A stretch of DNA of 64,000 nucleotides from an uncultured Brevundimonas sp. GTDB lineage: Bacteria > Pseudomonadota > Alphaproteobacteria > Caulobacterales > Caulobacteraceae. Under the pieces are notes generated by a model. That model was not told the DNA's origin, searched no databases, and saw nothing but the letters and a program-made list of their open reading frames with translations. Positions within the stretch are counted from its first letter, which is position 1, and the number at the start of each line of letters is the position of its first letter. The stretch is taken from the NCBI RefSeq assembly GCF_947305955.1, contig NZ_CAMZFB010000009.1, positions 1 to 64,000 on the forward strand, written 5' to 3'. Positions 1 to 64,000 of this stretch are shown here, in pieces. Made by a program: the position numbers and the translations under genes.

Positions 1-218
1 GACCATGCCGGACCGCGCTCGTGGCGGGTGACCGAGATATAGTCCTCGCCGAACATGACGCCGTCCACGCCTTCCAACTCGAACAGGGCTTCCGCCAGCG
101 CCGAGGCGGCGGCCTCTTCGATGGTGCGGTATTCGATAGACGTCCCCGGGGCGACTTCGCGGCCCGGCAGGAACTTCAACGCGTTCGGGTTCGGAGTGGG
201 TTCGGTCTGGATGAACAT
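1..218 (-). CDS. NifU-family (Nfu) Fe-S scaffold protein, N-terminal part, cut by window edge
   Basis: Reading the minus strand from the ATG at 218 gives a protein that begins MFIQTEPTPNPNALKFLPGR and continues for 72 codons to the window edge. This is the hallmark opening of the Nfu_N domain of alphaproteobacterial NifU-like proteins, which carry or transfer iron-sulfur clusters to apo-enzymes in the cytoplasm. The C-terminal NifU domain with its expected CxxC lies outside the window, so cluster-binding residues cannot be checked. It is divergent from the XRE gene at 324, with a parS-like dyad between them. The frame has no stop in the window. Family assignment is firm; exact role (general carrier or repair) is inference. 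Confidence 0.9.
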   Translation of the reverse strand, partial: MFIQTEPTPNPNALKFLPGREVAPGTSIEYRTIEEAAASALAEALFELEGVDGVMFGEDYISVTRHERGPAW

Positions 219-269
219 GATTGCCAGATGCCCCCTCGCCTGCCGAACCGCAAGGGTCCGGCGACTTAA

Positions 270-285
270 TGTTTCACATGAAACC
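270..285. promoter_or_regulatory. parS-like 16-mer between nfu and the first XRE gene
   Basis: The sequence TGTTTCACATGAAACC contains the perfect dyad GTTTCA-CA-TGAAAC at 271-284. It matches the bacterial centromere consensus TGTTTCACGTGAAACA at 14 of 16 positions. The differences are A for G at position 9, which spoils the central CG, and the last base. It lies 52 bases upstream of the nfu start and 39 bases upstream of the XRE start, so it could instead be an operator in a divergent promoter. Confidence 0.5.
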
Positions 286-323
286 CTCTCGTAAGGACGC
301 CCGCATGGTGGCAAGCTCAGCTT

Positions 324-902
324 ATGAATGAACGTGAGGAAGCCATCCGGATGGGCGAGGCTCTGGCCCATCTGCGCCGTGCGCGCGGGTTAAGTCAGGC
401 CGAGGCCGGATCGCGTATCGGCATGACCAGTCAGGGCTGGAGCCTTTATGAGTCCGGTCGCCGCGCCGGTATTTTCCGCCCCGACGTTCAGCGCCGGTTG
501 ACCCAGGCCTTGGATGCGACGCCGGAAGACCTCGCCTTCATTCTGGCCAATGACAATACGGTCGAGGCTTCCCCCGCTGCCGACGGGGTCGCGTCCAAGG
601 GGCGCGGGTTCGACCATGGTGCACCTGCCAGCCCGTCGACCATCAAATTCCGTATGGGCTCCGACGACATGGCACCATGGGCCTTTGCCGATACGGTTAT
701 CGAATACGCCCCCGCCCGCCTTCCCCGCCAAGGCGCGGGCTGTGTGGTTGAACTGAATGACGGGCGCCGACTGGTCGGACTGTTTGTTCAGGCCGATGAA
801 AACCACGTCGTTGTGGCCGATCCCGCCGGCCAGAGGGTGTCCCTTTCCGGCAAGCATGTGCGTGCCGTTTGCGCTGTCATCGCCCGTTACGACCCTGACT
901 GA
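324..902 (+). CDS. XRE-type HTH regulator with a degenerate LexA/S24-like C-terminal domain
   Basis: The 192-residue protein has an N-terminal HTH of the cro/cI type (about residues 10-70; LSQAEAGSRIGMTSQGWSLY is the helix-turn-helix part). A C-terminal region from about residue 108 resembles the S24/LexA repressor fold: a GSDDMAP segment followed by a short beta-rich tail. In active S24 proteins the corresponding GDSM supplies the catalytic serine; here an aspartate stands there, and no lysine is found in the later RRLVGLFV strand, so self-cleavage looks impossible. It reads divergently from nfu and is followed by another XRE gene. Its target is unknown; DNA binding is inferred from the domain only. 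Confidence 0.75.
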   Translation: MNEREEAIRMGEALAHLRRARGLSQAEAGSRIGMTSQGWSLYESGRRAGIFRPDVQRRLTQALDATPEDLAFILANDNTVEASPAADGVASKGRGFDHGAPASPSTIKFRMGSDDMAPWAFADTVIEYAPARLPRQGAGCVVELNDGRRLVGLFVQADENHVVVADPAGQRVSLSGKHVRAVCAVIARYDPD

Positions 903-911
903 AACAAAAAC

Positions 912-952
912 GTTGCAACATACCTGAGGTTGTGCAACGGTATCGTTGCAAG
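912..952. promoter_or_regulatory. Three TTG..CAA dyads directly upstream of the second XRE gene
   Basis: GTTGCAAC (912-919), GTTG-TG-CAAC (929-938) and a third TTGCAA (946-951) lie within 41 bases, just ahead of the Shine-Dalgarno-like AAGGGGG and ATG at 976. Repeated small dyads at this place are typical of operators bound by dimeric HTH proteins, most simply by the protein encoded just downstream. This is inference from position; no binding protein is known. Confidence 0.4.
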
Positions 953-975
953 TTGAGTGGGGCCAAGGGGGTGTC

Positions 976-1344
976 ATGACGCGACAGGTTCAGGAAGTGG
1001 ACGTCTGGGTAGGACGCGCCGTGGCGCAGCGCCGCCAGCATCAGGGCCTGTCGCAATCGGCACTGGCCCATCGACTGGGCATCAGTTTCCAGCAGGTCCA
1101 GAAATATGAGGCGGGGCAGAACCGCCTGTCCGCGGGGCGGCTGTTCCATCTGGCCGAGATACTGGACTGCGCGGTGGGCGAGTTCTTTCCGGCGCAACCG
1201 CCACTGCCTGCCACCACCCCCAAAGGCTTCAGCGATCCCTCCCCCGAGGCCCGCCATCTGGTCGCGGCCTTTGACCGTATCGAGGACAAACTTCTGCGTC
1301 GTTCCATAAGTCGTATTGCCGAGGCGCTGGCCCCTGCCTCCTGA
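976..1344 (+). CDS. XRE-family HTH transcriptional regulator
   Basis: A 122-residue protein whose first 80 residues form a cro/cI HTH (VAQRRQHQGLSQSALAHRLG, then ISFQQVQKYEAGQNRLS). The ATG at 976 is chosen because AAGGGGG lies just before it; an in-frame ATG at 946 has no such site and lies within the repeated dyads. The 'FQQVQKYE.G.NR.SA..L' segment is closely shared with the regulator at 7711, so the two are paralogues of one alphaproteobacterial family. The remainder (about 85-122) is a short helical tail. It ends 18 bases before tsaB and may be co-transcribed with it. Target genes are not evident. Confidence 0.8.
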   Translation: MTRQVQEVDVWVGRAVAQRRQHQGLSQSALAHRLGISFQQVQKYEAGQNRLSAGRLFHLAEILDCAVGEFFPAQPPLPATTPKGFSDPSPEARHLVAAFDRIEDKLLRRSISRIAEALAPAS

Positions 1345-1362
1345 CGGCGCTAGGAGGGACGT

Positions 1363-2055
1363 ATGAAACTTATGGTCATCGACACGGCGCTCGGCGCCTG
1401 CCTCGCAGGGTGCTTTACGGTTGAAGGCACACAGGTGCAGTCATTGGGTCTGCGCCGTGAAGAGATGACCAAGGGTCATCAGGAACGTCTGGGCGGCATG
1501 GCCCGTGATGCGGCCGCCGATGCGGGCGGCCTGTCGGGTGTGGAGCGCGTGGGCGTGACGGTCGGGCCGGGCAGCTTTACCGGACTGCGCGTGGGCCTGA
1601 GCTTTGCGCTGGGCCTAGGGGCTGCGCTGGGTGCCGATGTGATCGGCATATCGACGCTGGATGCCCTCGCCGCCTCTGTGCCTCGGGACGGTCGCGTCGT
1701 CGCAGCCATCGATGCACGGCGCGGTCAGGTCTATATCCGCCGCTTTAATAACGGTGTCGCTGTATCCGAGGCCGAAGCCTTGCCGATTGCGGATGCCATT
1801 GAGGCCATTCTGGCCGATGGGCCAGCCGATCAGGTGACGATTGTCGGCTCTGGCGCGCCGGTCCTGCTGGAGGCCGATGAGCGGCTTGGGGCGGCGACCT
1901 CTATGCCCTTGGTGGCCCCCAGTGCCGAGGCTCTGGCCCGTTTGACCGCGGAGCTTGATCCGCAGACCTCGCCGCCCAAGCCGATCTATCTGCGCGCGCC
2001 GGATGCAACGCCGCCGACGCGCCTGCCCGGCCAACCGCGCACGGCAGCTTCCTGA
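1363..2055 (+). CDS. tsaB: tRNA threonylcarbamoyladenosine biosynthesis protein TsaB
   Basis: TsaB is the scaffold partner of TsaD in the cytoplasmic complex that installs t6A at position 37 of ANN-decoding tRNAs. The 230-residue length is normal, and the N-terminal ASKHA-type fold shows the expected GPGSFTGLRVG segment at residues 68-78. An AGGAGGG site lies 6-12 bases before the ATG. The stop codon overlaps the start of rimI (TGATG), so the two are translationally coupled, a pairing common in proteobacteria. The same strand continues with fur and miaB. Confidence 0.95.
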   Translation: MKLMVIDTALGACLAGCFTVEGTQVQSLGLRREEMTKGHQERLGGMARDAAADAGGLSGVERVGVTVGPGSFTGLRVGLSFALGLGAALGADVIGISTLDALAASVPRDGRVVAAIDARRGQVYIRRFNNGVAVSEAEALPIADAIEAILADGPADQVTIVGSGAPVLLEADERLGAATSMPLVAPSAEALARLTAELDPQTSPPKPIYLRAPDATPPTRLPGQPRTAAS

Positions 2056-2465
2056 TGGATGCCCAGCTTTTAGCGGAAATCCACGCCGAGGCCTTTGATA
2101 CCCCGTGGGACGAGACGGCTTTCCGCGAGCTTCTGGCCAGTCCGGGGATTCAGGTGTCGGGTGATGACCGGGGTTTTATCCTGATCCGCACGGTTGGAGA
2201 CGAGGCCGAGATTCTGACGGTGGCTGTCCGCCCTGCCCTGCGCCGTCAGGGGCTGGGACACCGTCTGGTTGAATCCGCCATTGTCGCCAGTGCGGCGCAA
2301 GGGGCCGAACGCATGTTCCTAGAGGTGGCCGAATCCAATCTTGCCGCCATTGCACTCTATAGTGCGAACGGCTTTGAACAGGTCGGGCTACGCAAGAATT
2401 ATTACCGCCGACCGGACGGAAGTTCTGAACACGCCAAGGTGATGGTTCTGAACTTTTCTCAATAG
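2055..2465 (+). CDS. rimI: Ribosomal protein S18-alanine N-acetyltransferase-like GNAT
   Basis: A 136-residue GNAT acetyltransferase. The acetyl-CoA binding motif is visible as VRPALRRQGLGHRLV near residues 58-72, followed by FLEVAESNLAAIALY and the tail GFEQVGLRKNYYRRPDG that is typical of RimI. RimI acetylates the N-terminal alanine of S18, although some homologues act on other N-termini. The start overlaps the tsaB stop by one base and the gene ends 9 bases before fur, so it belongs to the tsaB operon. Confidence 0.9.
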   Translation: MDAQLLAEIHAEAFDTPWDETAFRELLASPGIQVSGDDRGFILIRTVGDEAEILTVAVRPALRRQGLGHRLVESAIVASAAQGAERMFLEVAESNLAAIALYSANGFEQVGLRKNYYRRPDGSSEHAKVMVLNFSQ

Positions 2466-2474
2466 CTTCCATAA

Positions 2475-2984
2475 ATGGCCAGTCCGACCTATCCTCCGCG
2501 AATGGACCGGATTGAAAAACTTTGCGCCGATCGCGGCATGCGCATGACGGAACAGCGTCGTGTGATTGCCCGCGTGCTCTCGAACGCTATGGATCACCCT
2601 GATGTGGAAGAGCTTTACCGCCGCGCATCAGCGATCGACCCGCATATTTCGATCGCCACGGTCTATCGTACCGTCCGCCTGTTCGAAGAGGCTGGCGTCG
2701 TCGAAAAGCACGACTTCGGCGATGGCCGCAGCCGCTATGAAGAAGCGGGCGATGACCACCACGACCACCTGATCGACACCAAGACCGGTGAGGTCATCGA
2801 ATTCTTCGATGCCGAGATCGAGCGTCTGAAGAACGAGATCGCGCGCAAGCTGGGTTTCGAATTGGTCGGCCACAAGCTGGAACTGTACGGCCACGCCATT
2901 CCGGGCGCTGAACCGACCGAGCGCGAGGGCCTGATCTTCAAGCGCGAGCGGGCTCCGGGCACGACCGAAGGCCCGTCCGAGTGA
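2475..2984 (+). CDS. fur: Ferric uptake regulator Fur (alphaproteobacterial type)
   Basis: Fur is a dimeric iron-responsive DNA-binding protein. The winged helix occupies about residues 20-85 ([12 protein letters not shown], then [12 protein letters not shown]), and the metal-binding dimerisation domain begins with HHDHLID at 95-101. The usual enterobacterial continuation with a CxxC zinc site is absent; the only cysteine is C17. This is the pattern of alphaproteobacterial Fur, for example Caulobacter. The start could be the ATG at 2475 or, judging from Caulobacter Fur that begins near MDRLEKLC, the ATG at 2502. In Caulobacter Fur also affects Fe-S enzymes such as aconitase and succinate dehydrogenase, whose genes lie elsewhere in this window. 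Confidence 0.93.
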
Positions 2985-3063
2985 CAAAGATTTTGCGGGG
3001 CATGGGGCGGACCAAAGCCGCCTGTGCCTTGCAGATGCCCAAAGACGGCATCATAAGCCGCCT

Positions 3064-4467
3064 ATGACCGATACTCTCGATCCGACTGTGGCTGTGCCGG
3101 ACGCCGTCCGTGCCGAAGGTGACGCGCCCAAGCGCCTCTTCATCAAGACCTACGGCTGTCAGATGAATGTCTATGACAGCGAGCGCATGGCCGATGTCCT
3201 GCGCCCGTTGGGTTATGCGACGACCGACACGCCCGAAGGCGCCGACTTCGTCATTCTGAATACCTGCCACATCCGCGAGAAGGCCGCTGAAAAGGTCTAT
3301 TCGGAACTGGGCAAGCTGCGCCAGATGAAGGACGAGAAGGCCGCCAACGGTCATGGCTCGATGACCATCGCCGTGGCCGGCTGCGTGGCCCAGGCCGAGG
3401 GCGAGGAGATCATGCGCCGCCAGCCTGCGGTCGATCTGGTTGTCGGCCCGCAGGCCTATCACCAGCTGCCGGAGCTGCTGACCCGCACCGCCCGCGCCCG
3501 CGGCGAGCGCATCGGTGCCGACTTCGCGCCCAACGAAAAGTTTGACGCCCTGCCCGTCGCGCGTGGCACCGATGGCGTCACTGCCTTCCTGACGGTTCAG
3601 GAAGGCTGCGATAAATTCTGCACCTTCTGCGTCGTGCCCTATACGCGCGGTGCCGAATGGTCGCGTCCAGTCAAGGCCGTGCTGGAAGAGGCCCGCGCAC
3701 TGGCCGACCGCGGCGTGCGCGAGATCACCCTGCTGGGCCAGAACGTGAATGCCTATGACGGTGAAGGTGTGGACGGAAAGCCGTTCACCCTCGCCAAGCT
3801 GGCCTATGCGCTGGCGGAAATCCCCGGCATCGACCGCATCCGCTATACGACCAGCCACCCGAACGACATGTCGGATGACCTGATCGCGGCCCACGGCGAC
3901 CTGCAGGCCCTGATGCCCTATCTGCACCTTCCGGTGCAGTCGGGCTCGGACCGCATACTGCGCCTGATGAACCGCAAGCACGGTCGCCAGAAATATTTCG
4001 ACCTGATCGACCGCATCCGCGAGGCGCGCCCCGACATGGCCATGTCGGGCGACTTCATCGTCGGCTTCCCCGGCGAGACGGACCGCGATTTCGAGGACAC
4101 GCTGGATCTGGTGCGTCGCGTCAACTACGCCAGCGCCTTCTCCTTCATGTATTCGCCGCGTCCGGGCACCCCTGCGGCGACCATGGCCGCACAGGTGCCG
4201 GACGATGTGGCCAAGGCGCGTCTGCATGCGCTGCAATCGCTGTTGACCGAACAGCAGGTCGCCTTCAACCAGTCGCTGGCGGGCCGCGTCCTGCCGGTTC
4301 TGTTCGAGAAGAAGGGCCGCCACGGCCAGCAGGCGATTGGCCGTTCGCCCTATCTGCAATCCGTCCACGTCGAGGACGCCGATCACCTGATCGGCCAGAT
4401 CGTCGAGGTCGAAATCCTCAGCGGTCAGCAGAACAGCCTCACCGGCAAGCTGATCCAAACCCGCTGA
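3064..4467 (+). CDS. miaB: tRNA-2-methylthio-N6-dimethylallyladenosine synthase MiaB
   Basis: This radical-SAM methylthiotransferase converts i6A37 to ms2i6A37 in tRNAs reading UNN codons. The 467 residues contain the N-terminal UPF0004 domain with cluster cysteines C32, C68 and C107, the radical-SAM triad C182-x3-C186-x2-C189 in GCDKFCTFC, and a C-terminal TRAM domain ending in [11 protein letters not shown]. All six cluster ligands are therefore present. The first 22 residues are a variable leader, so the exact start is less sure. It lies 79 bases after fur and 67 before phoH on the same strand. Confidence 0.97.
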
Positions 4468-4534
4468 TAGCCGTTTCCCTGAAAGCCTGCGCCGCCGTCC
4501 GGCGCGTGGCCTTAAGGGTTGAAAGGAAAGCCTG

Positions 4535-5527
4535 ATGGCACGCGAGTCCGAGTTTCTGTCTCTGAGCGACAAGGCCCTGCGTGCCGTCATCGGCCCAGGC
4601 AGCCGTCACATGGCGCTGATCGAGGATGCCTTCCGCGTCCTGATCGAGACGCCCGGTGGCGGCGTGTCGATCAACGGCTCGCCGCGCGACCGCGCACAGG
4701 CCAAGCGCGTGATCGAAAATCTGGCGACCGCCGCCGATCGTGGGGCCGAGATCGGCGAGGCCGATATCCGCACCGCCGTAGGCCAGTCGGTCAAGGCCCC
4801 GCGTCCCGGTCAGGGTCGCACCGTCCCCGAGGCCGCTTCCCTCCCCGTAGGGCGCCGTGGGGCGATCGCACCCAAGACCCCGTCTCAGGCCCGCTATCTG
4901 GAACTGCTGGGCCGTTGCGAGCTGACCTTCGGTGTCGGCCCGGCCGGTACGGGCAAGACCTTCCTCGCTGCCGCTTACGGCGCCTCCCTGCTCAAGCGCG
5001 GACAGGTGGATCGTCTGGTTATCACCCGCCCCGCTGTCGAGGCCGGGGAGAAGCTGGGCTTTCTGCCGGGCGATCTGAATGAAAAGGTCGATCCCTACCT
5101 CGCCCCGATCTGGGAGGCGCTGAACGACATCCTCGGCGCCGATGACGTGGCCCGCCGCCGCGAGAAGGGCGAGATCGAAGCCGCCCCCATCGCCTTCATG
5201 CGTGGCCGCACCCTCAGCCACGCCTTTGTCATCGTCGACGAGGCCCAGAACACCTCGCGCATGCAGATGAAGATGGTCCTGACCCGTCTGGGCGAAGGGG
5301 CCAAGATGGTGGTGACGGGTGACCCGACGCAGATCGACCTGATGAACCCGCGTGACAGCGGCCTTGCCCATGCGCTGCGTATCCTCAACGGCGTCGAGGG
5401 CGTAGGCATCCACCAGTTCAAATCCGAGGACGTGGTGCGCCATGCCCTCGTCGAGCGCATCGTGCGCGCCTATGACAGTGACGCGGCCCGCAGCCGCCCG
5501 TTCAACGAGTTGGAAACCGAAGACTGA
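4535..5527 (+). CDS. phoH: PhoH-like ATPase
   Basis: A 330-residue cytoplasmic P-loop protein with an N-terminal KH-like segment and a helicase superfamily 1-like ATPase. The Walker A motif GPAGTGKT is at residues 135-142, followed by VITRPAVEAGEKLGFLPGD and the Walker B/DEAQN element VIVDEAQN, all characteristic of PhoH. It is thought to act in RNA metabolism or ribosome maturation with YbeY, whose gene overlaps its stop codon (TGATG). An AAGGAAAG site precedes the ATG. The phoH-ybeY coupling is conserved across bacteria. Confidence 0.96.
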   Translation: MARESEFLSLSDKALRAVIGPGSRHMALIEDAFRVLIETPGGGVSINGSPRDRAQAKRVIENLATAADRGAEIGEADIRTAVGQSVKAPRPGQGRTVPEAASLPVGRRGAIAPKTPSQARYLELLGRCELTFGVGPAGTGKTFLAAAYGASLLKRGQVDRLVITRPAVEAGEKLGFLPGDLNEKVDPYLAPIWEALNDILGADDVARRREKGEIEAAPIAFMRGRTLSHAFVIVDEAQNTSRMQMKMVLTRLGEGAKMVVTGDPTQIDLMNPRDSGLAHALRILNGVEGVGIHQFKSEDVVRHALVERIVRAYDSDAARSRPFNELETED

Positions 5528-5976
5528 TGATCGAAGTCGAGCTGGAAGCAGAGGCCTGGACCAAGGCCCTGCCCGACGTCGAGGCCATTGTGACCCGTGC
5601 CGCCACCGCGGCGCTGGGCAAGGCCGAGGGCGATGTGGTGATCCTGCTGGCCGACGATCCCACGGTTCAGGACCTGAACGCCCGTTTCCGCCAGAAGGAC
5701 AGGCCCACCAATGTGCTGTCGTTTCCGGCGGCGGAAACGGCCTTTCCGCATCTGGGCGATGTGATCCTCGGCTATGACTATTGTGCCGCCGAGGCGGTAG
5801 CCCAGAACAAGACCTTGGCCGATCACCTTAGCCATCTGGTCGTCCACGGGGTTCTGCACCTTCTCGGCTATGACCATATCGAGGACGACGAGGCCGAAGA
5901 AATGGAAGGCGAGGAGCGGCTTATCCTCGCCGGAATGGGGATCGCCGATCCCTATGCCGCAGACCACCAAGCATAA
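5527..5976 (+). CDS. ybeY: Endoribonuclease YbeY
   Basis: YbeY is a zinc-dependent single-strand endoribonuclease needed for 16S rRNA 3'-end maturation and ribosome quality control. The 149 residues contain the zinc motif H-x3-H-x5-H as H107, H111 and H117 in HLVVHGVLHLLGYDH, and the preceding RPTNVLSFP signature. Its start overlaps the phoH stop by one base. Only 11 bases separate it from lnt; the CorC/HlyC-type gene that often sits between ybeY and lnt in proteobacteria is absent here. Confidence 0.96.
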   Translation: MIEVELEAEAWTKALPDVEAIVTRAATAALGKAEGDVVILLADDPTVQDLNARFRQKDRPTNVLSFPAAETAFPHLGDVILGYDYCAAEAVAQNKTLADHLSHLVVHGVLHLLGYDHIEDDEAEEMEGEERLILAGMGIADPYAADHQA

Positions 5977-5987
5977 GAGGGCGATCC

Positions 5988-7553
5988 ATGGCACGGAATC
6001 CTGCGGACCTATGGGATAGGGGCTGGATCCGTATCCTCTGTGCCCTGTTGGCCGGTGTGGCGGCGGCCTTGGCCCATCCGCCCTTTGGCATCCTTCCCGG
6101 CCTTCTGGCCTATCCGGCCCTGATGATCCTGAGCGAACGGTCGCGTCGCCTGCGCGGCGGGTTCGCCATGGGGTGGTGGTTTGGCTTCGGCTATTTCCTC
6201 GTGGGCTGCTGGTGGGTGGCCGAGGCGTTCTTCGTCAATCCGGCGCAGGCGTGGATGGCCCCGATTGCCGTCTCTGCCCTCCCCGCCGGTATCGGCCTGT
6301 TCACCGGTATCGCCACCCTTCTCTATCGTTGGCTCAAGCCCCAAGGCGCGATGCGGTTCGTGGCCTTTGCGGTCCTGTTCTCGGCTCTGGAATGGACGCG
6401 GGGCCATGTGCTGACGGGCTTTCCGTGGAATCCGGTTGGAGCCAGCTGGCAGGCGGGATCGGCCATGTCGCAGATGGCGTCGGTCGTCGGCGTCTATGGG
6501 CTGGGGCTGCTGACCCTTGTGGCCGTCGCTGCGTTTGGTCCGTTGATGACGAACTGGCGCCAGCGCTCGGCACAGGTTTCGGCTCTGGTCGGCGCTGTGC
6601 TGCTGGCCCTTATGTTCGGCTATGGCACCGTGCGTCTGAACACCGTGAAGGTCGAGCCGTCCCCTGTGATGGCGCGGATCGTTCAGGCCAATGTCGCGCA
6701 GGAGACCAAATGGTCCGAGGACGCCTATAACGACATTGTCGAGCGCTATATCGCCCTGACCTCGGCACCCGCCGAGCGTGTGCCGGATGTGGTGATCTGG
6801 CCGGAAAGTGCCCTGCCCAACCTCGCCAATAATGTCCTCGCAGGACCTGAGGCCATGCGTATCGCAGGGGCCCTTCAATCCGGACAAACGTTGCTGGCCG
6901 GCTTGAGCCGCGCCGATCCGGCACCGGAGGGCGGCTTTATCTATTTCAACTCCCTGATAGAGCTGAACAGCCTTGGCCGCGACGGCATGGAGGTGGGCGG
7001 CATCTATGACAAATATCGTTTGGTGCCGTTTGGCGAGTACCTGCCCTTAGGGGAGCTGATGGGGCAGCTGGGTATCCGCAGTCTGGTGCAGATGCCCGAG
7101 GATCTGTCGGGTGGGCCAAAACCGCAGCCGCTGGTGCTGCGCTCCTTGCCCGCTGTGCAACCGCTGATCTGTTATGAGGGCCTGTTCCCCGGCTTTACCA
7201 AGGCGTCCGGACCCGAACGCCCGCAATGGATCGTCAATGTGTCCAACGATGCTTGGTTCGGACAGACTTCGGGACCGATCCAGCACCTCAATCTGGCCTC
7301 CTATCGCGCGATCGAGACGGGCCTGCCCATGGCGCGGGCTACGCCCACGGGCGTCAGCGCCATGATCGATCCGCTGGGCCGTATCGTAGAGGGCAGCAGA
7401 ATATCGCACGGTGAAGCTCGATTTGTAGATGTAATGGTGCCTGCGCCTCTGCCCGAGACCCCCTTCGGCAGATTTGGCGGTTTTGGTTATCTGGCGATCA
7501 TCGCAATTCTATCGCTGGTAGTAGCGATTAGATACTTTAGATACCGACGGTAG
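5988..7553 (+). CDS. lnt: Apolipoprotein N-acyltransferase Lnt
   Basis: Lnt adds the third acyl chain to lipoproteins at the inner membrane. The 521 residues comprise an N-terminal bundle of about six membrane helices (residues 12-220), a periplasmic nitrilase-type domain (about 225-490), and a final helix near 497-515. The catalytic triad is present: E273 in IWPESALPN, K342 in YDKYRLVPFGEY and C395 in LICYEG. The 3' end and following spacer are less G+C-rich than the rest. A hairpin terminator follows. Confidence 0.96.
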   Translation: MARNPADLWDRGWIRILCALLAGVAAALAHPPFGILPGLLAYPALMILSERSRRLRGGFAMGWWFGFGYFLVGCWWVAEAFFVNPAQAWMAPIAVSALPAGIGLFTGIATLLYRWLKPQGAMRFVAFAVLFSALEWTRGHVLTGFPWNPVGASWQAGSAMSQMASVVGVYGLGLLTLVAVAAFGPLMTNWRQRSAQVSALVGAVLLALMFGYGTVRLNTVKVEPSPVMARIVQANVAQETKWSEDAYNDIVERYIALTSAPAERVPDVVIWPESALPNLANNVLAGPEAMRIAGALQSGQTLLAGLSRADPAPEGGFIYFNSLIELNSLGRDGMEVGGIYDKYRLVPFGEYLPLGELMGQLGIRSLVQMPEDLSGGPKPQPLVLRSLPAVQPLICYEGLFPGFTKASGPERPQWIVNVSNDAWFGQTSGPIQHLNLASYRAIETGLPMARATPTGVSAMIDPLGRIVEGSRISHGEARFVDVMVPAPLPETPFGRFGGFGYLAIIAILSLVVAIRYFRYRR

Positions 7554-7563
7554 GTGTCTGAGG

Positions 7564-7597
7564 AATAACGAGAACGCCGATTCCGGTTCTCGTTATT
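7564..7597 (+). terminator. Probable terminator after lnt
   Basis: A perfect 12-base inverted repeat (AATAACGAGAAC at 7564-7575 with GTTCTCGTTATT at 7586-7597) with a 10-base loop begins 11 bases after the lnt stop. The tail CTTG is only weakly T-rich, so termination may be partial. Confidence 0.6.
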
Positions 7598-7659
7598 CTT
7601 GTAATGAGGTAAAAAAAAGCCGTTATTCGAGCTTAGATGTCAAAAATTGGGTGACAATG

Positions 7660-7690
7660 GTCGCAATGCGACGCATGGGTGAAACTTCAC
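7660..7690. promoter_or_regulatory. Two adjacent dyads upstream of the third XRE gene
   Basis: GTCGCA-A-TGCGAC (7660-7672) and GTGAA-AC-TTCAC (7679-7690) are perfect dyads ending 20 bases before the ATG at 7711. Their location suggests an operator or promoter element for the downstream HTH gene. They do not share an obvious half-site with each other, so they may bind different proteins. Confidence 0.35.
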
Positions 7691-7710
7691 AGTATTGAGA
7701 GAGTTGCTGC

Positions 7711-8139
7711 ATGGTCAGAGGCGCGGGGGAGAGCGGGCCGCATCCGGTAGACCGCCATGTTGGGCGTAAAGTCTGCGAGAAACGGATTGCTCTGGGATAC
7801 AACCAAAGCGATCTAGGGCGCGCTTTGGGTCTGACATTCCAACAGATTCAAAAGTACGAAAAGGGTGCCAACCGTATTTCGGCATCCAAGCTTTGGGACA
7901 TCGCGCGCTTCTTCAACGTCGATGTTAGCTATTTCTTTGATGGCCTGACGGCGCGCGCTGGCGTTGCCGAGGAGGGCGGCGAGTTCATCCACGACTTCCC
8001 CGCCACGCGTCAGAGCATCGAGATCGGCCAACTGGCCCCGCGTCTGAACCCGCGTCAGCAAAAGCTGGTTCTGGAAATGATGCGCGAGATGGTCGCTTCC
8101 AGCGAACCGCAAGAAGCGCTTCAGGCGGTTGGCGGCTAA
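7711..8139 (+). CDS. XRE-family HTH transcriptional regulator
   Basis: A 142-residue regulator of the family usually found after lnt in Caulobacterales. The HTH covers about residues 18-75 (VCEKRIALGYNQSDLGRALGLTF, then QQIQKYEKGANRISASKLWDIA), followed by NVDVSYFFDGL and a helical tail. It is a clear paralogue of the protein at 976-1344. It is separated from lnt by a terminator and two dyads and probably has its own promoter. Regulatory target unknown. Confidence 0.85.
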   Translation: MVRGAGESGPHPVDRHVGRKVCEKRIALGYNQSDLGRALGLTFQQIQKYEKGANRISASKLWDIARFFNVDVSYFFDGLTARAGVAEEGGEFIHDFPATRQSIEIGQLAPRLNPRQQKLVLEMMREMVASSEPQEALQAVGG

Positions 8140-8161
8140 GCCGGACAAATCCGAATAGAAA

Positions 8162-8191
8162 AAGGGGCGGGCCCATCAGGACCCGCCCCTT
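8162..8191. terminator. Bidirectional intrinsic terminator between XRE gene and ahpD
   Basis: AAGGGGCGGG (8162-8171) pairs with CCCGCCCCTT (8182-8191) across a 10-base loop. On the plus strand it is followed by CATTTTT, on the minus strand by TTTCTATT, so it can end both the XRE transcript and the convergent ahpC-ahpD transcript. Confidence 0.85.
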
Positions 8192-8213
8192 CATTTTTGA
8201 GATGGTCGTTGCC

Positions 8214-8747
8214 TTATTCGGCAGCGGCAATCGCCGAGGCGATGATGCGGCTGGCGGCGTGGACGACGGCACCGATACGCAGTGCGGCCTGAACCTGAAC
8301 AGCGGCCATGCCGTGCTTGCGCAGTTCGCCTTCGTGGGCGTCAAGGCAGCCACCGCAGCCGTTGATGGCCGACACAGCCGTGGCCCACAGCTCGAAGTCC
8401 AGCTTCTCGACGCCCGGATTGGCCAGGGCGTTCATGCGCAGCTTGGCCGGCAGGGTCTGGTACTCATGGTTCTTCATGAGGTGCAGGGCGCGGTAATAGA
8501 TGTTGTTCATGCCCATGATGGCGGCCGCGGTCTTGGCGGCGTTCATGGCTTCCGGCGACAGGACGGTCGCAGCTTGGGCTTCGATCAGCTTGACCACTTG
8601 CGGCACGCCGATGGCGTGGGCCGAAGCGAGGAAGCAGCCCCACTTCTGCTGGTCGTTCAGAACGGTTTCGTTCGCGAGCGACGAAAGGTTCAGCGAGATG
8701 TCCTTGGCATAGGACGGGATCAGTTCGCGCAGGGCATCGATGGACAT
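8214..8747 (-). CDS. ahpD: Alkyl hydroperoxide reductase AhpD (carboxymuconolactone decarboxylase family)
   Basis: AhpD is a thiol hydroperoxidase and the adaptor that returns electrons to AhpC in organisms lacking AhpF. The 177-residue length fits the family. The active-site C131-GG-C134 with the proton-relay residues E119 and H138 (NGCGGCLDAHE) is intact. The ATG at 8747 is chosen because GGAG lies 8 bases before it and the protein then begins MSIDALREL as in relatives; longer in-frame starts have no support. It follows ahpC on the same strand with a 184-base gap containing a hairpin. Confidence 0.93.
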   Translation of the reverse strand: MSIDALRELIPSYAKDISLNLSSLANETVLNDQQKWGCFLASAHAIGVPQVVKLIEAQAATVLSPEAMNAAKTAAAIMGMNNIYYRALHLMKNHEYQTLPAKLRMNALANPGVEKLDFELWATAVSAINGCGGCLDAHEGELRKHGMAAVQVQAALRIGAVVHAASRIIASAIAAAE

Positions 8748-8863
8748 GGGGTGAACTCCGAAAGGGAAAAGCTGTCGCGCGATCTGCGCGCCAAATCGGT
8801 TGCTGGCCCGGGATCGGGCAGTGAAAAGGCGGCAACGGTCACCCGCCGCCGCCCTCTCGACTA

Positions 8864-8890
8864 TTCCGGACAATACAAACGCGTCCGGAA
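8864..8890 (-). other. Hairpin in the ahpC-ahpD spacer
   Basis: TTCCGGAC (8864-8871) pairs with GTCCGGAA (8883-8890) across 11 bases, in the 184-base spacer between ahpC and ahpD. It has no U-run and is more likely an RNA processing or stability element that sets the AhpC:AhpD ratio than a terminator. This is inference. Confidence 0.4.
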
Positions 8891-8931
8891 CGCGCGGCCA
8901 TACTCACGCGGCCGCAGTATTCGGCACTGGC

Positions 8932-9486
8932 TTAGGCAGCCAGGGTTTCGCCGCCAACCGGACGGTTGCAAGCGCACAGTTCGTCGGTTTGCAGGGCGTC
9001 AACGACGCGCAGGGTGTCTTCCGGCGAACGGCCAACGTTCAGGTTGGTGACGTAGACGTGTTGGACAACGTTGTGCGGGTCGACAACGAAGGTCGCGCGC
9101 AGAGCCACGCCGTTTTCTTCGTCCAGAACGCCCAGTTCACGAGCGAACTTGCCGCCGCAGTCAGCGAACTGCCACATCGGCAGCTTGTTCAGGTCGGCGT
9201 GGTCGCGGCGCCATGCCAGCTTGGTGAACTCGTTGTCGGTCGAACCGCCCAGAACCACGGTGTCGCGGTCTTCGAATTCTTTGTTCAGCTTGGCGAAAGC
9301 GGCGATTTCGGTCGGGCACACGAAGGTGAAGTCCTTCGGGTAGAAGAAGATGACCTTCCACTTACCTTCGAACGACTCTTGGGTGATGGCTTCGAAAGCC
9401 GAAACGCCGTCTTCTTCGTGGCTGTTGAAGCCCGGCTTCACGCCAGTGATTTTGAAATCCGGAAGTTTTTGACCGACGCCCAGCAT
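8932..9486 (-). CDS. ahpC: Alkyl hydroperoxide reductase AhpC (2-Cys peroxiredoxin, AhpD-dependent type)
   Basis: AhpC reduces H2O2, organic hydroperoxides and peroxynitrite in the cytoplasm. The 184 residues carry the peroxidatic C57 in FTFVCPTE and a C-terminal C171-x-C173 (DELCACNRP). That CxC tail is the type known from mycobacterial AhpC, whose partner is AhpD rather than AhpF, which agrees with ahpD being next in the operon. The ATG at 9486 is preceded by GGAG at a suitable distance; the frame extends further upstream but without homologous sequence. It is divergent from katG. Confidence 0.95.
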   Translation of the reverse strand: MLGVGQKLPDFKITGVKPGFNSHEEDGVSAFEAITQESFEGKWKVIFFYPKDFTFVCPTEIAAFAKLNKEFEDRDTVVLGGSTDNEFTKLAWRRDHADLNKLPMWQFADCGGKFARELGVLDEENGVALRATFVVDPHNVVQHVYVTNLNVGRSPEDTLRVVDALQTDELCACNRPVGGETLAA

Positions 9487-11995
<2,509 letters not shown>

Positions 11996-12013
11996 GCGCC
12001 CATCCGCAAAATC

Positions 12014-12038
12014 GGGGCTCTCCACATGGGAGGGCCCC
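12014..12038 (+). terminator. Weak hairpin after katG
   Basis: GGGGCTCTCC (12014-12023) pairs imperfectly with GGGAGGGCCCC (12028-12038), 18 bases after the katG stop. It is followed by a C-rich stretch and only later by AAAAAATTTTG, so efficiency is doubtful. Confidence 0.4.
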
Positions 12039-12074
12039 ACCCCTTCCCCCATAAAAAATTTTGAACTTAAGCCG

Positions 12075-12983
12075 ATGAATCCCTATGTCGGCTCTATGCT
12101 CCCCTCACTCAGACAACTTCAGTATCTCAAGCTGCTTGCCGAGCATGGCTCCTTCAGCCGTGCCGCAGAGGCGGCCCACGTCAGCCAGCCTGCATTGTCT
12201 TCCGGTGTTCAGGAGCTGGAGCGTATTCTTGGCGCGCCGGTGGTAGAGCGCACGCGTGGTGCCGTTCTTCTGACCGCTGTCGGTGCCGAGGCCGTCAAAC
12301 GCGCCGAAGATGTTCTGGCCCGTACCGAAGATCTGGTCGAGGCCGCCCGCAATGCCGGAAAGCCGCTGTCGGGCCGTTTCCGTCTGGGCGTGATCCCGAC
12401 CGTGGCCCCCTATCTGCTGCCGCAAAAGCTGACAGGTCTGCGCGATCAATACCCTGCCCTTCGCCTGTTTATTCGCGAGGATCTGACGCCCAAGCTGATC
12501 GCGGGGCTGAAGTCCGGACAACTGGACGCTGCGGTCATCGCCCTGCCCTATGACGCGCCGGGCATCGACCACGCCCATATCGCCGATGATGAAATCCTCG
12601 CGGCGGCTCCTGTGGGTCATGCGCTCGATGGCGAAGGTCCGATCCCGCAGGGTGCCCTGCGCGCCGAGGATCTGATCCTTCTGGAAGACGGACACTGTCT
12701 GCGTGATCAGGCTCTGGCCGCCGTCAACATCGAGGCCCCGCGCGGCGAGGACGTCTTTGCCGCCACCACCCTGCCGACCTTGGTCCAGATGGTGTCATCC
12801 GGCCTTGGGGTCAGCTTCCTGCCCCAGATGGCGGTCACCGCGGGCCTGACGGACAATAAGGGCGTGGTTGTGCGCCCGATTTCCGAAGACGCCCCCCACC
12901 GCGAAATCGTGGTGGCATGGCGTTCGGGGTCCAGCCGCGCCGCCGAGGCGCAACTGCTGGCAGAAGCCCTTAAGATCTCCTGA
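12075..12983 (+). CDS. oxyR: OxyR-type LysR regulator with a single cysteine
   Basis: A LysR protein with the N-terminal winged HTH (LPSLRQLQYLKLLAEHGSFS region) and a periplasmic-binding-like sensor domain. The OxyR redox motif is recognisable as LEDGHCLRDQAL: C208 here corresponds to E. coli C199. The partner cysteine nine residues on (E. coli C208) is replaced by V217, and no other cysteine exists in the protein. The start may be the ATG at 12075 or at 12096 (giving MLPSLRQL); neither has a strong ribosome site. The position after katG supports a peroxide-response role. Intramolecular disulfide switching is not possible with this sequence. Confidence 0.88.
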   Translation: MNPYVGSMLPSLRQLQYLKLLAEHGSFSRAAEAAHVSQPALSSGVQELERILGAPVVERTRGAVLLTAVGAEAVKRAEDVLARTEDLVEAARNAGKPLSGRFRLGVIPTVAPYLLPQKLTGLRDQYPALRLFIREDLTPKLIAGLKSGQLDAAVIALPYDAPGIDHAHIADDEILAAAPVGHALDGEGPIPQGALRAEDLILLEDGHCLRDQALAAVNIEAPRGEDVFAATTLPTLVQMVSSGLGVSFLPQMAVTAGLTDNKGVVVRPISEDAPHREIVVAWRSGSSRAAEAQLLAEALKIS

Positions 12984-12993
12984 TTACAGGAGA
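12976..12993 (+). terminator. Short hairpin overlapping the oxyR stop
   Basis: TCTCCTG (12976-12982) pairs with CAGGAGA (12987-12993) around ATTA, enclosing the oxyR stop codon and followed by ATTTG. It is a short stem with a weak tail, so only a possible terminator. Confidence 0.4.
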
Positions 12994-13148
12994 ATTTGTC
13001 ACCCAGCATTCGAACGTACGACGTACATCGAATACCGTTCCGGTGACCCTCTATTGCGACCCTATTCTTTATGTGGGAAAGGCCTCGCACACATATTTTG
13101 GCGGCCTTTTGCGAGGCTGTCGGGGATACCACACACAGGTCAACGCTG

Positions 13149-15731
13149 ATGCTGCAACACTATCGCGAACACGTTGCCGAACGTGCGGCTCTGGGCATTC
13201 CGCCCCTGCCGCTTTCGGCCCAGCAAACTGCTGAACTGATCGAACTGATCAAGGCTCCGACCGCCGAAGCGTCGTCGGAAGAACTGATCGAGCTGCTAGC
13301 TCACCGTGTTCCGCCGGGCGTTGATGACGCCGCCAAGGTCAAGGCCTCCTTCCTGTCGGCTGTGGCCCACGGCGACTTCGAGGTTCCGAACCTGTCGCGC
13401 GAATACGCCACGCAACTGCTGGGCACCATGGTTGGTGGCTATAACGTCAAGCCGCTGATCGACCTGCTGTCGGACGAAGTGGTCGGCACCGTCGCGGCCG
13501 AGGGTCTGAAGAAGACCCTGCTGATGTTCGACTTCTTCCATGACGTGAACGAACTGGCCAAGGGCGGCAACGCCAACGCCAAGGCCGTGATCCAGTCGTG
13601 GGCCGACGCCGAATGGTTCACCTCGCGCGACAAGGTCGCCGAGAAGATCACCGTCACCGTCTTCAAGGTGACCGGCGAGACCAACACCGACGACCTGTCG
13701 CCGGCACCGGATGCTTGGTCGCGTCCGGACATCCCGCTGCACTATCTGGCCATGCTGAAGAACGCACGTCCGGGCATCACGCCTGAACAGGACGGCGTCC
13801 GCGGCCCGATCCAATTCATCGAAGACCTGAAGAAGAAGGGCCACCTCGTCGCCTACGTCGGTGACGTTGTCGGCACCGGCTCGTCGCGTAAGTCGGCCAC
13901 CAACTCGGTGATCTGGGCCACCGGCCAGGACATCCCGTTCGTGCCGAACAAGCGCTTCGGCGGTGTGACCCTGGGCGGCAAGATCGCCCCGATCTTCTTC
14001 AACACTCAGGAAGACTCCGGCGCCCTGCCGATCGAAGTCGACGTGACCAACCTGAACATGGGCGATGTCATCGACATCTACCCGTACGAAGGCAAGATCG
14101 TGAAGGACGGAGAAACCGTCGCCACCTTCGAGCTGAAGTCGCAGGTCCTGCTGGACGAAGTCCAAGCCGGTGGCCGTATCAACCTGATCATCGGCCGTTC
14201 GCTGACCGCCCGCGCCCGTGAGGCTCTGGGTCTGGCTCCGTCGACCGAATTCCGTCTGCCGGTCGTGCCGAACGACACCGGCAAGGGCTACACCCTCGCT
14301 CAAAAGATGGTCGGTCGCGCCTGCGGCCTGCCGGAAGGCCAAGGCATCCGTCCGGGCACCTATTGCGAACCGCGCATGACCACGGTCGGCTCGCAGGACA
14401 CCACTGGCCCGATGACCCGCGACGAGCTGAAAGACCTCGCCTGCCTCGGCTTCTCGGCCGACATGGTGATGCAGTCGTTCTGCCACACCGCTGCCTATCC
14501 GAAGCCGGTCGACGTCAAGACCCACCGCGAACTGCCGCACTTCATCTCGGATCGCGGCGGCGTGGCCCTGCGTCCGGGCGACGGCGTGATCCACTCGTGG
14601 CTGAACCGCCTGCTGCTGCCGGATACGGTCGGCACCGGCGGTGACTCGCACACCCGCTTCCCGATCGGCATCTCCTTCCCGGCTGGCTCGGGTCTGGTCG
14701 CCTTCGGTGCGGCCACCGGCGTGATGCCGCTGGACATGCCGGAGTCGGTTCTGGTGCGCTTCAAGGGCGAAATGCAGCCGGGTATCACCCTGCGCGACCT
14801 CGTCCACGCCATCCCGTACTACGCCATCAAGCAAGGTCTGCTGACCGTCGCCAAGGCTGGCAAGATCAACGCCTTCTCGGGCCGCATCCTCGAAATCGAG
14901 GGCCTGCCGAACCTGAAGGTCGAGCAAGCCTTCGAACTGACCGACGCCTCGGCTGAGCGTTCGGCTGCCGGTTGCACCGTCAAGCTGAACAAAGAGCCGA
15001 TCATCGAGTACATGACCTCGAACATCGTGCTCATGAAGAACATGATCGCCGACGGCTATCAGGATGCCCGCACCCTGCAACGCCGTATCGACGCCATGGA
15101 AGCCTGGCTGGCCAACCCGAACCTGCTCGAAGCCGATGCCGACGCCGAATACGCGCACGTCATCGAAATCGATCTGGCCGAGATCAAGGAGCCGATCCTG
15201 TGCGCTCCGAACGATCCGGACGATGCCCGCCTGCTGTCGGAAGTGCAGAACACCCAGATCGATGAAGTCTTCATCGGTTCGTGCATGACCAACATCGGCC
15301 ACTTCCGCGCCGCCTCGCTGCTGCTGAAGGGCAAGAAGGACATCCCGACCCGTCTGTGGGTCGCCCCGCCGACCAAGATGGACGCCTCGGAACTCACCAA
15401 GGAAGGTCACTATTCGACCCTCGGCGGTGCTGGCGCCCGTATGGAAATGCCGGGCTGCTCGCTGTGCATGGGTAACCAGGCTCAGGTGAAGGAAGGCGCG
15501 ACCGTGGTTTCGACCTCGACCCGTAACTTCCCGAACCGTCTGGGCAAGGGCTCGAACGTCTTCCTGTCGTCGGCCGAACTGGCCGCCGTGGCCTCCAAGC
15601 TGGGCCGCCTGCCGACCGTGGAAGAGTACATGGCCGAAATGGGCGTCATCAACGAGAACGCCGCCGACGTGTACCGCTACATGAACTTCGACCAGATCGA
15701 AGAGTATGCGGACCGTGTTGCTGCTGAGTAA
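13149..15731 (+). CDS. acnB: Aconitate hydratase B (AcnB), also 2-methylisocitrate dehydratase type
   Basis: A 860-residue AcnB that interconverts citrate and isocitrate using a [4Fe-4S] cluster. The AcnB-specific layout is clear: N-terminal HEAT-like domain, swivel domain ([29 protein letters not shown]), then the catalytic domains with cluster cysteines in [10 protein letters not shown] and [10 protein letters not shown]. The ATG at 13149 is chosen because it gives [14 protein letters not shown], matching known AcnB starts; an upstream in-frame ATG at 13071 would add 26 residues without homology. Possible operator dyads (GTACG-A-CGTAC at 13016-13026) precede it. Caulobacter-type genomes often rely on AcnA, so a second aconitase here is notable. 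Confidence 0.97.
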
Positions 15732-15740
15732 GCCCTAGGC

Positions 15741-15795
15741 TCAACGGTTAGCGTTGAAATGAAAAGCCCCCTCGGATCACTCCGAGGGGGCTTTT
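15741..15795 (+). terminator. Strong terminator after acnB, preceded by a small hairpin
   Basis: TCAACG-GTTAG-CGTTGA (15741-15757) is followed by a strong stem of 14 pairs: AAAAGCCCCCTCGG (15762-15775) with CCGAGGGGGCTTTT (15782-15795) and a T-run. It is a textbook intrinsic terminator for acnB and separates it from the convergent A+T-rich operon. Confidence 0.9.
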
Positions 15796-15814
15796 TAAAA
15801 CTCGACTTAAGTGG

Positions 15815-16006
15815 TCAGGCAGCTTCTAGAGACTTTTTGAGCCGCGCTTTGTCTTTGGCTTCTTTAGCTTTTTGGGCGGCGAGTTGCGCTGACTTCACTG
15901 CTATTTCTCGTGCGAGATCTGCTGCTCCACCGTTGCCCCGATACAGCTTGGCAGCACGGGCAGTTAATTCGTCATACATGTTTGACCCCTCTGCGTATCG
16001 TTCCAT
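15815..16006 (-). CDS. Small basic protein, second gene of the A+T-rich operon
   Basis: I do not recognise this gene. From the ATG at 16006 it encodes 63 residues, beginning MERYAEGSNMYDELTARAAK and ending in an alanine/lysine-rich, probably helical tail (QLAAQKAKEAKDKARLKKSL). There is no signal peptide or membrane segment. The start lies one base after the stop of the GAF gene (TAA-C-ATG) and a GAGAAAG ribosome site sits inside the end of that gene, so translation is probably coupled. This coupling is the main evidence that it is real. It could be a nucleic-acid-binding or partner peptide, but nothing proves that. Confidence 0.65.
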   Translation of the reverse strand: MERYAEGSNMYDELTARAAKLYRGNGGAADLAREIAVKSAQLAAQKAKEAKDKARLKKSLEAA

Positions 16007-16007
16007 G

Positions 16008-16985
16008 TTAGTCTTTCTCACGAAGATTATTAAGTGATAAAAGCGTTGCAAGTGTGTTGCTGAGGTGACGAATAGGTCGGACAGCTTCGTCTTCAGTGCC
16101 ATCTTCTTTAGGCACAAAACGCCCAGGTTGGTCACTGGTTGCAACAACCACCCCTAGAGGTAGGCTTGAGGGGTGCGATCCAGATAGTTGGATGGGGAAC
16201 GACGCAATCGATCTGTATTTTTTTGCATCTTCCCCATTTGGGGGCTGCTTATCGATTGGTGCATCGAAAAGACCCCGGACATTTGGGTCAAGTGTGTCGG
16301 AGATAACTATAGCTCGCTTACTTGCGAAAGTTTTCCCTACGTGACCTTCGCCACTTAGCCAGCTTCGATGGGGCTTATCTTCATCAGCCTTAGTTGGTCT
16401 ACGACAAGCCACGCATTTAAGCTGTTGAGATGATGTGTCCCATAAATATATAGAAAAATTCCATTGCTCGTCCTTCATTCCAAAAAGGCTTTCTTTTGAC
16501 GCAGATAGAAGGTCTAGCAGAGCTATGTATTCTTCTTTTAGTTCTTTGCTATCGACATCTAGTAGATGGCTATCTATAGCTTGTCTCATAATATCGATTG
16601 TCATCGTTGAGATAGATGTCTTTTCAATTTCTTTAGTTAATGCTTCGTTTTCCTGCTCAATTTCTATAAGCTTTTGTTCAAATTCTGCCAGGTCTTCCGC
16701 AGATTTTTTGGCATCTTTAAATATAGTTAGAGAAGATGTTTCTGTAATGAGTAACAATAACGCTACCAATGCGCCCGTGATAATAAATATGATTTGCGCC
16801 GTAACGGCACTTGCTTTTAAAGCTTCCCCAGCATCGCTTTCTGCTATTTTTGCTACAGCAGTTAGGACGGGAAGCAATATTAAGCTAATCTGAAGGCACT
16901 TTCGTAGCGTTTTTATTGCGCTTAGAAAGTTCGCAATATGAATATCTAGGTTCTTGCGTGCACTTACCGATTTGGCGTCGACCAT
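16008..16985 (-). CDS. Two-TM, coiled-coil, GAF-domain sensor protein of unknown function
   Basis: A 325-residue protein with two hydrophobic segments (about residues 31-47 and 62-81), a charged coiled-coil stretch (about 90-125) and a C-terminal GAF domain (about 150-320; SGEGHVGKTFASKRAIVISD is the typical GAF core). A CxxC pair (C191, C194) lies early in the GAF domain and could be a redox or metal site. The ATG at 16985 is preceded by a strong GGAGGGGAAGG site; a longer in-frame start lacks one. The gene is much richer in A+T than its neighbours: three 60-base stretches (16501, 16561, 16741) are 37-40% G+C, which suggests recent acquisition. No output domain is fused, so signalling may pass through the membrane or the 63-residue partner. 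Confidence 0.8.
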   Translation of the reverse strand: MVDAKSVSARKNLDIHIANFLSAIKTLRKCLQISLILLPVLTAVAKIAESDAGEALKASAVTAQIIFIITGALVALLLLITETSSLTIFKDAKKSAEDLAEFEQKLIEIEQENEALTKEIEKTSISTMTIDIMRQAIDSHLLDVDSKELKEEYIALLDLLSASKESLFGMKDEQWNFSIYLWDTSSQQLKCVACRRPTKADEDKPHRSWLSGEGHVGKTFASKRAIVISDTLDPNVRGLFDAPIDKQPPNGEDAKKYRSIASFPIQLSGSHPSSLPLGVVVATSDQPGRFVPKEDGTEDEAVRPIRHLSNTLATLLSLNNLREKD

Positions 16986-17058
16986 ACCTTCCCCTCCCCT
17001 AAAGCGGTACGTAACCTGCGTCGCAACTCCTGTCGACAAATCATCGGTATTTTAGAGC

Positions 17059-17201
17059 AAAGGCCCGAGGATTGCTCCTCGGGCCTTTCTGTTGTGCGGG
17101 TTTCGCATTCTTAGTGGGGCCGTGGTCAAAAGGCTCCGCCTTTTCGACCCGACACGGCCCGTCTTTGTGGGCCGCGATCGTCGGCCCCCGTGGGGGCCGA
17201 C
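17059..17201 (-). terminator. Three-hairpin array downstream of acnA
   Basis: Leaving acnA on the minus strand one meets GTCGGCCCCC/GGGGGCCGAC (17180-17201), then a 44-base double-arm hairpin with outer GGGCCGTG (17117-17124)/CACGGCCC (17153-17160) and inner AAAAGGC/GCCTTTT arms, then a 13-pair stem AAAGGCCCGAGGA (17059-17071)/TCCTCGGGCCTTT (17076-17088). The last is the likely terminator and works for both strands. The same three-part layout, with different sequence, follows mdh. Confidence 0.7.
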
Positions 17202-17215
17202 CGACCCGACGTGGC

Positions 17216-19915
<2,700 letters not shown>

Positions 19916-20099
19916 GTGAGGGTCCTCTGACAAATGCCGCCCGGAAATTCGGTTGCACCTTCGCGCGTCGGACGAAAGGGCACACAGGTCCCTTGCGCGC
20001 GCGGCGAAAGCCTGCTGCGGCGTATTGGCATATAAGCATGCCCGTGGGGCACGTCCATGTATCCACACACATGACGGGGATATTGAGAGAGGTTCGCAA

Positions 20100-20720
20100 G
20101 TGCTGGACGGTCTGAGGATTGCCGAACTGACCCTGTCGCGCGGGGAAAGGGTGCTGTTCCAGCGCCTTTCTCTAGAGGTATCGCGCGGTCAGGCGGTCAG
20201 TCTGACGGGCGGCAATGGTGCCGGTAAATCCACCCTGCTGAGGGCGATTGCGGGGTTTGTGCGGCCCGATGGCGGGCGCATCGACTTTCTGAACAAAGGC
20301 ACCGAGGTCGAACCCGAAGACGCACGGCGATCCGCTCTGCACCTGACCGGCCATTTGGAAGGTTTGAAACCCACCCGAACGGCCTGTCAGGAAATGACAT
20401 TCCAGAACCGCTTTCTGGGCGGCTCCGAAGACGGTCTTGCCAAGGCGATAGACCAGCTAAAGCTCGAGCCCCTGCTTGATCTGGAAACGCGGCGTCTGTC
20501 TGCGGGTCAAAAGCGCCGCGTGGCCATGGCTCGCCTGATTTCGGCTCCGCGTCCCCTGTGGTTGCTGGACGAGCCGCTGGCCCCGCTGGATAGCGTGTGG
20601 CGCCAGAGCATGGGTGATCTGATGCAGGCGCATCTTGATGGCGGCGGCATGATTATCGCGGCGGTTCACGACCCCCTGCCCTTCGACACCGTGTCGCTCG
20701 ATCTGGGAGGTCGGGCATGA
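20100..20720 (+). CDS. ccmA: Haem exporter ATP-binding protein CcmA
   Basis: The ATPase of the CcmAB(C) exporter used in cytochrome c maturation. The Walker A motif GGNGAGKST is at residues 37-45, the ABC signature is LSAGQKRR and Walker B is [15 protein letters not shown] start at 20100 with AGAGAGG just before it gives a 206-residue protein, the normal length; longer forms would run into the acnA promoter region. Its end overlaps ccmB by four bases (ATGA). Confidence 0.93.
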
Positions 20721-21382
20721 GCGGATTGTTCAGCCTGTTTCGCCGCGAACTGGCACTGGCTTGGGGCGGTGGTGGCGGCCCGCTGCTGGCCTGCGGATTT
20801 ATGATCTGTTTTGCCGCCATGCTGCCCCTGGCGGTCGGCGGGGATTTGTCAGGACTGGCACCGATTGCATCGGGCGCGGCGTGGGTCGCGCTGGCGGTGG
20901 CGTCGCTGTTGTCGTTGGAGCGTCTGTTCGAGCGCGATCTGGAGGATGGATCGCTCGATATCCTCTCGCTCGGCACGGTGCCGCTTGAGGGCGTGGTCGT
21001 GGTCAAGGCTGTGGCCCAATGGCTCGCCAATGGGGTGCCGCTGGCGCTCATGGCCCCCGTCGTGGCTCTGGTGCTCGGGCAGGATGCGGGGCTGATCGCC
21101 CTGACAGGCTTGACGTCGCTGATCGGCGGGCTGGGCTTTGCCTTTACGGGGGCATTGGCAGCGGCACTGGCCTTGGGGGCCAAGCGCGGCGGGGTGCTGA
21201 TCGCCGTGATCGTCCTGCCGCTGTTCATTCCGCCGGTGGTGTTCGGGGCAGGAGCCTTGGCGCGAGCGGCCAATGATCAACCTATCGGGCCTGCCCTCGC
21301 CCTACTGGCCGCCTATGTCCTGTTTGCCATGGTGATCACCCCGCTGGCCGGGGCGGCAGCAGTACGAAACGCCCAGTCGTGA
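20717..21382 (+). CDS. ccmB: Haem exporter permease CcmB
   Basis: A 221-residue inner-membrane protein with about six hydrophobic helices, beginning [24 protein letters not shown], the typical CcmB opening (FRREL.LA.R.G). It is translationally coupled to ccmA. No ccmC, ccmD or ccmE follows; the next gene is on the other strand. The rest of the cytochrome c maturation system must be elsewhere. Confidence 0.93.
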   Translation: MSGLFSLFRRELALAWGGGGGPLLACGFMICFAAMLPLAVGGDLSGLAPIASGAAWVALAVASLLSLERLFERDLEDGSLDILSLGTVPLEGVVVVKAVAQWLANGVPLALMAPVVALVLGQDAGLIALTGLTSLIGGLGFAFTGALAAALALGAKRGGVLIAVIVLPLFIPPVVFGAGALARAANDQPIGPALALLAAYVLFAMVITPLAGAAAVRNAQS

Positions 21383-21383
21383 C

Positions 21384-22016
21384 CTAGCGCTGACGCAGAG
21401 TGACGTAGAAGGCGCCGTTGCCGCCGTGCCTTTGGTGGGCGATGGAATAGCCGGACACGATCAGGCGCAGATAGGGGCTGGCCATCCATTCCTCGAACGA
21501 GGAGCGGATGACGCCGCCGCCCTGACGGCCCTGTCCGGTGATCACCAGAACCGAGCGCATCCCCCGCGCCTGACAGCTCATCAAAAAGGCGCGCAGTTCG
21601 TCCTCGGCTTCAAACCGCCCAAAGCCATGCAGGTCGATGCGGGCCTCGATCGGGTCGCGCTCACGCGACAGGCGCTTTTTGCGGTTCGGCTCGATGATCT
21701 CAGGGGCGGGCCGCTCGGCCTTGGCGCGTGGCAGGGGGCGCGAGGCAACGGGCATGACGGCCATAATGCTCTCGCCTGCCGAGGCTGAGGTGACGGCAGC
21801 GGTCTTGACCGCCTTCTTGCGCGGGGCGCGGGTCTTGGCGGGCTTGGTTTCGGTGTCAGGCTCGCCCAGCATGGCCGTCATCTCGGCCAGAGCCGCCTCG
21901 ACCGCGTCAGGGGCGATATAGTCCGGCTTTACGGGCGTTTTGGGCGTCACGGTTCGCGTCACCCGTTTCCACAGGCGCCGATCGTCCTCGCTGGGCTTGG
22001 GGGGGCGGCGCGCCAC
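21384..22016 (-). CDS. Smr-domain protein
   Basis: A 210-residue protein with a long basic, low-complexity N-terminal half (MARRPPKPSEDDRRLWKRVT and KTRAPRKKAVK) and a C-terminal Smr (small MutS-related) domain from about residue 122. The domain hallmarks are IDLHGFGRFEAEDELRAFL and VLVITGQGRQGGGVIR. Smr domains bind or cut branched DNA or RNA; this stand-alone form is common in alphaproteobacteria. It ends one base after ccmB (convergent) and starts 5 bases after the YozG-like gene on the same strand. Confidence 0.9.
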   Translation of the reverse strand: MARRPPKPSEDDRRLWKRVTRTVTPKTPVKPDYIAPDAVEAALAEMTAMLGEPDTETKPAKTRAPRKKAVKTAAVTSASAGESIMAVMPVASRPLPRAKAERPAPEIIEPNRKKRLSRERDPIEARIDLHGFGRFEAEDELRAFLMSCQARGMRSVLVITGQGRQGGGVIRSSFEEWMASPYLRLIVSGYSIAHQRHGGNGAFYVTLRQR

Positions 22017-22021
22017 AGACC

Positions 22022-22252
22022 CTAGTCTTCGATGATTTCGAGGGGCGGTCCCGGTTCATGCACCAGAAGATCGCCCGGTTGGCAGTCAAGCTCGCGACAC
22101 AGGGCATCCAGTGTCGAAAAGCGGATGGCCCGGGCCTTGCCTGTCTTCAGGATCGACAGGTTGGCGACAGTCACACCGACGCGGTCCGCAAGCTCGGTAA
22201 GAGACATGCGGCGTTCGGCAAGTTGACGGTCGAGTCGGACGCGGATGGCCAT
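22022..22252 (-). CDS. YozG-like small HTH transcriptional regulator
   Basis: A 76-residue cro/cI-type HTH protein that opens MAIRVRLDRQLAERRMSLTE. Family marks are LADRVGVTVANLSILKTGKARAIRFSTL and ELDCQPGDLLV; the ILK.GKA pattern is that of YozG-type regulators. These often sit next to a DUF2975 membrane protein, as here (next gene upstream, 25 bases). It probably regulates this operon; the trigger is unknown. Confidence 0.88.
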   Translation of the reverse strand: MAIRVRLDRQLAERRMSLTELADRVGVTVANLSILKTGKARAIRFSTLDALCRELDCQPGDLLVHEPGPPLEIIED

Positions 22253-22277
22253 GATGGGTTCTTCTAGCGGGTAAAAG

Positions 22278-22871
22278 TCAGATCGTCAGTTCTGTTTCGC
22301 GGCGCAGGCGGGCGCCCTCGCGGAACAGCTCTGCCAGTGTCAGGGTGATGAAGATGGCGAATGCGGGTGTGATGAACTCACCGACGCTCGGCTCGCTGAT
22401 GGCGCCGACCGCCAGATGTTTGGCGATCAGGGTCCGTGCGCACCATGCGATCAGGGTCACGATACCCAGCGCCAGACCGACGAGACGAAGGCGCACCACA
22501 TTGCCTGGCCTAAAGGCGTCACCGGCCAGCATGGACAGGAACAATTGTCTGAGATTGCGTAGGATAAAGACGAAGCCGCTGAAATAGAGGCTCACAACAC
22601 CGACCACAAACAGCACGAGCGTGCGCGTCAGCGGCATCTGGCGGGTATTGGCCCCGTCCTCGATGGCGATGCTGAAGTTTGTGAGCGGAAGAAAGATCGA
22701 GATCACAAAGACGATCGCAAACAGGATCGTCAGACAGATGGATGCCGCATAGGCAATGTCGATAATCGACTTGAGCAGTCGGGTGGGGGCGGCCCAGGCT
22801 GGCCCGTCGTACAGGCTTAGCGCTTTGAACCGTGGCAGCCGCTTGGCGATTGGTCCCGGACCCGTGGGCAT
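22278..22871 (-). CDS. DUF2975 membrane protein
   Basis: A 197-residue inner-membrane protein with four hydrophobic segments (about residues 35-60, 85-107, 130-150 and 168-182), matching the DUF2975 layout. The pairing with a YozG-like HTH gene immediately downstream is the usual genomic context of this family, which has been proposed to sense an unknown membrane-linked signal. An ATG at 22871 is used; no strong ribosome site is visible. A possible microprotein gene lies 102 bases upstream on the same strand. Confidence 0.85.
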   Translation of the reverse strand: MPTGPGPIAKRLPRFKALSLYDGPAWAAPTRLLKSIIDIAYAASICLTILFAIVFVISIFLPLTNFSIAIEDGANTRQMPLTRTLVLFVVGVVSLYFSGFVFILRNLRQLFLSMLAGDAFRPGNVVRLRLVGLALGIVTLIAWCARTLIAKHLAVGAISEPSVGEFITPAFAIFITLTLAELFREGARLRRETELTI

Positions 22872-22973
22872 GGCGTATTCGCTTTGATGGAATGGACGAC
22901 GCTGCGCCGGATTGAACTTACGACGCAGCGTCTCTTTTCACTGTCTTTGTTGCTTCCGTCAAAGCCAGCCCTC

Positions 22974-23090
22974 TCACAGGGCTTGGATCAGGGTAGCCAG
23001 GGCAGCAGCCGGCATGGCAGCCAGCAGGACCGTGTTGAGGAAGATGGCGCCCAGTTTGTCCATCGTCATCGAGGCTTTCATCGCTTGCAT
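22974..23090 (-). CDS. Possible 38-residue hydrophobic microprotein
   Basis: On the minus strand an ATG at 23090 opens a 38-codon frame: MQAMKASMTMDKLGAIFLNT followed by a hydrophobic alanine/leucine stretch and a stop at 22974. A clear GGAG site lies 8 bases before the ATG. The product is essentially one basic N-terminus plus one hydrophobic helix, so it could be a small membrane protein or a signal-peptide-like remnant. It heads the DUF2975-YozG gene set. I do not recognise a family; reality rests on the ribosome site, context and helix character only. Confidence 0.5.
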   Translation of the reverse strand: MQAMKASMTMDKLGAIFLNTVLLAAMPAAALATLIQAL

Positions 23091-23236
23091 CGTTCTATCT
23101 CCGTTTGGGGCAAATAATTTTGCCGTTTCGTGGTGTCGCTAGGTGATTGACCCGACCATCTGGTCTGATCGAGAACGTTGCGACCCGCCGTTCTTGAGAA
23201 TGAACATACTGGGACCCTCGGGAATAAGCACGTTAC

Positions 23237-23253
23237 ATATCGTTTAACGATAT
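23237..23253. promoter_or_regulatory. 17-base perfect palindrome, candidate operator
   Basis: ATATCGTT-T-AACGATAT is a perfect dyad with one central base, in the A+T-rich spacer between the possible microprotein gene (minus strand) and rdgB (plus strand). Length and symmetry fit a dimeric HTH regulator operator. It lies 40 bases before the rdgB start and 146 bases before the microprotein start. The binding protein is unknown; the nearby YozG-like regulator is one candidate. Confidence 0.5.
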
Positions 23254-23293
23254 TAAACTTTCGCAAGGTCTATTTCAGGTCTATAGGTGGCCC

Positions 23294-23896
23294 ATGAAAC
23301 TCCGTCTTATCAAAGGGATGCGGCTGGTGGCTGCGACCCACAATCCGGGCAAGGCACGCGAGATCGCGGCGCTGCTGGATGGAAATTACGAGATTGTCAC
23401 CGCCGGAGCGCTTAATTTGCCCGAGCCGGACGAGACAGAGTCAACCTTTGTCGGCAATGCCATGCTGAAAGCCCGCCATGCGGCGGCGCTGAGCGGCGAG
23501 GTCTGTCTGGCGGATGATAGCGGTCTGTCCGTGGCGGGTCTTGATGGCGCGCCGGGCATCTTCTCCGCGCGCTGGGCCGGTCCGGGCAAGGATTTTGCTG
23601 TTGCCATGCAAAAGGTGCACGACCGCCTCGAAGAGGCTGGTAGTCGCGACCGCTCGGCGTGGTTCACCTCGGCACTGGCCGTGGCGTGGCCTGACGGGAC
23701 CTGCGTCGTCGTGGAAGGGCGCGTGGATGGCGAGATCGTCTTCCCGCCGCGTGGCGACAAGGGGTTCGGCTATGATCCCATCTTCCAGCCGCATGGCTAT
23801 GACCTGACCTTTGGCGAGATGGATCCGGAAGCCAAGGATGCCATCAGCCACCGTGCGCTGGCGTTCGAACGCCTCAAGGCCGCGCTGATTGACTGA
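23294..23896 (+). CDS. rdgB: Non-canonical purine NTP pyrophosphatase RdgB/HAM1
   Basis: This cytoplasmic enzyme hydrolyses ITP, XTP and dITP to keep deaminated purines out of nucleic acids. The 200 residues show all family signatures: VAATHNPGKAREI near the start, ESTFVGNAMLKARHAA, ADDSGLSVAGLDGAPGIFSARWAG, and GFGYDPIF with SHRALAF at the end. A short leader of about 8 residues precedes the usual start, so the ATG at 23321 region is a possible alternative. Its stop overlaps the TTG start of hemW. Confidence 0.96.
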   Translation: MKLRLIKGMRLVAATHNPGKAREIAALLDGNYEIVTAGALNLPEPDETESTFVGNAMLKARHAAALSGEVCLADDSGLSVAGLDGAPGIFSARWAGPGKDFAVAMQKVHDRLEEAGSRDRSAWFTSALAVAWPDGTCVVVEGRVDGEIVFPPRGDKGFGYDPIFQPHGYDLTFGEMDPEAKDAISHRALAFERLKAALID

Positions 23897-25067
23897 TCGG
23901 TCTGCGGTCCCGCTGGTGCCAAAGACCGACGGGCTGGTCGCTCTTTATGTGCACTGGCCCTACTGCGCCCGCATCTGTCCCTATTGTGATTTCAATGTCG
24001 TGCGCGATCGCGGGCGGCACGAGGAACAGGTGCGGCTGGTGGAGGCCATTCGCGCGGATATCAGGGCGCAGGCCGAGCTTCTGGGGCCGCGCCAGCTCGC
24101 CTCTGTCTTCTTTGGCGGGGGGACGCCGTCCCTGATGGACCCGCAGGCGGTCGCCGACATTTTGGATGATGCCCGCGCGCTGTTCCCGCCCGCAGGCGAG
24201 ATCGAGGTGTCTCTGGAAGCCAATCCAACCGATGCCGAGGCGGGCCGCTATGCCGCGCTGGCCGACGCAGGCATCACGCGCCTGTCCATGGGTATCCAGT
24301 CGTTTGACGATGCGGCGCTCAAAATTCTGGGACGGGACCATTCGGCGGCCTCGGCGAGGCGGGCTGCGGCGACGGCTGCCGCCATCTTTCCGCGCCTGTC
24401 CATCGACTTGATCTATGCCCGACCCGATCAGTCGATTGCCGACTGGAAGGCCGAGCTGGGCACAGCCTTTGATCTGGGGTTCGAACACATCTCGCCCTAT
24501 CAGTTGACCATAGAGCCAACGACGGCCTTCGGGCGCGCCTATGCCCGCGGTCAACTGACCCCACCCGACGAGGATCTGGCCGCCGCCCTTTACGAGACGA
24601 CCCAAGAGGTTCTCGAGCAGCAGGGTTTCGCGGCCTATGAGGTATCCAACCACGCCAAGGGCGTGGCGGCGCGCTCGCAGCACAATCTGCATGTCTGGCG
24701 CGGCGGCGACTATATTGGTGCCGGTCCCGGTGCCCACGGTCGTCTCGGCTTGGGCGAGGGGCGCACCGCCACCGTCGCCCACCGCAGGATCGCCGACTAC
24801 ATCGCGGGCGTTCAGTCCGGCCAGCCATGGACAGAGCGCGAAACCCTGTCCCCGCTGGAGGCGGACGAAGAGCGGCTACTTCTGGGGCTCAGGACCGTCG
24901 AGGGCGTCGAACTGGAGGTTCTGCGCCGTCTCGAGCTGGACCATGGGAATGGCCCCATGGCCGAGATGATCGAGGAAGGCTTCCTTGAAACCTTTGGCGA
25001 GCGTCTGCGGGCAACGCCGATGGGGCGGCCTGTGCTGGATAGTGTTCTGAAGCGGTTGCTGACCTGA
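23889..25067 (+). CDS. hemW: HemW, radical-SAM haem chaperone (formerly coproporphyrinogen III oxidase-like)
   Basis: A 392-residue radical-SAM protein with the cluster motif C26-x3-C30-x2-C33 in HWPYCARICPYCDFN, the SAM-binding FFGGGTPSLM, and the HemN/HemW C-terminal domain. True HemN has an additional N-terminal stretch that is missing here, so HemW is the better name; HemW passes haem to acceptor proteins. The start is a TTG at 23889 that overlaps the rdgB stop by 8 bases, a plausible coupled start; a GTG at about 23920 is an alternative. rdgB-hemW is a common alphaproteobacterial gene pair. Confidence 0.93.
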   Translation: MTDRSAVPLVPKTDGLVALYVHWPYCARICPYCDFNVVRDRGRHEEQVRLVEAIRADIRAQAELLGPRQLASVFFGGGTPSLMDPQAVADILDDARALFPPAGEIEVSLEANPTDAEAGRYAALADAGITRLSMGIQSFDDAALKILGRDHSAASARRAAATAAAIFPRLSIDLIYARPDQSIADWKAELGTAFDLGFEHISPYQLTIEPTTAFGRAYARGQLTPPDEDLAAALYETTQEVLEQQGFAAYEVSNHAKGVAARSQHNLHVWRGGDYIGAGPGAHGRLGLGEGRTATVAHRRIADYIAGVQSGQPWTERETLSPLEADEERLLLGLRTVEGVELEVLRRLELDHGNGPMAEMIEEGFLETFGERLRATPMGRPVLDSVLKRLLT

Positions 25068-25070
25068 GGG

Positions 25071-25931
25071 TCAGGGCGACGTCAGGGTCTGTTCCAGCGT
25101 GCCGGGGATATCGGGATCGGGCGCGGTTAGCGGCGATCGCGTGTCCTGACGACGTTTCAGTGTCCACTGCTCGCCATCGACAAAGCCGTTGCCGTCCCAC
25201 TTCACCACGGTGACCACCAGCGTATGGGCATCCCATTCGATGCGGTTGAAGCTGGGCGGATAGTTGTCCCGCTCGCGCAACGACAGGGTGCCGCAGCCAA
25301 TGGCGTAACAGCGCCGGTCCGACATATCGATCGGCAGGGCAAACGGCACATGGACGTGTCCGGTGGTGATCAGGTCCACGCCCGCCTCGGCAAAGATACG
25401 CGCGGCACGATCACCCCTTTTGACCGCTCCTGTCATCGGCGTGTCGATCATCTCGACCAGCGGGTGATGGCAGGCCAGAATCCTCAGGGTGTCGGGCGTG
25501 GTCTGGCGCAGTGCCTCTGCGGCACGGCGGGTCTGTTCCAGATCGATCACGCCCTTGGACCAGTTCAGACGCGCCTGCCAGCCACGGGCGGTGGTCACGC
25601 CCCGCACCATCAGGCCGGGTGAGGTGAACTCGTGGTCATGGGCCGGATGTCCGGTCGAGGTCTCGAAAGCCTTCCACGGCCAGAAGACCCGCGCCATTAC
25701 GTCCCAATAGGGCACGTCGTGGTTGCCCACACTGACGAAGACGGGGTGCGGCAGGGCATCCAGCCATCGTGCGGCGGCCTCGAACTCCGACCGCTTTCCG
25801 GACTGGGTAATGTCGCCTGTAATCAGGTTCAGATCGGCCTTAAAGGCATGGGCATAGTCCAGCGCCGCCGCGACGGCCGGCTTGCACTCAATACCGAAAT
25901 GGATGTCCGAGAACTGGAGGATGGAGCCCAT
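25071..25931 (-). CDS. Metallophosphoesterase (CpdA/3',5'-cyclic-nucleotide phosphodiesterase-like)
   Basis: A 286-residue calcineurin-like phosphoesterase. The metal ligands are visible in order: D9-x-H11 (FSDIHFG), GD at 39-40 (LITGD), GNHD at 69-72, an HH pair in LACHHP, and GHVH near residue 198. Such proteins hydrolyse cAMP or other phosphodiesters; the substrate cannot be told from sequence. It shares one base with the stop of the upstream lipid kinase gene and is convergent with hemW with only three bases between. Confidence 0.9.
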   Translation of the reverse strand: MGSILQFSDIHFGIECKPAVAAALDYAHAFKADLNLITGDITQSGKRSEFEAAARWLDALPHPVFVSVGNHDVPYWDVMARVFWPWKAFETSTGHPAHDHEFTSPGLMVRGVTTARGWQARLNWSKGVIDLEQTRRAAEALRQTTPDTLRILACHHPLVEMIDTPMTGAVKRGDRAARIFAEAGVDLITTGHVHVPFALPIDMSDRRCYAIGCGTLSLRERDNYPPSFNRIEWDAHTLVVTVVKWDGNGFVDGEQWTLKRRQDTRSPLTAPDPDIPGTLEQTLTSP

Positions 25932-26872
25932 TAGTCCGCATCTTCCAGAGCTTCTGCCGACAGTGCCAGCGCGGTGAAGGCATGCTCTACAAAGCGGACC
26001 TCCCCTTCCTTGCCGACCGGAACCGTCTCGCCGTCGATAACCGCCGGAATACGCGAGCGGCCCCAGATGCGGACCTTGCGGGTGCGGTGGGTTTCCACGG
26101 CGGCATCATTGCGCCAGTCGGTAAAGACGGCATTGGCTGCCAGACGAAGCGCCTGACCCGTGTCGGACGTCTTCATAATGGCCGCTTCCAGACCTGGATC
26201 ATTCTCGTCAAAGGCCTTGGAGATCAGCGGGGTAATCAGCACCAGCGCCTCGGCCTTTTCCTCGACACCCTTGCCCAGATCAAAGCGGATCCGGCCCGAG
26301 AAGGCGCGGCGGAAGGCCAGACGGGCTTGGCTGATGGCCTTGCCGATCTTGCCCGAGCGGATGGCTTCGCGGGCGGGTGCCCACAGGGCTGGAGCCCCCA
26401 TGATCGCGGCACAATAGAAATGCTCGTCGCCCAGAGCGCCGCCGGCGACCTTGCGCGGCTCGCCCTCTTCCAGTGTACGGCGAAGAGCCTTTTTCCAGTC
26501 ACCGGTGCCATAAAGCGCCTTGGGCAGCATGTTCATGGTGCCGCCTGGAAGGGTCGCGACCAGAATATCCTTCTGGCCGGCCAGAGTGGCCACCGAACGG
26601 GCCGTGCCGTCTCCTGCCAAAACCAGCAGGGCGTCGGGGCGTTCGGCGATGGCATCGTCGATGGTCCGGGCAAAGCCCTCGCCTTCCAGAACGCGCACAT
26701 CGGCTTCGACATCATATTCGTCGAGGATGGCCCTAGCGTCATCGGCGGCCCTGTTGCCGACACCGCCCGACATCGGATTGATCAGCATGATGATCTTGTC
26801 GAGCTTGACCGCCTGGGTCACGGCCTTTGGCCCTTCGGGCGAGGTTTGTTCGGGAGCGTTGGTATCGGACAT
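25931..26872 (-). CDS. Diacylglycerol kinase-family lipid kinase
   Basis: A 313-residue protein of the DAGK catalytic-domain family, related to YegS/DgkB. The nucleotide-binding features are INPMSGGVGNR near residues 31-41, AGDGTARS at 86-93, and LPGGTMNMLPKALYG at 108-122. These enzymes phosphorylate diacylglycerol, phosphatidylglycerol or sphingoid lipids at the inner membrane surface; the substrate is unresolved. The stop overlaps the start of the phosphoesterase gene, so the two are coupled. Confidence 0.9.
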   Translation of the reverse strand: MSDTNAPEQTSPEGPKAVTQAVKLDKIIMLINPMSGGVGNRAADDARAILDEYDVEADVRVLEGEGFARTIDDAIAERPDALLVLAGDGTARSVATLAGQKDILVATLPGGTMNMLPKALYGTGDWKKALRRTLEEGEPRKVAGGALGDEHFYCAAIMGAPALWAPAREAIRSGKIGKAISQARLAFRRAFSGRIRFDLGKGVEEKAEALVLITPLISKAFDENDPGLEAAIMKTSDTGQALRLAANAVFTDWRNDAAVETHRTRKVRIWGRSRIPAVIDGETVPVGKEGEVRFVEHAFTALALSAEALEDAD

Positions 26873-27008
26873 GGGCTGCGAACGTGCGGCGTGATGCGAA
26901 GTTCCTGCAAAGCCGGACGATCAGCGGCCAACCGACCGGAACCGACACGCGGGCCACCCGTTGGTGAAGCTAGCGGGGCTGCAACAATGACCGTGAGAGG
27001 AGTTCAAT

Positions 27009-27362
27009 ATGAACAAGGCAATCATCGCAATGGCAGGTGCGGGTCTTCTGATGTCCGCCTGTGCCAGCGATCCGTATTACGGCGGCGGTACCACCAATAA
27101 TCAAGCTGTCCGTCAGGGTGCTGCCGGTGCCGCTATCGGTGCCGTGGCCGGTGCCATCATCGGCAATAACGTTGGCGACGGTAATGCCGGTCGCGGTGCC
27201 GCCATCGGTGCCGTTCTGGGCGGTGCAGCGGGTGCTGTGCGTGGTTCGGCCCAGGACCGCGCCAACCAGCAGCGTTATCGCGACAGCCAAGGTCGCTATT
27301 ACTACTGCTACGATGGCCGCCAAGCAGAGTGCTATTGGGAAAACGGCCAGCGTCGTTACTGA
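27009..27362 (+). CDS. Glycine-zipper lipoprotein
   Basis: A 117-residue exported protein. A signal sequence ends in the lipobox LMSA-C19, followed by a repeated small-residue stretch (QGAAGAAIGAVAGAIIGNN, then GAAIGAVLGGAAGAVRG) of the glycine-zipper 2TM type. The C-terminus is aromatic and polar (YYYCYDGRQAECYWENGQRRY). Such proteins insert into or line the outer membrane. A GAGGAG site precedes the ATG. It is a relative of the protein at 32765-33184, which has the same zipper but no lipobox. Function unknown. Confidence 0.85.
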   Translation: MNKAIIAMAGAGLLMSACASDPYYGGGTTNNQAVRQGAAGAAIGAVAGAIIGNNVGDGNAGRGAAIGAVLGGAAGAVRGSAQDRANQQRYRDSQGRYYYCYDGRQAECYWENGQRRY

Positions 27363-27468
27363 TCGCATCGATTTAGCAGCGGGACATCATGTTCGCTGCC
27401 GGATGGGCGGTCTCTGTCACGGGGCCGCCTTTTCCGTTTTTGGGGTTTGAAAGGGAGAGGCTGGGGCT

Positions 27469-27939
27469 ATGCCGAAACTTCATAAAGGTACGCGTGCTGT
27501 CTTGTCCGGCGGAGCTGTTGTGGCGGTTCTGGCCGTCGCGGCCTGTGCGCCGAGCGGCAACTATGCGACGCGCGATGCGCTGGTCGCGCCGGTGAACTGT
27601 TCCAATCAGACCGTCGAGGTCTATTTCACCGAAGGCCAGTCGAGCTTGACGCCGACGGCTCTGCAGGCCCTGTCCATGACGCGCAACCTGTTGTCGGACT
27701 GCGCGATCCGTAAGGTTGCCGTGACGGGGCTGTCCGACGCCAGCGGTGGTGCGGCTGTCAACCAACAGCTTTCGGAGCAGCGCGCGCAGGCTGTGCGTGA
27801 TGCCCTTGCCTCCTTTGGCTGGCCCATACCTGTGTTCGAGGTCGATGCGGTCGGCTCAGAAGGGGCACGCACCGGCAATGTGAACGAGCCGCTGCGCCGC
27901 CGGACGGTGGTGAATATCGAGGCCGAGCCGCGCCGCTAA
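27469..27939 (+). CDS. OmpA-like lipoprotein
   Basis: A 156-residue protein with a basic N-terminus, a hydrophobic stretch and a lipobox ending LAVAAC, giving an acylated cysteine near residue 26. The mature part is an OmpA-like domain: VEVYFTEGQSSLTPTALQAL, SDASGGAAVNQQLSEQRAQAV and the closing LRRRTVVNIE. These domains can hold peptidoglycan. A GGAGAGG site precedes the ATG. It lies between the glycine-zipper lipoprotein and the DsbD-type gene on the same strand. Confidence 0.82.
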   Translation: MPKLHKGTRAVLSGGAVVAVLAVAACAPSGNYATRDALVAPVNCSNQTVEVYFTEGQSSLTPTALQALSMTRNLLSDCAIRKVAVTGLSDASGGAAVNQQLSEQRAQAVRDALASFGWPIPVFEVDAVGSEGARTGNVNEPLRRRTVVNIEAEPRR

Positions 27940-28008
27940 GGCAAGATGCCTGAACACTCAAAGGGTGCGTCGTCTTTACGGTCGCATCCTCGGGGTGGAT
28001 CGGCTTAG

Positions 28009-30141
28009 ATGCCGCCGATCATGATCCAGTCCCTTCGCTTCCTTGCCATCATCCTGATTGGCCTTGTGCTGACCATGGGCCTGCAGGCGCGTGCCGCCAG
28101 CACAGGCCCCAAGGTCGACAGCCGCATCACGGCCGAGCTTGTGCCTATGAGCCAGTGGGTCGTGCCCGGCTCGACTGCCATTGTCGCGGTGCGTCAGGAT
28201 ATCAGCGAGGGGTGGCACACCTATTGGCGCAATCCGGGGGACTCCGGCGGTGCGACCGAGATTGTCTGGACCCTGCCCGAGGGGGTGAAGGCGGGCGATA
28301 TCCTGTGGCCGGTGCCGCAGAGAAAATCCCTGATGGGGCTGATGAGCTATGTCTATAGCGGCGTCGCCTATCTTCCGGTGGCGGTGGAAATCCCGTCCGG
28401 TCTTGCCGCGGGCGATACATTCCGCGCCGTCGCCAATGTCCGGTTTCTGGTGTGCAGCGATCAGATGTGCGTGCCGGTGGATATGGAACTGGCGACCGAT
28501 CTCAAGGTCGGAACGGGGGCCCCACCGCTCAATCCGCGCTTTGGTCAGGATATTCAGCAGGCCCTGCTGGATGTGCCGCAACCCTCGGAAATTCAGGCCA
28601 CGGCCAGTCTGAAGGACGGCCAGCTGATCCTCTCTGCTGCGGGCGGGGCGCTGGCAACGTCCAAGCCGCAATGGGCCTATTTCTATCCGTTTGAGGGGCG
28701 TGTGCTGGACCATGCCGCCCCCCAACGCGTCGAACGTGGCGAAAAAGGTCTGCGTTTTACCGCGCCGACGGGGCGCCAGACACGAAATGGCGTCGAGGGG
28801 GCCGTCTCCGGCATCATCGCCACCGATCTAGGCAGCTGGGAGGTGACAGCCCTTCCTGCCGAACCTCTTGGGGGCACATCCGGCACCTTGATTGCCAGCG
28901 AGCCGTCAGACGCCTCGCAAGGGGCGGGCTTTATGAAGGCCGCGCTGTTTGCACTGCTCGGCGGGCTAATCCTGAACCTGATGCCTTGCGTTTTTCCTGT
29001 GCTGGCTATGAAGGCTGCGGCCCTGTCGCGCTCAGCCCATGATCCAGTGGCTCTGCGTCGGGACGGACTGGCGTTCACGGCAGGCGTCCTGCTGTCCTTC
29101 CTCTTGCTGGCCGGTAGCCTTCTGGCGCTTCGGGCGGCGGGACAGGGGATTGGATGGGGTTATCAGCTCCAGTCGCCCGCAGTGATTGCCGCCCTGTCGC
29201 TTCTGATGCTGGCGGTGGCGCTCAATCTGTCGGGCGTGTTCGATTTCGGTGGTGCCCTACAGCGACTGGGCGGGCATGGCCGCGATGGCGTGTTCGGGGC
29301 CTTTATGACCGGTGTACTGGCGGTGGTGGTCGCGGCACCGTGCACGGCACCCTTTATGGCGGTGGCTGTGGGGGCGGCTCTGGTCCTGCCGTGGCCCTTG
29401 GCGCTGACGGTGTTCTTAATGTTGGGTCTGGGGCTGGCCCTGCCCTATCTGGTGATCAGCCTGATGCCACAGGTGTCCCGCGCCATGCCGCGTCCGGGGC
29501 CGTGGATGGAGCGCCTGCGCAATATTCTGGCCCTGCCCATGTATGGCACGGCTCTGTGGCTGGGCTGGGTCTATAGCCGCCAGACCGGAAACCAGCTGCT
29601 ATTCCTGATCCTTGCGGCTGGTCTTCTGGCCGTGGCCTTGGCCGCCTATGGTTTTGCGGCCCGACGCGGAAAAGGTGGTGCCGTGAAAGTGGTCGCGGTC
29701 ATCGTTGCCCTTATCGCCTGCGTCAGCGCGGTCATGGCCATGCGGGTGCCTGTCGCCGCCCTGTCCACCCGCACCGAGACGGCTCTGCCGTCCCGGCCAT
29801 GGTCGAAGGCTGCAGTGGACGCCGCCTTGGCCGAGGGTCGTCCGGTTCTGGTGAATTTCACGGCGGACTGGTGCGTCACCTGCAAGATCAACGAGCGCAC
29901 TGCCCTGTCATCGGAGCGTGTCGCAAGCGCACTGGCCGACAGCCGTACCGTCTATCTGGTCGGTGACTGGACCCGTTCGGACGCAACCATCACTGCCGAG
30001 CTTCAGAGGCACGGCCGCTCGGGCGTTCCGCTCTATCTCATCTATACGCCCGGTCAGGCAGAGCCCAAGGTTCTGCCGCAGGTGCTGTCGGAAGGGCTGG
30101 TGGTCCGCGCGGTATCAGAGGCGGGATCAGCGAGCCGATGA
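28009..30141 (+). CDS. Thiol:disulfide interchange protein of the DsbD/ScsB type
   Basis: A 710-residue membrane reductant carrier. It has an N-terminal signal-like helix (up to about 26), a periplasmic DsbC/ScsB-like domain with a cysteine pair C149 and C154 (FLVCSDQMCVP), a DsbD transmembrane domain of about eight helices with C327 (NLMPCVFPV) and C445 (AAPCTAPF), and a C-terminal thioredoxin-like domain with C622-VT-C625 (ADWCVTCK). Electrons would pass from cytoplasmic thioredoxin to periplasmic partners. The start may be the ATG at 28009 or at 28021. Its 3' end overlaps the convergent gene by 15 bases. Confidence 0.92.
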   Translation: MPPIMIQSLRFLAIILIGLVLTMGLQARAASTGPKVDSRITAELVPMSQWVVPGSTAIVAVRQDISEGWHTYWRNPGDSGGATEIVWTLPEGVKAGDILWPVPQRKSLMGLMSYVYSGVAYLPVAVEIPSGLAAGDTFRAVANVRFLVCSDQMCVPVDMELATDLKVGTGAPPLNPRFGQDIQQALLDVPQPSEIQATASLKDGQLILSAAGGALATSKPQWAYFYPFEGRVLDHAAPQRVERGEKGLRFTAPTGRQTRNGVEGAVSGIIATDLGSWEVTALPAEPLGGTSGTLIASEPSDASQGAGFMKAALFALLGGLILNLMPCVFPVLAMKAAALSRSAHDPVALRRDGLAFTAGVLLSFLLLAGSLLALRAAGQGIGWGYQLQSPAVIAALSLLMLAVALNLSGVFDFGGALQRLGGHGRDGVFGAFMTGVLAVVVAAPCTAPFMAVAVGAALVLPWPLALTVFLMLGLGLALPYLVISLMPQVSRAMPRPGPWMERLRNILALPMYGTALWLGWVYSRQTGNQLLFLILAAGLLAVALAAYGFAARRGKGGAVKVVAVIVALIACVSAVMAMRVPVAALSTRTETALPSRPWSKAAVDAALAEGRPVLVNFTADWCVTCKINERTALSSERVASALADSRTVYLVGDWTRSDATITAELQRHGRSGVPLYLIYTPGQAEPKVLPQVLSEGLVVRAVSEAGSASR

Positions 30142-30606
30142 AGGACTGTGCGGCGGGGCGAGAATGACTTCCACATTGTCATTCAAGAGATAGACCATCT
30201 CCTCCAGCGCCAGCTTGCGCTCGTCTCCGGCGCTGGCGGCCTTGACGGCAGCCAGTTTGACGGGGAGATCTTCGGCAATGCCGCGCAAGATACAGGTCAG
30301 GTCACCGTCCGTTCCACGCTGGCGCATATCCAGATGGGCTGCCATATTGGCTTGAGCGAGGGCGCTAATGCGCTGGCTGAAATCGATAAAGCCTGCGTCC
30401 GTCGTCAATTCGGACTGGGTGAGATAGGGGGGCGAAAGCCACTGCGAGGCAACGGACTTCAGCGACGCCGCCTCGTCCGTAATGGCCTTGAAGGCAGGTT
30501 CGGCGCTTACTGAAGACGCGGCCATTTCGGCAGCGGGCGCAGCAGACACCGCGCTAGGTTCGGACGCGAAAAGAAGCGCTGCCGCGACGGCAAGGTTGCA
30601 TGTCAT
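30127..30606 (-). CDS. Exported protein of unknown function
   Basis: I recognise no family. The ATG at 30606 starts a signal peptide (MTCNLAVAAALLFASEPSAVSA) and a mature helical protein of about 135 residues containing ISALAQANMAAHLDMRQRGT and a single later cysteine in DLTCILRG. Starting further upstream would remove the signal peptide logic. It is convergent with the DsbD-type gene, and their 3' ends overlap by 15 bases. A periplasmic location is inferred from the signal peptide only. Confidence 0.65.
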   Translation of the reverse strand: MTCNLAVAAALLFASEPSAVSAAPAAEMAASSVSAEPAFKAITDEAASLKSVASQWLSPPYLTQSELTTDAGFIDFSQRISALAQANMAAHLDMRQRGTDGDLTCILRGIAEDLPVKLAAVKAASAGDERKLALEEMVYLLNDNVEVILAPPHSPSSAR

Positions 30607-30704
30607 CCGAAATTCCGATCCAAACCCGACTCTTGGAAGGCCTGCAGGAACTGCCCCCATGGCCGAGTTTTTATATACCGACGGTAAACGAGGATTGAAA
30701 ACTG

Positions 30705-32327
30705 TTGGACGATCTTAGATCTATCTTGAGCAGGGATGAGGCCTGGGCGCTGCTCGAAGGCCTTGCCGCGCGCGACAAGGAAGCCTTGATCGTCGAACAG
30801 TTCGAGCGCGACCCTGACCGTCTGGACGCGATGTCTCTGACTGCCGCAGGTCTTTTCGTCGATCTGTCCAAACAGAGCTGGACCCGCGAGGGGCTGGACG
30901 CCTCTCTCGCGCTCGCCAGAGCGTGTCGGGTGGAGGAATCCCGACAGTCCCTGTTTGCGGGCGAGCCGGTCAACACCACCGAGGGGAGGGCCGTTCTTCA
31001 CCCGGCCCTCAGGGCCGCGCGGGGAAAACCCTTCAAGGCCCTGGGTCAGTCGATCTCGGAAGAAGTCTGTGTCCAGCGCGAGGCGCTGAAAGCCTTTGCT
31101 ACCGGCGTGCGTAACGGCTCGATCACCGGGGCGACGGGCAAGGCCATCACGGCGGTGGTCCATATCGGTATCGGTGGATCCGACCTTGGTCCGCGTGTGG
31201 TCTGGGAAGGCTTGCGTCCTCGCCTGCCTGAGTTTCAGGTCCGTTTCGTCGCCAATATCGATCCGGCCGACCGTCAGGAAGCCTTGGCGGGTCTCGATCC
31301 CGAGACGACGCTTGTCATCATCGTATCAAAGACCTTCACCACGCTGGAAACGCTGGCCAATGCCACAGCGGTCCGCGATTGGCTGCGGAGCGAACTCCCG
31401 GCCGGCGCCGAGATCGAGAAACAGATTGTCGGCGTGACCGCCGCGCCCGAGCTGGCCGAGGCTTTTGGTTGCCACCGGACATTCACCTTCAGTGACTGGG
31501 TTGGGGGACGTTTCTCGCTATGGTCGCCGGTAAGCCTTTCCTGCGCGATCGGTTTGGGCTGGGACGTCTTTGAGGCGCTGCTCCAGGGTGCCGAGGCGAT
31601 GGACGTGCATTTCCGATCGGCTGCGCTGGAACGGAATGCGCCCGTACTGATGGCTCTTGCGCAGATATACAATGTGAATGGTTTGGGTCGCACGGCGCGG
31701 TCGGTGGCACCCTATGCCTATGTCCTTCGCCGTTTTCCTGCCTATCTCCAGCAGTTGGAGATGGAGTCCAACGGCAAGCAGGTCACCCGTGACGGCCATC
31801 CTATCGATCACCTGACCTGTCCCGTGATTTTCGGGGAAGTCGGCTCCAACGGCCAGCACGCGTTTTTCCAACAGCTACACCAAGGCCCGCAGATCGTGCC
31901 GACGGAGTTCATCGTTGTCCGTCAAACCCATGATGACGGGCCGGAACAGAAACTCTGGGCCAATGCACTGGCACAGTCACGCGCCTTGATGGTGGGACAT
32001 TCCACCGCTGCGGCCTATGTCGAGATGATCTCGCAAGGGCTGCCGGAAAACGAAGCCGTCCGTCTGGCCCCGCACAAAACATTCCCGGGAAACCGCCCCT
32101 CCACCACCATCGTGATGGACAGTGTAACCCCGCACACCCTCGGCGCCCTGATCGCCCTTTACGAGCACAAGACCTTTGTTGAGGGCGTCATCTGGGACGT
32201 GAACAGTTTCGACCAGTGGGGTGTGGAACTGGGCAAGTCCATGGCCCGCTCGGTGTTGACCGTCGCGGGCGGCGGAGAGGCCTCGCTCGATCCATCGACC
32301 TTGGCGCTGTTGGACAAACTCAAATGA
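30705..32327 (+). CDS. pgi: Glucose-6-phosphate isomerase
   Basis: The glycolytic/gluconeogenic enzyme that interconverts glucose-6-phosphate and fructose-6-phosphate. The 540 residues show VHIGIGGSDLGPRVVWEGL, the SIS-domain signature VGGRFSLWSPVSL, ESNGKQVTRDG and the active-site LPENEAVRLAPHKTFPGNRPS region. The start is a TTG at 30705 with GAGG about 11 bases before it. In organisms using the Entner-Doudoroff route it mainly cycles hexose phosphates. The stop overlaps the next small gene (ATGA). Confidence 0.97.
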   Translation: MDDLRSILSRDEAWALLEGLAARDKEALIVEQFERDPDRLDAMSLTAAGLFVDLSKQSWTREGLDASLALARACRVEESRQSLFAGEPVNTTEGRAVLHPALRAARGKPFKALGQSISEEVCVQREALKAFATGVRNGSITGATGKAITAVVHIGIGGSDLGPRVVWEGLRPRLPEFQVRFVANIDPADRQEALAGLDPETTLVIIVSKTFTTLETLANATAVRDWLRSELPAGAEIEKQIVGVTAAPELAEAFGCHRTFTFSDWVGGRFSLWSPVSLSCAIGLGWDVFEALLQGAEAMDVHFRSAALERNAPVLMALAQIYNVNGLGRTARSVAPYAYVLRRFPAYLQQLEMESNGKQVTRDGHPIDHLTCPVIFGEVGSNGQHAFFQQLHQGPQIVPTEFIVVRQTHDDGPEQKLWANALAQSRALMVGHSTAAAYVEMISQGLPENEAVRLAPHKTFPGNRPSTTIVMDSVTPHTLGALIALYEHKTFVEGVIWDVNSFDQWGVELGKSMARSVLTVAGGGEASLDPSTLALLDKLK

Positions 32328-32704
32328 TGACGGTGGCCGTCCGCTGGCAAAAGCTGGAAGGGCTGGCGGTCTTTATTGCGGGCCTTTTGGCCTATGACCG
32401 GTTGGATGGAAACTGGTGGGTATTTCTGGGTCTGTTTCTGGCACCGGATCTGTCGATGCTGGCCTATGCGATCAATGCCCGAGTGGGGGCCTTTGCCTAT
32501 AATCTGGCGCACAGCCTCACATTGCCACTGGTGCTGATGGCCACAGGCTTTGCCCTGGCCAATCAGGCCTGTGTTCTGGGGGCCCTGATCTGGATCAGCC
32601 ACATCGGTTTTGACCGTGCCCTCGGATATGGACTGAAGTCGCCGCTCGGCTTCGACCTCACCAGTATGGGCAGGATCGGCAAAGCCGCCCGCGCGGAACA
32701 ATAA
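32324..32704 (+). CDS. DUF4260 membrane protein
   Basis: A 126-residue hydrophobic protein with four likely helices, matching DUF4260 (WQKLEGLAVFIAGLLAYDRL, then WWVFLGLFLAPDLSMLAYA). The ATG at 32324 overlaps the pgi stop by four bases, so it is translationally coupled to pgi; a longer in-frame start would lie inside pgi without homologous sequence. The final segment ISHIGFDRALGYGLK is typical. Function of the family is unknown. Confidence 0.85.
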   Translation: MMTVAVRWQKLEGLAVFIAGLLAYDRLDGNWWVFLGLFLAPDLSMLAYAINARVGAFAYNLAHSLTLPLVLMATGFALANQACVLGALIWISHIGFDRALGYGLKSPLGFDLTSMGRIGKAARAEQ

Positions 32705-32706
32705 AA

Positions 32707-32740
32707 AAGACCCGGCAGGAGGGGGACGCTGCCGGGTCTT
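32707..32740. terminator. Intrinsic terminator between pgi operon and glycine-zipper gene
   Basis: AAGACCCGGCAG (32707-32718) pairs perfectly with CTGCCGGGTCTT (32729-32740). On the minus strand the stem is followed by TTTTTAT, making a strong terminator for the gene at 32765. On the plus strand the tail is CATTTG, weaker. Confidence 0.85.
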
Positions 32741-32764
32741 CATTTGTCGGGTTAAGCGCTTGGC

Positions 32765-33184
32765 TTACCAGCGACGGTCGTAGCGGTAGCCGCGGTCGTT
32801 GCGGCGATCATTCTGGCGATAGCCATAGTCGCGGCGGTCATAACCGCGATAGTAGCCGTCGCGGCTGTTGATGCCGTGCTCGCGCTCCCAGTGGCCCTGG
32901 TTACGATAGCAGCGGCCACCGCGGTAATAGTTGCAGTCGCTGCGGCTGTCGGACGAGGCGGCACCGAGGGCTGCGCCAGCCAGAGCGCCACCGGCGACAT
33001 AGCGGCCGTCACCGTTACCGATGATGGCACCGGCCAGGCCGCCCACGACGGCACCGATGACGGCGTCCTTGCCGCTGTCGTTACCACGGTCATGGTAGCG
33101 TTGGGCCGAGGCAGGCGAGGCCATCAGGGTCAGGGCCAGAGCCGGTGCGATTGCTGCGACGCCGATCTTGGACAGGGTCTTCAT
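32765..33184 (-). CDS. Exported glycine-zipper protein
   Basis: A 139-residue protein with a signal peptide ending ASA-Q, a glycine-zipper 2TM segment (KDAVIGAVVGGLAGAIIGNG and ALAGAALGAASSDS) and a very Arg/Tyr/Asp-rich tail (YRGYDRRDYGYRQNDRRNDR). The tail could interact with polyanions or other proteins. An AAAGGAG site precedes the ATG at 33184. It has no lipobox, unlike the lipoprotein at 27009. A periplasmic or outer-membrane place is inferred; function unknown. Confidence 0.82.
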   Translation of the reverse strand: MKTLSKIGVAAIAPALALTLMASPASAQRYHDRGNDSGKDAVIGAVVGGLAGAIIGNGDGRYVAGGALAGAALGAASSDSRSDCNYYRGGRCYRNQGHWEREHGINSRDGYYRGYDRRDYGYRQNDRRNDRGYRYDRRW

Positions 33185-33352
33185 AGCGGGCTCCTTTCAA
33201 AGCCGGTGTTGAACTTGATGACAGGTATAGACCCGTCAATCTGAACGACCCCAAGGGTGTTCGTTCATTTTCCAGTCATGTTCGAAATTTCCGCGATTTT
33301 TTATTCGGAGCGCCCCTTGACCCCCCTTGTGAGCGTGCCTAACTCCCCGCCG

Positions 33353-33379
33353 TTAGCACTCGAGGGGGCGGACTGCTAA
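33353..33379 (+). promoter_or_regulatory. CIRCE element (HrcA operator) upstream of groES
   Basis: TTAGCACTC, nine bases, then GACTGCTAA matches the CIRCE consensus TTAGCACTC-N9-GAGTGCTAA with one mismatch in the right arm (GAC for GAG). It ends 50 bases before groES. A CTTGACC element lies further upstream at about 33316 and could belong to a housekeeping or heat-shock promoter. HrcA repression of groESL is the expected control. Confidence 0.93.
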
Positions 33380-33429
33380 ATCCCTTCCCTCCTGCTGCTA
33401 AGGCAGACATTTAAACTGGAGATCATCAG

Positions 33430-33717
33430 ATGGCGTTTCGTCCTCTCGGCGACCGCGTGCTGGTCAAGCGCGTTGAAGAAGAGTCCAAGACCAAGGGCGG
33501 GATCATCATCCCGGACACGGCCAAGGAAAAGCCGCAAGAAGGCGAAGTGATCGCGGTTGGCCCGGGTGCCCGTGACGAAGACGGCAAGCACATTGCCATG
33601 GACGTCAAGGTCGGCGACCGCATCCTGTTCGGCAAGTGGTCGGGCACCGAAGTGAAGATCGAAGGCGAAGACCTGATCATCATGAAGGAATCGGACATCC
33701 TGGGCGTGCTCGCGTAA
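33430..33717 (+). CDS. groES: Co-chaperonin GroES
   Basis: The 95-residue GroES subunit forms the heptameric lid of the GroEL folding chamber. Signature: [20 protein letters not shown] at the start, the mobile loop [20 protein letters not shown] and a normal C-terminus ending [14 protein letters not shown] site precedes the ATG. It is first in the CIRCE-controlled groESL operon. Confidence 0.98.
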
Positions 33718-33747
33718 GCACCCGGCGTTTCGAAATTCCTTAGATAA

Positions 33748-35418
<1,671 letters not shown>

Positions 35419-35446
35419 GTCCTGCTTCTCAGAGCAAGCCAAACGG

Positions 35447-35474
35447 AAGGGCGGGATCGAAAGGTCCCGCCCTT
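35447..35474 (+). terminator. Terminator after groEL
   Basis: AAGGGCGGGA (35447-35456) pairs with TCCCGCCCTT (35465-35474) across TCGAAAGG and is followed by TCTCTTTG. It also lies just beyond the convergent LysR gene's stop and may serve both. Confidence 0.8.
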
Positions 35475-35486
35475 TCTCTTTGCGCC

Positions 35487-36428
35487 TTATGCCGTCTGGC
35501 CGATCTGGACGCCTGCACGGCGGGCTTCCTGCACGATGATGGGATCGGCTTGGGCCTCCTGCAGGATCCAGTCCCTGAAGCGCGCGATCTTGGGCACCAG
35601 CCGCCGCCCCGTCGGGTAGCAAAGCCAATAGGCGCGGGCGATGGAACAGGTCTCGCGGAAGGGCGCGATCAACTGGCCATTGCGTAGCTCGCGGGCGAAC
35701 AGGATGGGCGAGGCCAGCACAATCCCCTGCCCCGCCATGGCTGCGGCGACCTCCATCATCTGGCTGTCGGCCATCATGCGCGGGCTGTTGGCGGGTTGGC
35801 TGACATCGACCCCTGCCTCGACGAACCAAGCGGCCCATTCGTTGTCATCACCCAACAGCGGACCTGTCTTCAGGTCGGACGGCTGCTTGGGCTTGAGACG
35901 TTCATAAACCTCGGGCGAGCACATCGGCGTCGCCACAGCCGGAAACACCAGGCGCGCCTCCATCCCGCTCCATTGGCCCGATCCGTACCTCAACCCGACA
36001 TCCATGCCGTCATCCGACAGGTTGGACAGGGCGATCCCCGTATCCACGCGTACAGCCAGATCGGCATTGGACAGCTGGAACTGGCCCAGCCGCGCCGCCA
36101 GCCATTGTGTCGCTAGCGTCTGGAGCGCGGTGACGCTGAGGATGTTGTTGTTCAGCTCCAGCACATCGCTGACCCCGCGTCTCAGCAGGGCCATGGCCTC
36201 GCTGGTCGGGCGATAAAGGCGCTCTCCCTGATCCGTCAGGGCGATAGAGCGGGCGCGGCGGACAAACAGGGCATGGCCCAGCCGGTCCTCGAGGTCGCGT
36301 ATGCGCCAACTGACCGCAGCCTGCGTCATCCCGAGCTGGGTGGCGGCCTGGGTAAAGCTTTGAAGTCGCGCAGCTGTCTCAAACACGCGAAGGGCATCCA
36401 CGGGAATGCTGCCGAGAATGTCTTTCAT
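35487..36428 (-). CDS. LysR-family transcriptional regulator, GcvA-like
   Basis: A 313-residue LysR protein: N-terminal HTH (about residues 8-66, ALRVFETAARLQSFTQAATQ, LGMTQAAVSWRIRDLEDRL) and a substrate-binding domain with GMDVGLRYGSGQWSG. The GMDVG.RYG pattern is that of GcvA/AmpR-like members. No target can be named; its upstream neighbour is the 318-base spacer before the exported aminopeptidase gene, so divergent control of that gene is possible but unproved. Confidence 0.88.
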   Translation of the reverse strand: MKDILGSIPVDALRVFETAARLQSFTQAATQLGMTQAAVSWRIRDLEDRLGHALFVRRARSIALTDQGERLYRPTSEAMALLRRGVSDVLELNNNILSVTALQTLATQWLAARLGQFQLSNADLAVRVDTGIALSNLSDDGMDVGLRYGSGQWSGMEARLVFPAVATPMCSPEVYERLKPKQPSDLKTGPLLGDDNEWAAWFVEAGVDVSQPANSPRMMADSQMMEVAAAMAGQGIVLASPILFARELRNGQLIAPFRETCSIARAYWLCYPTGRRLVPKIARFRDWILQEAQADPIIVQEARRAGVQIGQTA

Positions 36429-36746
36429 AAGGCCACCTTATGCATAGAGCGGGAGTCTCGTTTGCACGGATAACGGCGTCTCGCCAATAGGGCCCGTAAA
36501 TCTTGCAACGAAACGGAGCCACACAATGGAAGAGCCACACAGAACGCATAAGGAGCCCGCATGGGGATGGCTGGGTGCCCTGATAGCTGACAGGGGCGTC
36601 ACCGCGCCCATGAGCCTAAAGGCCAAGCTTGTAACCAGCGCGACACGGCGTCGCGCCGACTGCCCGACAACGGTGACGGGAGTTGCTCCGCGCACGCGGC
36701 GCACCGCATAAGCCTTTCAAACCGTTTTTTGAGGGGACCCCGACAC
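36429..36746. other. 318-base spacer between LysR gene and exported aminopeptidase
   Basis: No convincing gene is seen. A 61-codon plus-strand frame (36526-36711) with a GGAG ahead of its ATG exists, but the product is Arg/Thr-rich without recognisable features. A second GGAG-ATG (AAGGAGCCCGCATG, about 36550) opens only nine codons. The stretch also holds CGGCG-TCG-CGCCG. It probably contains the promoters of the two flanking divergent genes and perhaps a leader RNA. Confidence 0.4.
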
Positions 36747-38375
36747 ATGCCCATTTGCCGAAACTCTGCACTGGCCCTCGCGGCCCTTATGGTCGCCAGC
36801 GGCCTCAGCGTCGCCGCGCCTGCGGATGCCCAGACGCGCCGCGCTACGACGGCGGTTTCGGCACCTGCGGGGGCCCAGCCTCGCTATACCACGCCGCGAG
36901 AAGTGGCGTTCAGCACCGCCATGCCCGCCCCCTCGGACGTGCTGGTGATCTTTGCGGGTTCGGAAGACGATCTGGCCAATCTGGGTCTGGACGAGGCCAC
37001 CTTGTCGGCAGTCCGCCAGGGCCTGACGGCCGCCCGCTTCAGCTATGGCAACCGTAAGTCGGTTACCCTCTACGGCACGGCGGGCTGGAGCCGCATCCAT
37101 GTTCAGGGACTGAAGACCGACGCCACCCTGTCGGACTATCAGACCGCAGGCACGATTGCCGGTCGCGCCCTGATTTCCGAAACCTCGGCCATCACGGTCG
37201 CGGCCAAGGGTCTGGCTGCCGAACAGGTGGCTGAAATCACGACCGGTATGGGCATCGGCCAATATCGCGTCGACTTCTACAACACCGAAGCCCGCGCTGC
37301 CGTCATGCCCGGTGACATCACCGTCGTGACGGACAACGCCAATGCCGAGGCGCTTTATCGCGGTCGCGGCGCGCACGTTGTTGATGCCGTCTTCTGGACC
37401 CGCAACATCTCCAACGAGCCGGCCAATATCGTCTATCCGGAAGTCTTCGCCCAACGCACGCGCGAGGCATTCGCCGGCGTGCCGGGTGTGACCGTCGAGG
37501 TTCTGGACGTGGCGGCGATGGAGCGTCTGGGTATGGGCGCTCTGCTGGGCGTGGGCCGTGGTTCGCCCCGTCCGCCTGCGCTGGTGGCCGTGCGCTATCG
37601 GGGTCAGGGCGCGTCGGGCGCTCCGGTCGCTCTGGTCGGTAAGGGCATTACCTTTGACTCCGGCGGCATCTCCATCAAGCCCAGCGCCAATATGGGCAAT
37701 ATGAAGATGGACATGTCGGGTGCTGCTGGTGTGGTCGGGGCTGTCATGGCGCTGGCCAAGGCGGGCGCTCCGGTGGATGTGGTCGCTGTGGCGGCCGTCG
37801 CCGAGAATATGCCTGATGGCAATGCCATCCGTCCGGGCGATGTGTTGACCGCCATGAACGGCAGAACCATCGAGATCATCTCGACAGATGCCGAGGGCCG
37901 TCTGGTTCTGGCCGATGCCCTGCATTGGGCCGAGGTAACCTATAACCCCGCCGCCATCATCGATGTGGCCACCCTGACGGGGGCTGTCGGCGGGGCCTTG
38001 GGTCCGGACTATGCGGGCCTGTTCACCCGTCACGATGCACTCGCCGAGCAGCTGCGCGCGGCGGGCGAGGCCTCGGGCGAGAATGTGTGGCAACTGCCGC
38101 TCCACCCGTCCTACGAAAGCCGCATCGCCTCTCCGATTGCGGACATGCGTAACAGCGGCGAGCCGGGACCGGGCGCGGGCATGGGCGCTGTCTTTGTCGC
38201 CAACTTCGTCAGCCCCGAGACCCCTTGGGCCCACCTCGACATCGCCAACATGGCCTATGGCGCAGCCAATGATGTGCGTCCGGCAGGTTCGGCCGGTTGG
38301 TCGGTGCGCCTGCTGGAACAGTTCGTCCGCGACTTCCAGCCGATCGCTCGCGAAAAGGGCAAGGGCGGCTACTAA
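36747..38375 (+). CDS. Exported M17 leucyl aminopeptidase
   Basis: A 542-residue metallo-aminopeptidase of the PepA/leucyl aminopeptidase family. The metal and catalytic elements are VGKGITFDSGGISIKP, MKMDMSGAAGVVGA, and the signature STDAEGRLVLADAL, where S replaces the usual N of NTDAEGRL. The ATG at 36747 has TGAGGGGA before it and gives a signal peptide (ALALAALMVASGLSVAAPADA); most PepA enzymes are cytoplasmic, so a periplasmic location is suggested. The N-terminal 180 residues form the non-catalytic domain. Confidence 0.93.
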   Translation: MPICRNSALALAALMVASGLSVAAPADAQTRRATTAVSAPAGAQPRYTTPREVAFSTAMPAPSDVLVIFAGSEDDLANLGLDEATLSAVRQGLTAARFSYGNRKSVTLYGTAGWSRIHVQGLKTDATLSDYQTAGTIAGRALISETSAITVAAKGLAAEQVAEITTGMGIGQYRVDFYNTEARAAVMPGDITVVTDNANAEALYRGRGAHVVDAVFWTRNISNEPANIVYPEVFAQRTREAFAGVPGVTVEVLDVAAMERLGMGALLGVGRGSPRPPALVAVRYRGQGASGAPVALVGKGITFDSGGISIKPSANMGNMKMDMSGAAGVVGAVMALAKAGAPVDVVAVAAVAENMPDGNAIRPGDVLTAMNGRTIEIISTDAEGRLVLADALHWAEVTYNPAAIIDVATLTGAVGGALGPDYAGLFTRHDALAEQLRAAGEASGENVWQLPLHPSYESRIASPIADMRNSGEPGPGAGMGAVFVANFVSPETPWAHLDIANMAYGAANDVRPAGSAGWSVRLLEQFVRDFQPIAREKGKGGY

Positions 38376-38395
38376 GTCCGTTCCATATCAAAAGG

Positions 38396-38423
38396 AAAAG
38401 GCGGGCCTAGCGGTCCGCCTTTT
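38396..38423 (+). terminator. Terminator after the aminopeptidase gene
   Basis: AAAAGGCGG (38396-38404) pairs with CCGCCTTTT (38415-38423) and is followed by TCTTTTG. It lies between the convergent aminopeptidase and GreA-like genes and may act on both. Confidence 0.8.
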
Positions 38424-38445
38424 TCTTTTGAGGCTGTCTTTAGGC

Positions 38446-38925
38446 TTATGCGTCGACGGCGATAATGGCCACGGTCTGGCCGGCCAGCTCGGCCTCGTCA
38501 TCGACCCTCTTGCCCATCAGGACGCGTGCCAGTGGCGAGACGTGGCTGACCGATCCGGTCTTGGGGTCTGCCTCGTCCTCTCCGACGATACGAAAGGTCT
38601 GGGTGCGGCCATCCTCGCGCTCGATTGTCACCGTGCCGCCAAAGCGGACACGGCCATCGACGGGGCGCTCGACCAGCTGGGCCGAGGCACGGCGCGATGA
38701 CCAATAGCGCAGATCGCGCGTGGCGCGGGCCATGGCGGTGCGGTCCGCCTCGATGGAGCCTGTCACCTGCGCGGCGGCATAGGCGGCCTTGGCGGCCGCC
38801 AGTTCGGCCTCGATCATCTCCAGCCCCTTGGCTGTGACGAGGTTCGGATGCGGCGAGATCGGGCGGTCCACCAGGTCGGCGGCGGTCGCTTCCAGATCTT
38901 CTTCACGGGTAAAGGCAACGCTCAT
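38446..38925 (-). CDS. GreA/GreB-family elongation-factor-like protein
   Basis: A 159-residue protein with an N-terminal coiled-coil (GLEMIEAELAAAKAAYAAAQ to about residue 75) and a GreA/GreB C-terminal domain with the hallmarks FRIVGEDEADPKTGSVSHVSPLARVLMGKRVDDE. GreA-type proteins rescue backtracked RNA polymerase. The ATG at 38925 is used; a TTG at 38952 would add nine residues. The N-terminus differs from classical GreA, so it may be a second Gre-like factor such as those seen in many alphaproteobacteria. It is divergent from the next gene. Confidence 0.87.
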   Translation of the reverse strand: MSVAFTREEDLEATAADLVDRPISPHPNLVTAKGLEMIEAELAAAKAAYAAAQVTGSIEADRTAMARATRDLRYWSSRRASAQLVERPVDGRVRFGGTVTIEREDGRTQTFRIVGEDEADPKTGSVSHVSPLARVLMGKRVDDEAELAGQTVAIIAVDA

Positions 38926-38971
38926 GCGATCGAATATGCCGTTTTCGGGCAATCCGGTCTAGGAAGGGGCC

Positions 38972-40201
38972 ATGAACGCCACCTCCCCCCTCACCACCAC
39001 TGTTGCCGTGATCGGCGCCGGACCCGCAGGGTTGATGGCTGCCGAGCAACTGGCCCAGAGCGGATATCAGGTCACCGTCTACGACCAGATGCCGTCTGTC
39101 GCCCGCAAATTCCTGATGGCGGGGCGTGGTGGCCTGAACCTGACCCACAGCGAGCCGCGTCCGCGATTTGATGGCCGCTATGGCGCGCTTGAAAGCCGAG
39201 TGGCAACGTGGCTCGACCGGTTTGATGCCGAGGCGCTGCGCCAATGGGCCGATAGCTTGGGGGCTGAAATCTTTGTCGGCTCTTCGGGGCGGGTGTTTCC
39301 CAAGGCGATGAAGGCATCTCCTCTGCTCCGCGCATGGCTGGGCAGGCTGGATCAGCTGGGTGTCGCGGTCCGTACGCGCAGCCGCTGGACCGGATGGGAT
39401 GGCGATAGCCTGACAATTGAAACGCCGGACGGTGCCGAACAGATCACAGCGGATGCTGTTGTGTTGGCCATGGGCGGGGCCTCATGGGCGCGTCTGGGTT
39501 CGGATGCGGCATGGGTGCCGTGGCTGAAAGCCAAGGGTGTGGAGGTCGAAACCTTCCGCCCCTCCAACGTCGGCTTTGAAGCCAAATGGTCGCCCGTTCT
39601 GGCAGAAAAATATGCGGGCCAACCGCTGAAGAATATCGCCGTCTCCCACAAGGAGAGCCATGCGCGGGGCGAGGCCATGGTGGCGCAATACGGCTTGGAG
39701 GGCGGGGCCGTCTATGCTCTGTCCTCGGCTATCCGTGAGGACATAGCGGCCAATGGCGCGGCGACGATCCATATCGATCTGCGGCCCGATCTGGACCATC
39801 AGACGCTGGTGACACGCCTGTCCAAACCGCAGGGCAAGAACAGCCTGTCCAACCATCTTCGCAAGGCGCTGAAGCTGGACGGCGTGGCTGTGGCCCTGAT
39901 GCGCGAGGGTGGCCCCCTGCCGCATGACATCGATGAACTGGCGCGCCTGATCAAGGCGGTGCCTGTCACGCTGAACGCGCCGCGTGGACTGGACCGTGCC
40001 ATCTCCTCGGCGGGCGGCATTTCGGCCAGCCAATATGGGCCGGACATGATGCTGACGGCCCTGCCGGGCGTGTTCGTGTGCGGGGAAATGCTGGACTGGG
40101 AAGCCCCCACGGGCGGCTATCTGCTGCAAGCCTGCTTTGCATCGGCAGTGGTGGCTGCCGATGGCGTGGCGGCCTATCTGGAAGGCCGCGCGGGGCAATA
40201 A
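38972..40201 (+). CDS. BaiN/HI0933-like FAD-dependent oxidoreductase (TIGR03862 type)
   Basis: A 409-residue flavoprotein. The FAD-binding start is VAVIGAGPAGLMAAEQLAQS; ARKFLMAGRGGLNLTHS is the signature of the HI0933/YhiN family; the C-terminal GGISASQYGPDMM and the closing GEMLDWEAPTGGYLLQACFAS are also typical. The substrate is unknown. Its ATG lies 46 bases from the divergent GreA-like gene. Confidence 0.93.
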   Translation: MNATSPLTTTVAVIGAGPAGLMAAEQLAQSGYQVTVYDQMPSVARKFLMAGRGGLNLTHSEPRPRFDGRYGALESRVATWLDRFDAEALRQWADSLGAEIFVGSSGRVFPKAMKASPLLRAWLGRLDQLGVAVRTRSRWTGWDGDSLTIETPDGAEQITADAVVLAMGGASWARLGSDAAWVPWLKAKGVEVETFRPSNVGFEAKWSPVLAEKYAGQPLKNIAVSHKESHARGEAMVAQYGLEGGAVYALSSAIREDIAANGAATIHIDLRPDLDHQTLVTRLSKPQGKNSLSNHLRKALKLDGVAVALMREGGPLPHDIDELARLIKAVPVTLNAPRGLDRAISSAGGISASQYGPDMMLTALPGVFVCGEMLDWEAPTGGYLLQACFASAVVAADGVAAYLEGRAGQ

Positions 40202-40266
40202 GTCCTCGACACCTGCGCGTGATCTGATGCAGCGTAGAACTACGGTTTCTGCGTAGGAGAAAGATC

Positions 40267-41913
40267 ATGTTCCGTACCGCCGCTGTGGCCCTGGCCACCG
40301 TACTGCTGTCCAGTTCGGCCCTCACCTCGGCTGCGGTCGCACAGGAACGTGTCGATCCCGAACGTCTCAGCAATCTTACCCGCGTCCTCGCCTCGGACGA
40401 GTTTGAAGGTCGCGCTCCGGGCACGGACGCTGAGACCATGACCGTCGAATGGATCGCCCAGCAGTTTGCGGCTCTGGGCCTTGAACCGGGTGGTCCCGAC
40501 GGTTCGTGGTTCCAGACGGCAGAGGTATCGCGCACCTCCCAAGACGGCCCTGCCGTCCTGACGGCTTCGGCGGGTGGGCGCACGGTGACCTTTGCCCGCG
40601 CGGACGACATTATCGTCGGCTCGGATCGACCGGTTGACCGCATCTCGCTGAAGGACACACCGGTGGTGTTTGCGGGCTATGGCGTCAGCGCGCCTGAGCG
40701 GGGCTGGGATGATTTCAAGGACGTCGATGTGCGCGGCAAGGTCATCCTTGTCATCGTCAACGACCCCGATTTTGGCGCACCCGAAGGCCACCCTGTCGCC
40801 AATACCTTTGATGGTCAGGCCATGACCTATTACGGGCGCTGGCCGTACAAGTTCGAGGAAGCGGCAGCGCAAGGCGCGGCGGCTGTATTCGTCATCCACG
40901 ACACGGCGGGTGCGGGCTATCCGTGGTCGACGCTAGCAGGGTCCTCGACGGCACCGGACCTCGATATCGTCCGCGCCGATCCGGAAAAGGAGCGCGTGGC
41001 GGCCCAAGGCTGGATTTCCGGCGAGGCGACGCAAAAACTGCTGCAACTGGGCGGTCTGGATCTTGATGCCCTGCGCGTTGCAGCCCGCAGCCGTGACTTC
41101 CGTCCGGTCGAGCTGGACGGCGTGACCATGAATATCGAGTTCGGCCAAAAGGCTGACCGTATCCAGACCCGAAACGTCATCGCCCGCATCACCGGAACCG
41201 AGCATCCGCAAGAGACGGTGATGTTTGGCGCGCACTGGGACGGCTATGGCCGTGGCACGCCCAAGAACGGCGACGACATCTATAACGCTGCCGTCGACAA
41301 TGCGACGGGTGTGGCGGGTATTCTCGAGATCGCCCGCCTTTTTGCAGCGGGTGAAAAGCCCAAACGCTCGGTCGTTTTCGTGTCGTGGGCGGCCGAGGAG
41401 ACCGGCCTGTTGGGCGCTGAATACTATGCGGCCAACCCCGTCTATCCGCTGGAAACCACGGTCGCCAACATCAACATGGACAGCTTGCTGCCGGGTGACG
41501 AGATCGATCCGAACATCGTGGTGATCGGTGCGGGCAAGTCCGATCTGGATGGCCGTCTGTTGCCATTCGCGGCGCGCGAGGGCCGTCGCCTGATCCCCGA
41601 TCCGGCCCCGCAGGCGGGTGCCTTCTATCGCTCGGACCACTTCCCGCTGGCCCGCTCGGGGGTTCCGGCCCTGTTCGCCGCTGCGGGCTTTACCGGCCAT
41701 AACGAGGCCAGCCGCGACTATGTGGCCAACCGCTATCACACCCCTCAGGACGAATGGACACCGGACTGGACCATGAAGGCCGCCGCTGCGGATGTGCAGC
41801 TGATCTATGAGGTAGGCCGCCAACTGGCAGACAGCCGCGACTGGCCGCAATGGGTGGCGGGCAGCGAGTTCGAGGGCGTTCGCAAGCAGTCCGAAGACCG
41901 CCGCCGCCCCTGA
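40267..41913 (+). CDS. Exported M28 family metallopeptidase
   Basis: A 548-residue zinc peptidase with a signal peptide ending SAAVA-Q (about residue 25). The two-zinc ligands typical of M28 are present: GAHWDGYG (H, D), AVDNATGVAG (D), WAAEETGLLG (E, E), NINMDS (D) and RSDHFPLAR (H). A PA-domain-like insertion lies between about residues 120 and 250. Such enzymes act on peptides in the periplasm or outside. The start ATG has GGAGAAAG before it. It may form a nutrient-peptide set with the aminopeptidase upstream and the S9 peptidase at the window end. Confidence 0.93.
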   Translation: MFRTAAVALATVLLSSSALTSAAVAQERVDPERLSNLTRVLASDEFEGRAPGTDAETMTVEWIAQQFAALGLEPGGPDGSWFQTAEVSRTSQDGPAVLTASAGGRTVTFARADDIIVGSDRPVDRISLKDTPVVFAGYGVSAPERGWDDFKDVDVRGKVILVIVNDPDFGAPEGHPVANTFDGQAMTYYGRWPYKFEEAAAQGAAAVFVIHDTAGAGYPWSTLAGSSTAPDLDIVRADPEKERVAAQGWISGEATQKLLQLGGLDLDALRVAARSRDFRPVELDGVTMNIEFGQKADRIQTRNVIARITGTEHPQETVMFGAHWDGYGRGTPKNGDDIYNAAVDNATGVAGILEIARLFAAGEKPKRSVVFVSWAAEETGLLGAEYYAANPVYPLETTVANINMDSLLPGDEIDPNIVVIGAGKSDLDGRLLPFAAREGRRLIPDPAPQAGAFYRSDHFPLARSGVPALFAAAGFTGHNEASRDYVANRYHTPQDEWTPDWTMKAAAADVQLIYEVGRQLADSRDWPQWVAGSEFEGVRKQSEDRRRP

Positions 41914-41984
41914 TCCATCCGGTCCCCTGCGGTCGATTGCGATCGTAGGGTGACCTTGGTTCCGGCACGCGGTAAACCGTGTCT

Positions 41985-43124
41985 ATGACGACCGAAATCC
42001 ACGGCATCTGCCCCGACCAATTCGCCGCTGTGAAGGACGCCTTTGCAGCCAATTTCACCGACGCGCCTGAAGGGCTGAACGAGGTCGGTGCGCGCTTTTC
42101 GATTACCATCGAGGGCGAGACGGTCATCGACCTGTGGGGCGGATCGGCGGATACGGCCGGACAGGTGCCGTTCAGCCAGACGACGCTGGTGCCGATCTTC
42201 TCCAGCGGCAAGGCGGTGATGGCGCTGATGATGGCGCGTCTGGTCGAAGAGGGACGTCTGTCCTACGAGGACAAGGTTGTCGACCACTGGCCCGAGTTCG
42301 GCCAGAACGGCAAGGATCAGCTGACCATCGGCCAGTTGATGAGCCACCAGTCCGGCCTGCCGGGCTTTGACGAACCGGTCGATCCCTCAATCTGGTATGA
42401 CCCGCCCGCCGTGGTCGCGCGTCTGGCCGCGCAGAAGCCGATGTGGGAGCCGGGCACGGCGTCGGGCTATCACCCCATTTCCATTGGCCTGATGGCGGGC
42501 GAGATTTTCCGCCGTCTGGATGGCCGCACCATGGGCACGGCCCTGCGTGAGGATTTCTGCGAGCCGTTCGGCCTTGATCTGTGGATCGGCACGCCCGTCA
42601 GCGAGCACGACCGCGCCGCCGAGATGAAACGCCCCAGCGCCCTGCCCAATCTGGGGCAGCTGGACCCGCTCAAGATGGCGGCCTTCGTCAATCGCGGCGC
42701 AGCACCGGGCGGGCGTGGCTCGGCTGAATGGCGTCAGGCGGAAATCCCGTCGGCCAATATGCATGCCTCGGGGGCCGATCTGGCGCGTCTTCTGTCGATC
42801 ATCGCCAATGGTGGCCAGTTGGGCCGCGAGACCTTCCTGTCGGCTGAAACCCTTGCGGCCCTGTCCAAGGAACGCATCCACGGACCGGACAAGATCCTGC
42901 CGTTCGATCTCAGCTGGGCTGCGGGTCTGATGCGTAATGAGGGCCTGAATATCTTTGGCCCCAATGCCGATACACTTGGCCATTGTGGCTGGGGCGGATC
43001 GCTGGTGTGGGCGGATGCCAAGGCCCGCATTTCGGGGGCCTATGTCATGAACCGCCAGTCGCCCCACCTGCTGGGCGATCCGCGCGCCGTGCGTCTGGTC
43101 AATGCGGTTTACGGGGCGCTCTAA
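41985..43124 (+). CDS. Serine hydrolase of the class C beta-lactamase/esterase fold
   Basis: A 380-residue protein with the S-x-x-K motif at S73-SG-K76 (IFSSGKAVMA) and a later Y-containing motif in ASGYHPIS near residue 160. It lacks a signal peptide, so it is more likely an EstB-like cytoplasmic esterase than a periplasmic beta-lactamase. The start may be the ATG at 41985 or a GTG at 41979. A terminator hairpin overlaps its stop. The substrate is unknown. Confidence 0.88.
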   Translation: MTTEIHGICPDQFAAVKDAFAANFTDAPEGLNEVGARFSITIEGETVIDLWGGSADTAGQVPFSQTTLVPIFSSGKAVMALMMARLVEEGRLSYEDKVVDHWPEFGQNGKDQLTIGQLMSHQSGLPGFDEPVDPSIWYDPPAVVARLAAQKPMWEPGTASGYHPISIGLMAGEIFRRLDGRTMGTALREDFCEPFGLDLWIGTPVSEHDRAAEMKRPSALPNLGQLDPLKMAAFVNRGAAPGGRGSAEWRQAEIPSANMHASGADLARLLSIIANGGQLGRETFLSAETLAALSKERIHGPDKILPFDLSWAAGLMRNEGLNIFGPNADTLGHCGWGGSLVWADAKARISGAYVMNRQSPHLLGDPRAVRLVNAVYGAL

Positions 43125-43131
43125 GCGCCCC
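43113..43131 (+). terminator. Terminator overlapping the serine-hydrolase stop codon
   Basis: GGGGCGCT (43113-43120) pairs with AGCGCCCC (43124-43131) with a three-base loop that includes the first base of the TAA stop, followed by TTTTT. A compact, strong intrinsic terminator. Confidence 0.88.
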
Positions 43132-43150
43132 TTTTTACTGCGCCGTCAGC

Positions 43151-43690
43151 CTATTGGGCTGGAAGGGCGATCTGGTCGTGCAGGATTTCCCAGCCCGAGG
43201 CACTGCGGCGCAACAGGCGGGTGAACAGGGCGCGCTGGTTCTGGCCGTTGACGGTGATGATCATTCGGCCCGAAGTCACCGCCGTATAGTCGTCCAGCTG
43301 TAGCGTCTCGAACCACTCATAGTTCATCGTGCCCAGGCCGCCGGCGCGCGCGCTGCGGGCTTCCAGCCATGCACGGACCGGCTCCGGCCCCTTCAGAGGC
43401 TCGTCGCCATAGAGCACCAGCAGGGGCTGGTCCTCGGCATAGAATTTCATGATCTGGTCGACATCGCCCGATGACCAAGCCGCCGCCGCATCATCGAGGG
43501 TGTCGCTGATCTGGGTGAACAGCTGGGCCGTATGCTGGCTGGGCGACAGGCTGACTTCCTCGCGCGCTTCCAGTGCCGGAGGCTGGTTGGAGGTGCGGAC
43601 AATCTCGTCCTGCGTCGTGGCGCAGGCAGGTGCGCCTGCGAGCAGGATCGACGACAAGGCGAGTGCGGGCAGCAGGCGAGATGAGATCAT
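43151..43690 (-). CDS. Exported SnoaL/DUF4440-like protein
   Basis: A 179-residue protein. The ATG at 43690 gives a hydrophobic signal sequence (MISSRLLPALALSSILLAGA) ending near PACA. The mature part contains a NTF2/SnoaL-like fold: AAAAWSSGDVDQIMKFYAED, EPVRAWLEARSA, and the strands YTAVTSGRMIITVNGQN and GWEILHDQIA. These domains are enzymatic or ligand-binding; no catalytic residues can be assigned. It is downstream of rarD on the same strand. Confidence 0.8.
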   Translation of the reverse strand: MISSRLLPALALSSILLAGAPACATTQDEIVRTSNQPPALEAREEVSLSPSQHTAQLFTQISDTLDDAAAAWSSGDVDQIMKFYAEDQPLLVLYGDEPLKGPEPVRAWLEARSARAGGLGTMNYEWFETLQLDDYTAVTSGRMIITVNGQNQRALFTRLLRRSASGWEILHDQIALPAQ

Positions 43691-43721
43691 GATCTGTCTT
43701 AATCCGTTATCGGTGCAGAAC

Positions 43722-44687
43722 TCAACGTTGCGCGACGTCGTCGACATCCTCGACCAGACCCGGTTCCGGCTCGGCAACCACGGGCGCGGCGTCCTTGCGG
43801 CGGGCCGAGGTCAGTGCGCCATAGATGAACACACCCACAGCCGCCCAGATAAAGACGAAGGACAGGATACGCAGCGGGTTCAGCGGCTCGCCCTGAACCG
43901 TGCCGATGACGAATACGATGGTCGGGGCCAGAAACTGCAGGAAGCCCATGCTGGAAAGCGGGATACGTCGCGCTGCCCACGAAAACAGCATCAGCGGAAT
44001 GACCGTGATGGGACCGGCTGCCAGCAGCCAGAACATGGACGCCGCCGATGCGGTAAAGTGGCCGTTTCCGCTGCTCTCCAGCCAGATCATATAGGCCAGA
44101 CCCGGCAGGGTCAGGACCAGACATTCAATAAACAGCCCCGTCTGGGCATCGGCCTGAACCCGTTTGCGAATGATGCCATAGACCGCAAAGGTCAGGGCCA
44201 GACCCAGTGAAATCCACGGCGCATGGCCCAGTGCGACGGTCTGGATCACCACACCGATAGCCGCCAGACCCATGGCGATCTTGCCCGCACCGGAAATCTT
44301 CTCGCGGAAAATCCAAGCGCCTGCCGCCATGTTCAGCAGCGGGTTCAGATAATAGCCCAGCGAGGCATCCAGCGTGCGGCCGCTGTTCACCGCCAGAATA
44401 TAGATGATCCAATTGCCCGCGATGATGGCGGCGGACAGCACCAGCCAGCCCAGCGTCTTGGGGTTACGCAGGATAGACAGCGTCTGTCCCCACTGCTTGG
44501 CGAGGATGACCAGCAGCAGCGCCCACACCACACCCCAGACGGCGCGGTGGCCCATGATCTCCCACGCCGATGCGCCTTGATGCGACATCTGCTGGAAGGC
44601 CAGCGGGACAAAGCCCCAGATGAGATAGCACAGGACACCGGCGGCAATGGCGGTCTGGGTGCCCGAGGGCGCGTTTTGGGTCGTCAC
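43722..44687 (-). CDS. rarD: EamA-family transporter RarD-like
   Basis: A 321-residue inner-membrane protein with about ten hydrophobic helices and the RarD-type N-terminus (AAGVLCYLIWGFVPLAFQQM). The NSGRTLDASLGYYLNPLLNM segment and the second-half mirror of it are typical of RarD (TIGR00688) within the drug/metabolite transporter superfamily. Substrates are not established. It precedes the SnoaL-like gene and follows asd on the same strand without evident coupling. Confidence 0.92.
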   Translation of the reverse strand: MTTQNAPSGTQTAIAAGVLCYLIWGFVPLAFQQMSHQGASAWEIMGHRAVWGVVWALLLVILAKQWGQTLSILRNPKTLGWLVLSAAIIAGNWIIYILAVNSGRTLDASLGYYLNPLLNMAAGAWIFREKISGAGKIAMGLAAIGVVIQTVALGHAPWISLGLALTFAVYGIIRKRVQADAQTGLFIECLVLTLPGLAYMIWLESSGNGHFTASAASMFWLLAAGPITVIPLMLFSWAARRIPLSSMGFLQFLAPTIVFVIGTVQGEPLNPLRILSFVFIWAAVGVFIYGALTSARRKDAAPVVAEPEPGLVEDVDDVAQR

Positions 44688-44769
44688 GAGACACTCTTGG
44701 GGACCGGCGCATCCGGTCTGAAGGCGAACACAGGAAAAACGCCCCGTGTTTCCACGGGGCGCTGAAGGA

Positions 44770-45816
44770 TCAGACGATCAGGGTGCGAACGCCGGACTTC
44801 GGCGTGATCGTTCCTGTCTCGTCCAGAAGCTGGGCGATCTGGACGGCGTTGAGCGCCGCACCCTTGCGAAGGTTGTCGCCGACGCACCAGAAGGTGATGC
44901 CGTTCTCGACGGTCGGGTCCTTGCGGATACGCGAGACATAGACCGGATGCTCGCCAGCCACGTCGACCGGCGTGACATAGCCGTCGTGCTCCAGCTTATC
45001 GACGACCAGCACGCCCGGTGCCTCGCGCAGGATGTCGCGGGCCTCGTCCGGCTCGATCGGACGATCGAACTCGACCGTGACGGTCTCGGAGTGGCCGACG
45101 AACACCGGCACGCGCACGCAGGTGACGGTCAGCTTGATGTCCGGATCAAGCATCTTGTGGGTTTCGTCCCACATTTTGGCTTCTTCGTCGGTATAGCCGT
45201 CGTCACGGAACGAGCCGATGTACGGAATGACGTTGAAGGCGATCTGCTTGGGGAATTTCTTCGGCGTGGTGTCGCCAAGGCCATAGACAGCCTTGGTCTG
45301 GTTCCACAGCTCGTCCATACCTTCCTTACCGGCACCCGAAACCGACTGATAGGTCGAGACGACGCAGCGCTTGATCTTGGCGGCATCGTGCAGCGGCTTG
45401 AGCGCCACGACCAGCTGCGCGGTCGAGCAGTTGGGGTTGGCGATGATGTTCTTCTTCTTGGCGTCCTTGACCGCGTCCGGGTTCACTTCCGGCACGATCA
45501 GCGGCACGTCGGGGTCCTTGCGGAAGGCCGAGGAGTTGTCGATCACGATCGGGCCGAGCTTGCCGATCTTTTCCGACCATGCGCGCGACACGTCGCCGCC
45601 TGCCGACATCAGAACGATATCGACCTGCGAGAAGTCAAAGGCCTCGATGTCTTCGCACTTGATGGTCTTGTCGCCCCAGGCGACTTCCATGCCTTTCGAT
45701 TTTCGTGAAGCAATCGCGTGCATTTTCTCGACGGGAAAGTTCAGTTCCTCGAGAATGGCCAGCATTTCCCGACCGACATTGCCGGTGGCGCCTACGATGG
45801 CGACGCGATAGCCCAT
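44770..45816 (-). CDS. asd: Aspartate-semialdehyde dehydrogenase
   Basis: This enzyme makes aspartate semialdehyde for lysine/diaminopimelate, threonine and methionine synthesis. The 348 residues start YRVAIVGATGNVGREML (NADP-binding), with IDNSSAFR, the catalytic cysteine in ANPNCSTAQL, YQSVSGAGKEGM and later RVPVFVGHSE. The ATG at 45816 is preceded by AGAAGGTAG; a further upstream ATG would add 28 residues without homology. Monocistronic in appearance, with rarD 82 bases downstream. Confidence 0.97.
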   Translation of the reverse strand: MGYRVAIVGATGNVGREMLAILEELNFPVEKMHAIASRKSKGMEVAWGDKTIKCEDIEAFDFSQVDIVLMSAGGDVSRAWSEKIGKLGPIVIDNSSAFRKDPDVPLIVPEVNPDAVKDAKKKNIIANPNCSTAQLVVALKPLHDAAKIKRCVVSTYQSVSGAGKEGMDELWNQTKAVYGLGDTTPKKFPKQIAFNVIPYIGSFRDDGYTDEEAKMWDETHKMLDPDIKLTVTCVRVPVFVGHSETVTVEFDRPIEPDEARDILREAPGVLVVDKLEHDGYVTPVDVAGEHPVYVSRIRKDPTVENGITFWCVGDNLRKGAALNAVQIAQLLDETGTITPKSGVRTLIV

Positions 45817-45961
45817 GATAAAATCTACCTTCTGGGATGGTTGCAAAGAGAGCTTGTCATGTGGTGCTTTCGAGTGTGCGGTGCAACCAAAATTATCCAA
45901 GCCGGACTGATTTAACGAACTGCGGCTTCCAACAGGGGGCTCTGAGGGCTATTTCGGCGGC

Positions 45962-47077
45962 ATGACTTCGCGCATCCGTAATGCTTATGACATCCGCCTC
46001 GAAGAGGGGGTGATCAACCCCGATCCCGCTCAGGAAAGGCTGATTGCGGAGTTGGAGCGGCTGGAAAACGATCTGGCCAAGAAGGGATTGTTCGGCTCTG
46101 TGCCGGAAGTGCGCGGCATCTACATCTGGGGTCCGCCCGGTCGCGGCAAGTCCATGCTGATGGACCTGTTCTATTCCTCGACGCCGGAACAGCGCAAAGT
46201 CCGCGCCCACTTCCACGCCTTCATGGCCCGCATCCATGATCTGGTCCGCCAATGGCGCGAGGGCGACAAGCTCCAGCGCAAGGCCGTGTTCGGCACGCAC
46301 AAGGGCGATGATCCCATCCCGCCGATTGCCGGACTGATCGCCTCCGAGACGCGCCTGCTGTGCTTTGACGAGCTTCAGGTCACCGATATCGCCGATGCCA
46401 TGATCCTCGGGCGCCTGTTCGATGCCCTGTTCGAGCGCAAGGTGGTGATGGCCATCACCTCCAACCGCGCGCCGGAGGACCTGTACAAGAACGGTCTCAA
46501 CCGCCAGCTCTTCCTGCCCTTTATCGACATCCTGCGCCAAAGGCTGGTGGTGACCGAAACGGCGGGGGCCAAGGATTTCCGTCTCGATCGCCTGTCGGGC
46601 GACAAGGTGTGGTTTGCCACTGACAGCGAGGGTGCTGTTCAGGGCTTTGAGAGCCTGTGGTCCGACCTGAAGGGTGGCGAGACCGAAGAGCCGACGACCC
46701 TGACGGTGCTGGGCCGCGAAGTGGTGGTCGAACGCACCGTGGGCGGTATGGCCCGCGCGACCTTTGCCGATCTGTGTGGGCGACCGCTGGGCCCGCAGGA
46801 CTATCTGGCCATCGCTCGCCGCTTCCATACGGTCTTTCTGGAGCGCGTCCCGCGCCTTGGTCCGAACAACCGTCAGGAAGCCCGCCGCCTCGTGACCCTG
46901 ATCGACGCCCTCTATGAGGCCAAGACCCGACTGGTGGTGCTGGCCGAGGCCGAGCCGGAAGTCCTCTACCCCGAAGGCGACGGCGCCTTCGAGTTCGAAC
47001 GCACCGTCTCGCGCCTCAACGAAATGCGCAGCCAAAGCTGGCTCGAACACGAGCCAGAGGCTCTGAAATCCCACTGA
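45962..47077 (+). CDS. zapE: Cell division ATPase ZapE (AFG1-like)
   Basis: A 371-residue AFG1-type ATPase. Walker A is GPPGRGKS (about residues 58-65) and Walker B is LLCFDELQVTDIADAMIL. ZapE-type proteins interact with the Z-ring under stress in E. coli and with membrane-bound proteases in other organisms. In many alphaproteobacteria it neighbours mdh, as here, though the genes are convergent. A hairpin lies in the spacer. Confidence 0.93.
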   Translation: MTSRIRNAYDIRLEEGVINPDPAQERLIAELERLENDLAKKGLFGSVPEVRGIYIWGPPGRGKSMLMDLFYSSTPEQRKVRAHFHAFMARIHDLVRQWREGDKLQRKAVFGTHKGDDPIPPIAGLIASETRLLCFDELQVTDIADAMILGRLFDALFERKVVMAITSNRAPEDLYKNGLNRQLFLPFIDILRQRLVVTETAGAKDFRLDRLSGDKVWFATDSEGAVQGFESLWSDLKGGETEEPTTLTVLGREVVVERTVGGMARATFADLCGRPLGPQDYLAIARRFHTVFLERVPRLGPNNRQEARRLVTLIDALYEAKTRLVVLAEAEPEVLYPEGDGAFEFERTVSRLNEMRSQSWLEHEPEALKSH

Positions 47078-47089
47078 CCGACACAGAAA

Positions 47090-47205
47090 AAGGGCCGCTC
47101 CAGAAACTGGAGCGGCCCTTAATCTTATCCAGCGCGAGATCGCTCAAGCAGTGAGCGACCGCGTCGCGAGCGGTAGCGATCTCTCGCTCCGCCCGCGCAG
47201 CGGGC
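47090..47205 (-). terminator. Three-hairpin array downstream of mdh
   Basis: From the mdh side (minus strand): GCCCGC/GCGGGC (47191-47205); a long hairpin with outer arms GAGATCGCT (47136-47144)/AGCGATCTC (47175-47183) and inner ACCGC (47158-47162)/GCGGT (47170-47174); and a 14-pair stem (47090-47103 with 47107-47120, loop AAA) whose minus-strand tail is TTTTTCTG, the actual terminator. It could also end zapE. Same layout as after acnA. Confidence 0.75.
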
Positions 47206-47210
47206 CAGTA

Positions 47211-48173
<963 letters not shown>

Positions 48174-48315
48174 TTAAGGTCTCTCCAGTCGATGTTGCGT
48201 GTGCGAAACACTATTCGATGGCGGGCGGTCTAGACCCGCTAGGGAGCGGGAGCAAGTCTCCCGCGTTTGGGCTTTGGTCTTCAATACGGCGTCCCACCAC
48301 AAGGTAGCTTGGCTT

Positions 48316-49047
48316 ATGAACTCCCAGTCCACTCCGACCGCTTATGAAAACAAGGCGTTAGCTCAAGCTTTGAGCTGGCGGACGCGTCAGCACAAACAAC
48401 CGGGGCTGTGGGACAGATCGACCCGTGCCACGCAGGACAAGATCAACAACATCATTCCCGAGCCTGTTCACAAGACGGTCACAGCGGTCATGAAACAGAT
48501 GACCAAGGCCATCATGACAGGATCGGGCTGGATCGCGGGCGGGCCGCGTACCGAAGGCACGCTGGAAGAGCGAGAAAAGGCCATCCTCGATCTGATGAAG
48601 ACCTATCGCACCACGGCGGGCATCGAGGGGGCCGTGGCCGGTGCGGGCGGTTTTGTGCTGGCGGCGGCGGACCTTCCGACCCTGATGGCGATCAAGATCA
48701 AGCTGCTGTTTGAAATCTGCGCGGCCTATGGCTTTGACAGCCGTGATCCGGCCGAGCGGCTCTTTATCCTGCGCATCTTCCATCTGGCCTTTGCCAGCGC
48801 GAGGCAACGCCCCGCTGCTCTGGCCGCGTTGGAGGCCAGCATTCCCGAGACGGACGATGAGCCGGTCGAGATCGACTGGCGTAGGTTCCAGCTCGAATAC
48901 AGGGACTATATGGACGTCGCCAAGCTGTTGCAGCTTCTACCCGTGATCGGCGCGCCCGTCGGGGCGGTGGTCAACTGGCGGCTGACCTCGCGTCTGGCCA
49001 AGACGGCGGTTCAGGCCTATCGACTGCGCTGGTTCAACGAGGTCTAG
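48316..49047 (+). CDS. EcsC-family protein
   Basis: A 243-residue protein of the EcsC family (Pfam EcsC). The central hydrophobic part AGAGGFVLAAADLPTLMAIKIKLLFEIC and YRDYMDVAKLLQLLPVIGAPVGAVVN are typical. The ATG at 48316 gives MNSQSTPTAYENKALAQ; an upstream GTG would add 39 residues without homology. EcsC proteins are associated with the inner membrane, role unclear. The HIT gene begins three bases after its stop. Confidence 0.88.
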   Translation: MNSQSTPTAYENKALAQALSWRTRQHKQPGLWDRSTRATQDKINNIIPEPVHKTVTAVMKQMTKAIMTGSGWIAGGPRTEGTLEEREKAILDLMKTYRTTAGIEGAVAGAGGFVLAAADLPTLMAIKIKLLFEICAAYGFDSRDPAERLFILRIFHLAFASARQRPAALAALEASIPETDDEPVEIDWRRFQLEYRDYMDVAKLLQLLPVIGAPVGAVVNWRLTSRLAKTAVQAYRLRWFNEV

Positions 49048-49050
49048 ATT

Positions 49051-49488
49051 ATGGTCCCAGCCGATGCCTTTAAAGCCGCCCCTGCCTTCGAGGCGGCCTC
49101 CCTTCATGTGACCGACTGGCCGCTGTGTCAGGTCCGTCTCCAGAATGACGGGCGTTTCTGCTGGCTGATCCTATTGCCTCGCGTAGAGGGCGCGGTCGAG
49201 CTTGCGGACCTGACGACCGATCAGCGGGCGCAACTGATGGAAGAGGCTGTCGAGGCGGGCCGTCTGGTCGCAGCGATGGCGCAGGCCGAAGGCGCGCCGA
49301 TCGACAAGATCAACACTGCGGCAATAGGCAATGTGACCTCGCAACTGCATGTCCATGTGGTGGGCCGACGCCGCGATGACCCTCTGTGGCCCGATCCTGT
49401 CTGGGGGCGGCCCGGGGCAATTTTTTGTGAACCCGCGGTCCTTGAAGGCCGTATCGCGGCGGTCAAATCCCATCATCTTACCGCCTGA
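49051..49488 (+). CDS. HIT-family protein
   Basis: A 145-residue histidine-triad protein that likely hydrolyses or transfers nucleotidyl groups. The triad H-x-H-x... appears in SQLHVHVVGRR (about residues 105-112), after the typical NTAAIGNVTS. It lies 3 bases downstream of the EcsC gene and is probably co-transcribed with it. The exact nucleotide substrate is not decided by sequence. Confidence 0.9.
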   Translation: MVPADAFKAAPAFEAASLHVTDWPLCQVRLQNDGRFCWLILLPRVEGAVELADLTTDQRAQLMEEAVEAGRLVAAMAQAEGAPIDKINTAAIGNVTSQLHVHVVGRRRDDPLWPDPVWGRPGAIFCEPAVLEGRIAAVKSHHLTA

Positions 49489-49604
49489 CGAACTTTATGA
49501 TCCGACTATCGGCGTGGGTTCGTTGACATCGCCTGCTGCACGGCACAAAAGCCTTTGCAACAGTCTGACCCTGAATTTCCACAGGTTTTTTGAGAATCAT
49601 TCGC

Positions 49605-50066
49605 ATGTCGAACCATCAGGCAGCGGGTGGGGCTAACGGCGACCGCACCGGCCGTTATGTCCGCCACCCCAACGGGCACGTCACGCCGATGTCGCCCTTC
49701 ACTTCGATCTGGCGCTGGCACATCACCATGGTGGCCTCGATCCTGTTCCGCGTGACCATTGGCGCGGCCACGGTCGGCGCGGTTCTGGTCCTGTGCTGGC
49801 TGGCCACCGCCGCTAATGGCGCAGAGGCCCTGACCAAGCTGCAGGTCTGCCTCGCCTCGCCGCTGGGCCTGATTGTCGGCTTCGGCCTGACCGTCGTGCT
49901 GTTCTCGTTCTTCCTGAACGGCGCCCGCCACCTGATCAACGACTTCGGCCACGGCCTGACCGTGAAGTCGGCCAACCTGCTGTCGCGCATTGCTGTGTGG
50001 GGCCCGCTGGTTCTGGCCGTGCTGTTCTGGGTCGCCCTGTTCGCAACCGGAAAGGTTTCGCTGTGA
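49605..50066 (+). CDS. sdhC: Succinate dehydrogenase cytochrome b556 subunit SdhC
   Basis: A 153-residue membrane anchor of complex II with three hydrophobic helices. The SPFTSIWRWHITMVASILFR opening and the haem-ligand region ARHLINDFGHGL are typical. The ATG at 49605 follows a GAGAA site; an upstream in-frame ATG adds five residues. A TTGACA hexamer at 49523-49528 could be part of its promoter. It is first in sdhCDAB and its stop overlaps the GTG start of sdhD. Confidence 0.95.
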   Translation: MSNHQAAGGANGDRTGRYVRHPNGHVTPMSPFTSIWRWHITMVASILFRVTIGAATVGAVLVLCWLATAANGAEALTKLQVCLASPLGLIVGFGLTVVLFSFFLNGARHLINDFGHGLTVKSANLLSRIAVWGPLVLAVLFWVALFATGKVSL

Positions 50067-50452
50067 GCGCTGCACCTAAGTTCAAAAACAATGTGAAGAT
50101 CTCCGAGCGCCACGGTGCCGGTGAGTGGAAGCTCGAAAAAGCGCTTCTGCTGCTTCTGATGCCGCTGAGCCTGTGGGTTGCCTCGACCGGCTTCACCCTC
50201 GCCGGTGCCGACGCTGCCACGGTCGCCGCATGGTTCGCCAACAAGCTGAACATCGGTCTGGCCATCGTCACGGCTCTGGCCTTCTTCGGCTTTGCCTACC
50301 TCGCCTGGAAGGTGATCATCGAGGACTACGTACCTGCGCCGTCGTCGCGCAAGTCGCTGAGCGTCGTCGCCCTGATCGTCTTTGTTGCGCTGGCTGCTGC
50401 CAGCATCTTCTTCATCGTGCGCGCCGCCGCTGCGCTGGCCGCAGGAGCTTAA
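50063..50452 (+). CDS. sdhD: Succinate dehydrogenase membrane subunit SdhD
   Basis: A 129-residue second membrane anchor with three helices (LLLLLMPLSLWVAS, then NIGLAIVTALAFFGFAYLAW and SVVALIVFVALAAASIFFIV). KVIIEDYV before the last helix is the family mark. The start is the GTG at 50063, four bases before the end of sdhC; a longer frame through sdhC would have no homology. sdhA begins six bases after its stop. Confidence 0.93.
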   Translation: MSAAPKFKNNVKISERHGAGEWKLEKALLLLLMPLSLWVASTGFTLAGADAATVAAWFANKLNIGLAIVTALAFFGFAYLAWKVIIEDYVPAPSSRKSLSVVALIVFVALAAASIFFIVRAAAALAAGA

Positions 50453-50458
50453 TCGACC

Positions 50459-52243
50459 ATGGCTGCTTACGAGCTTATCGATCACGAATACGACGTCGTT
50501 GTCGTCGGTGCGGGTGGCTCCGGCCTCCGTGCCGCTCTCGGCGCCGCCCAGCAGGGCCTGAAGGTCGCCTGCGTTACCAAGGTCTTCCCGACCCGCTCGC
50601 ACACCGTGGCCGCCCAGGGCGGTATCTCGGCTTCGCTGGGCAACATGGGCGAAGACAGCTGGCAATGGCACATGTACGACACCGTCAAGGGGTCGGACTG
50701 GCTGGGTGACCAGGACGCTATCGAATATCTGGTCCGTAACGCGCCGCAGGCCGTTTACGAGCTGGAACACTGGGGTGTGCCGTTCTCGCGTACCGAGGAA
50801 GGCAAGATCTACCAGCGCGCCTTCGGCGGTATGACCCGCAACTTCGGTGAAGGTCCGGTGCAGCGCACCTGCGCCGCCGCCGACCGTACCGGCCACGCCA
50901 TCCTGCACACCCTGTACGGCCAGTCGGTCCGTCGCGAAGTGAAGTTCTTCGTCGAATACTTCGCCCTCGACCTGATCATGCAAGACGGTGCCTGCACCGG
51001 CGTGACGGCTCTGCAGCTGGACAACGGCCAGATGCACCAGTTCCGCGCCAAGATGGTCGTTCTGGCCACCGGCGGTTACGGCCGTGCCTACTTCTCGGCC
51101 ACCTCGGCCCACACCTGCACCGGCGACGGTAACGCCATGGTGCTGCGCGCCGGCCTGCCGCTGCAGGATATGGAGTTCGTGCAGTTCCACCCGACCGGCA
51201 TCTACGGCGCAGGCTGCCTGATCACCGAGGGTGCCCGCGGTGAAGGCGGTTACCTGACCAACTCCGAAGGCGAGCGTTTCATGGAACGCTATGCCCCGAC
51301 GGTTAAGGATCTGGCTCCGCGTGACATGGTCTCGCGCTCGATGACCATCGAAATCCGCGAAGGCCGCGGTGTTGGCCCGAACAAGGACCACATCTACCTG
51401 CACCTGGACCACCTGGATCCGGCCATCCTGCACGCCCGCCTGCCGGGTATCTCGGAAAGCGCCAAGATCTTTGCTGGCGTGGACGTGACCAAGGAGCCGA
51501 TCCCGGTTCTGCCGACCGTCCACTACAACATGGGCGGTATCCCGACCAACTATCACGGCGAAGTGCTGACCCTGCGCGACGGCAACCCCGACAGCGTGGT
51601 TCCGGGCCTGATGGCCGTGGGCGAAGCCGCCTGCGTCTCGGTGCACGGTGCCAACCGTCTGGGCTCCAACTCGCTGACCGACCTTGTGGTGTTCGGCCGC
51701 GCCGTCGGCCTGCGCTGCGGTGAAGTCGTCGACAAGAACGCCAAGGTGCAAGACGCACCGAAGTCGCAGATCGACGCCCACATGGCCCGCTTCGACCGCT
51801 TCCGTTACGCCTCGGGCTCGACCCCGACCGCAGAGCTGCGTCTGTCGATGCAGCGCGCCATGCAGTCGGACGCCGCTGTGTTCCGTACCGGCAAGACGCT
51901 GGAAGAGGGCGTTCAGAAGCTGCGCGCCATCGACGCAGCGGGTTCGGACATCAAGACCACGGACCGTGGCCTGATCTGGAACACCGACCTGATGGAAACC
52001 CTCGAGTACGACAACCTGATTTCTCAGGCTATGGTCACCATCGAGGGCGCTGCCAACCGTACCGAGTCCCGCGGCGCTCACGCCCGTGAAGACTTCCCGG
52101 ATCGCGACGACACCAACTGGATGAAGCACACCCTGGCGTGGAAGCGTCCGGGCGAGAACGTCCAGATCGATTACCGTCCGGTTCACAACTACACCATGTC
52201 GGACGAGGTCTCGTACATCGAGCCCAAGGCCCGCGTGTACTAA
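50459..52243 (+). CDS. sdhA: Succinate dehydrogenase flavoprotein subunit SdhA
   Basis: A 594-residue catalytic flavoprotein of complex II. FAD-binding [17 protein letters not shown], the covalent-FAD histidine in [38 protein letters not shown] and the substrate-site [15 protein letters not shown] are all intact. The GGAG in the end of sdhD is a likely ribosome site. Length and layout are normal. Long open frames on the other strand are codon-bias artefacts. Confidence 0.99.
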
Positions 52244-52257
52244 GGAGGATTTGAAAC

Positions 52258-53061
52258 ATGGTTCAACTCAACCTCCCGCGCGGCTCCAAGCCGACCACCG
52301 GCAAGGTCCACAAGGCTCCGGCCGGCGCCAAGAACGTCAAGACCTACAAGGTCTATCGTTACGACCCGGAAGTGGACGCCGATCCGCGCTGGGACGTCTA
52401 TGAGGTGTCTTCGGACGACCACGGCCCGATGCTGCTGGACGCCCTGATCCACATCAAGAACACGATCGACCCGTCGCTGTCGTTCCGCCGTTCGTGCCGT
52501 GAAGGCATCTGCGGTTCGTGCTCGATGAACATCGACGGCAACAACACCCTCGCCTGCACCAAGGGCTGGGACGAGTGCAAGTCGCACAACATCACCATCG
52601 CTCCGCTGCCGCACCAGCCGGTAGTGAAGGATCTGGTGACCGACCTGTCGCTGTTCTACGCCCAGTACGACTCGATCCAGCCGTACCTGCAGTCCGACCT
52701 GCCGGATCCGGAAAAGGAACGCCTGCAGTCGCCGGAAGATCGCGAGAAGCTCGACGGTCTGTACGAGTGCATCCTGTGCGCCTGCTGCTCGACCTCGTGC
52801 CCGAGCTACTGGTGGAACCAGGAAGAGTACCTCGGCCCGGCAGCCCTGCTGGGTGCGTACCGCTGGATCTCGGACAGCCGCGACGACGCCACCCAGAAGC
52901 GCCTCGACGATCTGGAAGACCCATTCAAGCTGTACCGCTGCCACACCATTATGAACTGTGCGCAGGTCTGCCCGAAGGGTCTGAACCCGGCCAAGGCGAT
53001 CGCCGAAACCAAGAAGCTGATGGTTTCGCCGTCGCGCAAGAAGGAAAAGGCGTCCGCGTAA
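52258..53061 (+). CDS. sdhB: Succinate dehydrogenase iron-sulfur subunit SdhB
   Basis: A 267-residue subunit with three Fe-S clusters: [16 protein letters not shown] with a later LAC ([2Fe-2S]), [12 protein letters not shown] ([4Fe-4S]) and [11 protein letters not shown] ([3Fe-4S]). It passes electrons from SdhA to ubiquinone. An AAGGAGG site precedes the ATG. It follows sdhA by 14 bases, and a ferredoxin gene follows within 20 bases. Confidence 0.99.
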
Positions 53062-53080
53062 GCGGGCGCTTTGCCTCCCC

Positions 53081-53401
53081 TTGGCGAAGATCAAATACAT
53101 CGAGTTCGACGGCCGCGAGCATGAGATCGAGGTCAAGAACGGCCTTTCGGTCATGGAAGGCGCGGTGCGCAACAACATCCCGGGCATCGATGCCGACTGT
53201 GGCGGGGCCTGCGCCTGTGCAACCTGCCACTGCTACGTCGATGAGGCGTTTCTGGATGTGACGGGCCGTCCGTCGGCGATGGAAGAGTCCATGCTCGACT
53301 TCGCCGAGAATGTGCAGCCCAACAGCCGCCTGTCCTGCCAGATTAGGGTCTCTGATGACCTTGATGGCCTGATTGTCCGGCTGCCGGAAAACCAGCACTG
53401 A
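53081..53401 (+). CDS. [2Fe-2S] ferredoxin, adrenodoxin type
   Basis: A 106-residue ferredoxin with the pattern C-x5-C-x2-C in [15 protein letters not shown] and the fourth ligand in RLSCQIRV. The plant/adrenodoxin fold ([20 protein letters not shown] at the start) points to the type used by Fe-S assembly or cytochrome P450 systems. The start is a TTG at 53081, giving LAKIKYIEF; no strong ribosome site is visible. Being at the end of the sdh operon it may share its transcript. Confidence 0.93.
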
Positions 53402-53402
53402 G

Positions 53403-54209
53403 ATGATAGACCCCCGACTGTCCGAGGCCGTCGGGGGTTTTCTTTTGTCCCGACTGCGCTCTGACCGGCCCGTCCTCATCGGTATTGCGGGCAGTCAGGG
53501 ATCGGGCAAATCGACCCTCGCCGCCCATCTGGCCAAGACCCATGGCGGCGTTAGCTTGTCGCTGGATGATGTCTATCTGACCCGTGACGAACGGATGAAT
53601 TTGGGGCGGCGGGTGCATCCCCTGTTCCTGACGCGAGGGGTGCCGGGGACGCATGATCTCGACTTGCTGTCAGAGGTGCTGGAAGCCTTGTCCGGTGCAT
53701 CTGACGATACCGAAACCCCCTTGCCTGTTTTCGACAAACTGGCTGACGAGCGGTTACCGATAGAGCAATGGCCTGTCCATCGTGGACGCCCGCGCTTCAT
53801 TATTCTGGAAGGATGGTGCCTTGGCGCGGTGCCGGAGCCTGAAGAACGGTTGCGCGAGCCAGTGAATGCACTGGAGGCCGAGGCCGACCCCGAACGGCAT
53901 TGGCGCGATGCGGTGAATGACGCGCTGGAGGGCCGCTATGCCGACCTGCACCGGCGTCTGGATGGGCTCTGCTACCTGCGGGCACCGGACTTCGAGACGG
54001 TGCTCGACTGGCGCTGCGAGCAGGAGGCGGGCTTGCTGGGTGTGGATTCTATACCGGCGGGGCGGCGTGGCGCGATCCGCCGTTTCGTAGCCCATTTCCA
54101 GCGGCTGACACTCTGGATGATGCAGGGCGGCATCATGGCCGACCTGGTTATAGAACTGGACCGTTCACGCCATGTGGTTGCCATCGCCCAAGGCGATACC
54201 ACCTGTTAG
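53403..54209 (+). CDS. P-loop kinase, probably D-glycerate 3-kinase-like
   Basis: A 268-residue protein with Walker A in GIAGSQGSGKSTLAAHL (about residues 27-43), a SLSLDDVYLTRDER segment and RFIILEGWCLG, matching the D-glycerate 3-kinase/YggC-like branch of the P-loop kinases. Phosphorylation of glycerate is inferred from family. The ATG at 53403 follows the ferredoxin stop by one base, but a terminator lies across codons 3-12. A TTG at 53445, after the hairpin, is an alternative start that would keep the P-loop. Confidence 0.85.
   Translation: MIDPRLSEAVGGFLLSRLRSDRPVLIGIAGSQGSGKSTLAAHLAKTHGGVSLSLDDVYLTRDERMNLGRRVHPLFLTRGVPGTHDLDLLSEVLEALSGASDDTETPLPVFDKLADERLPIEQWPVHRGRPRFIILEGWCLGAVPEPEERLREPVNALEAEADPERHWRDAVNDALEGRYADLHRRLDGLCYLRAPDFETVLDWRCEQEAGLLGVDSIPAGRRGAIRRFVAHFQRLTLWMMQGGIMADLVIELDRSRHVVAIAQGDTTC
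53411..53437 (+). terminator. Intrinsic terminator inside the first codons of the kinase gene
   Basis: CCCCCGAC (53411-53418) pairs perfectly with GTCGGGGG (53430-53437), followed by TTTTCTTTTG. It is a strong terminator just after the ferredoxin stop, yet it lies within the opening of the kinase frame that begins at 53403. It probably ends the sdhCDAB-ferredoxin transcript. Confidence 0.85.
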
Positions 54210-54260
54210 AATGATCCAAAGTAACGGCCCGCTTTCCTGGGCCTTGTCAGGTCTGTTGTT

Positions 54261-54584
54261 GTGTTTGGTTTGTTCAAGCGCGGCGGAAACGCATCGTCTT
54301 TAAAAGCTCTGGCCGGGCATGGCACTGTGCTGACCGGACAGATGGAACTGCCCTGTCGCTTGAAGGCGGCGTCTGACAGCCGTCTGGACGTGGGTCTGGA
54401 GCGTGGCTCGGGGCTGTCGGGGGCCATGATCGTGGTCGATCATACGCGTGGCCTTGCGCTGGACGTCAGGGTCGCCCAAGCCAAGGGAAGCGACATCACC
54501 TTTGATATCGTCCGCAGCCACGACCTGCGCGGTTTGGTCCCTGCGCGGCTGGGCCGCGCGCGGGACCTTTATAACCGTCGTTAG
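54261..54584 (+). CDS. Small protein with a PilZ-like beta-rich domain (weak)
   Basis: A 107-residue protein starting at a GTG (54261), opening FGLFKRGGNASSLKALAGHG. The middle (MELPCRLKAASDSRLDVGLERGSGLSG and VDHTRGLALDVRVAQAKGSD) looks like a PilZ-type barrel, but the RxxxR and (D/N)xSxxG c-di-GMP motifs are not clear, so cyclic-di-GMP binding is doubtful. It is convergent with the HAD gene, overlapping by four bases. Confidence 0.55.
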   Translation: MFGLFKRGGNASSLKALAGHGTVLTGQMELPCRLKAASDSRLDVGLERGSGLSGAMIVVDHTRGLALDVRVAQAKGSDITFDIVRSHDLRGLVPARLGRARDLYNRR

Positions 54585-55429
54585 ATGCCGGCGGGCATGG
54601 TGCCCGCATTGATGGCGATACGGCCGATCAGGCCCTTCACAATCAGGTCCAGCGCCGAGCCTTCGGTATAGTCGGCAGCCGCCACGAAGTTCACGCGGTC
54701 TTCCGAGATCAGGGAATAGACCTTCTTCTGGTCCTTTTCGTTCGAGCGCGGGTCATAGACGGCGATGGAGAAGCCGCCCTTGGTGTGCATCATCTTCATG
54801 GTCGGCACATCGGTGTCGCCGTCGCCGAGGAAGATCATGCGGTCGAACGGGATCGGACGGTCTTCATCGGGGATGAAGTGGTTCACCCGTTCGTGCTCCC
54901 AGTGGTTCTTCACGCCCTTGTTGATGCGGAACAGGTACTGGGTCTTGGTAGTGTAGTTCACACCAACAGCGGGCCAGGCGGCCTCGCCCTTGTCGTCATA
55001 GACATAGTGGCTGGCGAAAACATGGGTCAGGGCCGGACGGATCGGGGTGCCGTCGATCATCTCTTCCAGACCGGCGGAGATGATGTAGTGCTCGATCTCG
55101 AGGTTGTATTTGGCACCAAAGGCATTGATGCGGTCGAACCACGACAGGTCCCGCAGACCGTCGAACAGGGCCACGTCATGACCATGCTCGGCCAGCATGT
55201 CCTTGGTGATGGAGATGCCCTTGTCGCGGGCATGCTTCAGCATCAGCTGCATATACATCAGGATGCCGTCCGCATCGGCCCCCTTGGTCAGGGCCTCGGC
55301 CTCGCCCCAGAAGGCACCGATGTCCATACCCACGGACGGGATGAAGCTGACCTCCTGCATGTTTCCGCGGGCAAGGGTGCCGTCGAAATCATAGATGAGG
55401 GCGGTCTTCAGAGGTTTGTTGTCGGCCAT
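54581..55429 (-). CDS. HAD-superfamily phosphatase/hydrolase
   Basis: A 283-residue HAD-like protein. Motif I is IYDFDGTLARGN (nucleophile and acid D), and motif IV is FLGDGDTDVPTM. The cap sequence with SFIPSVGMDIGAFWGEAEAL is of a type common in alphaproteobacteria. The ATG at 55429 gives MADNKPLKTALIYDFDG. Substrate unknown. It lies 46 bases downstream of divL on the same strand and is probably co-transcribed with it. Confidence 0.88.
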   Translation of the reverse strand: MADNKPLKTALIYDFDGTLARGNMQEVSFIPSVGMDIGAFWGEAEALTKGADADGILMYMQLMLKHARDKGISITKDMLAEHGHDVALFDGLRDLSWFDRINAFGAKYNLEIEHYIISAGLEEMIDGTPIRPALTHVFASHYVYDDKGEAAWPAVGVNYTTKTQYLFRINKGVKNHWEHERVNHFIPDEDRPIPFDRMIFLGDGDTDVPTMKMMHTKGGFSIAVYDPRSNEKDQKKVYSLISEDRVNFVAAADYTEGSALDLIVKGLIGRIAINAGTMPAGI

Positions 55430-55475
55430 GGGCAAGGGGGTTCCTGAGGTCTTGGAACGGCCCCTTAGCACGAAC

Positions 55476-57827
55476 TCACTCTAAAATCAGTTCCGGCATA
55501 GCGGCAGGACTTTGGGCCTTGGTCGGAAGCTTGAGAATAAAGGTCGCGCCTTTGCCGGGGGCGGACTCGACCTCTGCCGATCCGCCATGCAATTCGACCA
55601 GAGCCTTGACCAGCGCCAGTGCCACGCCCGGTCCGCCCCGTTCACGGCGGACAAAGCGGTCGAATACATGGGCCTGCAGGTGGAAGGGGATGCCGCGCCC
55701 GGTATCGCTGACGCGGATCTGGATTTCGCTGTCGGTCGCACTGGCGGCAAGGGTGACGACGCCGCCATCCGATACGGCCCGACAGGCGTTTTCCAACAGG
55801 TGTTCGATGGCCTGCTCGATGCGTTTTTCGTCAGCGCGCAGGACCGGAAGGTTCTCGGTGATATCCAGTTCGATGCGGGCACCACGTCCCTCGACCTTGG
55901 GCCGGATGTCCTGCTCCAGACCTTTCAGCAGGTCAGGCAGGCGCACATCGCCCAGCGTCAATTCCATCTCTCCGGCGTCGATCTGGGCCATGTCGAGCAC
56001 GTCATCGATGGATCGGGCCAGATGGCTGGCGGCGACGCGGATGGCACCCGCGTGCTGGCGGCTACGCTCGGGCATGTCGCCCATGGCTTCCAGCAGTTCC
56101 GAATAGCCGACAATGGTCGTCAGCGGCGTGCGAAGCTCATAGGAGACGCTGCCGACAAACTCGCGTTTCAGGGCCTGGCTTTCCGCCAGCGCGGCTTCCT
56201 TTTCGGCCAGAGCCTGTTCCAGCGCGCGACGGGCTGTCTCGTCCGAGAAGGCAACCAGAGTGGCACCGTCGGGCAGCGGTCGCGTCTTCCAGACGACGAA
56301 GCGACCATCCTGCGTGCGGCCTTCGCCGGAGACCGGAATACGGCTTTCGGGATCGGGGTCTGCCACGCGGGCTTTCAGACCCATCCAGAGTGCATTGTCG
56401 GGTAACAGGGCGCGGCACAGCTGGGCCACGTCGTCGAAATCCTGCGCGTGGTCCAGCTTTTCCTTGGACAGGTTCCAGAAGGCTTCGAAGGCGTCGTTAC
56501 GCAGTCGCAGGCGGCTGTCCGAACCGAACACGGCCACGGCGTCCGACAGCTTGTCCAGCGTCGCCATCTGGACCTGAATCTGGGCGTTGTAGCGGCTCCG
56601 CAGGTTCAGCTCGTCGGTGATGTCGGAGAAGATCAGCAGGATGCCGCCCAGCGGGTGGGGCTGGCGCACCACGCGCAGGGTGCGGCCATCGGGCAGGCGC
56701 CACGTGTCATCGGGCGAGGCCTGTGCCGCGCCATAGAAGTCCAGCTCATGGGCCTTCCACTGCGCATAGTCCACGACCTCGGGCAGCAGGCGGCGCTGGC
56801 GCAGGCGGTCCAGAAGCTCGCCGTGGGTGGGGCGTTCATCCAGCCATGCGGCATCGATGTTGAACAGTTGCTGGAAGGCGGTGTTGTGGAAGGCCAGACG
56901 CTTGGCGGGGCCGAAAATGGCCACGGCGTCGGCAAGGTGGTTCAGCGTTTCGTCGTGGGCCTCGACGTGGCGGCGCAGGGTGTCGCGCGTCTCTTCGGCC
57001 TCGGTCATATCGACGGCAAAGGCGATCACGGCTCCGCGCCCGCCAATCAGTGGCTCGGCCAAAATCTTCCATGCGCGGCGGCGACCTTCCGATGAGATCC
57101 AGCGGAAGCCTTCCTGACGGCTGTTCAGGCGCACGGCCTCGGCCACGATGGCGTCGGCCCCGCGGTCAAAGCTCACGGCCTCGTCGCGGGCCTGTTGCAG
57201 GCTCTCGACCCGCGTTTCACGCAGCCATGCGCTGTTGGCCCAGACCAGTTTGCCGGTGCCGTCCACGACCCATGTCGGCGAGGGCGACTGTTCGGCCAGA
57301 ACGCCGGGGCCGGCCTCCATGCCAATCGCATGGGTGACCCGTGACAGACGCACCCACGCCCCGCCGCCCAAGGCACGACCTTCGACAGCCCATGCGCCTT
57401 CGCCGGATTCCAGAACCGTTTCAAAGCCTTCCCCTTCCTGAAGCAGGGAAAAGAAGCGGGTTGGATGAAGGCGTTTCAGGCGGGCCGTGAGCTGTTCGGC
57501 GGCCTTGGAGACGTCTTCGCTGGTCGGCTGCTGATCGGTGGGCAGCGGTAGGTCGATCAGGTTGAACAGAGGCTCGTACGGGCCAAAAACCGCCCTCACC
57601 TCGCCCTCCGGAGACAGCGCCAGACGCAGATCGTCAAAGGCGTTTAGGGCACCCGAACAGGCGGCGGACTGGATCAGGGCATGGCTGGCCGTCTGGTCGA
57701 TCTCGCGCTCGCGGCGTTTGAGGCCCCGATACAGCCGCGCAGCCCACGCACTGACGGCCAGCGCGAGGCCGGCCGCCCCTGCGCTGGCGACAAAGGCGAT
57801 GTCTGCGGCGATGTCGGCCTCGGCCAT
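55476..57827 (-). CDS. divL: DivL, atypical PAS-containing sensor kinase with tyrosine at the phospho-acceptor site
   Basis: A 783-residue histidine-kinase-like protein with an N-terminal membrane segment (about 12-34), several PAS-like domains (about residues 160-520), an HisKA-like region and a HATPase domain. In the HisKA region the sequence is FVGSVSYELRTPLTTIVGYSELLE, with Y563 where kinases have His, the mark of Caulobacter DivL (Tyr550 there). The HATPase keeps the N box (EHLLENACRAV) and SDTGRGI but its G2 box is altered (GPGVALALV). DivL promotes CckA kinase activity and reads DivK in cell-cycle control. The ATG at 57827 has GGAG five bases before it. Confidence 0.95.
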   Translation of the reverse strand: MAEADIAADIAFVASAGAAGLALAVSAWAARLYRGLKRREREIDQTASHALIQSAACSGALNAFDDLRLALSPEGEVRAVFGPYEPLFNLIDLPLPTDQQPTSEDVSKAAEQLTARLKRLHPTRFFSLLQEGEGFETVLESGEGAWAVEGRALGGGAWVRLSRVTHAIGMEAGPGVLAEQSPSPTWVVDGTGKLVWANSAWLRETRVESLQQARDEAVSFDRGADAIVAEAVRLNSRQEGFRWISSEGRRRAWKILAEPLIGGRGAVIAFAVDMTEAEETRDTLRRHVEAHDETLNHLADAVAIFGPAKRLAFHNTAFQQLFNIDAAWLDERPTHGELLDRLRQRRLLPEVVDYAQWKAHELDFYGAAQASPDDTWRLPDGRTLRVVRQPHPLGGILLIFSDITDELNLRSRYNAQIQVQMATLDKLSDAVAVFGSDSRLRLRNDAFEAFWNLSKEKLDHAQDFDDVAQLCRALLPDNALWMGLKARVADPDPESRIPVSGEGRTQDGRFVVWKTRPLPDGATLVAFSDETARRALEQALAEKEAALAESQALKREFVGSVSYELRTPLTTIVGYSELLEAMGDMPERSRQHAGAIRVAASHLARSIDDVLDMAQIDAGEMELTLGDVRLPDLLKGLEQDIRPKVEGRGARIELDITENLPVLRADEKRIEQAIEHLLENACRAVSDGGVVTLAASATDSEIQIRVSDTGRGIPFHLQAHVFDRFVRRERGGPGVALALVKALVELHGGSAEVESAPGKGATFILKLPTKAQSPAAMPELILE

Positions 57828-57941
57828 ACGCACTCCAGAACGTCAAAAGGTTGATTCGCGTTTACCATAACCTGAGCGGGGGCTTTCGGCGACGCTTGAT
57901 CCCGCATTGCCGAGCAGCTTTCGACAGGCGATACCCGTGTC

Positions 57942-58352
57942 ATGGATATGGCTTGGCAAGATCAGACCGCCCCGTCGCTGGACGACTTCGACCGTATGGC
58001 CCGACAGGCCTTCGAGGCCCTGCCGCCCCTGTTCCGTCAGGCGGCAGCGGATGTGGTTATTCGCATTGATGATTTTCCGGACGAGGAGACGCTGCGCGAT
58101 CTGGAAATCGAGGACGGGTTCGAACTGACCGGCCTCTATGTCGGGGCGCATGTGGGGGAACGCGACGGGCTGGGGCCTGCGCCGGAGCCGTCACGGGTCT
58201 TCCTCTATCGTCGCCCTATTCTGGACGAGTGGTGCGAGCGCGGAGATGTCGGCCTTTATGATCTGGTGTCCCATGTTCTGATCCACGAACTGGGTCACCA
58301 CATGGGGCTGGACGACGACCAGATCGACGCCATCGAGGACGCGGCGGACTGA
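57942..58352 (+). CDS. Zincin-like metallopeptidase (DUF1025-type)
   Basis: A 136-residue protein with a zinc-protease motif HELGHHMGLDDDQ near its C-terminus, typical of the small metallopeptidase family PF06262. A short N-terminal helical part precedes it (FDRMARQAFEALPPLFRQAA). The physiological substrate is unknown. It is divergent from divL and its stop overlaps the ABC ATPase start by one base, so the two are coupled. Confidence 0.92.
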   Translation: MDMAWQDQTAPSLDDFDRMARQAFEALPPLFRQAAADVVIRIDDFPDEETLRDLEIEDGFELTGLYVGAHVGERDGLGPAPEPSRVFLYRRPILDEWCERGDVGLYDLVSHVLIHELGHHMGLDDDQIDAIEDAAD

Positions 58353-59137
58353 TGGCGGAACCGTTTCTGGAGATTGCGGGGGCCACCGTTGTGCGCGGTG
58401 ACCGCAAACTGGTCGATGACCTGTCGCTGAGTGTCCGCGAAGGCGAGCATCTGGCCATTCTCGGCCCCAATGGCTCGGGTAAGTCGACGCTGGTCAATCT
58501 GATCCTGCAACAGGTCCGCCCGCTGTACGGGGGTAAGGTGGCGCTGTGGGGTCAGGCGCAGTGGGACCTGTTCGAGCTGCGCCGCCAGTTGGGGTTCGTC
58601 TCCCCTGCTCTGCAAGGTGATCTGGCGGGCGAAGAGGCGCTGGAGGTGATGGAGGCGGTGGTATCCGGCTTCTTCGCCTCGCGCGGCCTGTGGCATGCTC
58701 AGAAGGTGACGGATGAGATGCGTGCCCGGGCCCATGAGGCTCTGGTCAGGGCGTCTGCCGACCATCTGATCGGACGGCGCATGAACACGCTTTCGACGGG
58801 AGAGGCGCGCCGCGTTCTGATCGCCCGCGCCCTTGTCCATCGCCCTCGCGCCCTGTTGCTGGACGAGGCCTGTGCGGGGCTGGACCCTGCCGCCCGCCGT
58901 GCCTTCCTTCAGGACCTGCGCGGTGTCATCGGGCCGCAGACCACTCTGATCGTGGTGACCCACCACATCGACGAAATCCTGCCGGAGATCGGACGGGTGG
59001 TGATGATGAAACAGGGTCGTCTAATTGCCGACGGGCCGAAGTCCGAACAACTGACCGACGAAAACCTGTCGGCGCTGTTTGGACTGTCGGCCCGTGTATC
59101 CCATCGCGATGGATGGTACGGCGCGATCTACGGCTAA
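58352..59137 (+). CDS. ABC transporter ATP-binding protein
   Basis: A 261-residue ATPase with Walker A GPNGSGKST (near residues 38-46), the signature LSTGEARR and Walker B ALLLDEACAGLD. No permease gene is adjacent, so the partner is unknown; the GLWHAQKVTD region is longer than usual for metal importers and resembles ModF-like or stand-alone ATPases. It is coupled to the zincin gene and convergent with rsmB. Confidence 0.88.
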   Translation: MAEPFLEIAGATVVRGDRKLVDDLSLSVREGEHLAILGPNGSGKSTLVNLILQQVRPLYGGKVALWGQAQWDLFELRRQLGFVSPALQGDLAGEEALEVMEAVVSGFFASRGLWHAQKVTDEMRARAHEALVRASADHLIGRRMNTLSTGEARRVLIARALVHRPRALLLDEACAGLDPAARRAFLQDLRGVIGPQTTLIVVTHHIDEILPEIGRVVMMKQGRLIADGPKSEQLTDENLSALFGLSARVSHRDGWYGAIYG

Positions 59138-59140
59138 GGA

Positions 59141-60556
59141 TCAGTCGCGCTGGAACAGCGCGATGAAGAAGCCATCAAGGCTGCCCTTGTCGGCCCAGTG
59201 GCCGGGCAGGACGCGCAGCCAGCCTTCCTTGGTCAGGGCCTCGTCAGGGGCACCGACCTCGGCGGGCTTGATGGCCACAGTCTTGAAGGCGGCGTTGCGG
59301 CGAAGGAAGGCCAGCATCTGGGTCTCGCCCTCCTCGCGTTCGAGCGAGCAGACGCAGTAAACCAGACGGCCACCGGACTTCACCTTGGCGGCGGCCACGT
59401 CCAGCAGACGGTGCTGCACATCGGCCAGTTTGGCGATGTCGGTCGGGCGTACGGCGCGCAGGGCTTCGGGGTTGCGGCGATAGGTGCCCGTGGCCGAGCA
59501 TGGCGCATCCAGCAGCACGGCGTCGAACTGGCGCTCGTCCTCCCAGTCCTCGCCCGGAATGGCGACGACCTCGACTTCCAGCTTCATACGCTCGAAGTTT
59601 TGGCGCAGGCGCTTCAGGCGGCTTTCCGAACGGTCCAGAGCCACGACCTTGGCACCGGCAGCGGCCAGTTGCAGCGTCTTGCCACCCGGCGCGGCGCACA
59701 GGTCCAGCGCCGTCTCGCCCGCCTTCACATCCAGCAGGCGTGCGGGAATGGCGGCGGCGGCGTCCTGCACCCACCAGTTCCCGTCCTCAAAGCCTGGCCA
59801 TTGGGCCACGTCGCCTCGGCGCTCGGTCCGCAGGGTACCGCCCGGCAGGATGGTGGCTTCCAGCGCCTCGGCAATGGCGGCAGCGTCGGCATCCGGCTTG
59901 ACCGAAATGTCGGTGGCGGGCTCGAAACGGGTGGCTTCGGCAAGGCCGGTGAAGGCTTCGGCGCCATAGGTCGCTTCCCAGCGGGCGGCGATCCATTCGG
60001 GCAGGTTGGCCTGCGGCTTGGTCGGGCCATAGCCGTCACGGTCGATGCCGCGCAGAACGGCATTGATCAGGTTCTTATAGGGGCGGGTCTTGTTGTCGCG
60101 CTCGGCCAGTTTGACGGCGGTCGAGACAGCGGCAAAGGCGGGCGTTTCCAGCACCAGCATCTGGGCCAGCGCAATCCGCAGGATGGTCAGGGTCGGCAGG
60201 CCCGGCGTGGTCTTCAGGCGGCGACCCAGGATCTGGTCGATCTCGCCCAGACGGCGAAGCGCACCCATGGCACAGGCGCGGGCGAAGGCGCGGTCGGCAG
60301 GCGGCAGGTCCTTGGCCGGACTGCGGGCCAGTTCCTCGTCCAGACCCGTGCGTTTTTCCAGCGCGGCATTCAGCAGCAGACCGGCAACTAGACGGGCCTG
60401 AACGCCCACTTCCGGATAGCGGTCCTCGCCTTGCGGGCGCGGGGTGCGGGGGCCGGAATGGGGACGGTTGTTCGGACGGGCCGAGGGCTTGCCACGCTTG
60501 GCCGGACGGGCGTGGCCATCCTTGTTGCGGACGGTCTTTTCGGGCGGGCGGCTCAT
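59141..60556 (-). CDS. rsmB: 16S rRNA (cytosine-C5-)-methyltransferase RsmB-like
   Basis: A 471-residue protein with an N-terminal NusB-like RNA-binding domain (LARSPAKDLPPADRAFARAC and following) and a C-terminal SAM-dependent methyltransferase of the NOL1/NOP2/Sun type. The SAM motif LDLCAAPGGKT, the PC motif in DAPCSATG and the second catalytic cysteine in YCVCSLER are present. A basic N-terminal leader (residues 1-50) is unusual and may be a poorly conserved extension. Its start overlaps the kup stop by four bases. Confidence 0.94.
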   Translation of the reverse strand: MSRPPEKTVRNKDGHARPAKRGKPSARPNNRPHSGPRTPRPQGEDRYPEVGVQARLVAGLLLNAALEKRTGLDEELARSPAKDLPPADRAFARACAMGALRRLGEIDQILGRRLKTTPGLPTLTILRIALAQMLVLETPAFAAVSTAVKLAERDNKTRPYKNLINAVLRGIDRDGYGPTKPQANLPEWIAARWEATYGAEAFTGLAEATRFEPATDISVKPDADAAAIAEALEATILPGGTLRTERRGDVAQWPGFEDGNWWVQDAAAAIPARLLDVKAGETALDLCAAPGGKTLQLAAAGAKVVALDRSESRLKRLRQNFERMKLEVEVVAIPGEDWEDERQFDAVLLDAPCSATGTYRRNPEALRAVRPTDIAKLADVQHRLLDVAAAKVKSGGRLVYCVCSLEREEGETQMLAFLRRNAAFKTVAIKPAEVGAPDEALTKEGWLRVLPGHWADKGSLDGFFIALFQRD

Positions 60557-62520
60557 ACGGATACCTGCGTGCCAAGTTCGACCACACGGCCGGGCGGAAT
60601 ACGGAAGAAGTCGGTCGGGTTGGCGGCGTTACGCATCAGGAAGATGAAAAGCTTGTCCTGCCACATGGGCATGCCCTGACGGGCGGTTGGGATGACGGAG
60701 CGGCGGCCCAAGAAGAAGCTGGTCGACATGATATCGAACTTCAGGCCCTGACGGCGGCACTGGGCCAGCGCCTTGGGCACATTGGGCGTCTCCATATAGC
60801 CGAAGGTCAGCGTCACCCGTTTGAAATCGTCGGAAATCTCTTCGATTTCGATGCGGTTGTCGGGGCTGACACGCGGCTTGTGCGAGGTGTGCACCGTCAT
60901 GATGATGTTCTTCTCGTGCAGCACCTTGTTGTGCTTGAGATTGTGCATCAGCGCGACGGGCGCGACGGTGGGATCGGACGTCAGGAAGATGGCCGTGCCC
61001 TGTGCGCGGTGCGGCGGACGGGCGGTCAGCATCTCGATCAGGTCGACCAGAGGCAGGCTGTCGCGGCGGGTCTTTTCGCCAAGGATCTGGGTGCCGCGCA
61101 CCCACGTCCACATCAGCAGTACAATCAGCGAGCCGATCAGCAGCGGCATCCACGCGCCGTCCGGCAGCTTCAAGAGATTTGAGCTGAGGAAGATCAGGTC
61201 AACAAAGCCCATCGGGATGAGGACCGCCAGAACGCCCCACAGCGGCCAGTTCCACTTGTGACGCGCCACAGTGAAGGCCATCAGGGTGTTGACGAACATC
61301 ACGCCGGTCACGGCCACGCCATAGGCGGCGGTGAGATTATGCGTGCTCTGGAAGGTGACCAGCAGGAACAGCACGCCCACCATCAAGAGGCCGTTCACTG
61401 CCGGAACATAGATCTGCCCGGCCTGCGTCTCGGAGGTGTTGCGGATGTCGATACGGGGCAGCAGGCCCAGCTGCACTGCCTGCTGGGTGACCGAGAAGGC
61501 CCCCGTGATCACCGCCTGCGAGGCGATGACGGTGGCGGCGGTCGCCAGCAGCAGTAGCGGCCAATAGATCAGCTGCGGCACCATGTTCCAGAACGGGTTG
61601 TCCAGCCCCGTCGGATGCGACAGCAGGAAAGCCCCCTGCCCCAGATAGTTCAGGGTCAGGCACGGCAGAACCACATAGAGCCAGCCCTTGCGGATCGGCG
61701 ACTTTCCGAAATGGCCCATGTCGGCATAGAGGGCTTCGGCACCGGTCACGGCAAGGAAGACGCTGCCGAGAATGACGAAGCCCAGCACCGGATTGGCCCC
61801 CAGCAGCTTCAGGGCATAGACGGGCGACAGCGATTGAAGGACGCTGATGTCGTCGAACAGATGGAAGAGGCCGAGCGCCCCCAGCGACAGGAACCACACA
61901 AGGGTGATGGGGCCAAAAAGCTTGGCCAGACCTGCCGTGCCGCGCGACTGCACCATGAAGATGCCAATCAGGATGACGGCGGCCATGGGCACAATGAACG
62001 GATTGATGGCGCTGCCGACACCCGGCGCGCCACGGATACCCTCAATGGCCGAAAGGACCGAGATCGCAGGGGTAATGACGCCATCGGCATAGAAGAGCGC
62101 GGCACCACAGACGCCCAGCACAAACAGGAAGGCGCTGCGGCGACCAAGCGCCCCTTGCGCCAGCGCCATCAGGGACAGCGCCCCGCCCTCGCCCCGGTTA
62201 TCGGCACGCATCAGGAAGGCGACGTATTTGAACGTCACCACCACCATCAGCGCCCAGAAGGCCAGCGATACCACGCCCATGATGGCCAGACGCGGATCGC
62301 CCAGACTTTGCGCATGGCGCACGGCTTCGCGCAGGGCATAGATCGGGCTGGTGCCGATGTCGCCGAACACCACACCGATCGCGCCAATCATCAGCGCGCG
62401 CTGGGCCTTCTTGTTATGAGGCGCAGGCGTGTGGTCCCCGTGCGAAGCATGCGGACTGGACGACGATTTTAGGGAAGCGGCGGCCGGATCACGGGCGTCG
62501 CGGGGTTGATCCCCGACCAT
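60553..62520 (-). CDS. kup: Low-affinity potassium transport protein Kup
   Basis: A 655-residue K+/H+ symporter of the KUP/HAK/KT family with about 12 helices. GAIGVVFGDIGTSPIYALREAV is the family signature in helix 1, ADNRGEGGALSLMALAQG and the later YADMGHFG are also typical. The ATG at 62520 has a CGGAGG site at the right distance; an ATG further up at 62538 has none. It is coupled to rsmB (ATGA overlap). The soluble C-terminal domain is present. Confidence 0.96.
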   Translation of the reverse strand: MVGDQPRDARDPAAASLKSSSSPHASHGDHTPAPHNKKAQRALMIGAIGVVFGDIGTSPIYALREAVRHAQSLGDPRLAIMGVVSLAFWALMVVVTFKYVAFLMRADNRGEGGALSLMALAQGALGRRSAFLFVLGVCGAALFYADGVITPAISVLSAIEGIRGAPGVGSAINPFIVPMAAVILIGIFMVQSRGTAGLAKLFGPITLVWFLSLGALGLFHLFDDISVLQSLSPVYALKLLGANPVLGFVILGSVFLAVTGAEALYADMGHFGKSPIRKGWLYVVLPCLTLNYLGQGAFLLSHPTGLDNPFWNMVPQLIYWPLLLLATAATVIASQAVITGAFSVTQQAVQLGLLPRIDIRNTSETQAGQIYVPAVNGLLMVGVLFLLVTFQSTHNLTAAYGVAVTGVMFVNTLMAFTVARHKWNWPLWGVLAVLIPMGFVDLIFLSSNLLKLPDGAWMPLLIGSLIVLLMWTWVRGTQILGEKTRRDSLPLVDLIEMLTARPPHRAQGTAIFLTSDPTVAPVALMHNLKHNKVLHEKNIIMTVHTSHKPRVSPDNRIEIEEISDDFKRVTLTFGYMETPNVPKALAQCRRQGLKFDIMSTSFFLGRRSVIPTARQGMPMWQDKLFIFLMRNAANPTDFFRIPPGRVVELGTQVSV

Positions 62521-62595
62521 GCATAACCTCCGGGTCACGCGAGGAAGGCGTACCCATCAAGAGCGGCGGGCCTTTAGCCCCTTTCTTTGAGCGAT

Positions 62596-63342
62596 TCAAT
62601 CGGGACGAAGTTCCGGCATCATCGCCGATGCGATGATCTGGCGCGTGGTCTTGGATTGTAGCAGCACGATTACGGCGTCGCGACCCGAGCCGTTGGCCCT
62701 CGCTGCGGGAGGCAGTTCATAGAGCGATGAGCGGCCATTCCAGTCCCCCAGGGGATAGATGGCGCGCACCACATTCATATGGCTGACCGACCGGCCTCTA
62801 TTGTCGCCTGTGCGGACGGTCACATTATGCATGCCCGGACTGTATCGGACCGCCACCACCTCGGCCCCGCCCTCGGGCACACGGCCAGAGCCTATGCCGA
62901 CGCGGTCGCCCGTCTCGCGGAACTCGATATCGGGCGGTGAGATGTCCGGTGTGGCGACAGAGAGGACCTTTTGGTGCAGGTCACTCTCCCGCGACGGGTC
63001 CAGATTTTCGTGTCCGGCGATGACGACTTGCGGGGTGGCGAGGCTGCGCTGGCCCAAGGCCTGACGATAGGCGCGTTGGCGCTGGACGAATTCAGGACGG
63101 GCATAGGTGTCCTGCCAGCCTAAATAGTCCCAGTAATCAACATTATAGGTCAGGACGACGATGTCGCGTTCCTGACCCAGTCGGGCCACGGACCGGTTGG
63201 CGTCGGGACAGGCAGTGCAGCCCTGTGCCGTAAACAGTTCGACCACCACGGGCGAGGATGGCGGTGCCGAGGCCGCAGCGGGCAAGGCCGACAGCGCCAT
63301 CAGCGCGGACAGAAACACGGCAGGTGCGGAAGACTTACTCAC
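62596..63342 (-). CDS. DUF1223 thioredoxin-fold secreted protein
   Basis: A 248-residue protein with a GTG start at 63342 that gives a signal peptide (AVFLSALMALSALPAAASA). The mature protein begins VVVELFTAQGCTACPDANRS, the DUF1223 hallmark with a C-x2-C (C-TA-C) thioredoxin-like site. It may bind or reduce thiols in the periplasm; no substrate is known. A longer ATG frame to 63456 would lack a signal peptide at its front. Confidence 0.85.
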   Translation of the reverse strand: MSKSSAPAVFLSALMALSALPAAASAPPSSPVVVELFTAQGCTACPDANRSVARLGQERDIVVLTYNVDYWDYLGWQDTYARPEFVQRQRAYRQALGQRSLATPQVVIAGHENLDPSRESDLHQKVLSVATPDISPPDIEFRETGDRVGIGSGRVPEGGAEVVAVRYSPGMHNVTVRTGDNRGRSVSHMNVVRAIYPLGDWNGRSSLYELPPAARANGSGRDAVIVLLQSKTTRQIIASAMMPELRPD

Positions 63343-63420
63343 CCTAGGATCGCGGCTCCCTACAGACGGACAGCGGGACTTTAGCGGCGGCTGCGGGTGA
63401 TGGGGCTCATAAATGCGTGA

Positions 63421-63448
63421 GGGGCGGCGGACCTCGGCCCGCCGCCCC
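63421..63448 (-). terminator. Hairpin downstream of the S9 peptidase gene
   Basis: GGGGCGGCGG (63421-63430) pairs with CCGCCGCCCC (63439-63448). Closer to the S9 stop is the palindrome ATCGACTTATAAGTCGAT (63455-63472). On the minus strand the GC stem has no strong U-run, so termination may be partial. Confidence 0.5.
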
Positions 63449-63471
63449 TCATTCATCGACTTATAAGTCGA

Positions 63472-64000
63472 TCAGTCCGCGTCCATCAGCTGTTGGCTGA
63501 GATAGACATAGTGGCGGGCCCAGCGGCGGGCATTGGCCACCGGATCGGCGTCGTTGGAGTGACCGCCGGCGGTGTCCTCGTAATAGAGGTGGTCGTGGCC
63601 CATCTTGCCTAGACGCGCCGCGAATTTGCGGGCGTGACCGGGGTGGACGCGGTCGTCCAGCGTATTGGTGGTGATGTAGACGCGCGGATATTCGACGTCC
63701 GGGCGCAGCTGCTGGTAGGCCGAGTATTTGGAAATGAACTCGGCATCGGCCGGAATGCGCGGGTCACCGTATTCGCCGATCCACGAGGCACCGGCAGGCA
63801 GTTCCGGATAGCGCATCATATCGATCAGCGGGCTCTCGATGACTGCCGCATTGAATAGGTCTGGGTTCTGGGTGATCGACACCGAGGTCAGCACCCCGCC
63901 GTTCGAGCGACCATAGATGCCGAGGTGCTGCGACGAGGTGATGCCACGTGCGATCAGATCGCGACCCACGGCGGCAAAGTCGTCAAACGCACGCTGGCGG
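63472..64000 (-). CDS. Prolyl oligopeptidase (S9) C-terminal catalytic part, cut by window edge
   Basis: The visible 176 residues belong to an S9 alpha/beta-hydrolase catalytic domain: the nucleophile serine in IYGRSNGGVLTS, the acid in NTLDDRVHPGHARKF and the base histidine in DTAGGHSNDAD. The first visible residues (RQRAFDDFAAVGRDLIARG) continue the family, so the gene runs out of the window rather than starting here. It hydrolyses proline-containing peptides. The rest of the beta-propeller domain is outside the window. Confidence 0.9.
   Translation of the reverse strand, partial: RQRAFDDFAAVGRDLIARGITSSQHLGIYGRSNGGVLTSVSITQNPDLFNAAVIESPLIDMMRYPELPAGASWIGEYGDPRIPADAEFISKYSAYQQLRPDVEYPRVYITTNTLDDRVHPGHARKFAARLGKMGHDHLYYEDTAGGHSNDADPVANARRWARHYVYLSQQLMDAD

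Follow-up and report, generated by a model that had tools for sequence, protein, structure and literature searches.

A Brevundimonas OxyR with the peroxidatic cysteine alone: a candidate one-cysteine peroxide switch and its apparent natural revertants

The stretch of DNA analysed here (64,000 nucleotides of an uncultured Brevundimonas sp., hereafter the window) encodes an OxyR that adjoins a katG/ahpCD cluster (Table 1), as the preliminary description of this DNA had stated. On its other side, oxyR is followed directly by acnB (13146–15731, + strand), which also follows oxyR in the relatives L089, L090, L092, L119, L120, and L202. A second aconitase-like gene (17216–20068, − strand), judged by eye from the list of open reading frames (ORFs), lies nearby; aconitases are peroxide-sensitive iron-sulfur enzymes.

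Table 1. Positions of the oxyR gene, its redox residues, and the neighbouring peroxide-defence features in the window.
Feature	Position	Strand	Basis
oxyR, LysR-type regulator with a single Cys, 302 aa	12075..12983	+	ORF list, alignment, NCBIfam, Pfam, AlphaFold model
Cys208 codon TGT, equivalent of E. coli C199 (peroxidatic)	12696..12698	+	C in 127/127 genus genomes
Val217 codon GTC, equivalent of E. coli C208 (resolving)	12723..12725	+	genus: F/L/V/I 120, C 7 (n = 127)
katG, catalase-peroxidase, same strand, directly upstream of oxyR	9803..11995	+	NF011635, 1206.8 bits
ahpC-like peroxiredoxin, divergent from katG	8932..9531	−	best model AhpC TIGR03137, 119 bits, below cut-off of 272
ahpD, alkylhydroperoxidase, divergent from katG	8214..8873	−	TIGR00777, 235.8 bits, above cut-off
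OxyR-box-like candidate site, ahpC-katG divergent promoter region	9605..9641	+	12/16 consensus letters

The regulator matches the Pfam families HTH_1 (PF00126, 67 bits) and LysR_substrate (PF03466, 154 bits), both above cut-off. Its best NCBIfam model is the OxyR equivalog NF008361 (212.9 bits, under the 329-bit cut-off); four two-Cys OxyRs of the same family likewise remain under it (201–212 bits), so the cut-off excludes the whole family branch, not the one-Cys form. Many relatives match from residue 7 or 8 only, so translation may start at the second ATG (codon 8, position 12096). An AlphaFold model of the protein is nearest to reduced OxyR structures (Z 24–26), a likeness to be read with the caveat that AlphaFold models carry no redox-state information. 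No second OxyR was found in the genome; the next-best LTTR match is just 29% identical, and a second copy that has taken over the function is therefore rejected.

The sole Cys of the window OxyR, C208, lies within LEDGHCLRDQALAAVNIEA; it is the C of GHCLRD, that is, the peroxidatic position. Nine residues further on, where E. coli OxyR carries its own C208 and a two-cysteine disulfide switch its resolving Cys, the window OxyR has V217. The HMMER alignment with E. coli OxyR (1i6a) contains a one-residue gap that places E. coli C208 opposite N218, and the ungapped alignment with two-Cys relatives places their resolving Cys opposite V217; neither residue is Cys, so the partner is lacking under either alignment. 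The preliminary description had read a single Cys at the C199 position with Val at the C208 position, and had concluded that the classical intramolecular disulfide cannot form. Both points stand: a replacement Cys elsewhere in the protein was sought and none is present, and, because the resolving Cys is absent, a disulfide of the C199–C208 type is excluded on sequence.

The genome falls with Brevundimonas, and nearly all of that genus shares this state. OxyR was matched in 129 of 131 Brevundimonas genomes, and residue 217 was read in 127 (two partial matches were omitted, as was a divergent second OxyR-like copy, L214, from a contaminated genome). C208 is present in all 127, and residue 217 is F in 53, L in 34, V in 23, I in 10, and C in 7, that is, the resolving Cys is absent from 120. 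An isolated base-call error, which the preliminary description had named beforehand as fatal to its reading, is thus ruled out. The residue that replaces Cys is F, L, V, or I without exception; the single-base neighbours of TGC also encode S, Y, G, and R, which occur in none of the 120 genomes. Fifteen of the 127 rows lack Cys at 217 but have additional cysteines, most often at residues 152 and 74 (L111, L116, L150, L153–L155, L157, L168, L170, L175, L176, L185, L188, L194, and L205). The omitted L214 (contig 3 of G285, a genome with 5% contamination) is an OxyR-like protein, 60% identical, that carries GDCFRAQ and has Ala in place of the resolving Cys.

Whether relatives have both cysteines, also raised in the preliminary description, receives a divided answer in the Caulobacterales: nearly all Brevundimonas relatives share the loss, whereas every Caulobacter, Phenylobacterium, and Asticcacaulis row read (from an unselected list) has both. 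The OxyRs of these three genera are orthologues (~59–69% identity), and many are encoded beside ahpC and/or ahpD. We surveyed more widely with DNA patterns for E/D-D-G-H-C-L-R-D/E, which OxyRs with other motifs escape. The motif occurs in 26 of 289 alphaproteobacterial genomes, with the resolving Cys present in 23 and absent in 3, all from this genus. In a phylum sample it occurs in 50 of 299, 45 with the Cys and 5 without (4 from this genus and 1 that is not OxyR); the latter, G739, was rejected because its frame reads by eye as glutathione-transferase-like. True loss of the resolving Cys was thus seen solely in Brevundimonas in this motif-based phylum survey. As a separate observation, the OxyR of Marinicauda pacifica (L065:4001–4903), outside the genus, has Ala at the resolving position and three Cys in total, a separate loss.

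The seven Cys-bearing genomes have more than one history. In an OxyR tree built without the residue-217 column, all 119 non-Cys rows fall inside one clade (support 99), and two Cys-bearing lineages are nested in it: L102/L104/L128/L132 and L208. Two further Cys-bearing members that carry the genus code, L211 and L213, lie outside the clade, and their Cys is simply the ancestral state. By itself, the OxyR tree does not reject a topology in which the nested lineages branch apart from the non-Cys rows (AU p 0.12 and 0.20). That topology is rejected (p 7e-7 and 5.5e-4) by a RpoB-RpoC tree of 38 of the 43 genomes searched (one had no match, and four were fragmentary and left out). The RpoB-RpoC tree pairs L102/L104/L128/L132 with an F-type species (99/97), and the exact placement of L208 is poorly supported (55/38). 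Parsimony requires 3 changes if change is free and 10 losses if regain is forbidden. The F217 codon is TTC in 51 of 53 cases, and the four-member group has TGC, one base away. Horizontal transfer of a two-Cys oxyR into this group is disfavoured, since its OxyR lies inside the genus clade (100/97), at ~84% identity to that of the window. Because trees, parsimony, and codons fit, we read the history as a single basal loss in Brevundimonas followed by two regains; this is an argument from parsimony, not a proof. The genus-wide state, the apparent natural revertants, and the restriction of the replacement to bulky hydrophobic residues go beyond the preliminary description.

The protein that lacks the resolving Cys is nonetheless constrained. 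G206, H207, L209, R210, A213, L214, T235, and P250 are unchanged in 127/127 genus OxyRs, and T109, E135, T138, and R276 in 126/126 readable rows; two-Cys relatives carry identical letters in 45/45 except at L209 (44), A213 (41), and L214 (43), a comparison set in which both cysteines are present by construction and which includes Peiella L028, with the same genus code. Values of dN/dS across ten oxyR pairs are 0.03–0.20, which indicates that the gene is maintained under purifying selection. These data bear on an alternative in which the regulator would be blind to peroxide, that is, a locked repressor or a constitutive activator, with C208 retained because structure or DNA binding requires it, and with peroxide defence at a basal level or under other control. 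The likeness of the AlphaFold model to reduced structures would agree with this, redox state being something that AlphaFold does not report, but the entire peroxidatic surroundings are invariant, not the Cys alone, and the resolving-site Cys has apparently been regained twice, which would be odd for a dead sensor. We consider this alternative unlikely.

The genome neighborhood and its promoters also have been retained. In 77 genus loci the sequence extends 2.5 kb or more upstream of oxyR; katG is found there in 47, ahpC in 12, both in 8, and neither in 10; that is, 67 of the 77 have katG and/or ahpC. In the main L217 clade (most L-type loci, L156–L196), katG lies on the strand opposite to oxyR and is merely 58–60% identical to katG of the window, so gene order and katG type vary between residue-217 clades. 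Promoters were scored against what we take to be the OxyR-box consensus, ATAG-N7-CTAT twice, from E. coli work. With this E. coli-derived consensus, the best site in the window reaches 12/16, a score equalled by 4 of 300 shuffles. Upstream of ahpC, where identical regions were entered once and Marinicauda was excluded, the mean score is 11.54/16 for 37 one-Cys regions vs 11.75 for 28 two-Cys regions, and four control patterns average 9.08–10.27/16; scores of at least 13 occur in 9 one-Cys and 6 two-Cys regions and in at most 1 for any control. In one clade the score rises to 15/16. The promoter test is weak at individual loci: several F- and L-type ones score no higher than shuffles, and two control patterns score at least 11 in 18 of the 37 one-Cys regions. 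The retention of OxyR-box-like motifs and katG/ahpC neighbours likewise speaks against a peroxide-blind regulator.

The AhpC-type peroxiredoxin encoded nearby is in keeping with another alternative, in which C208-SOH would be resolved by C208 of the neighbouring subunit or by a peroxiredoxin such as AhpC (a relay). A model of Neisseria meningitidis OxyR puts C199/C208 near the dimer–dimer interface (PMC2881104), as would suit a disulfide between subunits. However, the one-Cys OxyR of Deinococcus reportedly made no intermolecular disulfide in vitro (PMC2225504), although the Cys it retains is the C208-type one. We regard a disulfide with such a partner as improbable.

We think it somewhat likely that the window OxyR is a working one-cysteine switch, with C208-SOH or its glutathione mixed disulfide as the signal. 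C208 would most likely react with H2O2 to give the sulfenic acid (C208-SOH); with no resolving Cys, the signal would be C208-SOH itself or a mixed disulfide with glutathione. The modified C208 would shift the DNA-bound tetramer at the katG/ahpC promoters, and the thioredoxin or glutaredoxin system would return it to its starting state; the same genome encodes glutathione synthetase and three glutaredoxin-family matches above cut-off. The bulky hydrophobic residue 217 may fill the pocket that the resolving Cys holds in some reduced OxyRs. The resolving Cys of reduced Shewanella OxyR is described as sitting inside a completely nonpolar cavity (PMC8787470) and that of Neisseria OxyR as buried, with the E. 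coli one exposed (PMC2881104); by analogy, a nonpolar or buried site suggests a reason for the limit to F, L, V, and I. The output would probably be activation, not derepression. We favour a live sensor that acts through C208-SOH or its mixed disulfide because the peroxidatic surroundings and the regulon have been kept and the resolving-site Cys has apparently been regained; the apparent return of Cys217, in two lineages, is consistent with a sensor that never gave up its active Cys.

Mutants of two-Cys OxyRs stand against this one-cysteine switch, as their activity needs the partner Cys. Pseudomonas aeruginosa OxyR C208A is reported not to respond to H2O2 (PMC13295329), N. meningitidis C208A keeps repression and loses activation (PMC2881104), and the C208S variant of E. 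coli OxyR no longer responds to polysulfide (PMC6831875). In addition, the conserved C208 could have a structural role instead, and the 10 of 77 long loci with neither katG nor ahpC upstream count against it. The same N. meningitidis report lends the peroxide-blind alternative some support, since C208A represses without activating; C199S, as described there, neither represses nor activates, which implies that the peroxidatic Cys does more than form the disulfide (PMC2881104). The P. aeruginosa study bears on a further alternative, in which C208 would sense sulfane sulfur (as a persulfide) or nitric oxide and not peroxide: it calls C199-SSH a ‘single-Cys activated state’ and gives basal katA/ahpC expression of C208A as similar to that of the wild type (PMC13295329). 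This we judge very improbable, as the katG/ahpC neighbours point to peroxide and the E. coli C208S loss of the polysulfide response cited above counts against it.

A broader reading of the one-cysteine switch is that the built-in resolving Cys gave way to an external Cys, supplied by glutathione or by a peroxiredoxin such as AhpC. A disulfide latch would then have become a mixed-disulfide switch, and evolution could pass from either mode to the other. We offer this tentatively, as a possibility that is rather doubtful at present; it is suggested by the apparent return of two lineages to the built-in Cys, one of them apparently by a single base change.

Among known systems, E. coli OxyR (C199/C208) shares with the window OxyR the LysR-type fold, the LEDGHCLRDQ motif with the peroxidatic Cys, the katG/ahp context, and an OxyR-box-like promoter motif; it differs in having a resolving Cys, without which the window OxyR forms no intramolecular disulfide. 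Bacillus subtilis OhrR, of the unrelated MarR family, is a repressor that dissociates. Like the window OxyR it has one Cys, and it is described as a peroxide sensor whose single Cys forms a stable sulfenic acid (PMC526781). DrOxyR of Deinococcus radiodurans (DR0615) also has only one conserved Cys, which reportedly forms a sulfenic acid and is required for the peroxide response (PMC2225504). That Cys, C210, is stated to be the counterpart of E. coli C208 (PMC2881104), and the authors put the missing Cys back as T201C (PMC2225504). DrOxyR thus kept the C208-type Cys, whereas Brevundimonas kept the opposite, peroxidatic one: the single Cys of the window OxyR is at the C199 position, not at the C208 position that characterizes the DrOxyR type. 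Searches of the open-access literature gave no report of a natural OxyR whose sole Cys is the peroxidatic one, and for Brevundimonas OxyR neither a paper nor expression, redox, or binding data.

Since ~2002 it has been disputed whether the disulfide is indispensable to OxyR or a modified C199 (-SOH, -SNO, -SSG) is active by itself (PMC2881104, PMC526781, PMC6831875). Brevundimonas, with the peroxidatic Cys alone and sister species in which the second has apparently been regained, provides a natural comparison for this dispute. If its OxyR answers peroxide, it must have compensated for the missing partner Cys; if it does not respond, the conserved Cys requires another explanation. A one-Cys OxyR could also inform the design of OxyR-based peroxide probes.

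Follow-up and report, generated by a model that had tools for sequence, protein, structure and literature searches.

The window analysed here, a stretch of 64,000 nucleotides from an uncultured Brevundimonas sp., contains two aconitase genes facing each other, and the gap between them is occupied by just two further genes, encoding a putative membrane-anchored GAF protein and a small helical partner. The features of the locus, in coordinates of the window, are the following:

13071 to 15731, plus strand: second aconitase, which we take by recognition to be of the acnB type; convergent neighbour of the pair
15760 to 15797, no strand assigned: hairpin that terminates acnB and marks the left edge of the exchanged segment
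15815 to 16006, minus strand: gene of the small helical partner, 63 residues, C-terminus LEAA
16008 to 16985, minus strand: gene of the two-transmembrane (2TM), coiled-coil and GAF protein, putative membrane effector or sensor, 325 residues; homologs share the architecture
16011 to 16541, minus strand: GAF domain and flanking helices, residues 149-325, from the model, structural matches and motifs
16404 to 16415, minus strand: CVAC motif, C191 and C194
16746 to 16802, minus strand: second transmembrane-like segment (TM2), residues 62-80, continuous with a long helix that reaches residue 142, from hydropathy and the model
16842 to 16898, minus strand: first transmembrane-like segment (TM1), residues 30-48, from hydropathy
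17059 to 17088, no strand assigned: hairpin that terminates acnA and marks the right edge of the exchanged segment
17216 to 20068, minus strand: acnA-type aconitase, given as the longest reading frame; the true start is probably near 19918

The A+T-rich island between the aconitases, which the original prediction had read from the sequence, is real: the GAF reading frame, which is intact, has a G+C content of 0.43 with local minima of 0.35-0.40, as compared to a median of 0.635 for the 58 genes of the window and a next-lowest value of 0.58. The GAF gene ends a single base ahead of the start of the small gene. A promoter of the island's own had been proposed as well, but was not found, the only candidate being one weak site within the gene, where 1.7 would be expected by chance. 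The proposed terminators do exist as two strong hairpins; they must however be assigned to acnB and acnA and not to the island, since they are also present in relatives carrying other cargo. It may be added that katG, a LysR-type regulator gene, acnB and acnA are grouped at 9803-20068 of the window.

An acnB-type aconitase is found in 10 of 121 genomes of the genus, always convergent with acnA, and the gene may for reasons of this rarity itself have been acquired. The gap measures 0.8-3.6 kb in these ten genomes, both acn terminators are retained in all of them with the cargo sitting exactly in between, and the cargo differs in each of the ten Brevundimonas genomes sampled (loci L063-L072). 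Thus one gap (G005) holds an MT-A70 methyltransferase and a BglII endonuclease (Pfam 1e-28 and 8e-25; PADLOC MTase_II 3e-129), that of B. pishanensis (G024, also L084) holds an oppositely oriented GAF pair with 27-29% identity to that of the window, and others hold a TonB receptor, MFS/LysR genes, a FAD dehydrogenase and further genes, some of the cargoes being of native composition. DNA homology to B. pishanensis, with flanks of 91% and 86% identity, breaks off at 15799 and sets in again at 17060, and homology to a second genome (G088) breaks off at 15796 and sets in again at 17049. Since sister-species homology stops and resumes at the acn terminators, these form the borders of the exchange site, and the acnB/acnA gap is an exchange hotspot of Brevundimonas, of which a literature search returned no earlier description. 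The proposed look at synteny in strains lacking the pair accordingly gives a clear result, namely that most relatives lack the pair at this place and that sister species have unrelated cargo there, enclosed by the same terminators.

The architecture of the larger protein was examined in an AlphaFold2 model built from ten homologs (mean pLDDT 78). In this model a helix of residues 2-48 contains TM1, a helix of residues 54-142 comprises TM2 and extends as a long cytosolic helix, and the GAF core strands (175-284) are followed by a C-terminal helix. Residues 117-325 of the model match solved GAF domains (Foldseek E 2e-7) and align to 5hl6_A with a VIA-align Z of 18.3 over 157 residues, by which the GAF fold is confirmed at the level of the model, and the description of the protein as membrane-anchored, with two hydrophobic segments ahead of a GAF domain, can be upheld. 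Both hydrophobic segments recur in the hydropathy profiles of intact relatives, with the exception of one relative in which only the second exceeds the threshold. GAF_2 matches in Pfam are as strong as 7e-6 among relatives, the window protein itself scoring under the Pfam cut-off (E 0.032), and the motifs RxW-xx-GxGxxG and GV-xxx-TS are invariant in the GAF domain of the family. According to the model and to weak sequence matches the fold is that of Pfam GAF/GAF_2, NifA-like NLH1, PtsP and the fRMsr GAF structures, but the family differs from these in its membrane anchor, its lack of an output domain and of conserved catalytic cysteines, its RxW-xx-GxGxxG motif and its linked small partner. 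The best viral structural match is a "membrane protein" of Gordonia phage Finkle (A0A9E7NJ10 in BFVD; Foldseek E 6e-8), where the alignment spans most of both proteins at 12% identity and with poor global superposition (rmsd 10.9).

The CxxC noted earlier in the GAF domain is indeed present in the window copy, as CVAC at residues 191-194, but it is not a property of the family, as the alignment shows it in a minority of members and most relatives lack it. This bears on the notion that the protein uses this motif to sense redox state or iron-sulphur status in connection with the two aconitases, a notion which could draw on the CVAC, on the position between two aconitase genes and on the nearby katG and LysR genes. 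Such a function is however highly improbable, since the motif is confined to a minority and since no more than 2 of about 20 loci have aconitases close to the pair, namely those in the window and in B. pishanensis, where the copies are as divergent as stated above and oppositely oriented. In addition, the same gap is filled by eight other unrelated cargoes. The special link to Fe-S dehydratases that had been suspected is thus contradicted by the family survey.

The small gene is a selected protein-coding gene under purifying selection. Its counterpart in the genome G1016 likewise has 63 codons and follows its GAF gene at a spacing of one base, and the two align free of gaps at 59% amino acid identity, with 25% of first, 25% of second and 70% of third codon positions differing, a pN of 0.24 and a pS of 0.89. 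The small proteins are otherwise so strongly diverged that pairwise comparison often fails, but in a leave-one-out profile test 16 of 20 rank in the top 2 among 1784 decoy reading frames, the commonest top decoy being a reading frame in the L080 locus that is probably a degenerate second copy. They make up one diverse family. The frame in question (L080, 1537-1698, plus strand) is short, scores like a degenerate duplicate of the partner and has other duplicated remnants nearby.

A reading frame of 57-79 residues is found directly downstream of the GAF gene in all 18 intact loci, starting from 29 bases before to 76 bases after the end of that gene, and an intact GAF gene devoid of a partner was never seen among these 18. 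It could be argued that the small frame has arisen by chance next to a decaying GAF insertion, considering that it is short, that about 21% of control genes are followed by a frame of similar size and that the B. pishanensis relative carries a stop codon in its GAF gene. This explanation is nonetheless scarcely credible and can be considered refuted by the selection on the small gene and by the family test; furthermore the same length and spacing recur in G1016 and the GAF frame of the window is intact. Conservation of the small frame has thereby been established, whereas its designation as a small basic protein holds for the window copy (net charge +4) and has to be rejected as a family trait, since charge varies from -7 to +9. 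In its model the small protein takes the form of a helical hairpin (helices 8-22 and 27-62), and a PDB search with the profile of the family gave no relatives.

By means of profiles the 2TM-GAF protein could be traced to Hyphomicrobiales, Caulobacter, Roseibacterium, Ruegeria, Marinicaulis, Sphingomonas and others, although a single-sequence search of genome contigs had returned no relatives. It is present in 9 of 328 Caulobacteraceae genomes, and a set of 385 Alphaproteobacteria genomes gave two clear cases besides the window. A 444-residue protein (G183) and matches in frames of 767-893 residues were set aside as other GAF proteins. The single locus outside the Alphaproteobacteria (L088 in G578) has a GAF copy of 40% G+C beside selB in a high-G+C genome, and the 69-residue frame that follows it has no recognisable similarity to the other partners. 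Four prophage-like viral contigs of IMG/VR carry the pair according to a 16-sequence profile, an earlier scan with a 4-sequence profile having given no match, and searches of plasmids and isolated phage genomes found no relatives. Depending on the viral contig, the pair is accompanied by Mu-like transposition and head genes, by genes for a terminase and for head-tail proteins, by a tape-measure protein gene, or by a large serine integrase gene, the last together with repressor and Rha genes. On these counts the pair is a widespread but rare module, and the database search suggested for it has thus yielded both consistent pairing and viral carriage. The original proposal of a transferred two-gene module finds good support in the foreign composition, the absence from the site in most relatives, the replaced cargo and the carriage by prophages. 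It also withstands both observations named in advance as refuting it, since the pair is not generally present at this place in relatives and the small frame is conserved. On the Mu-like contig a 462-residue protein is encoded beside the pair (L119, 6029-7417, minus strand); its N-terminal helices are hydrophobic, it matches a trypsin-like domain (PF13365, 2e-7), and its gene is perhaps another cargo or defence gene.

Several copies are found in the company of defence genes. The pair of G174 adjoins SspC (4e-190), SspD (5e-134) and PbeC (2e-265) of the DNA phosphorothioation defence system, that of G1016 is flanked by a phage terminase gene on one side and an nSTAND1 ATPase gene (4e-9) on the other, a truncated GAF copy in Ruegeria (L079) is fused behind a fragment of Druantia DruE (1e-41), and a degenerate copy (L082) has a C5 methylase gene and a Panacea antitoxin gene nearby. 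However, the loci of Caulobacter OR37, Marinicaulis, Sphingomonas and G578 lie between housekeeping genes with no recognised defence neighbours, and the defence association is for this reason one of company and not of function. The defence-like character claimed for the module can accordingly be retained as regards its neighbours (a restriction system, Ssp/Pbe, DruE, nSTAND and prophages) but not as regards what it does. A tRNA scan placed a tRNA near the pair in a few loci only.

The positions between housekeeping genes, of which there are many, would suit a commonplace pair of accessory proteins for membrane signalling, such as a sensor of stress or nutrients with an adaptor, spread by transfer and devoid of any conflict function, and it should also be mentioned that GAF domains are common sensors and that the pair contains no recognised nuclease or toxin. 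We nevertheless consider this unlikely, as the pair has no output domain, kinase or cyclase to signal through, and as its patchy rarity, strong divergence, prophage carriage and repeated location beside defence genes would be out of the ordinary for a housekeeping sensor.

With respect to described systems, no family in Pfam, NCBIfam, PADLOC or PHROGs lies above cut-off for either window protein, the PADLOC (2023) models give no match to either at E values up to 5, and the pair is not described in any searched database of known systems. Its layout is that of toxin-antitoxin loci in general, with adjacent or overlapping genes of which one is small and which are kept together as a pair. The only case that literature searches for GAF defence systems returned is toxFtsLD9 of Gelidibacter mesophilus, a membrane-located GAF-domain toxin of 281 residues with predicted transmembrane helices, whose long α-helical part dimerises at the membrane and which is toxic to E. 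coli by blocking cell division and is neutralised by the Panacea antitoxin PanA (PMC10440598). Judged by architecture, toxFtsLD9:PanA may be regarded as the nearest described case, since the window protein by hydropathy and model shares the transmembrane helices, the long helix and the GAF domain, and is likewise encoded beside a partner gene. The partners are however different, that of the window family being a helical hairpin of 57-79 residues with no recognised domain. As the window partner has no match to the Panacea domain (PF13274), nor to any other known antitoxin domain, the pair does not belong to the Panacea systems in their described form, and a Panacea gene was seen only near the degenerate copy mentioned above.

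The arrangement of two transmembrane helices with a long helix after them is also reminiscent of SLATT effectors (PF18181), which are predicted to be nucleotide-responsive pore formers (PMC7159879), that is, membrane effectors gated by small-molecule signals, although the fusion of a GAF domain to the 2TM part sets the window protein apart from these systems. The best SLATT score, 16.5 bits (E 0.009) against a cut-off of 26.3, was obtained for the B. pishanensis copy read through its stop, and the profile matches neither the window protein nor any of 10 aligned family members. Since this score is below the cut-off and no nucleotide cyclase is present, membership of SLATT is not claimed; neither a cyclase (SMODS) nor a SLOG gene lies beside the window pair. 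These observations are relevant to the possibility that the two proteins work jointly in phage defence or superinfection exclusion. A molecule linked to infection would then be sensed by the GAF domain and the membrane altered by the 2TM part, with the small protein serving as activator or adaptor subunit and not as antitoxin. The constant pairing, the prophage cargo and the defence islands would agree equally with such a system, as would the SLATT-like match and the fact that the GAF fold of solved relatives binds nucleotides and other small ligands. We regard it as the less probable interpretation, although not by far the least, because the SLATT match is subthreshold and limited to one of the scanned members, because a cyclase is missing beside the window pair and because intact partners next to broken GAF genes are better suited to an antitoxin.

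The latter point stems from two loci, these being the two in which a damaged GAF gene is followed by readable DNA. The GAF gene of B. pishanensis has a stop between TM1 and TM2 and that of the Ruegeria locus is truncated, and in both the small gene is intact. A broken GAF gene with an intact partner, and never the reverse, is the asymmetry that a toxin and its antitoxin would be expected to show, and although there are only two such cases it points in this direction. So do the C-termini, which read A[AVSG] in 11 of 20 small proteins as compared to 11 of 139 control genes, a feature noticed post hoc and among related sequences. Antitoxins are short-lived, and the tails resemble degradation tails of the ssrA type. 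As for the stop in B. pishanensis, it is an in-frame TAG in the GAF gene at positions of about 105-318 of the gap (L063).

In view of the damage asymmetry, the C-termini and the toxFtsLD9 case, a GAF-gated membrane effector restrained by a small protein is favoured here. That the pair is a horizontally exchanged two-gene conflict module of the toxin-antitoxin or abortive-infection type we propose tentatively and at a little below even odds, as several loci between housekeeping genes and a partner lacking a known antitoxin domain speak against it. More broadly, we assign a probability of about 0.5 to the pair representing a family of phage-defence or toxin-antitoxin systems, not described so far, from Proteobacteria and their prophages, in which a GAF-gated 2TM effector is held in check by a dedicated helical-hairpin inhibitor subject to regulated degradation, and which in Brevundimonas is exchanged between the aconitase terminators. 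The larger protein, with its two transmembrane helices, long signalling helix and cytosolic GAF domain, would then be a membrane effector harming or halting its own cell. The partner of about 65 residues, translated from the same message, would bind it and keep it inactive, and the alanine-rich C-terminus of about half of the family may render the partner short-lived. Release would then follow either from binding of a small molecule to the GAF domain, be it nucleotide-like or some other infection signal, or from loss of the partner, and protection against phage may be the outcome. If so, the family would add to bacterial conflict systems both a class of membrane effectors that carry their own ligand-sensing domain and a new family of small partners, and it would provide a compact two-gene construct with which to ask what is sensed by a GAF domain in the course of infection.

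The gap between acnB and acnA, for its part, is a simple and recognisable address at which to look for more accessory or defence genes in Brevundimonas. One gap (L067 in G169) encodes a 420-residue PLD-like protein with weak similarity to DrmC (4e-5), and another (L064 in G088) an A+T-rich orphan of 180 residues with no match in Pfam or PADLOC. In several genomes the palindromes of the two acn terminators have a similar core.
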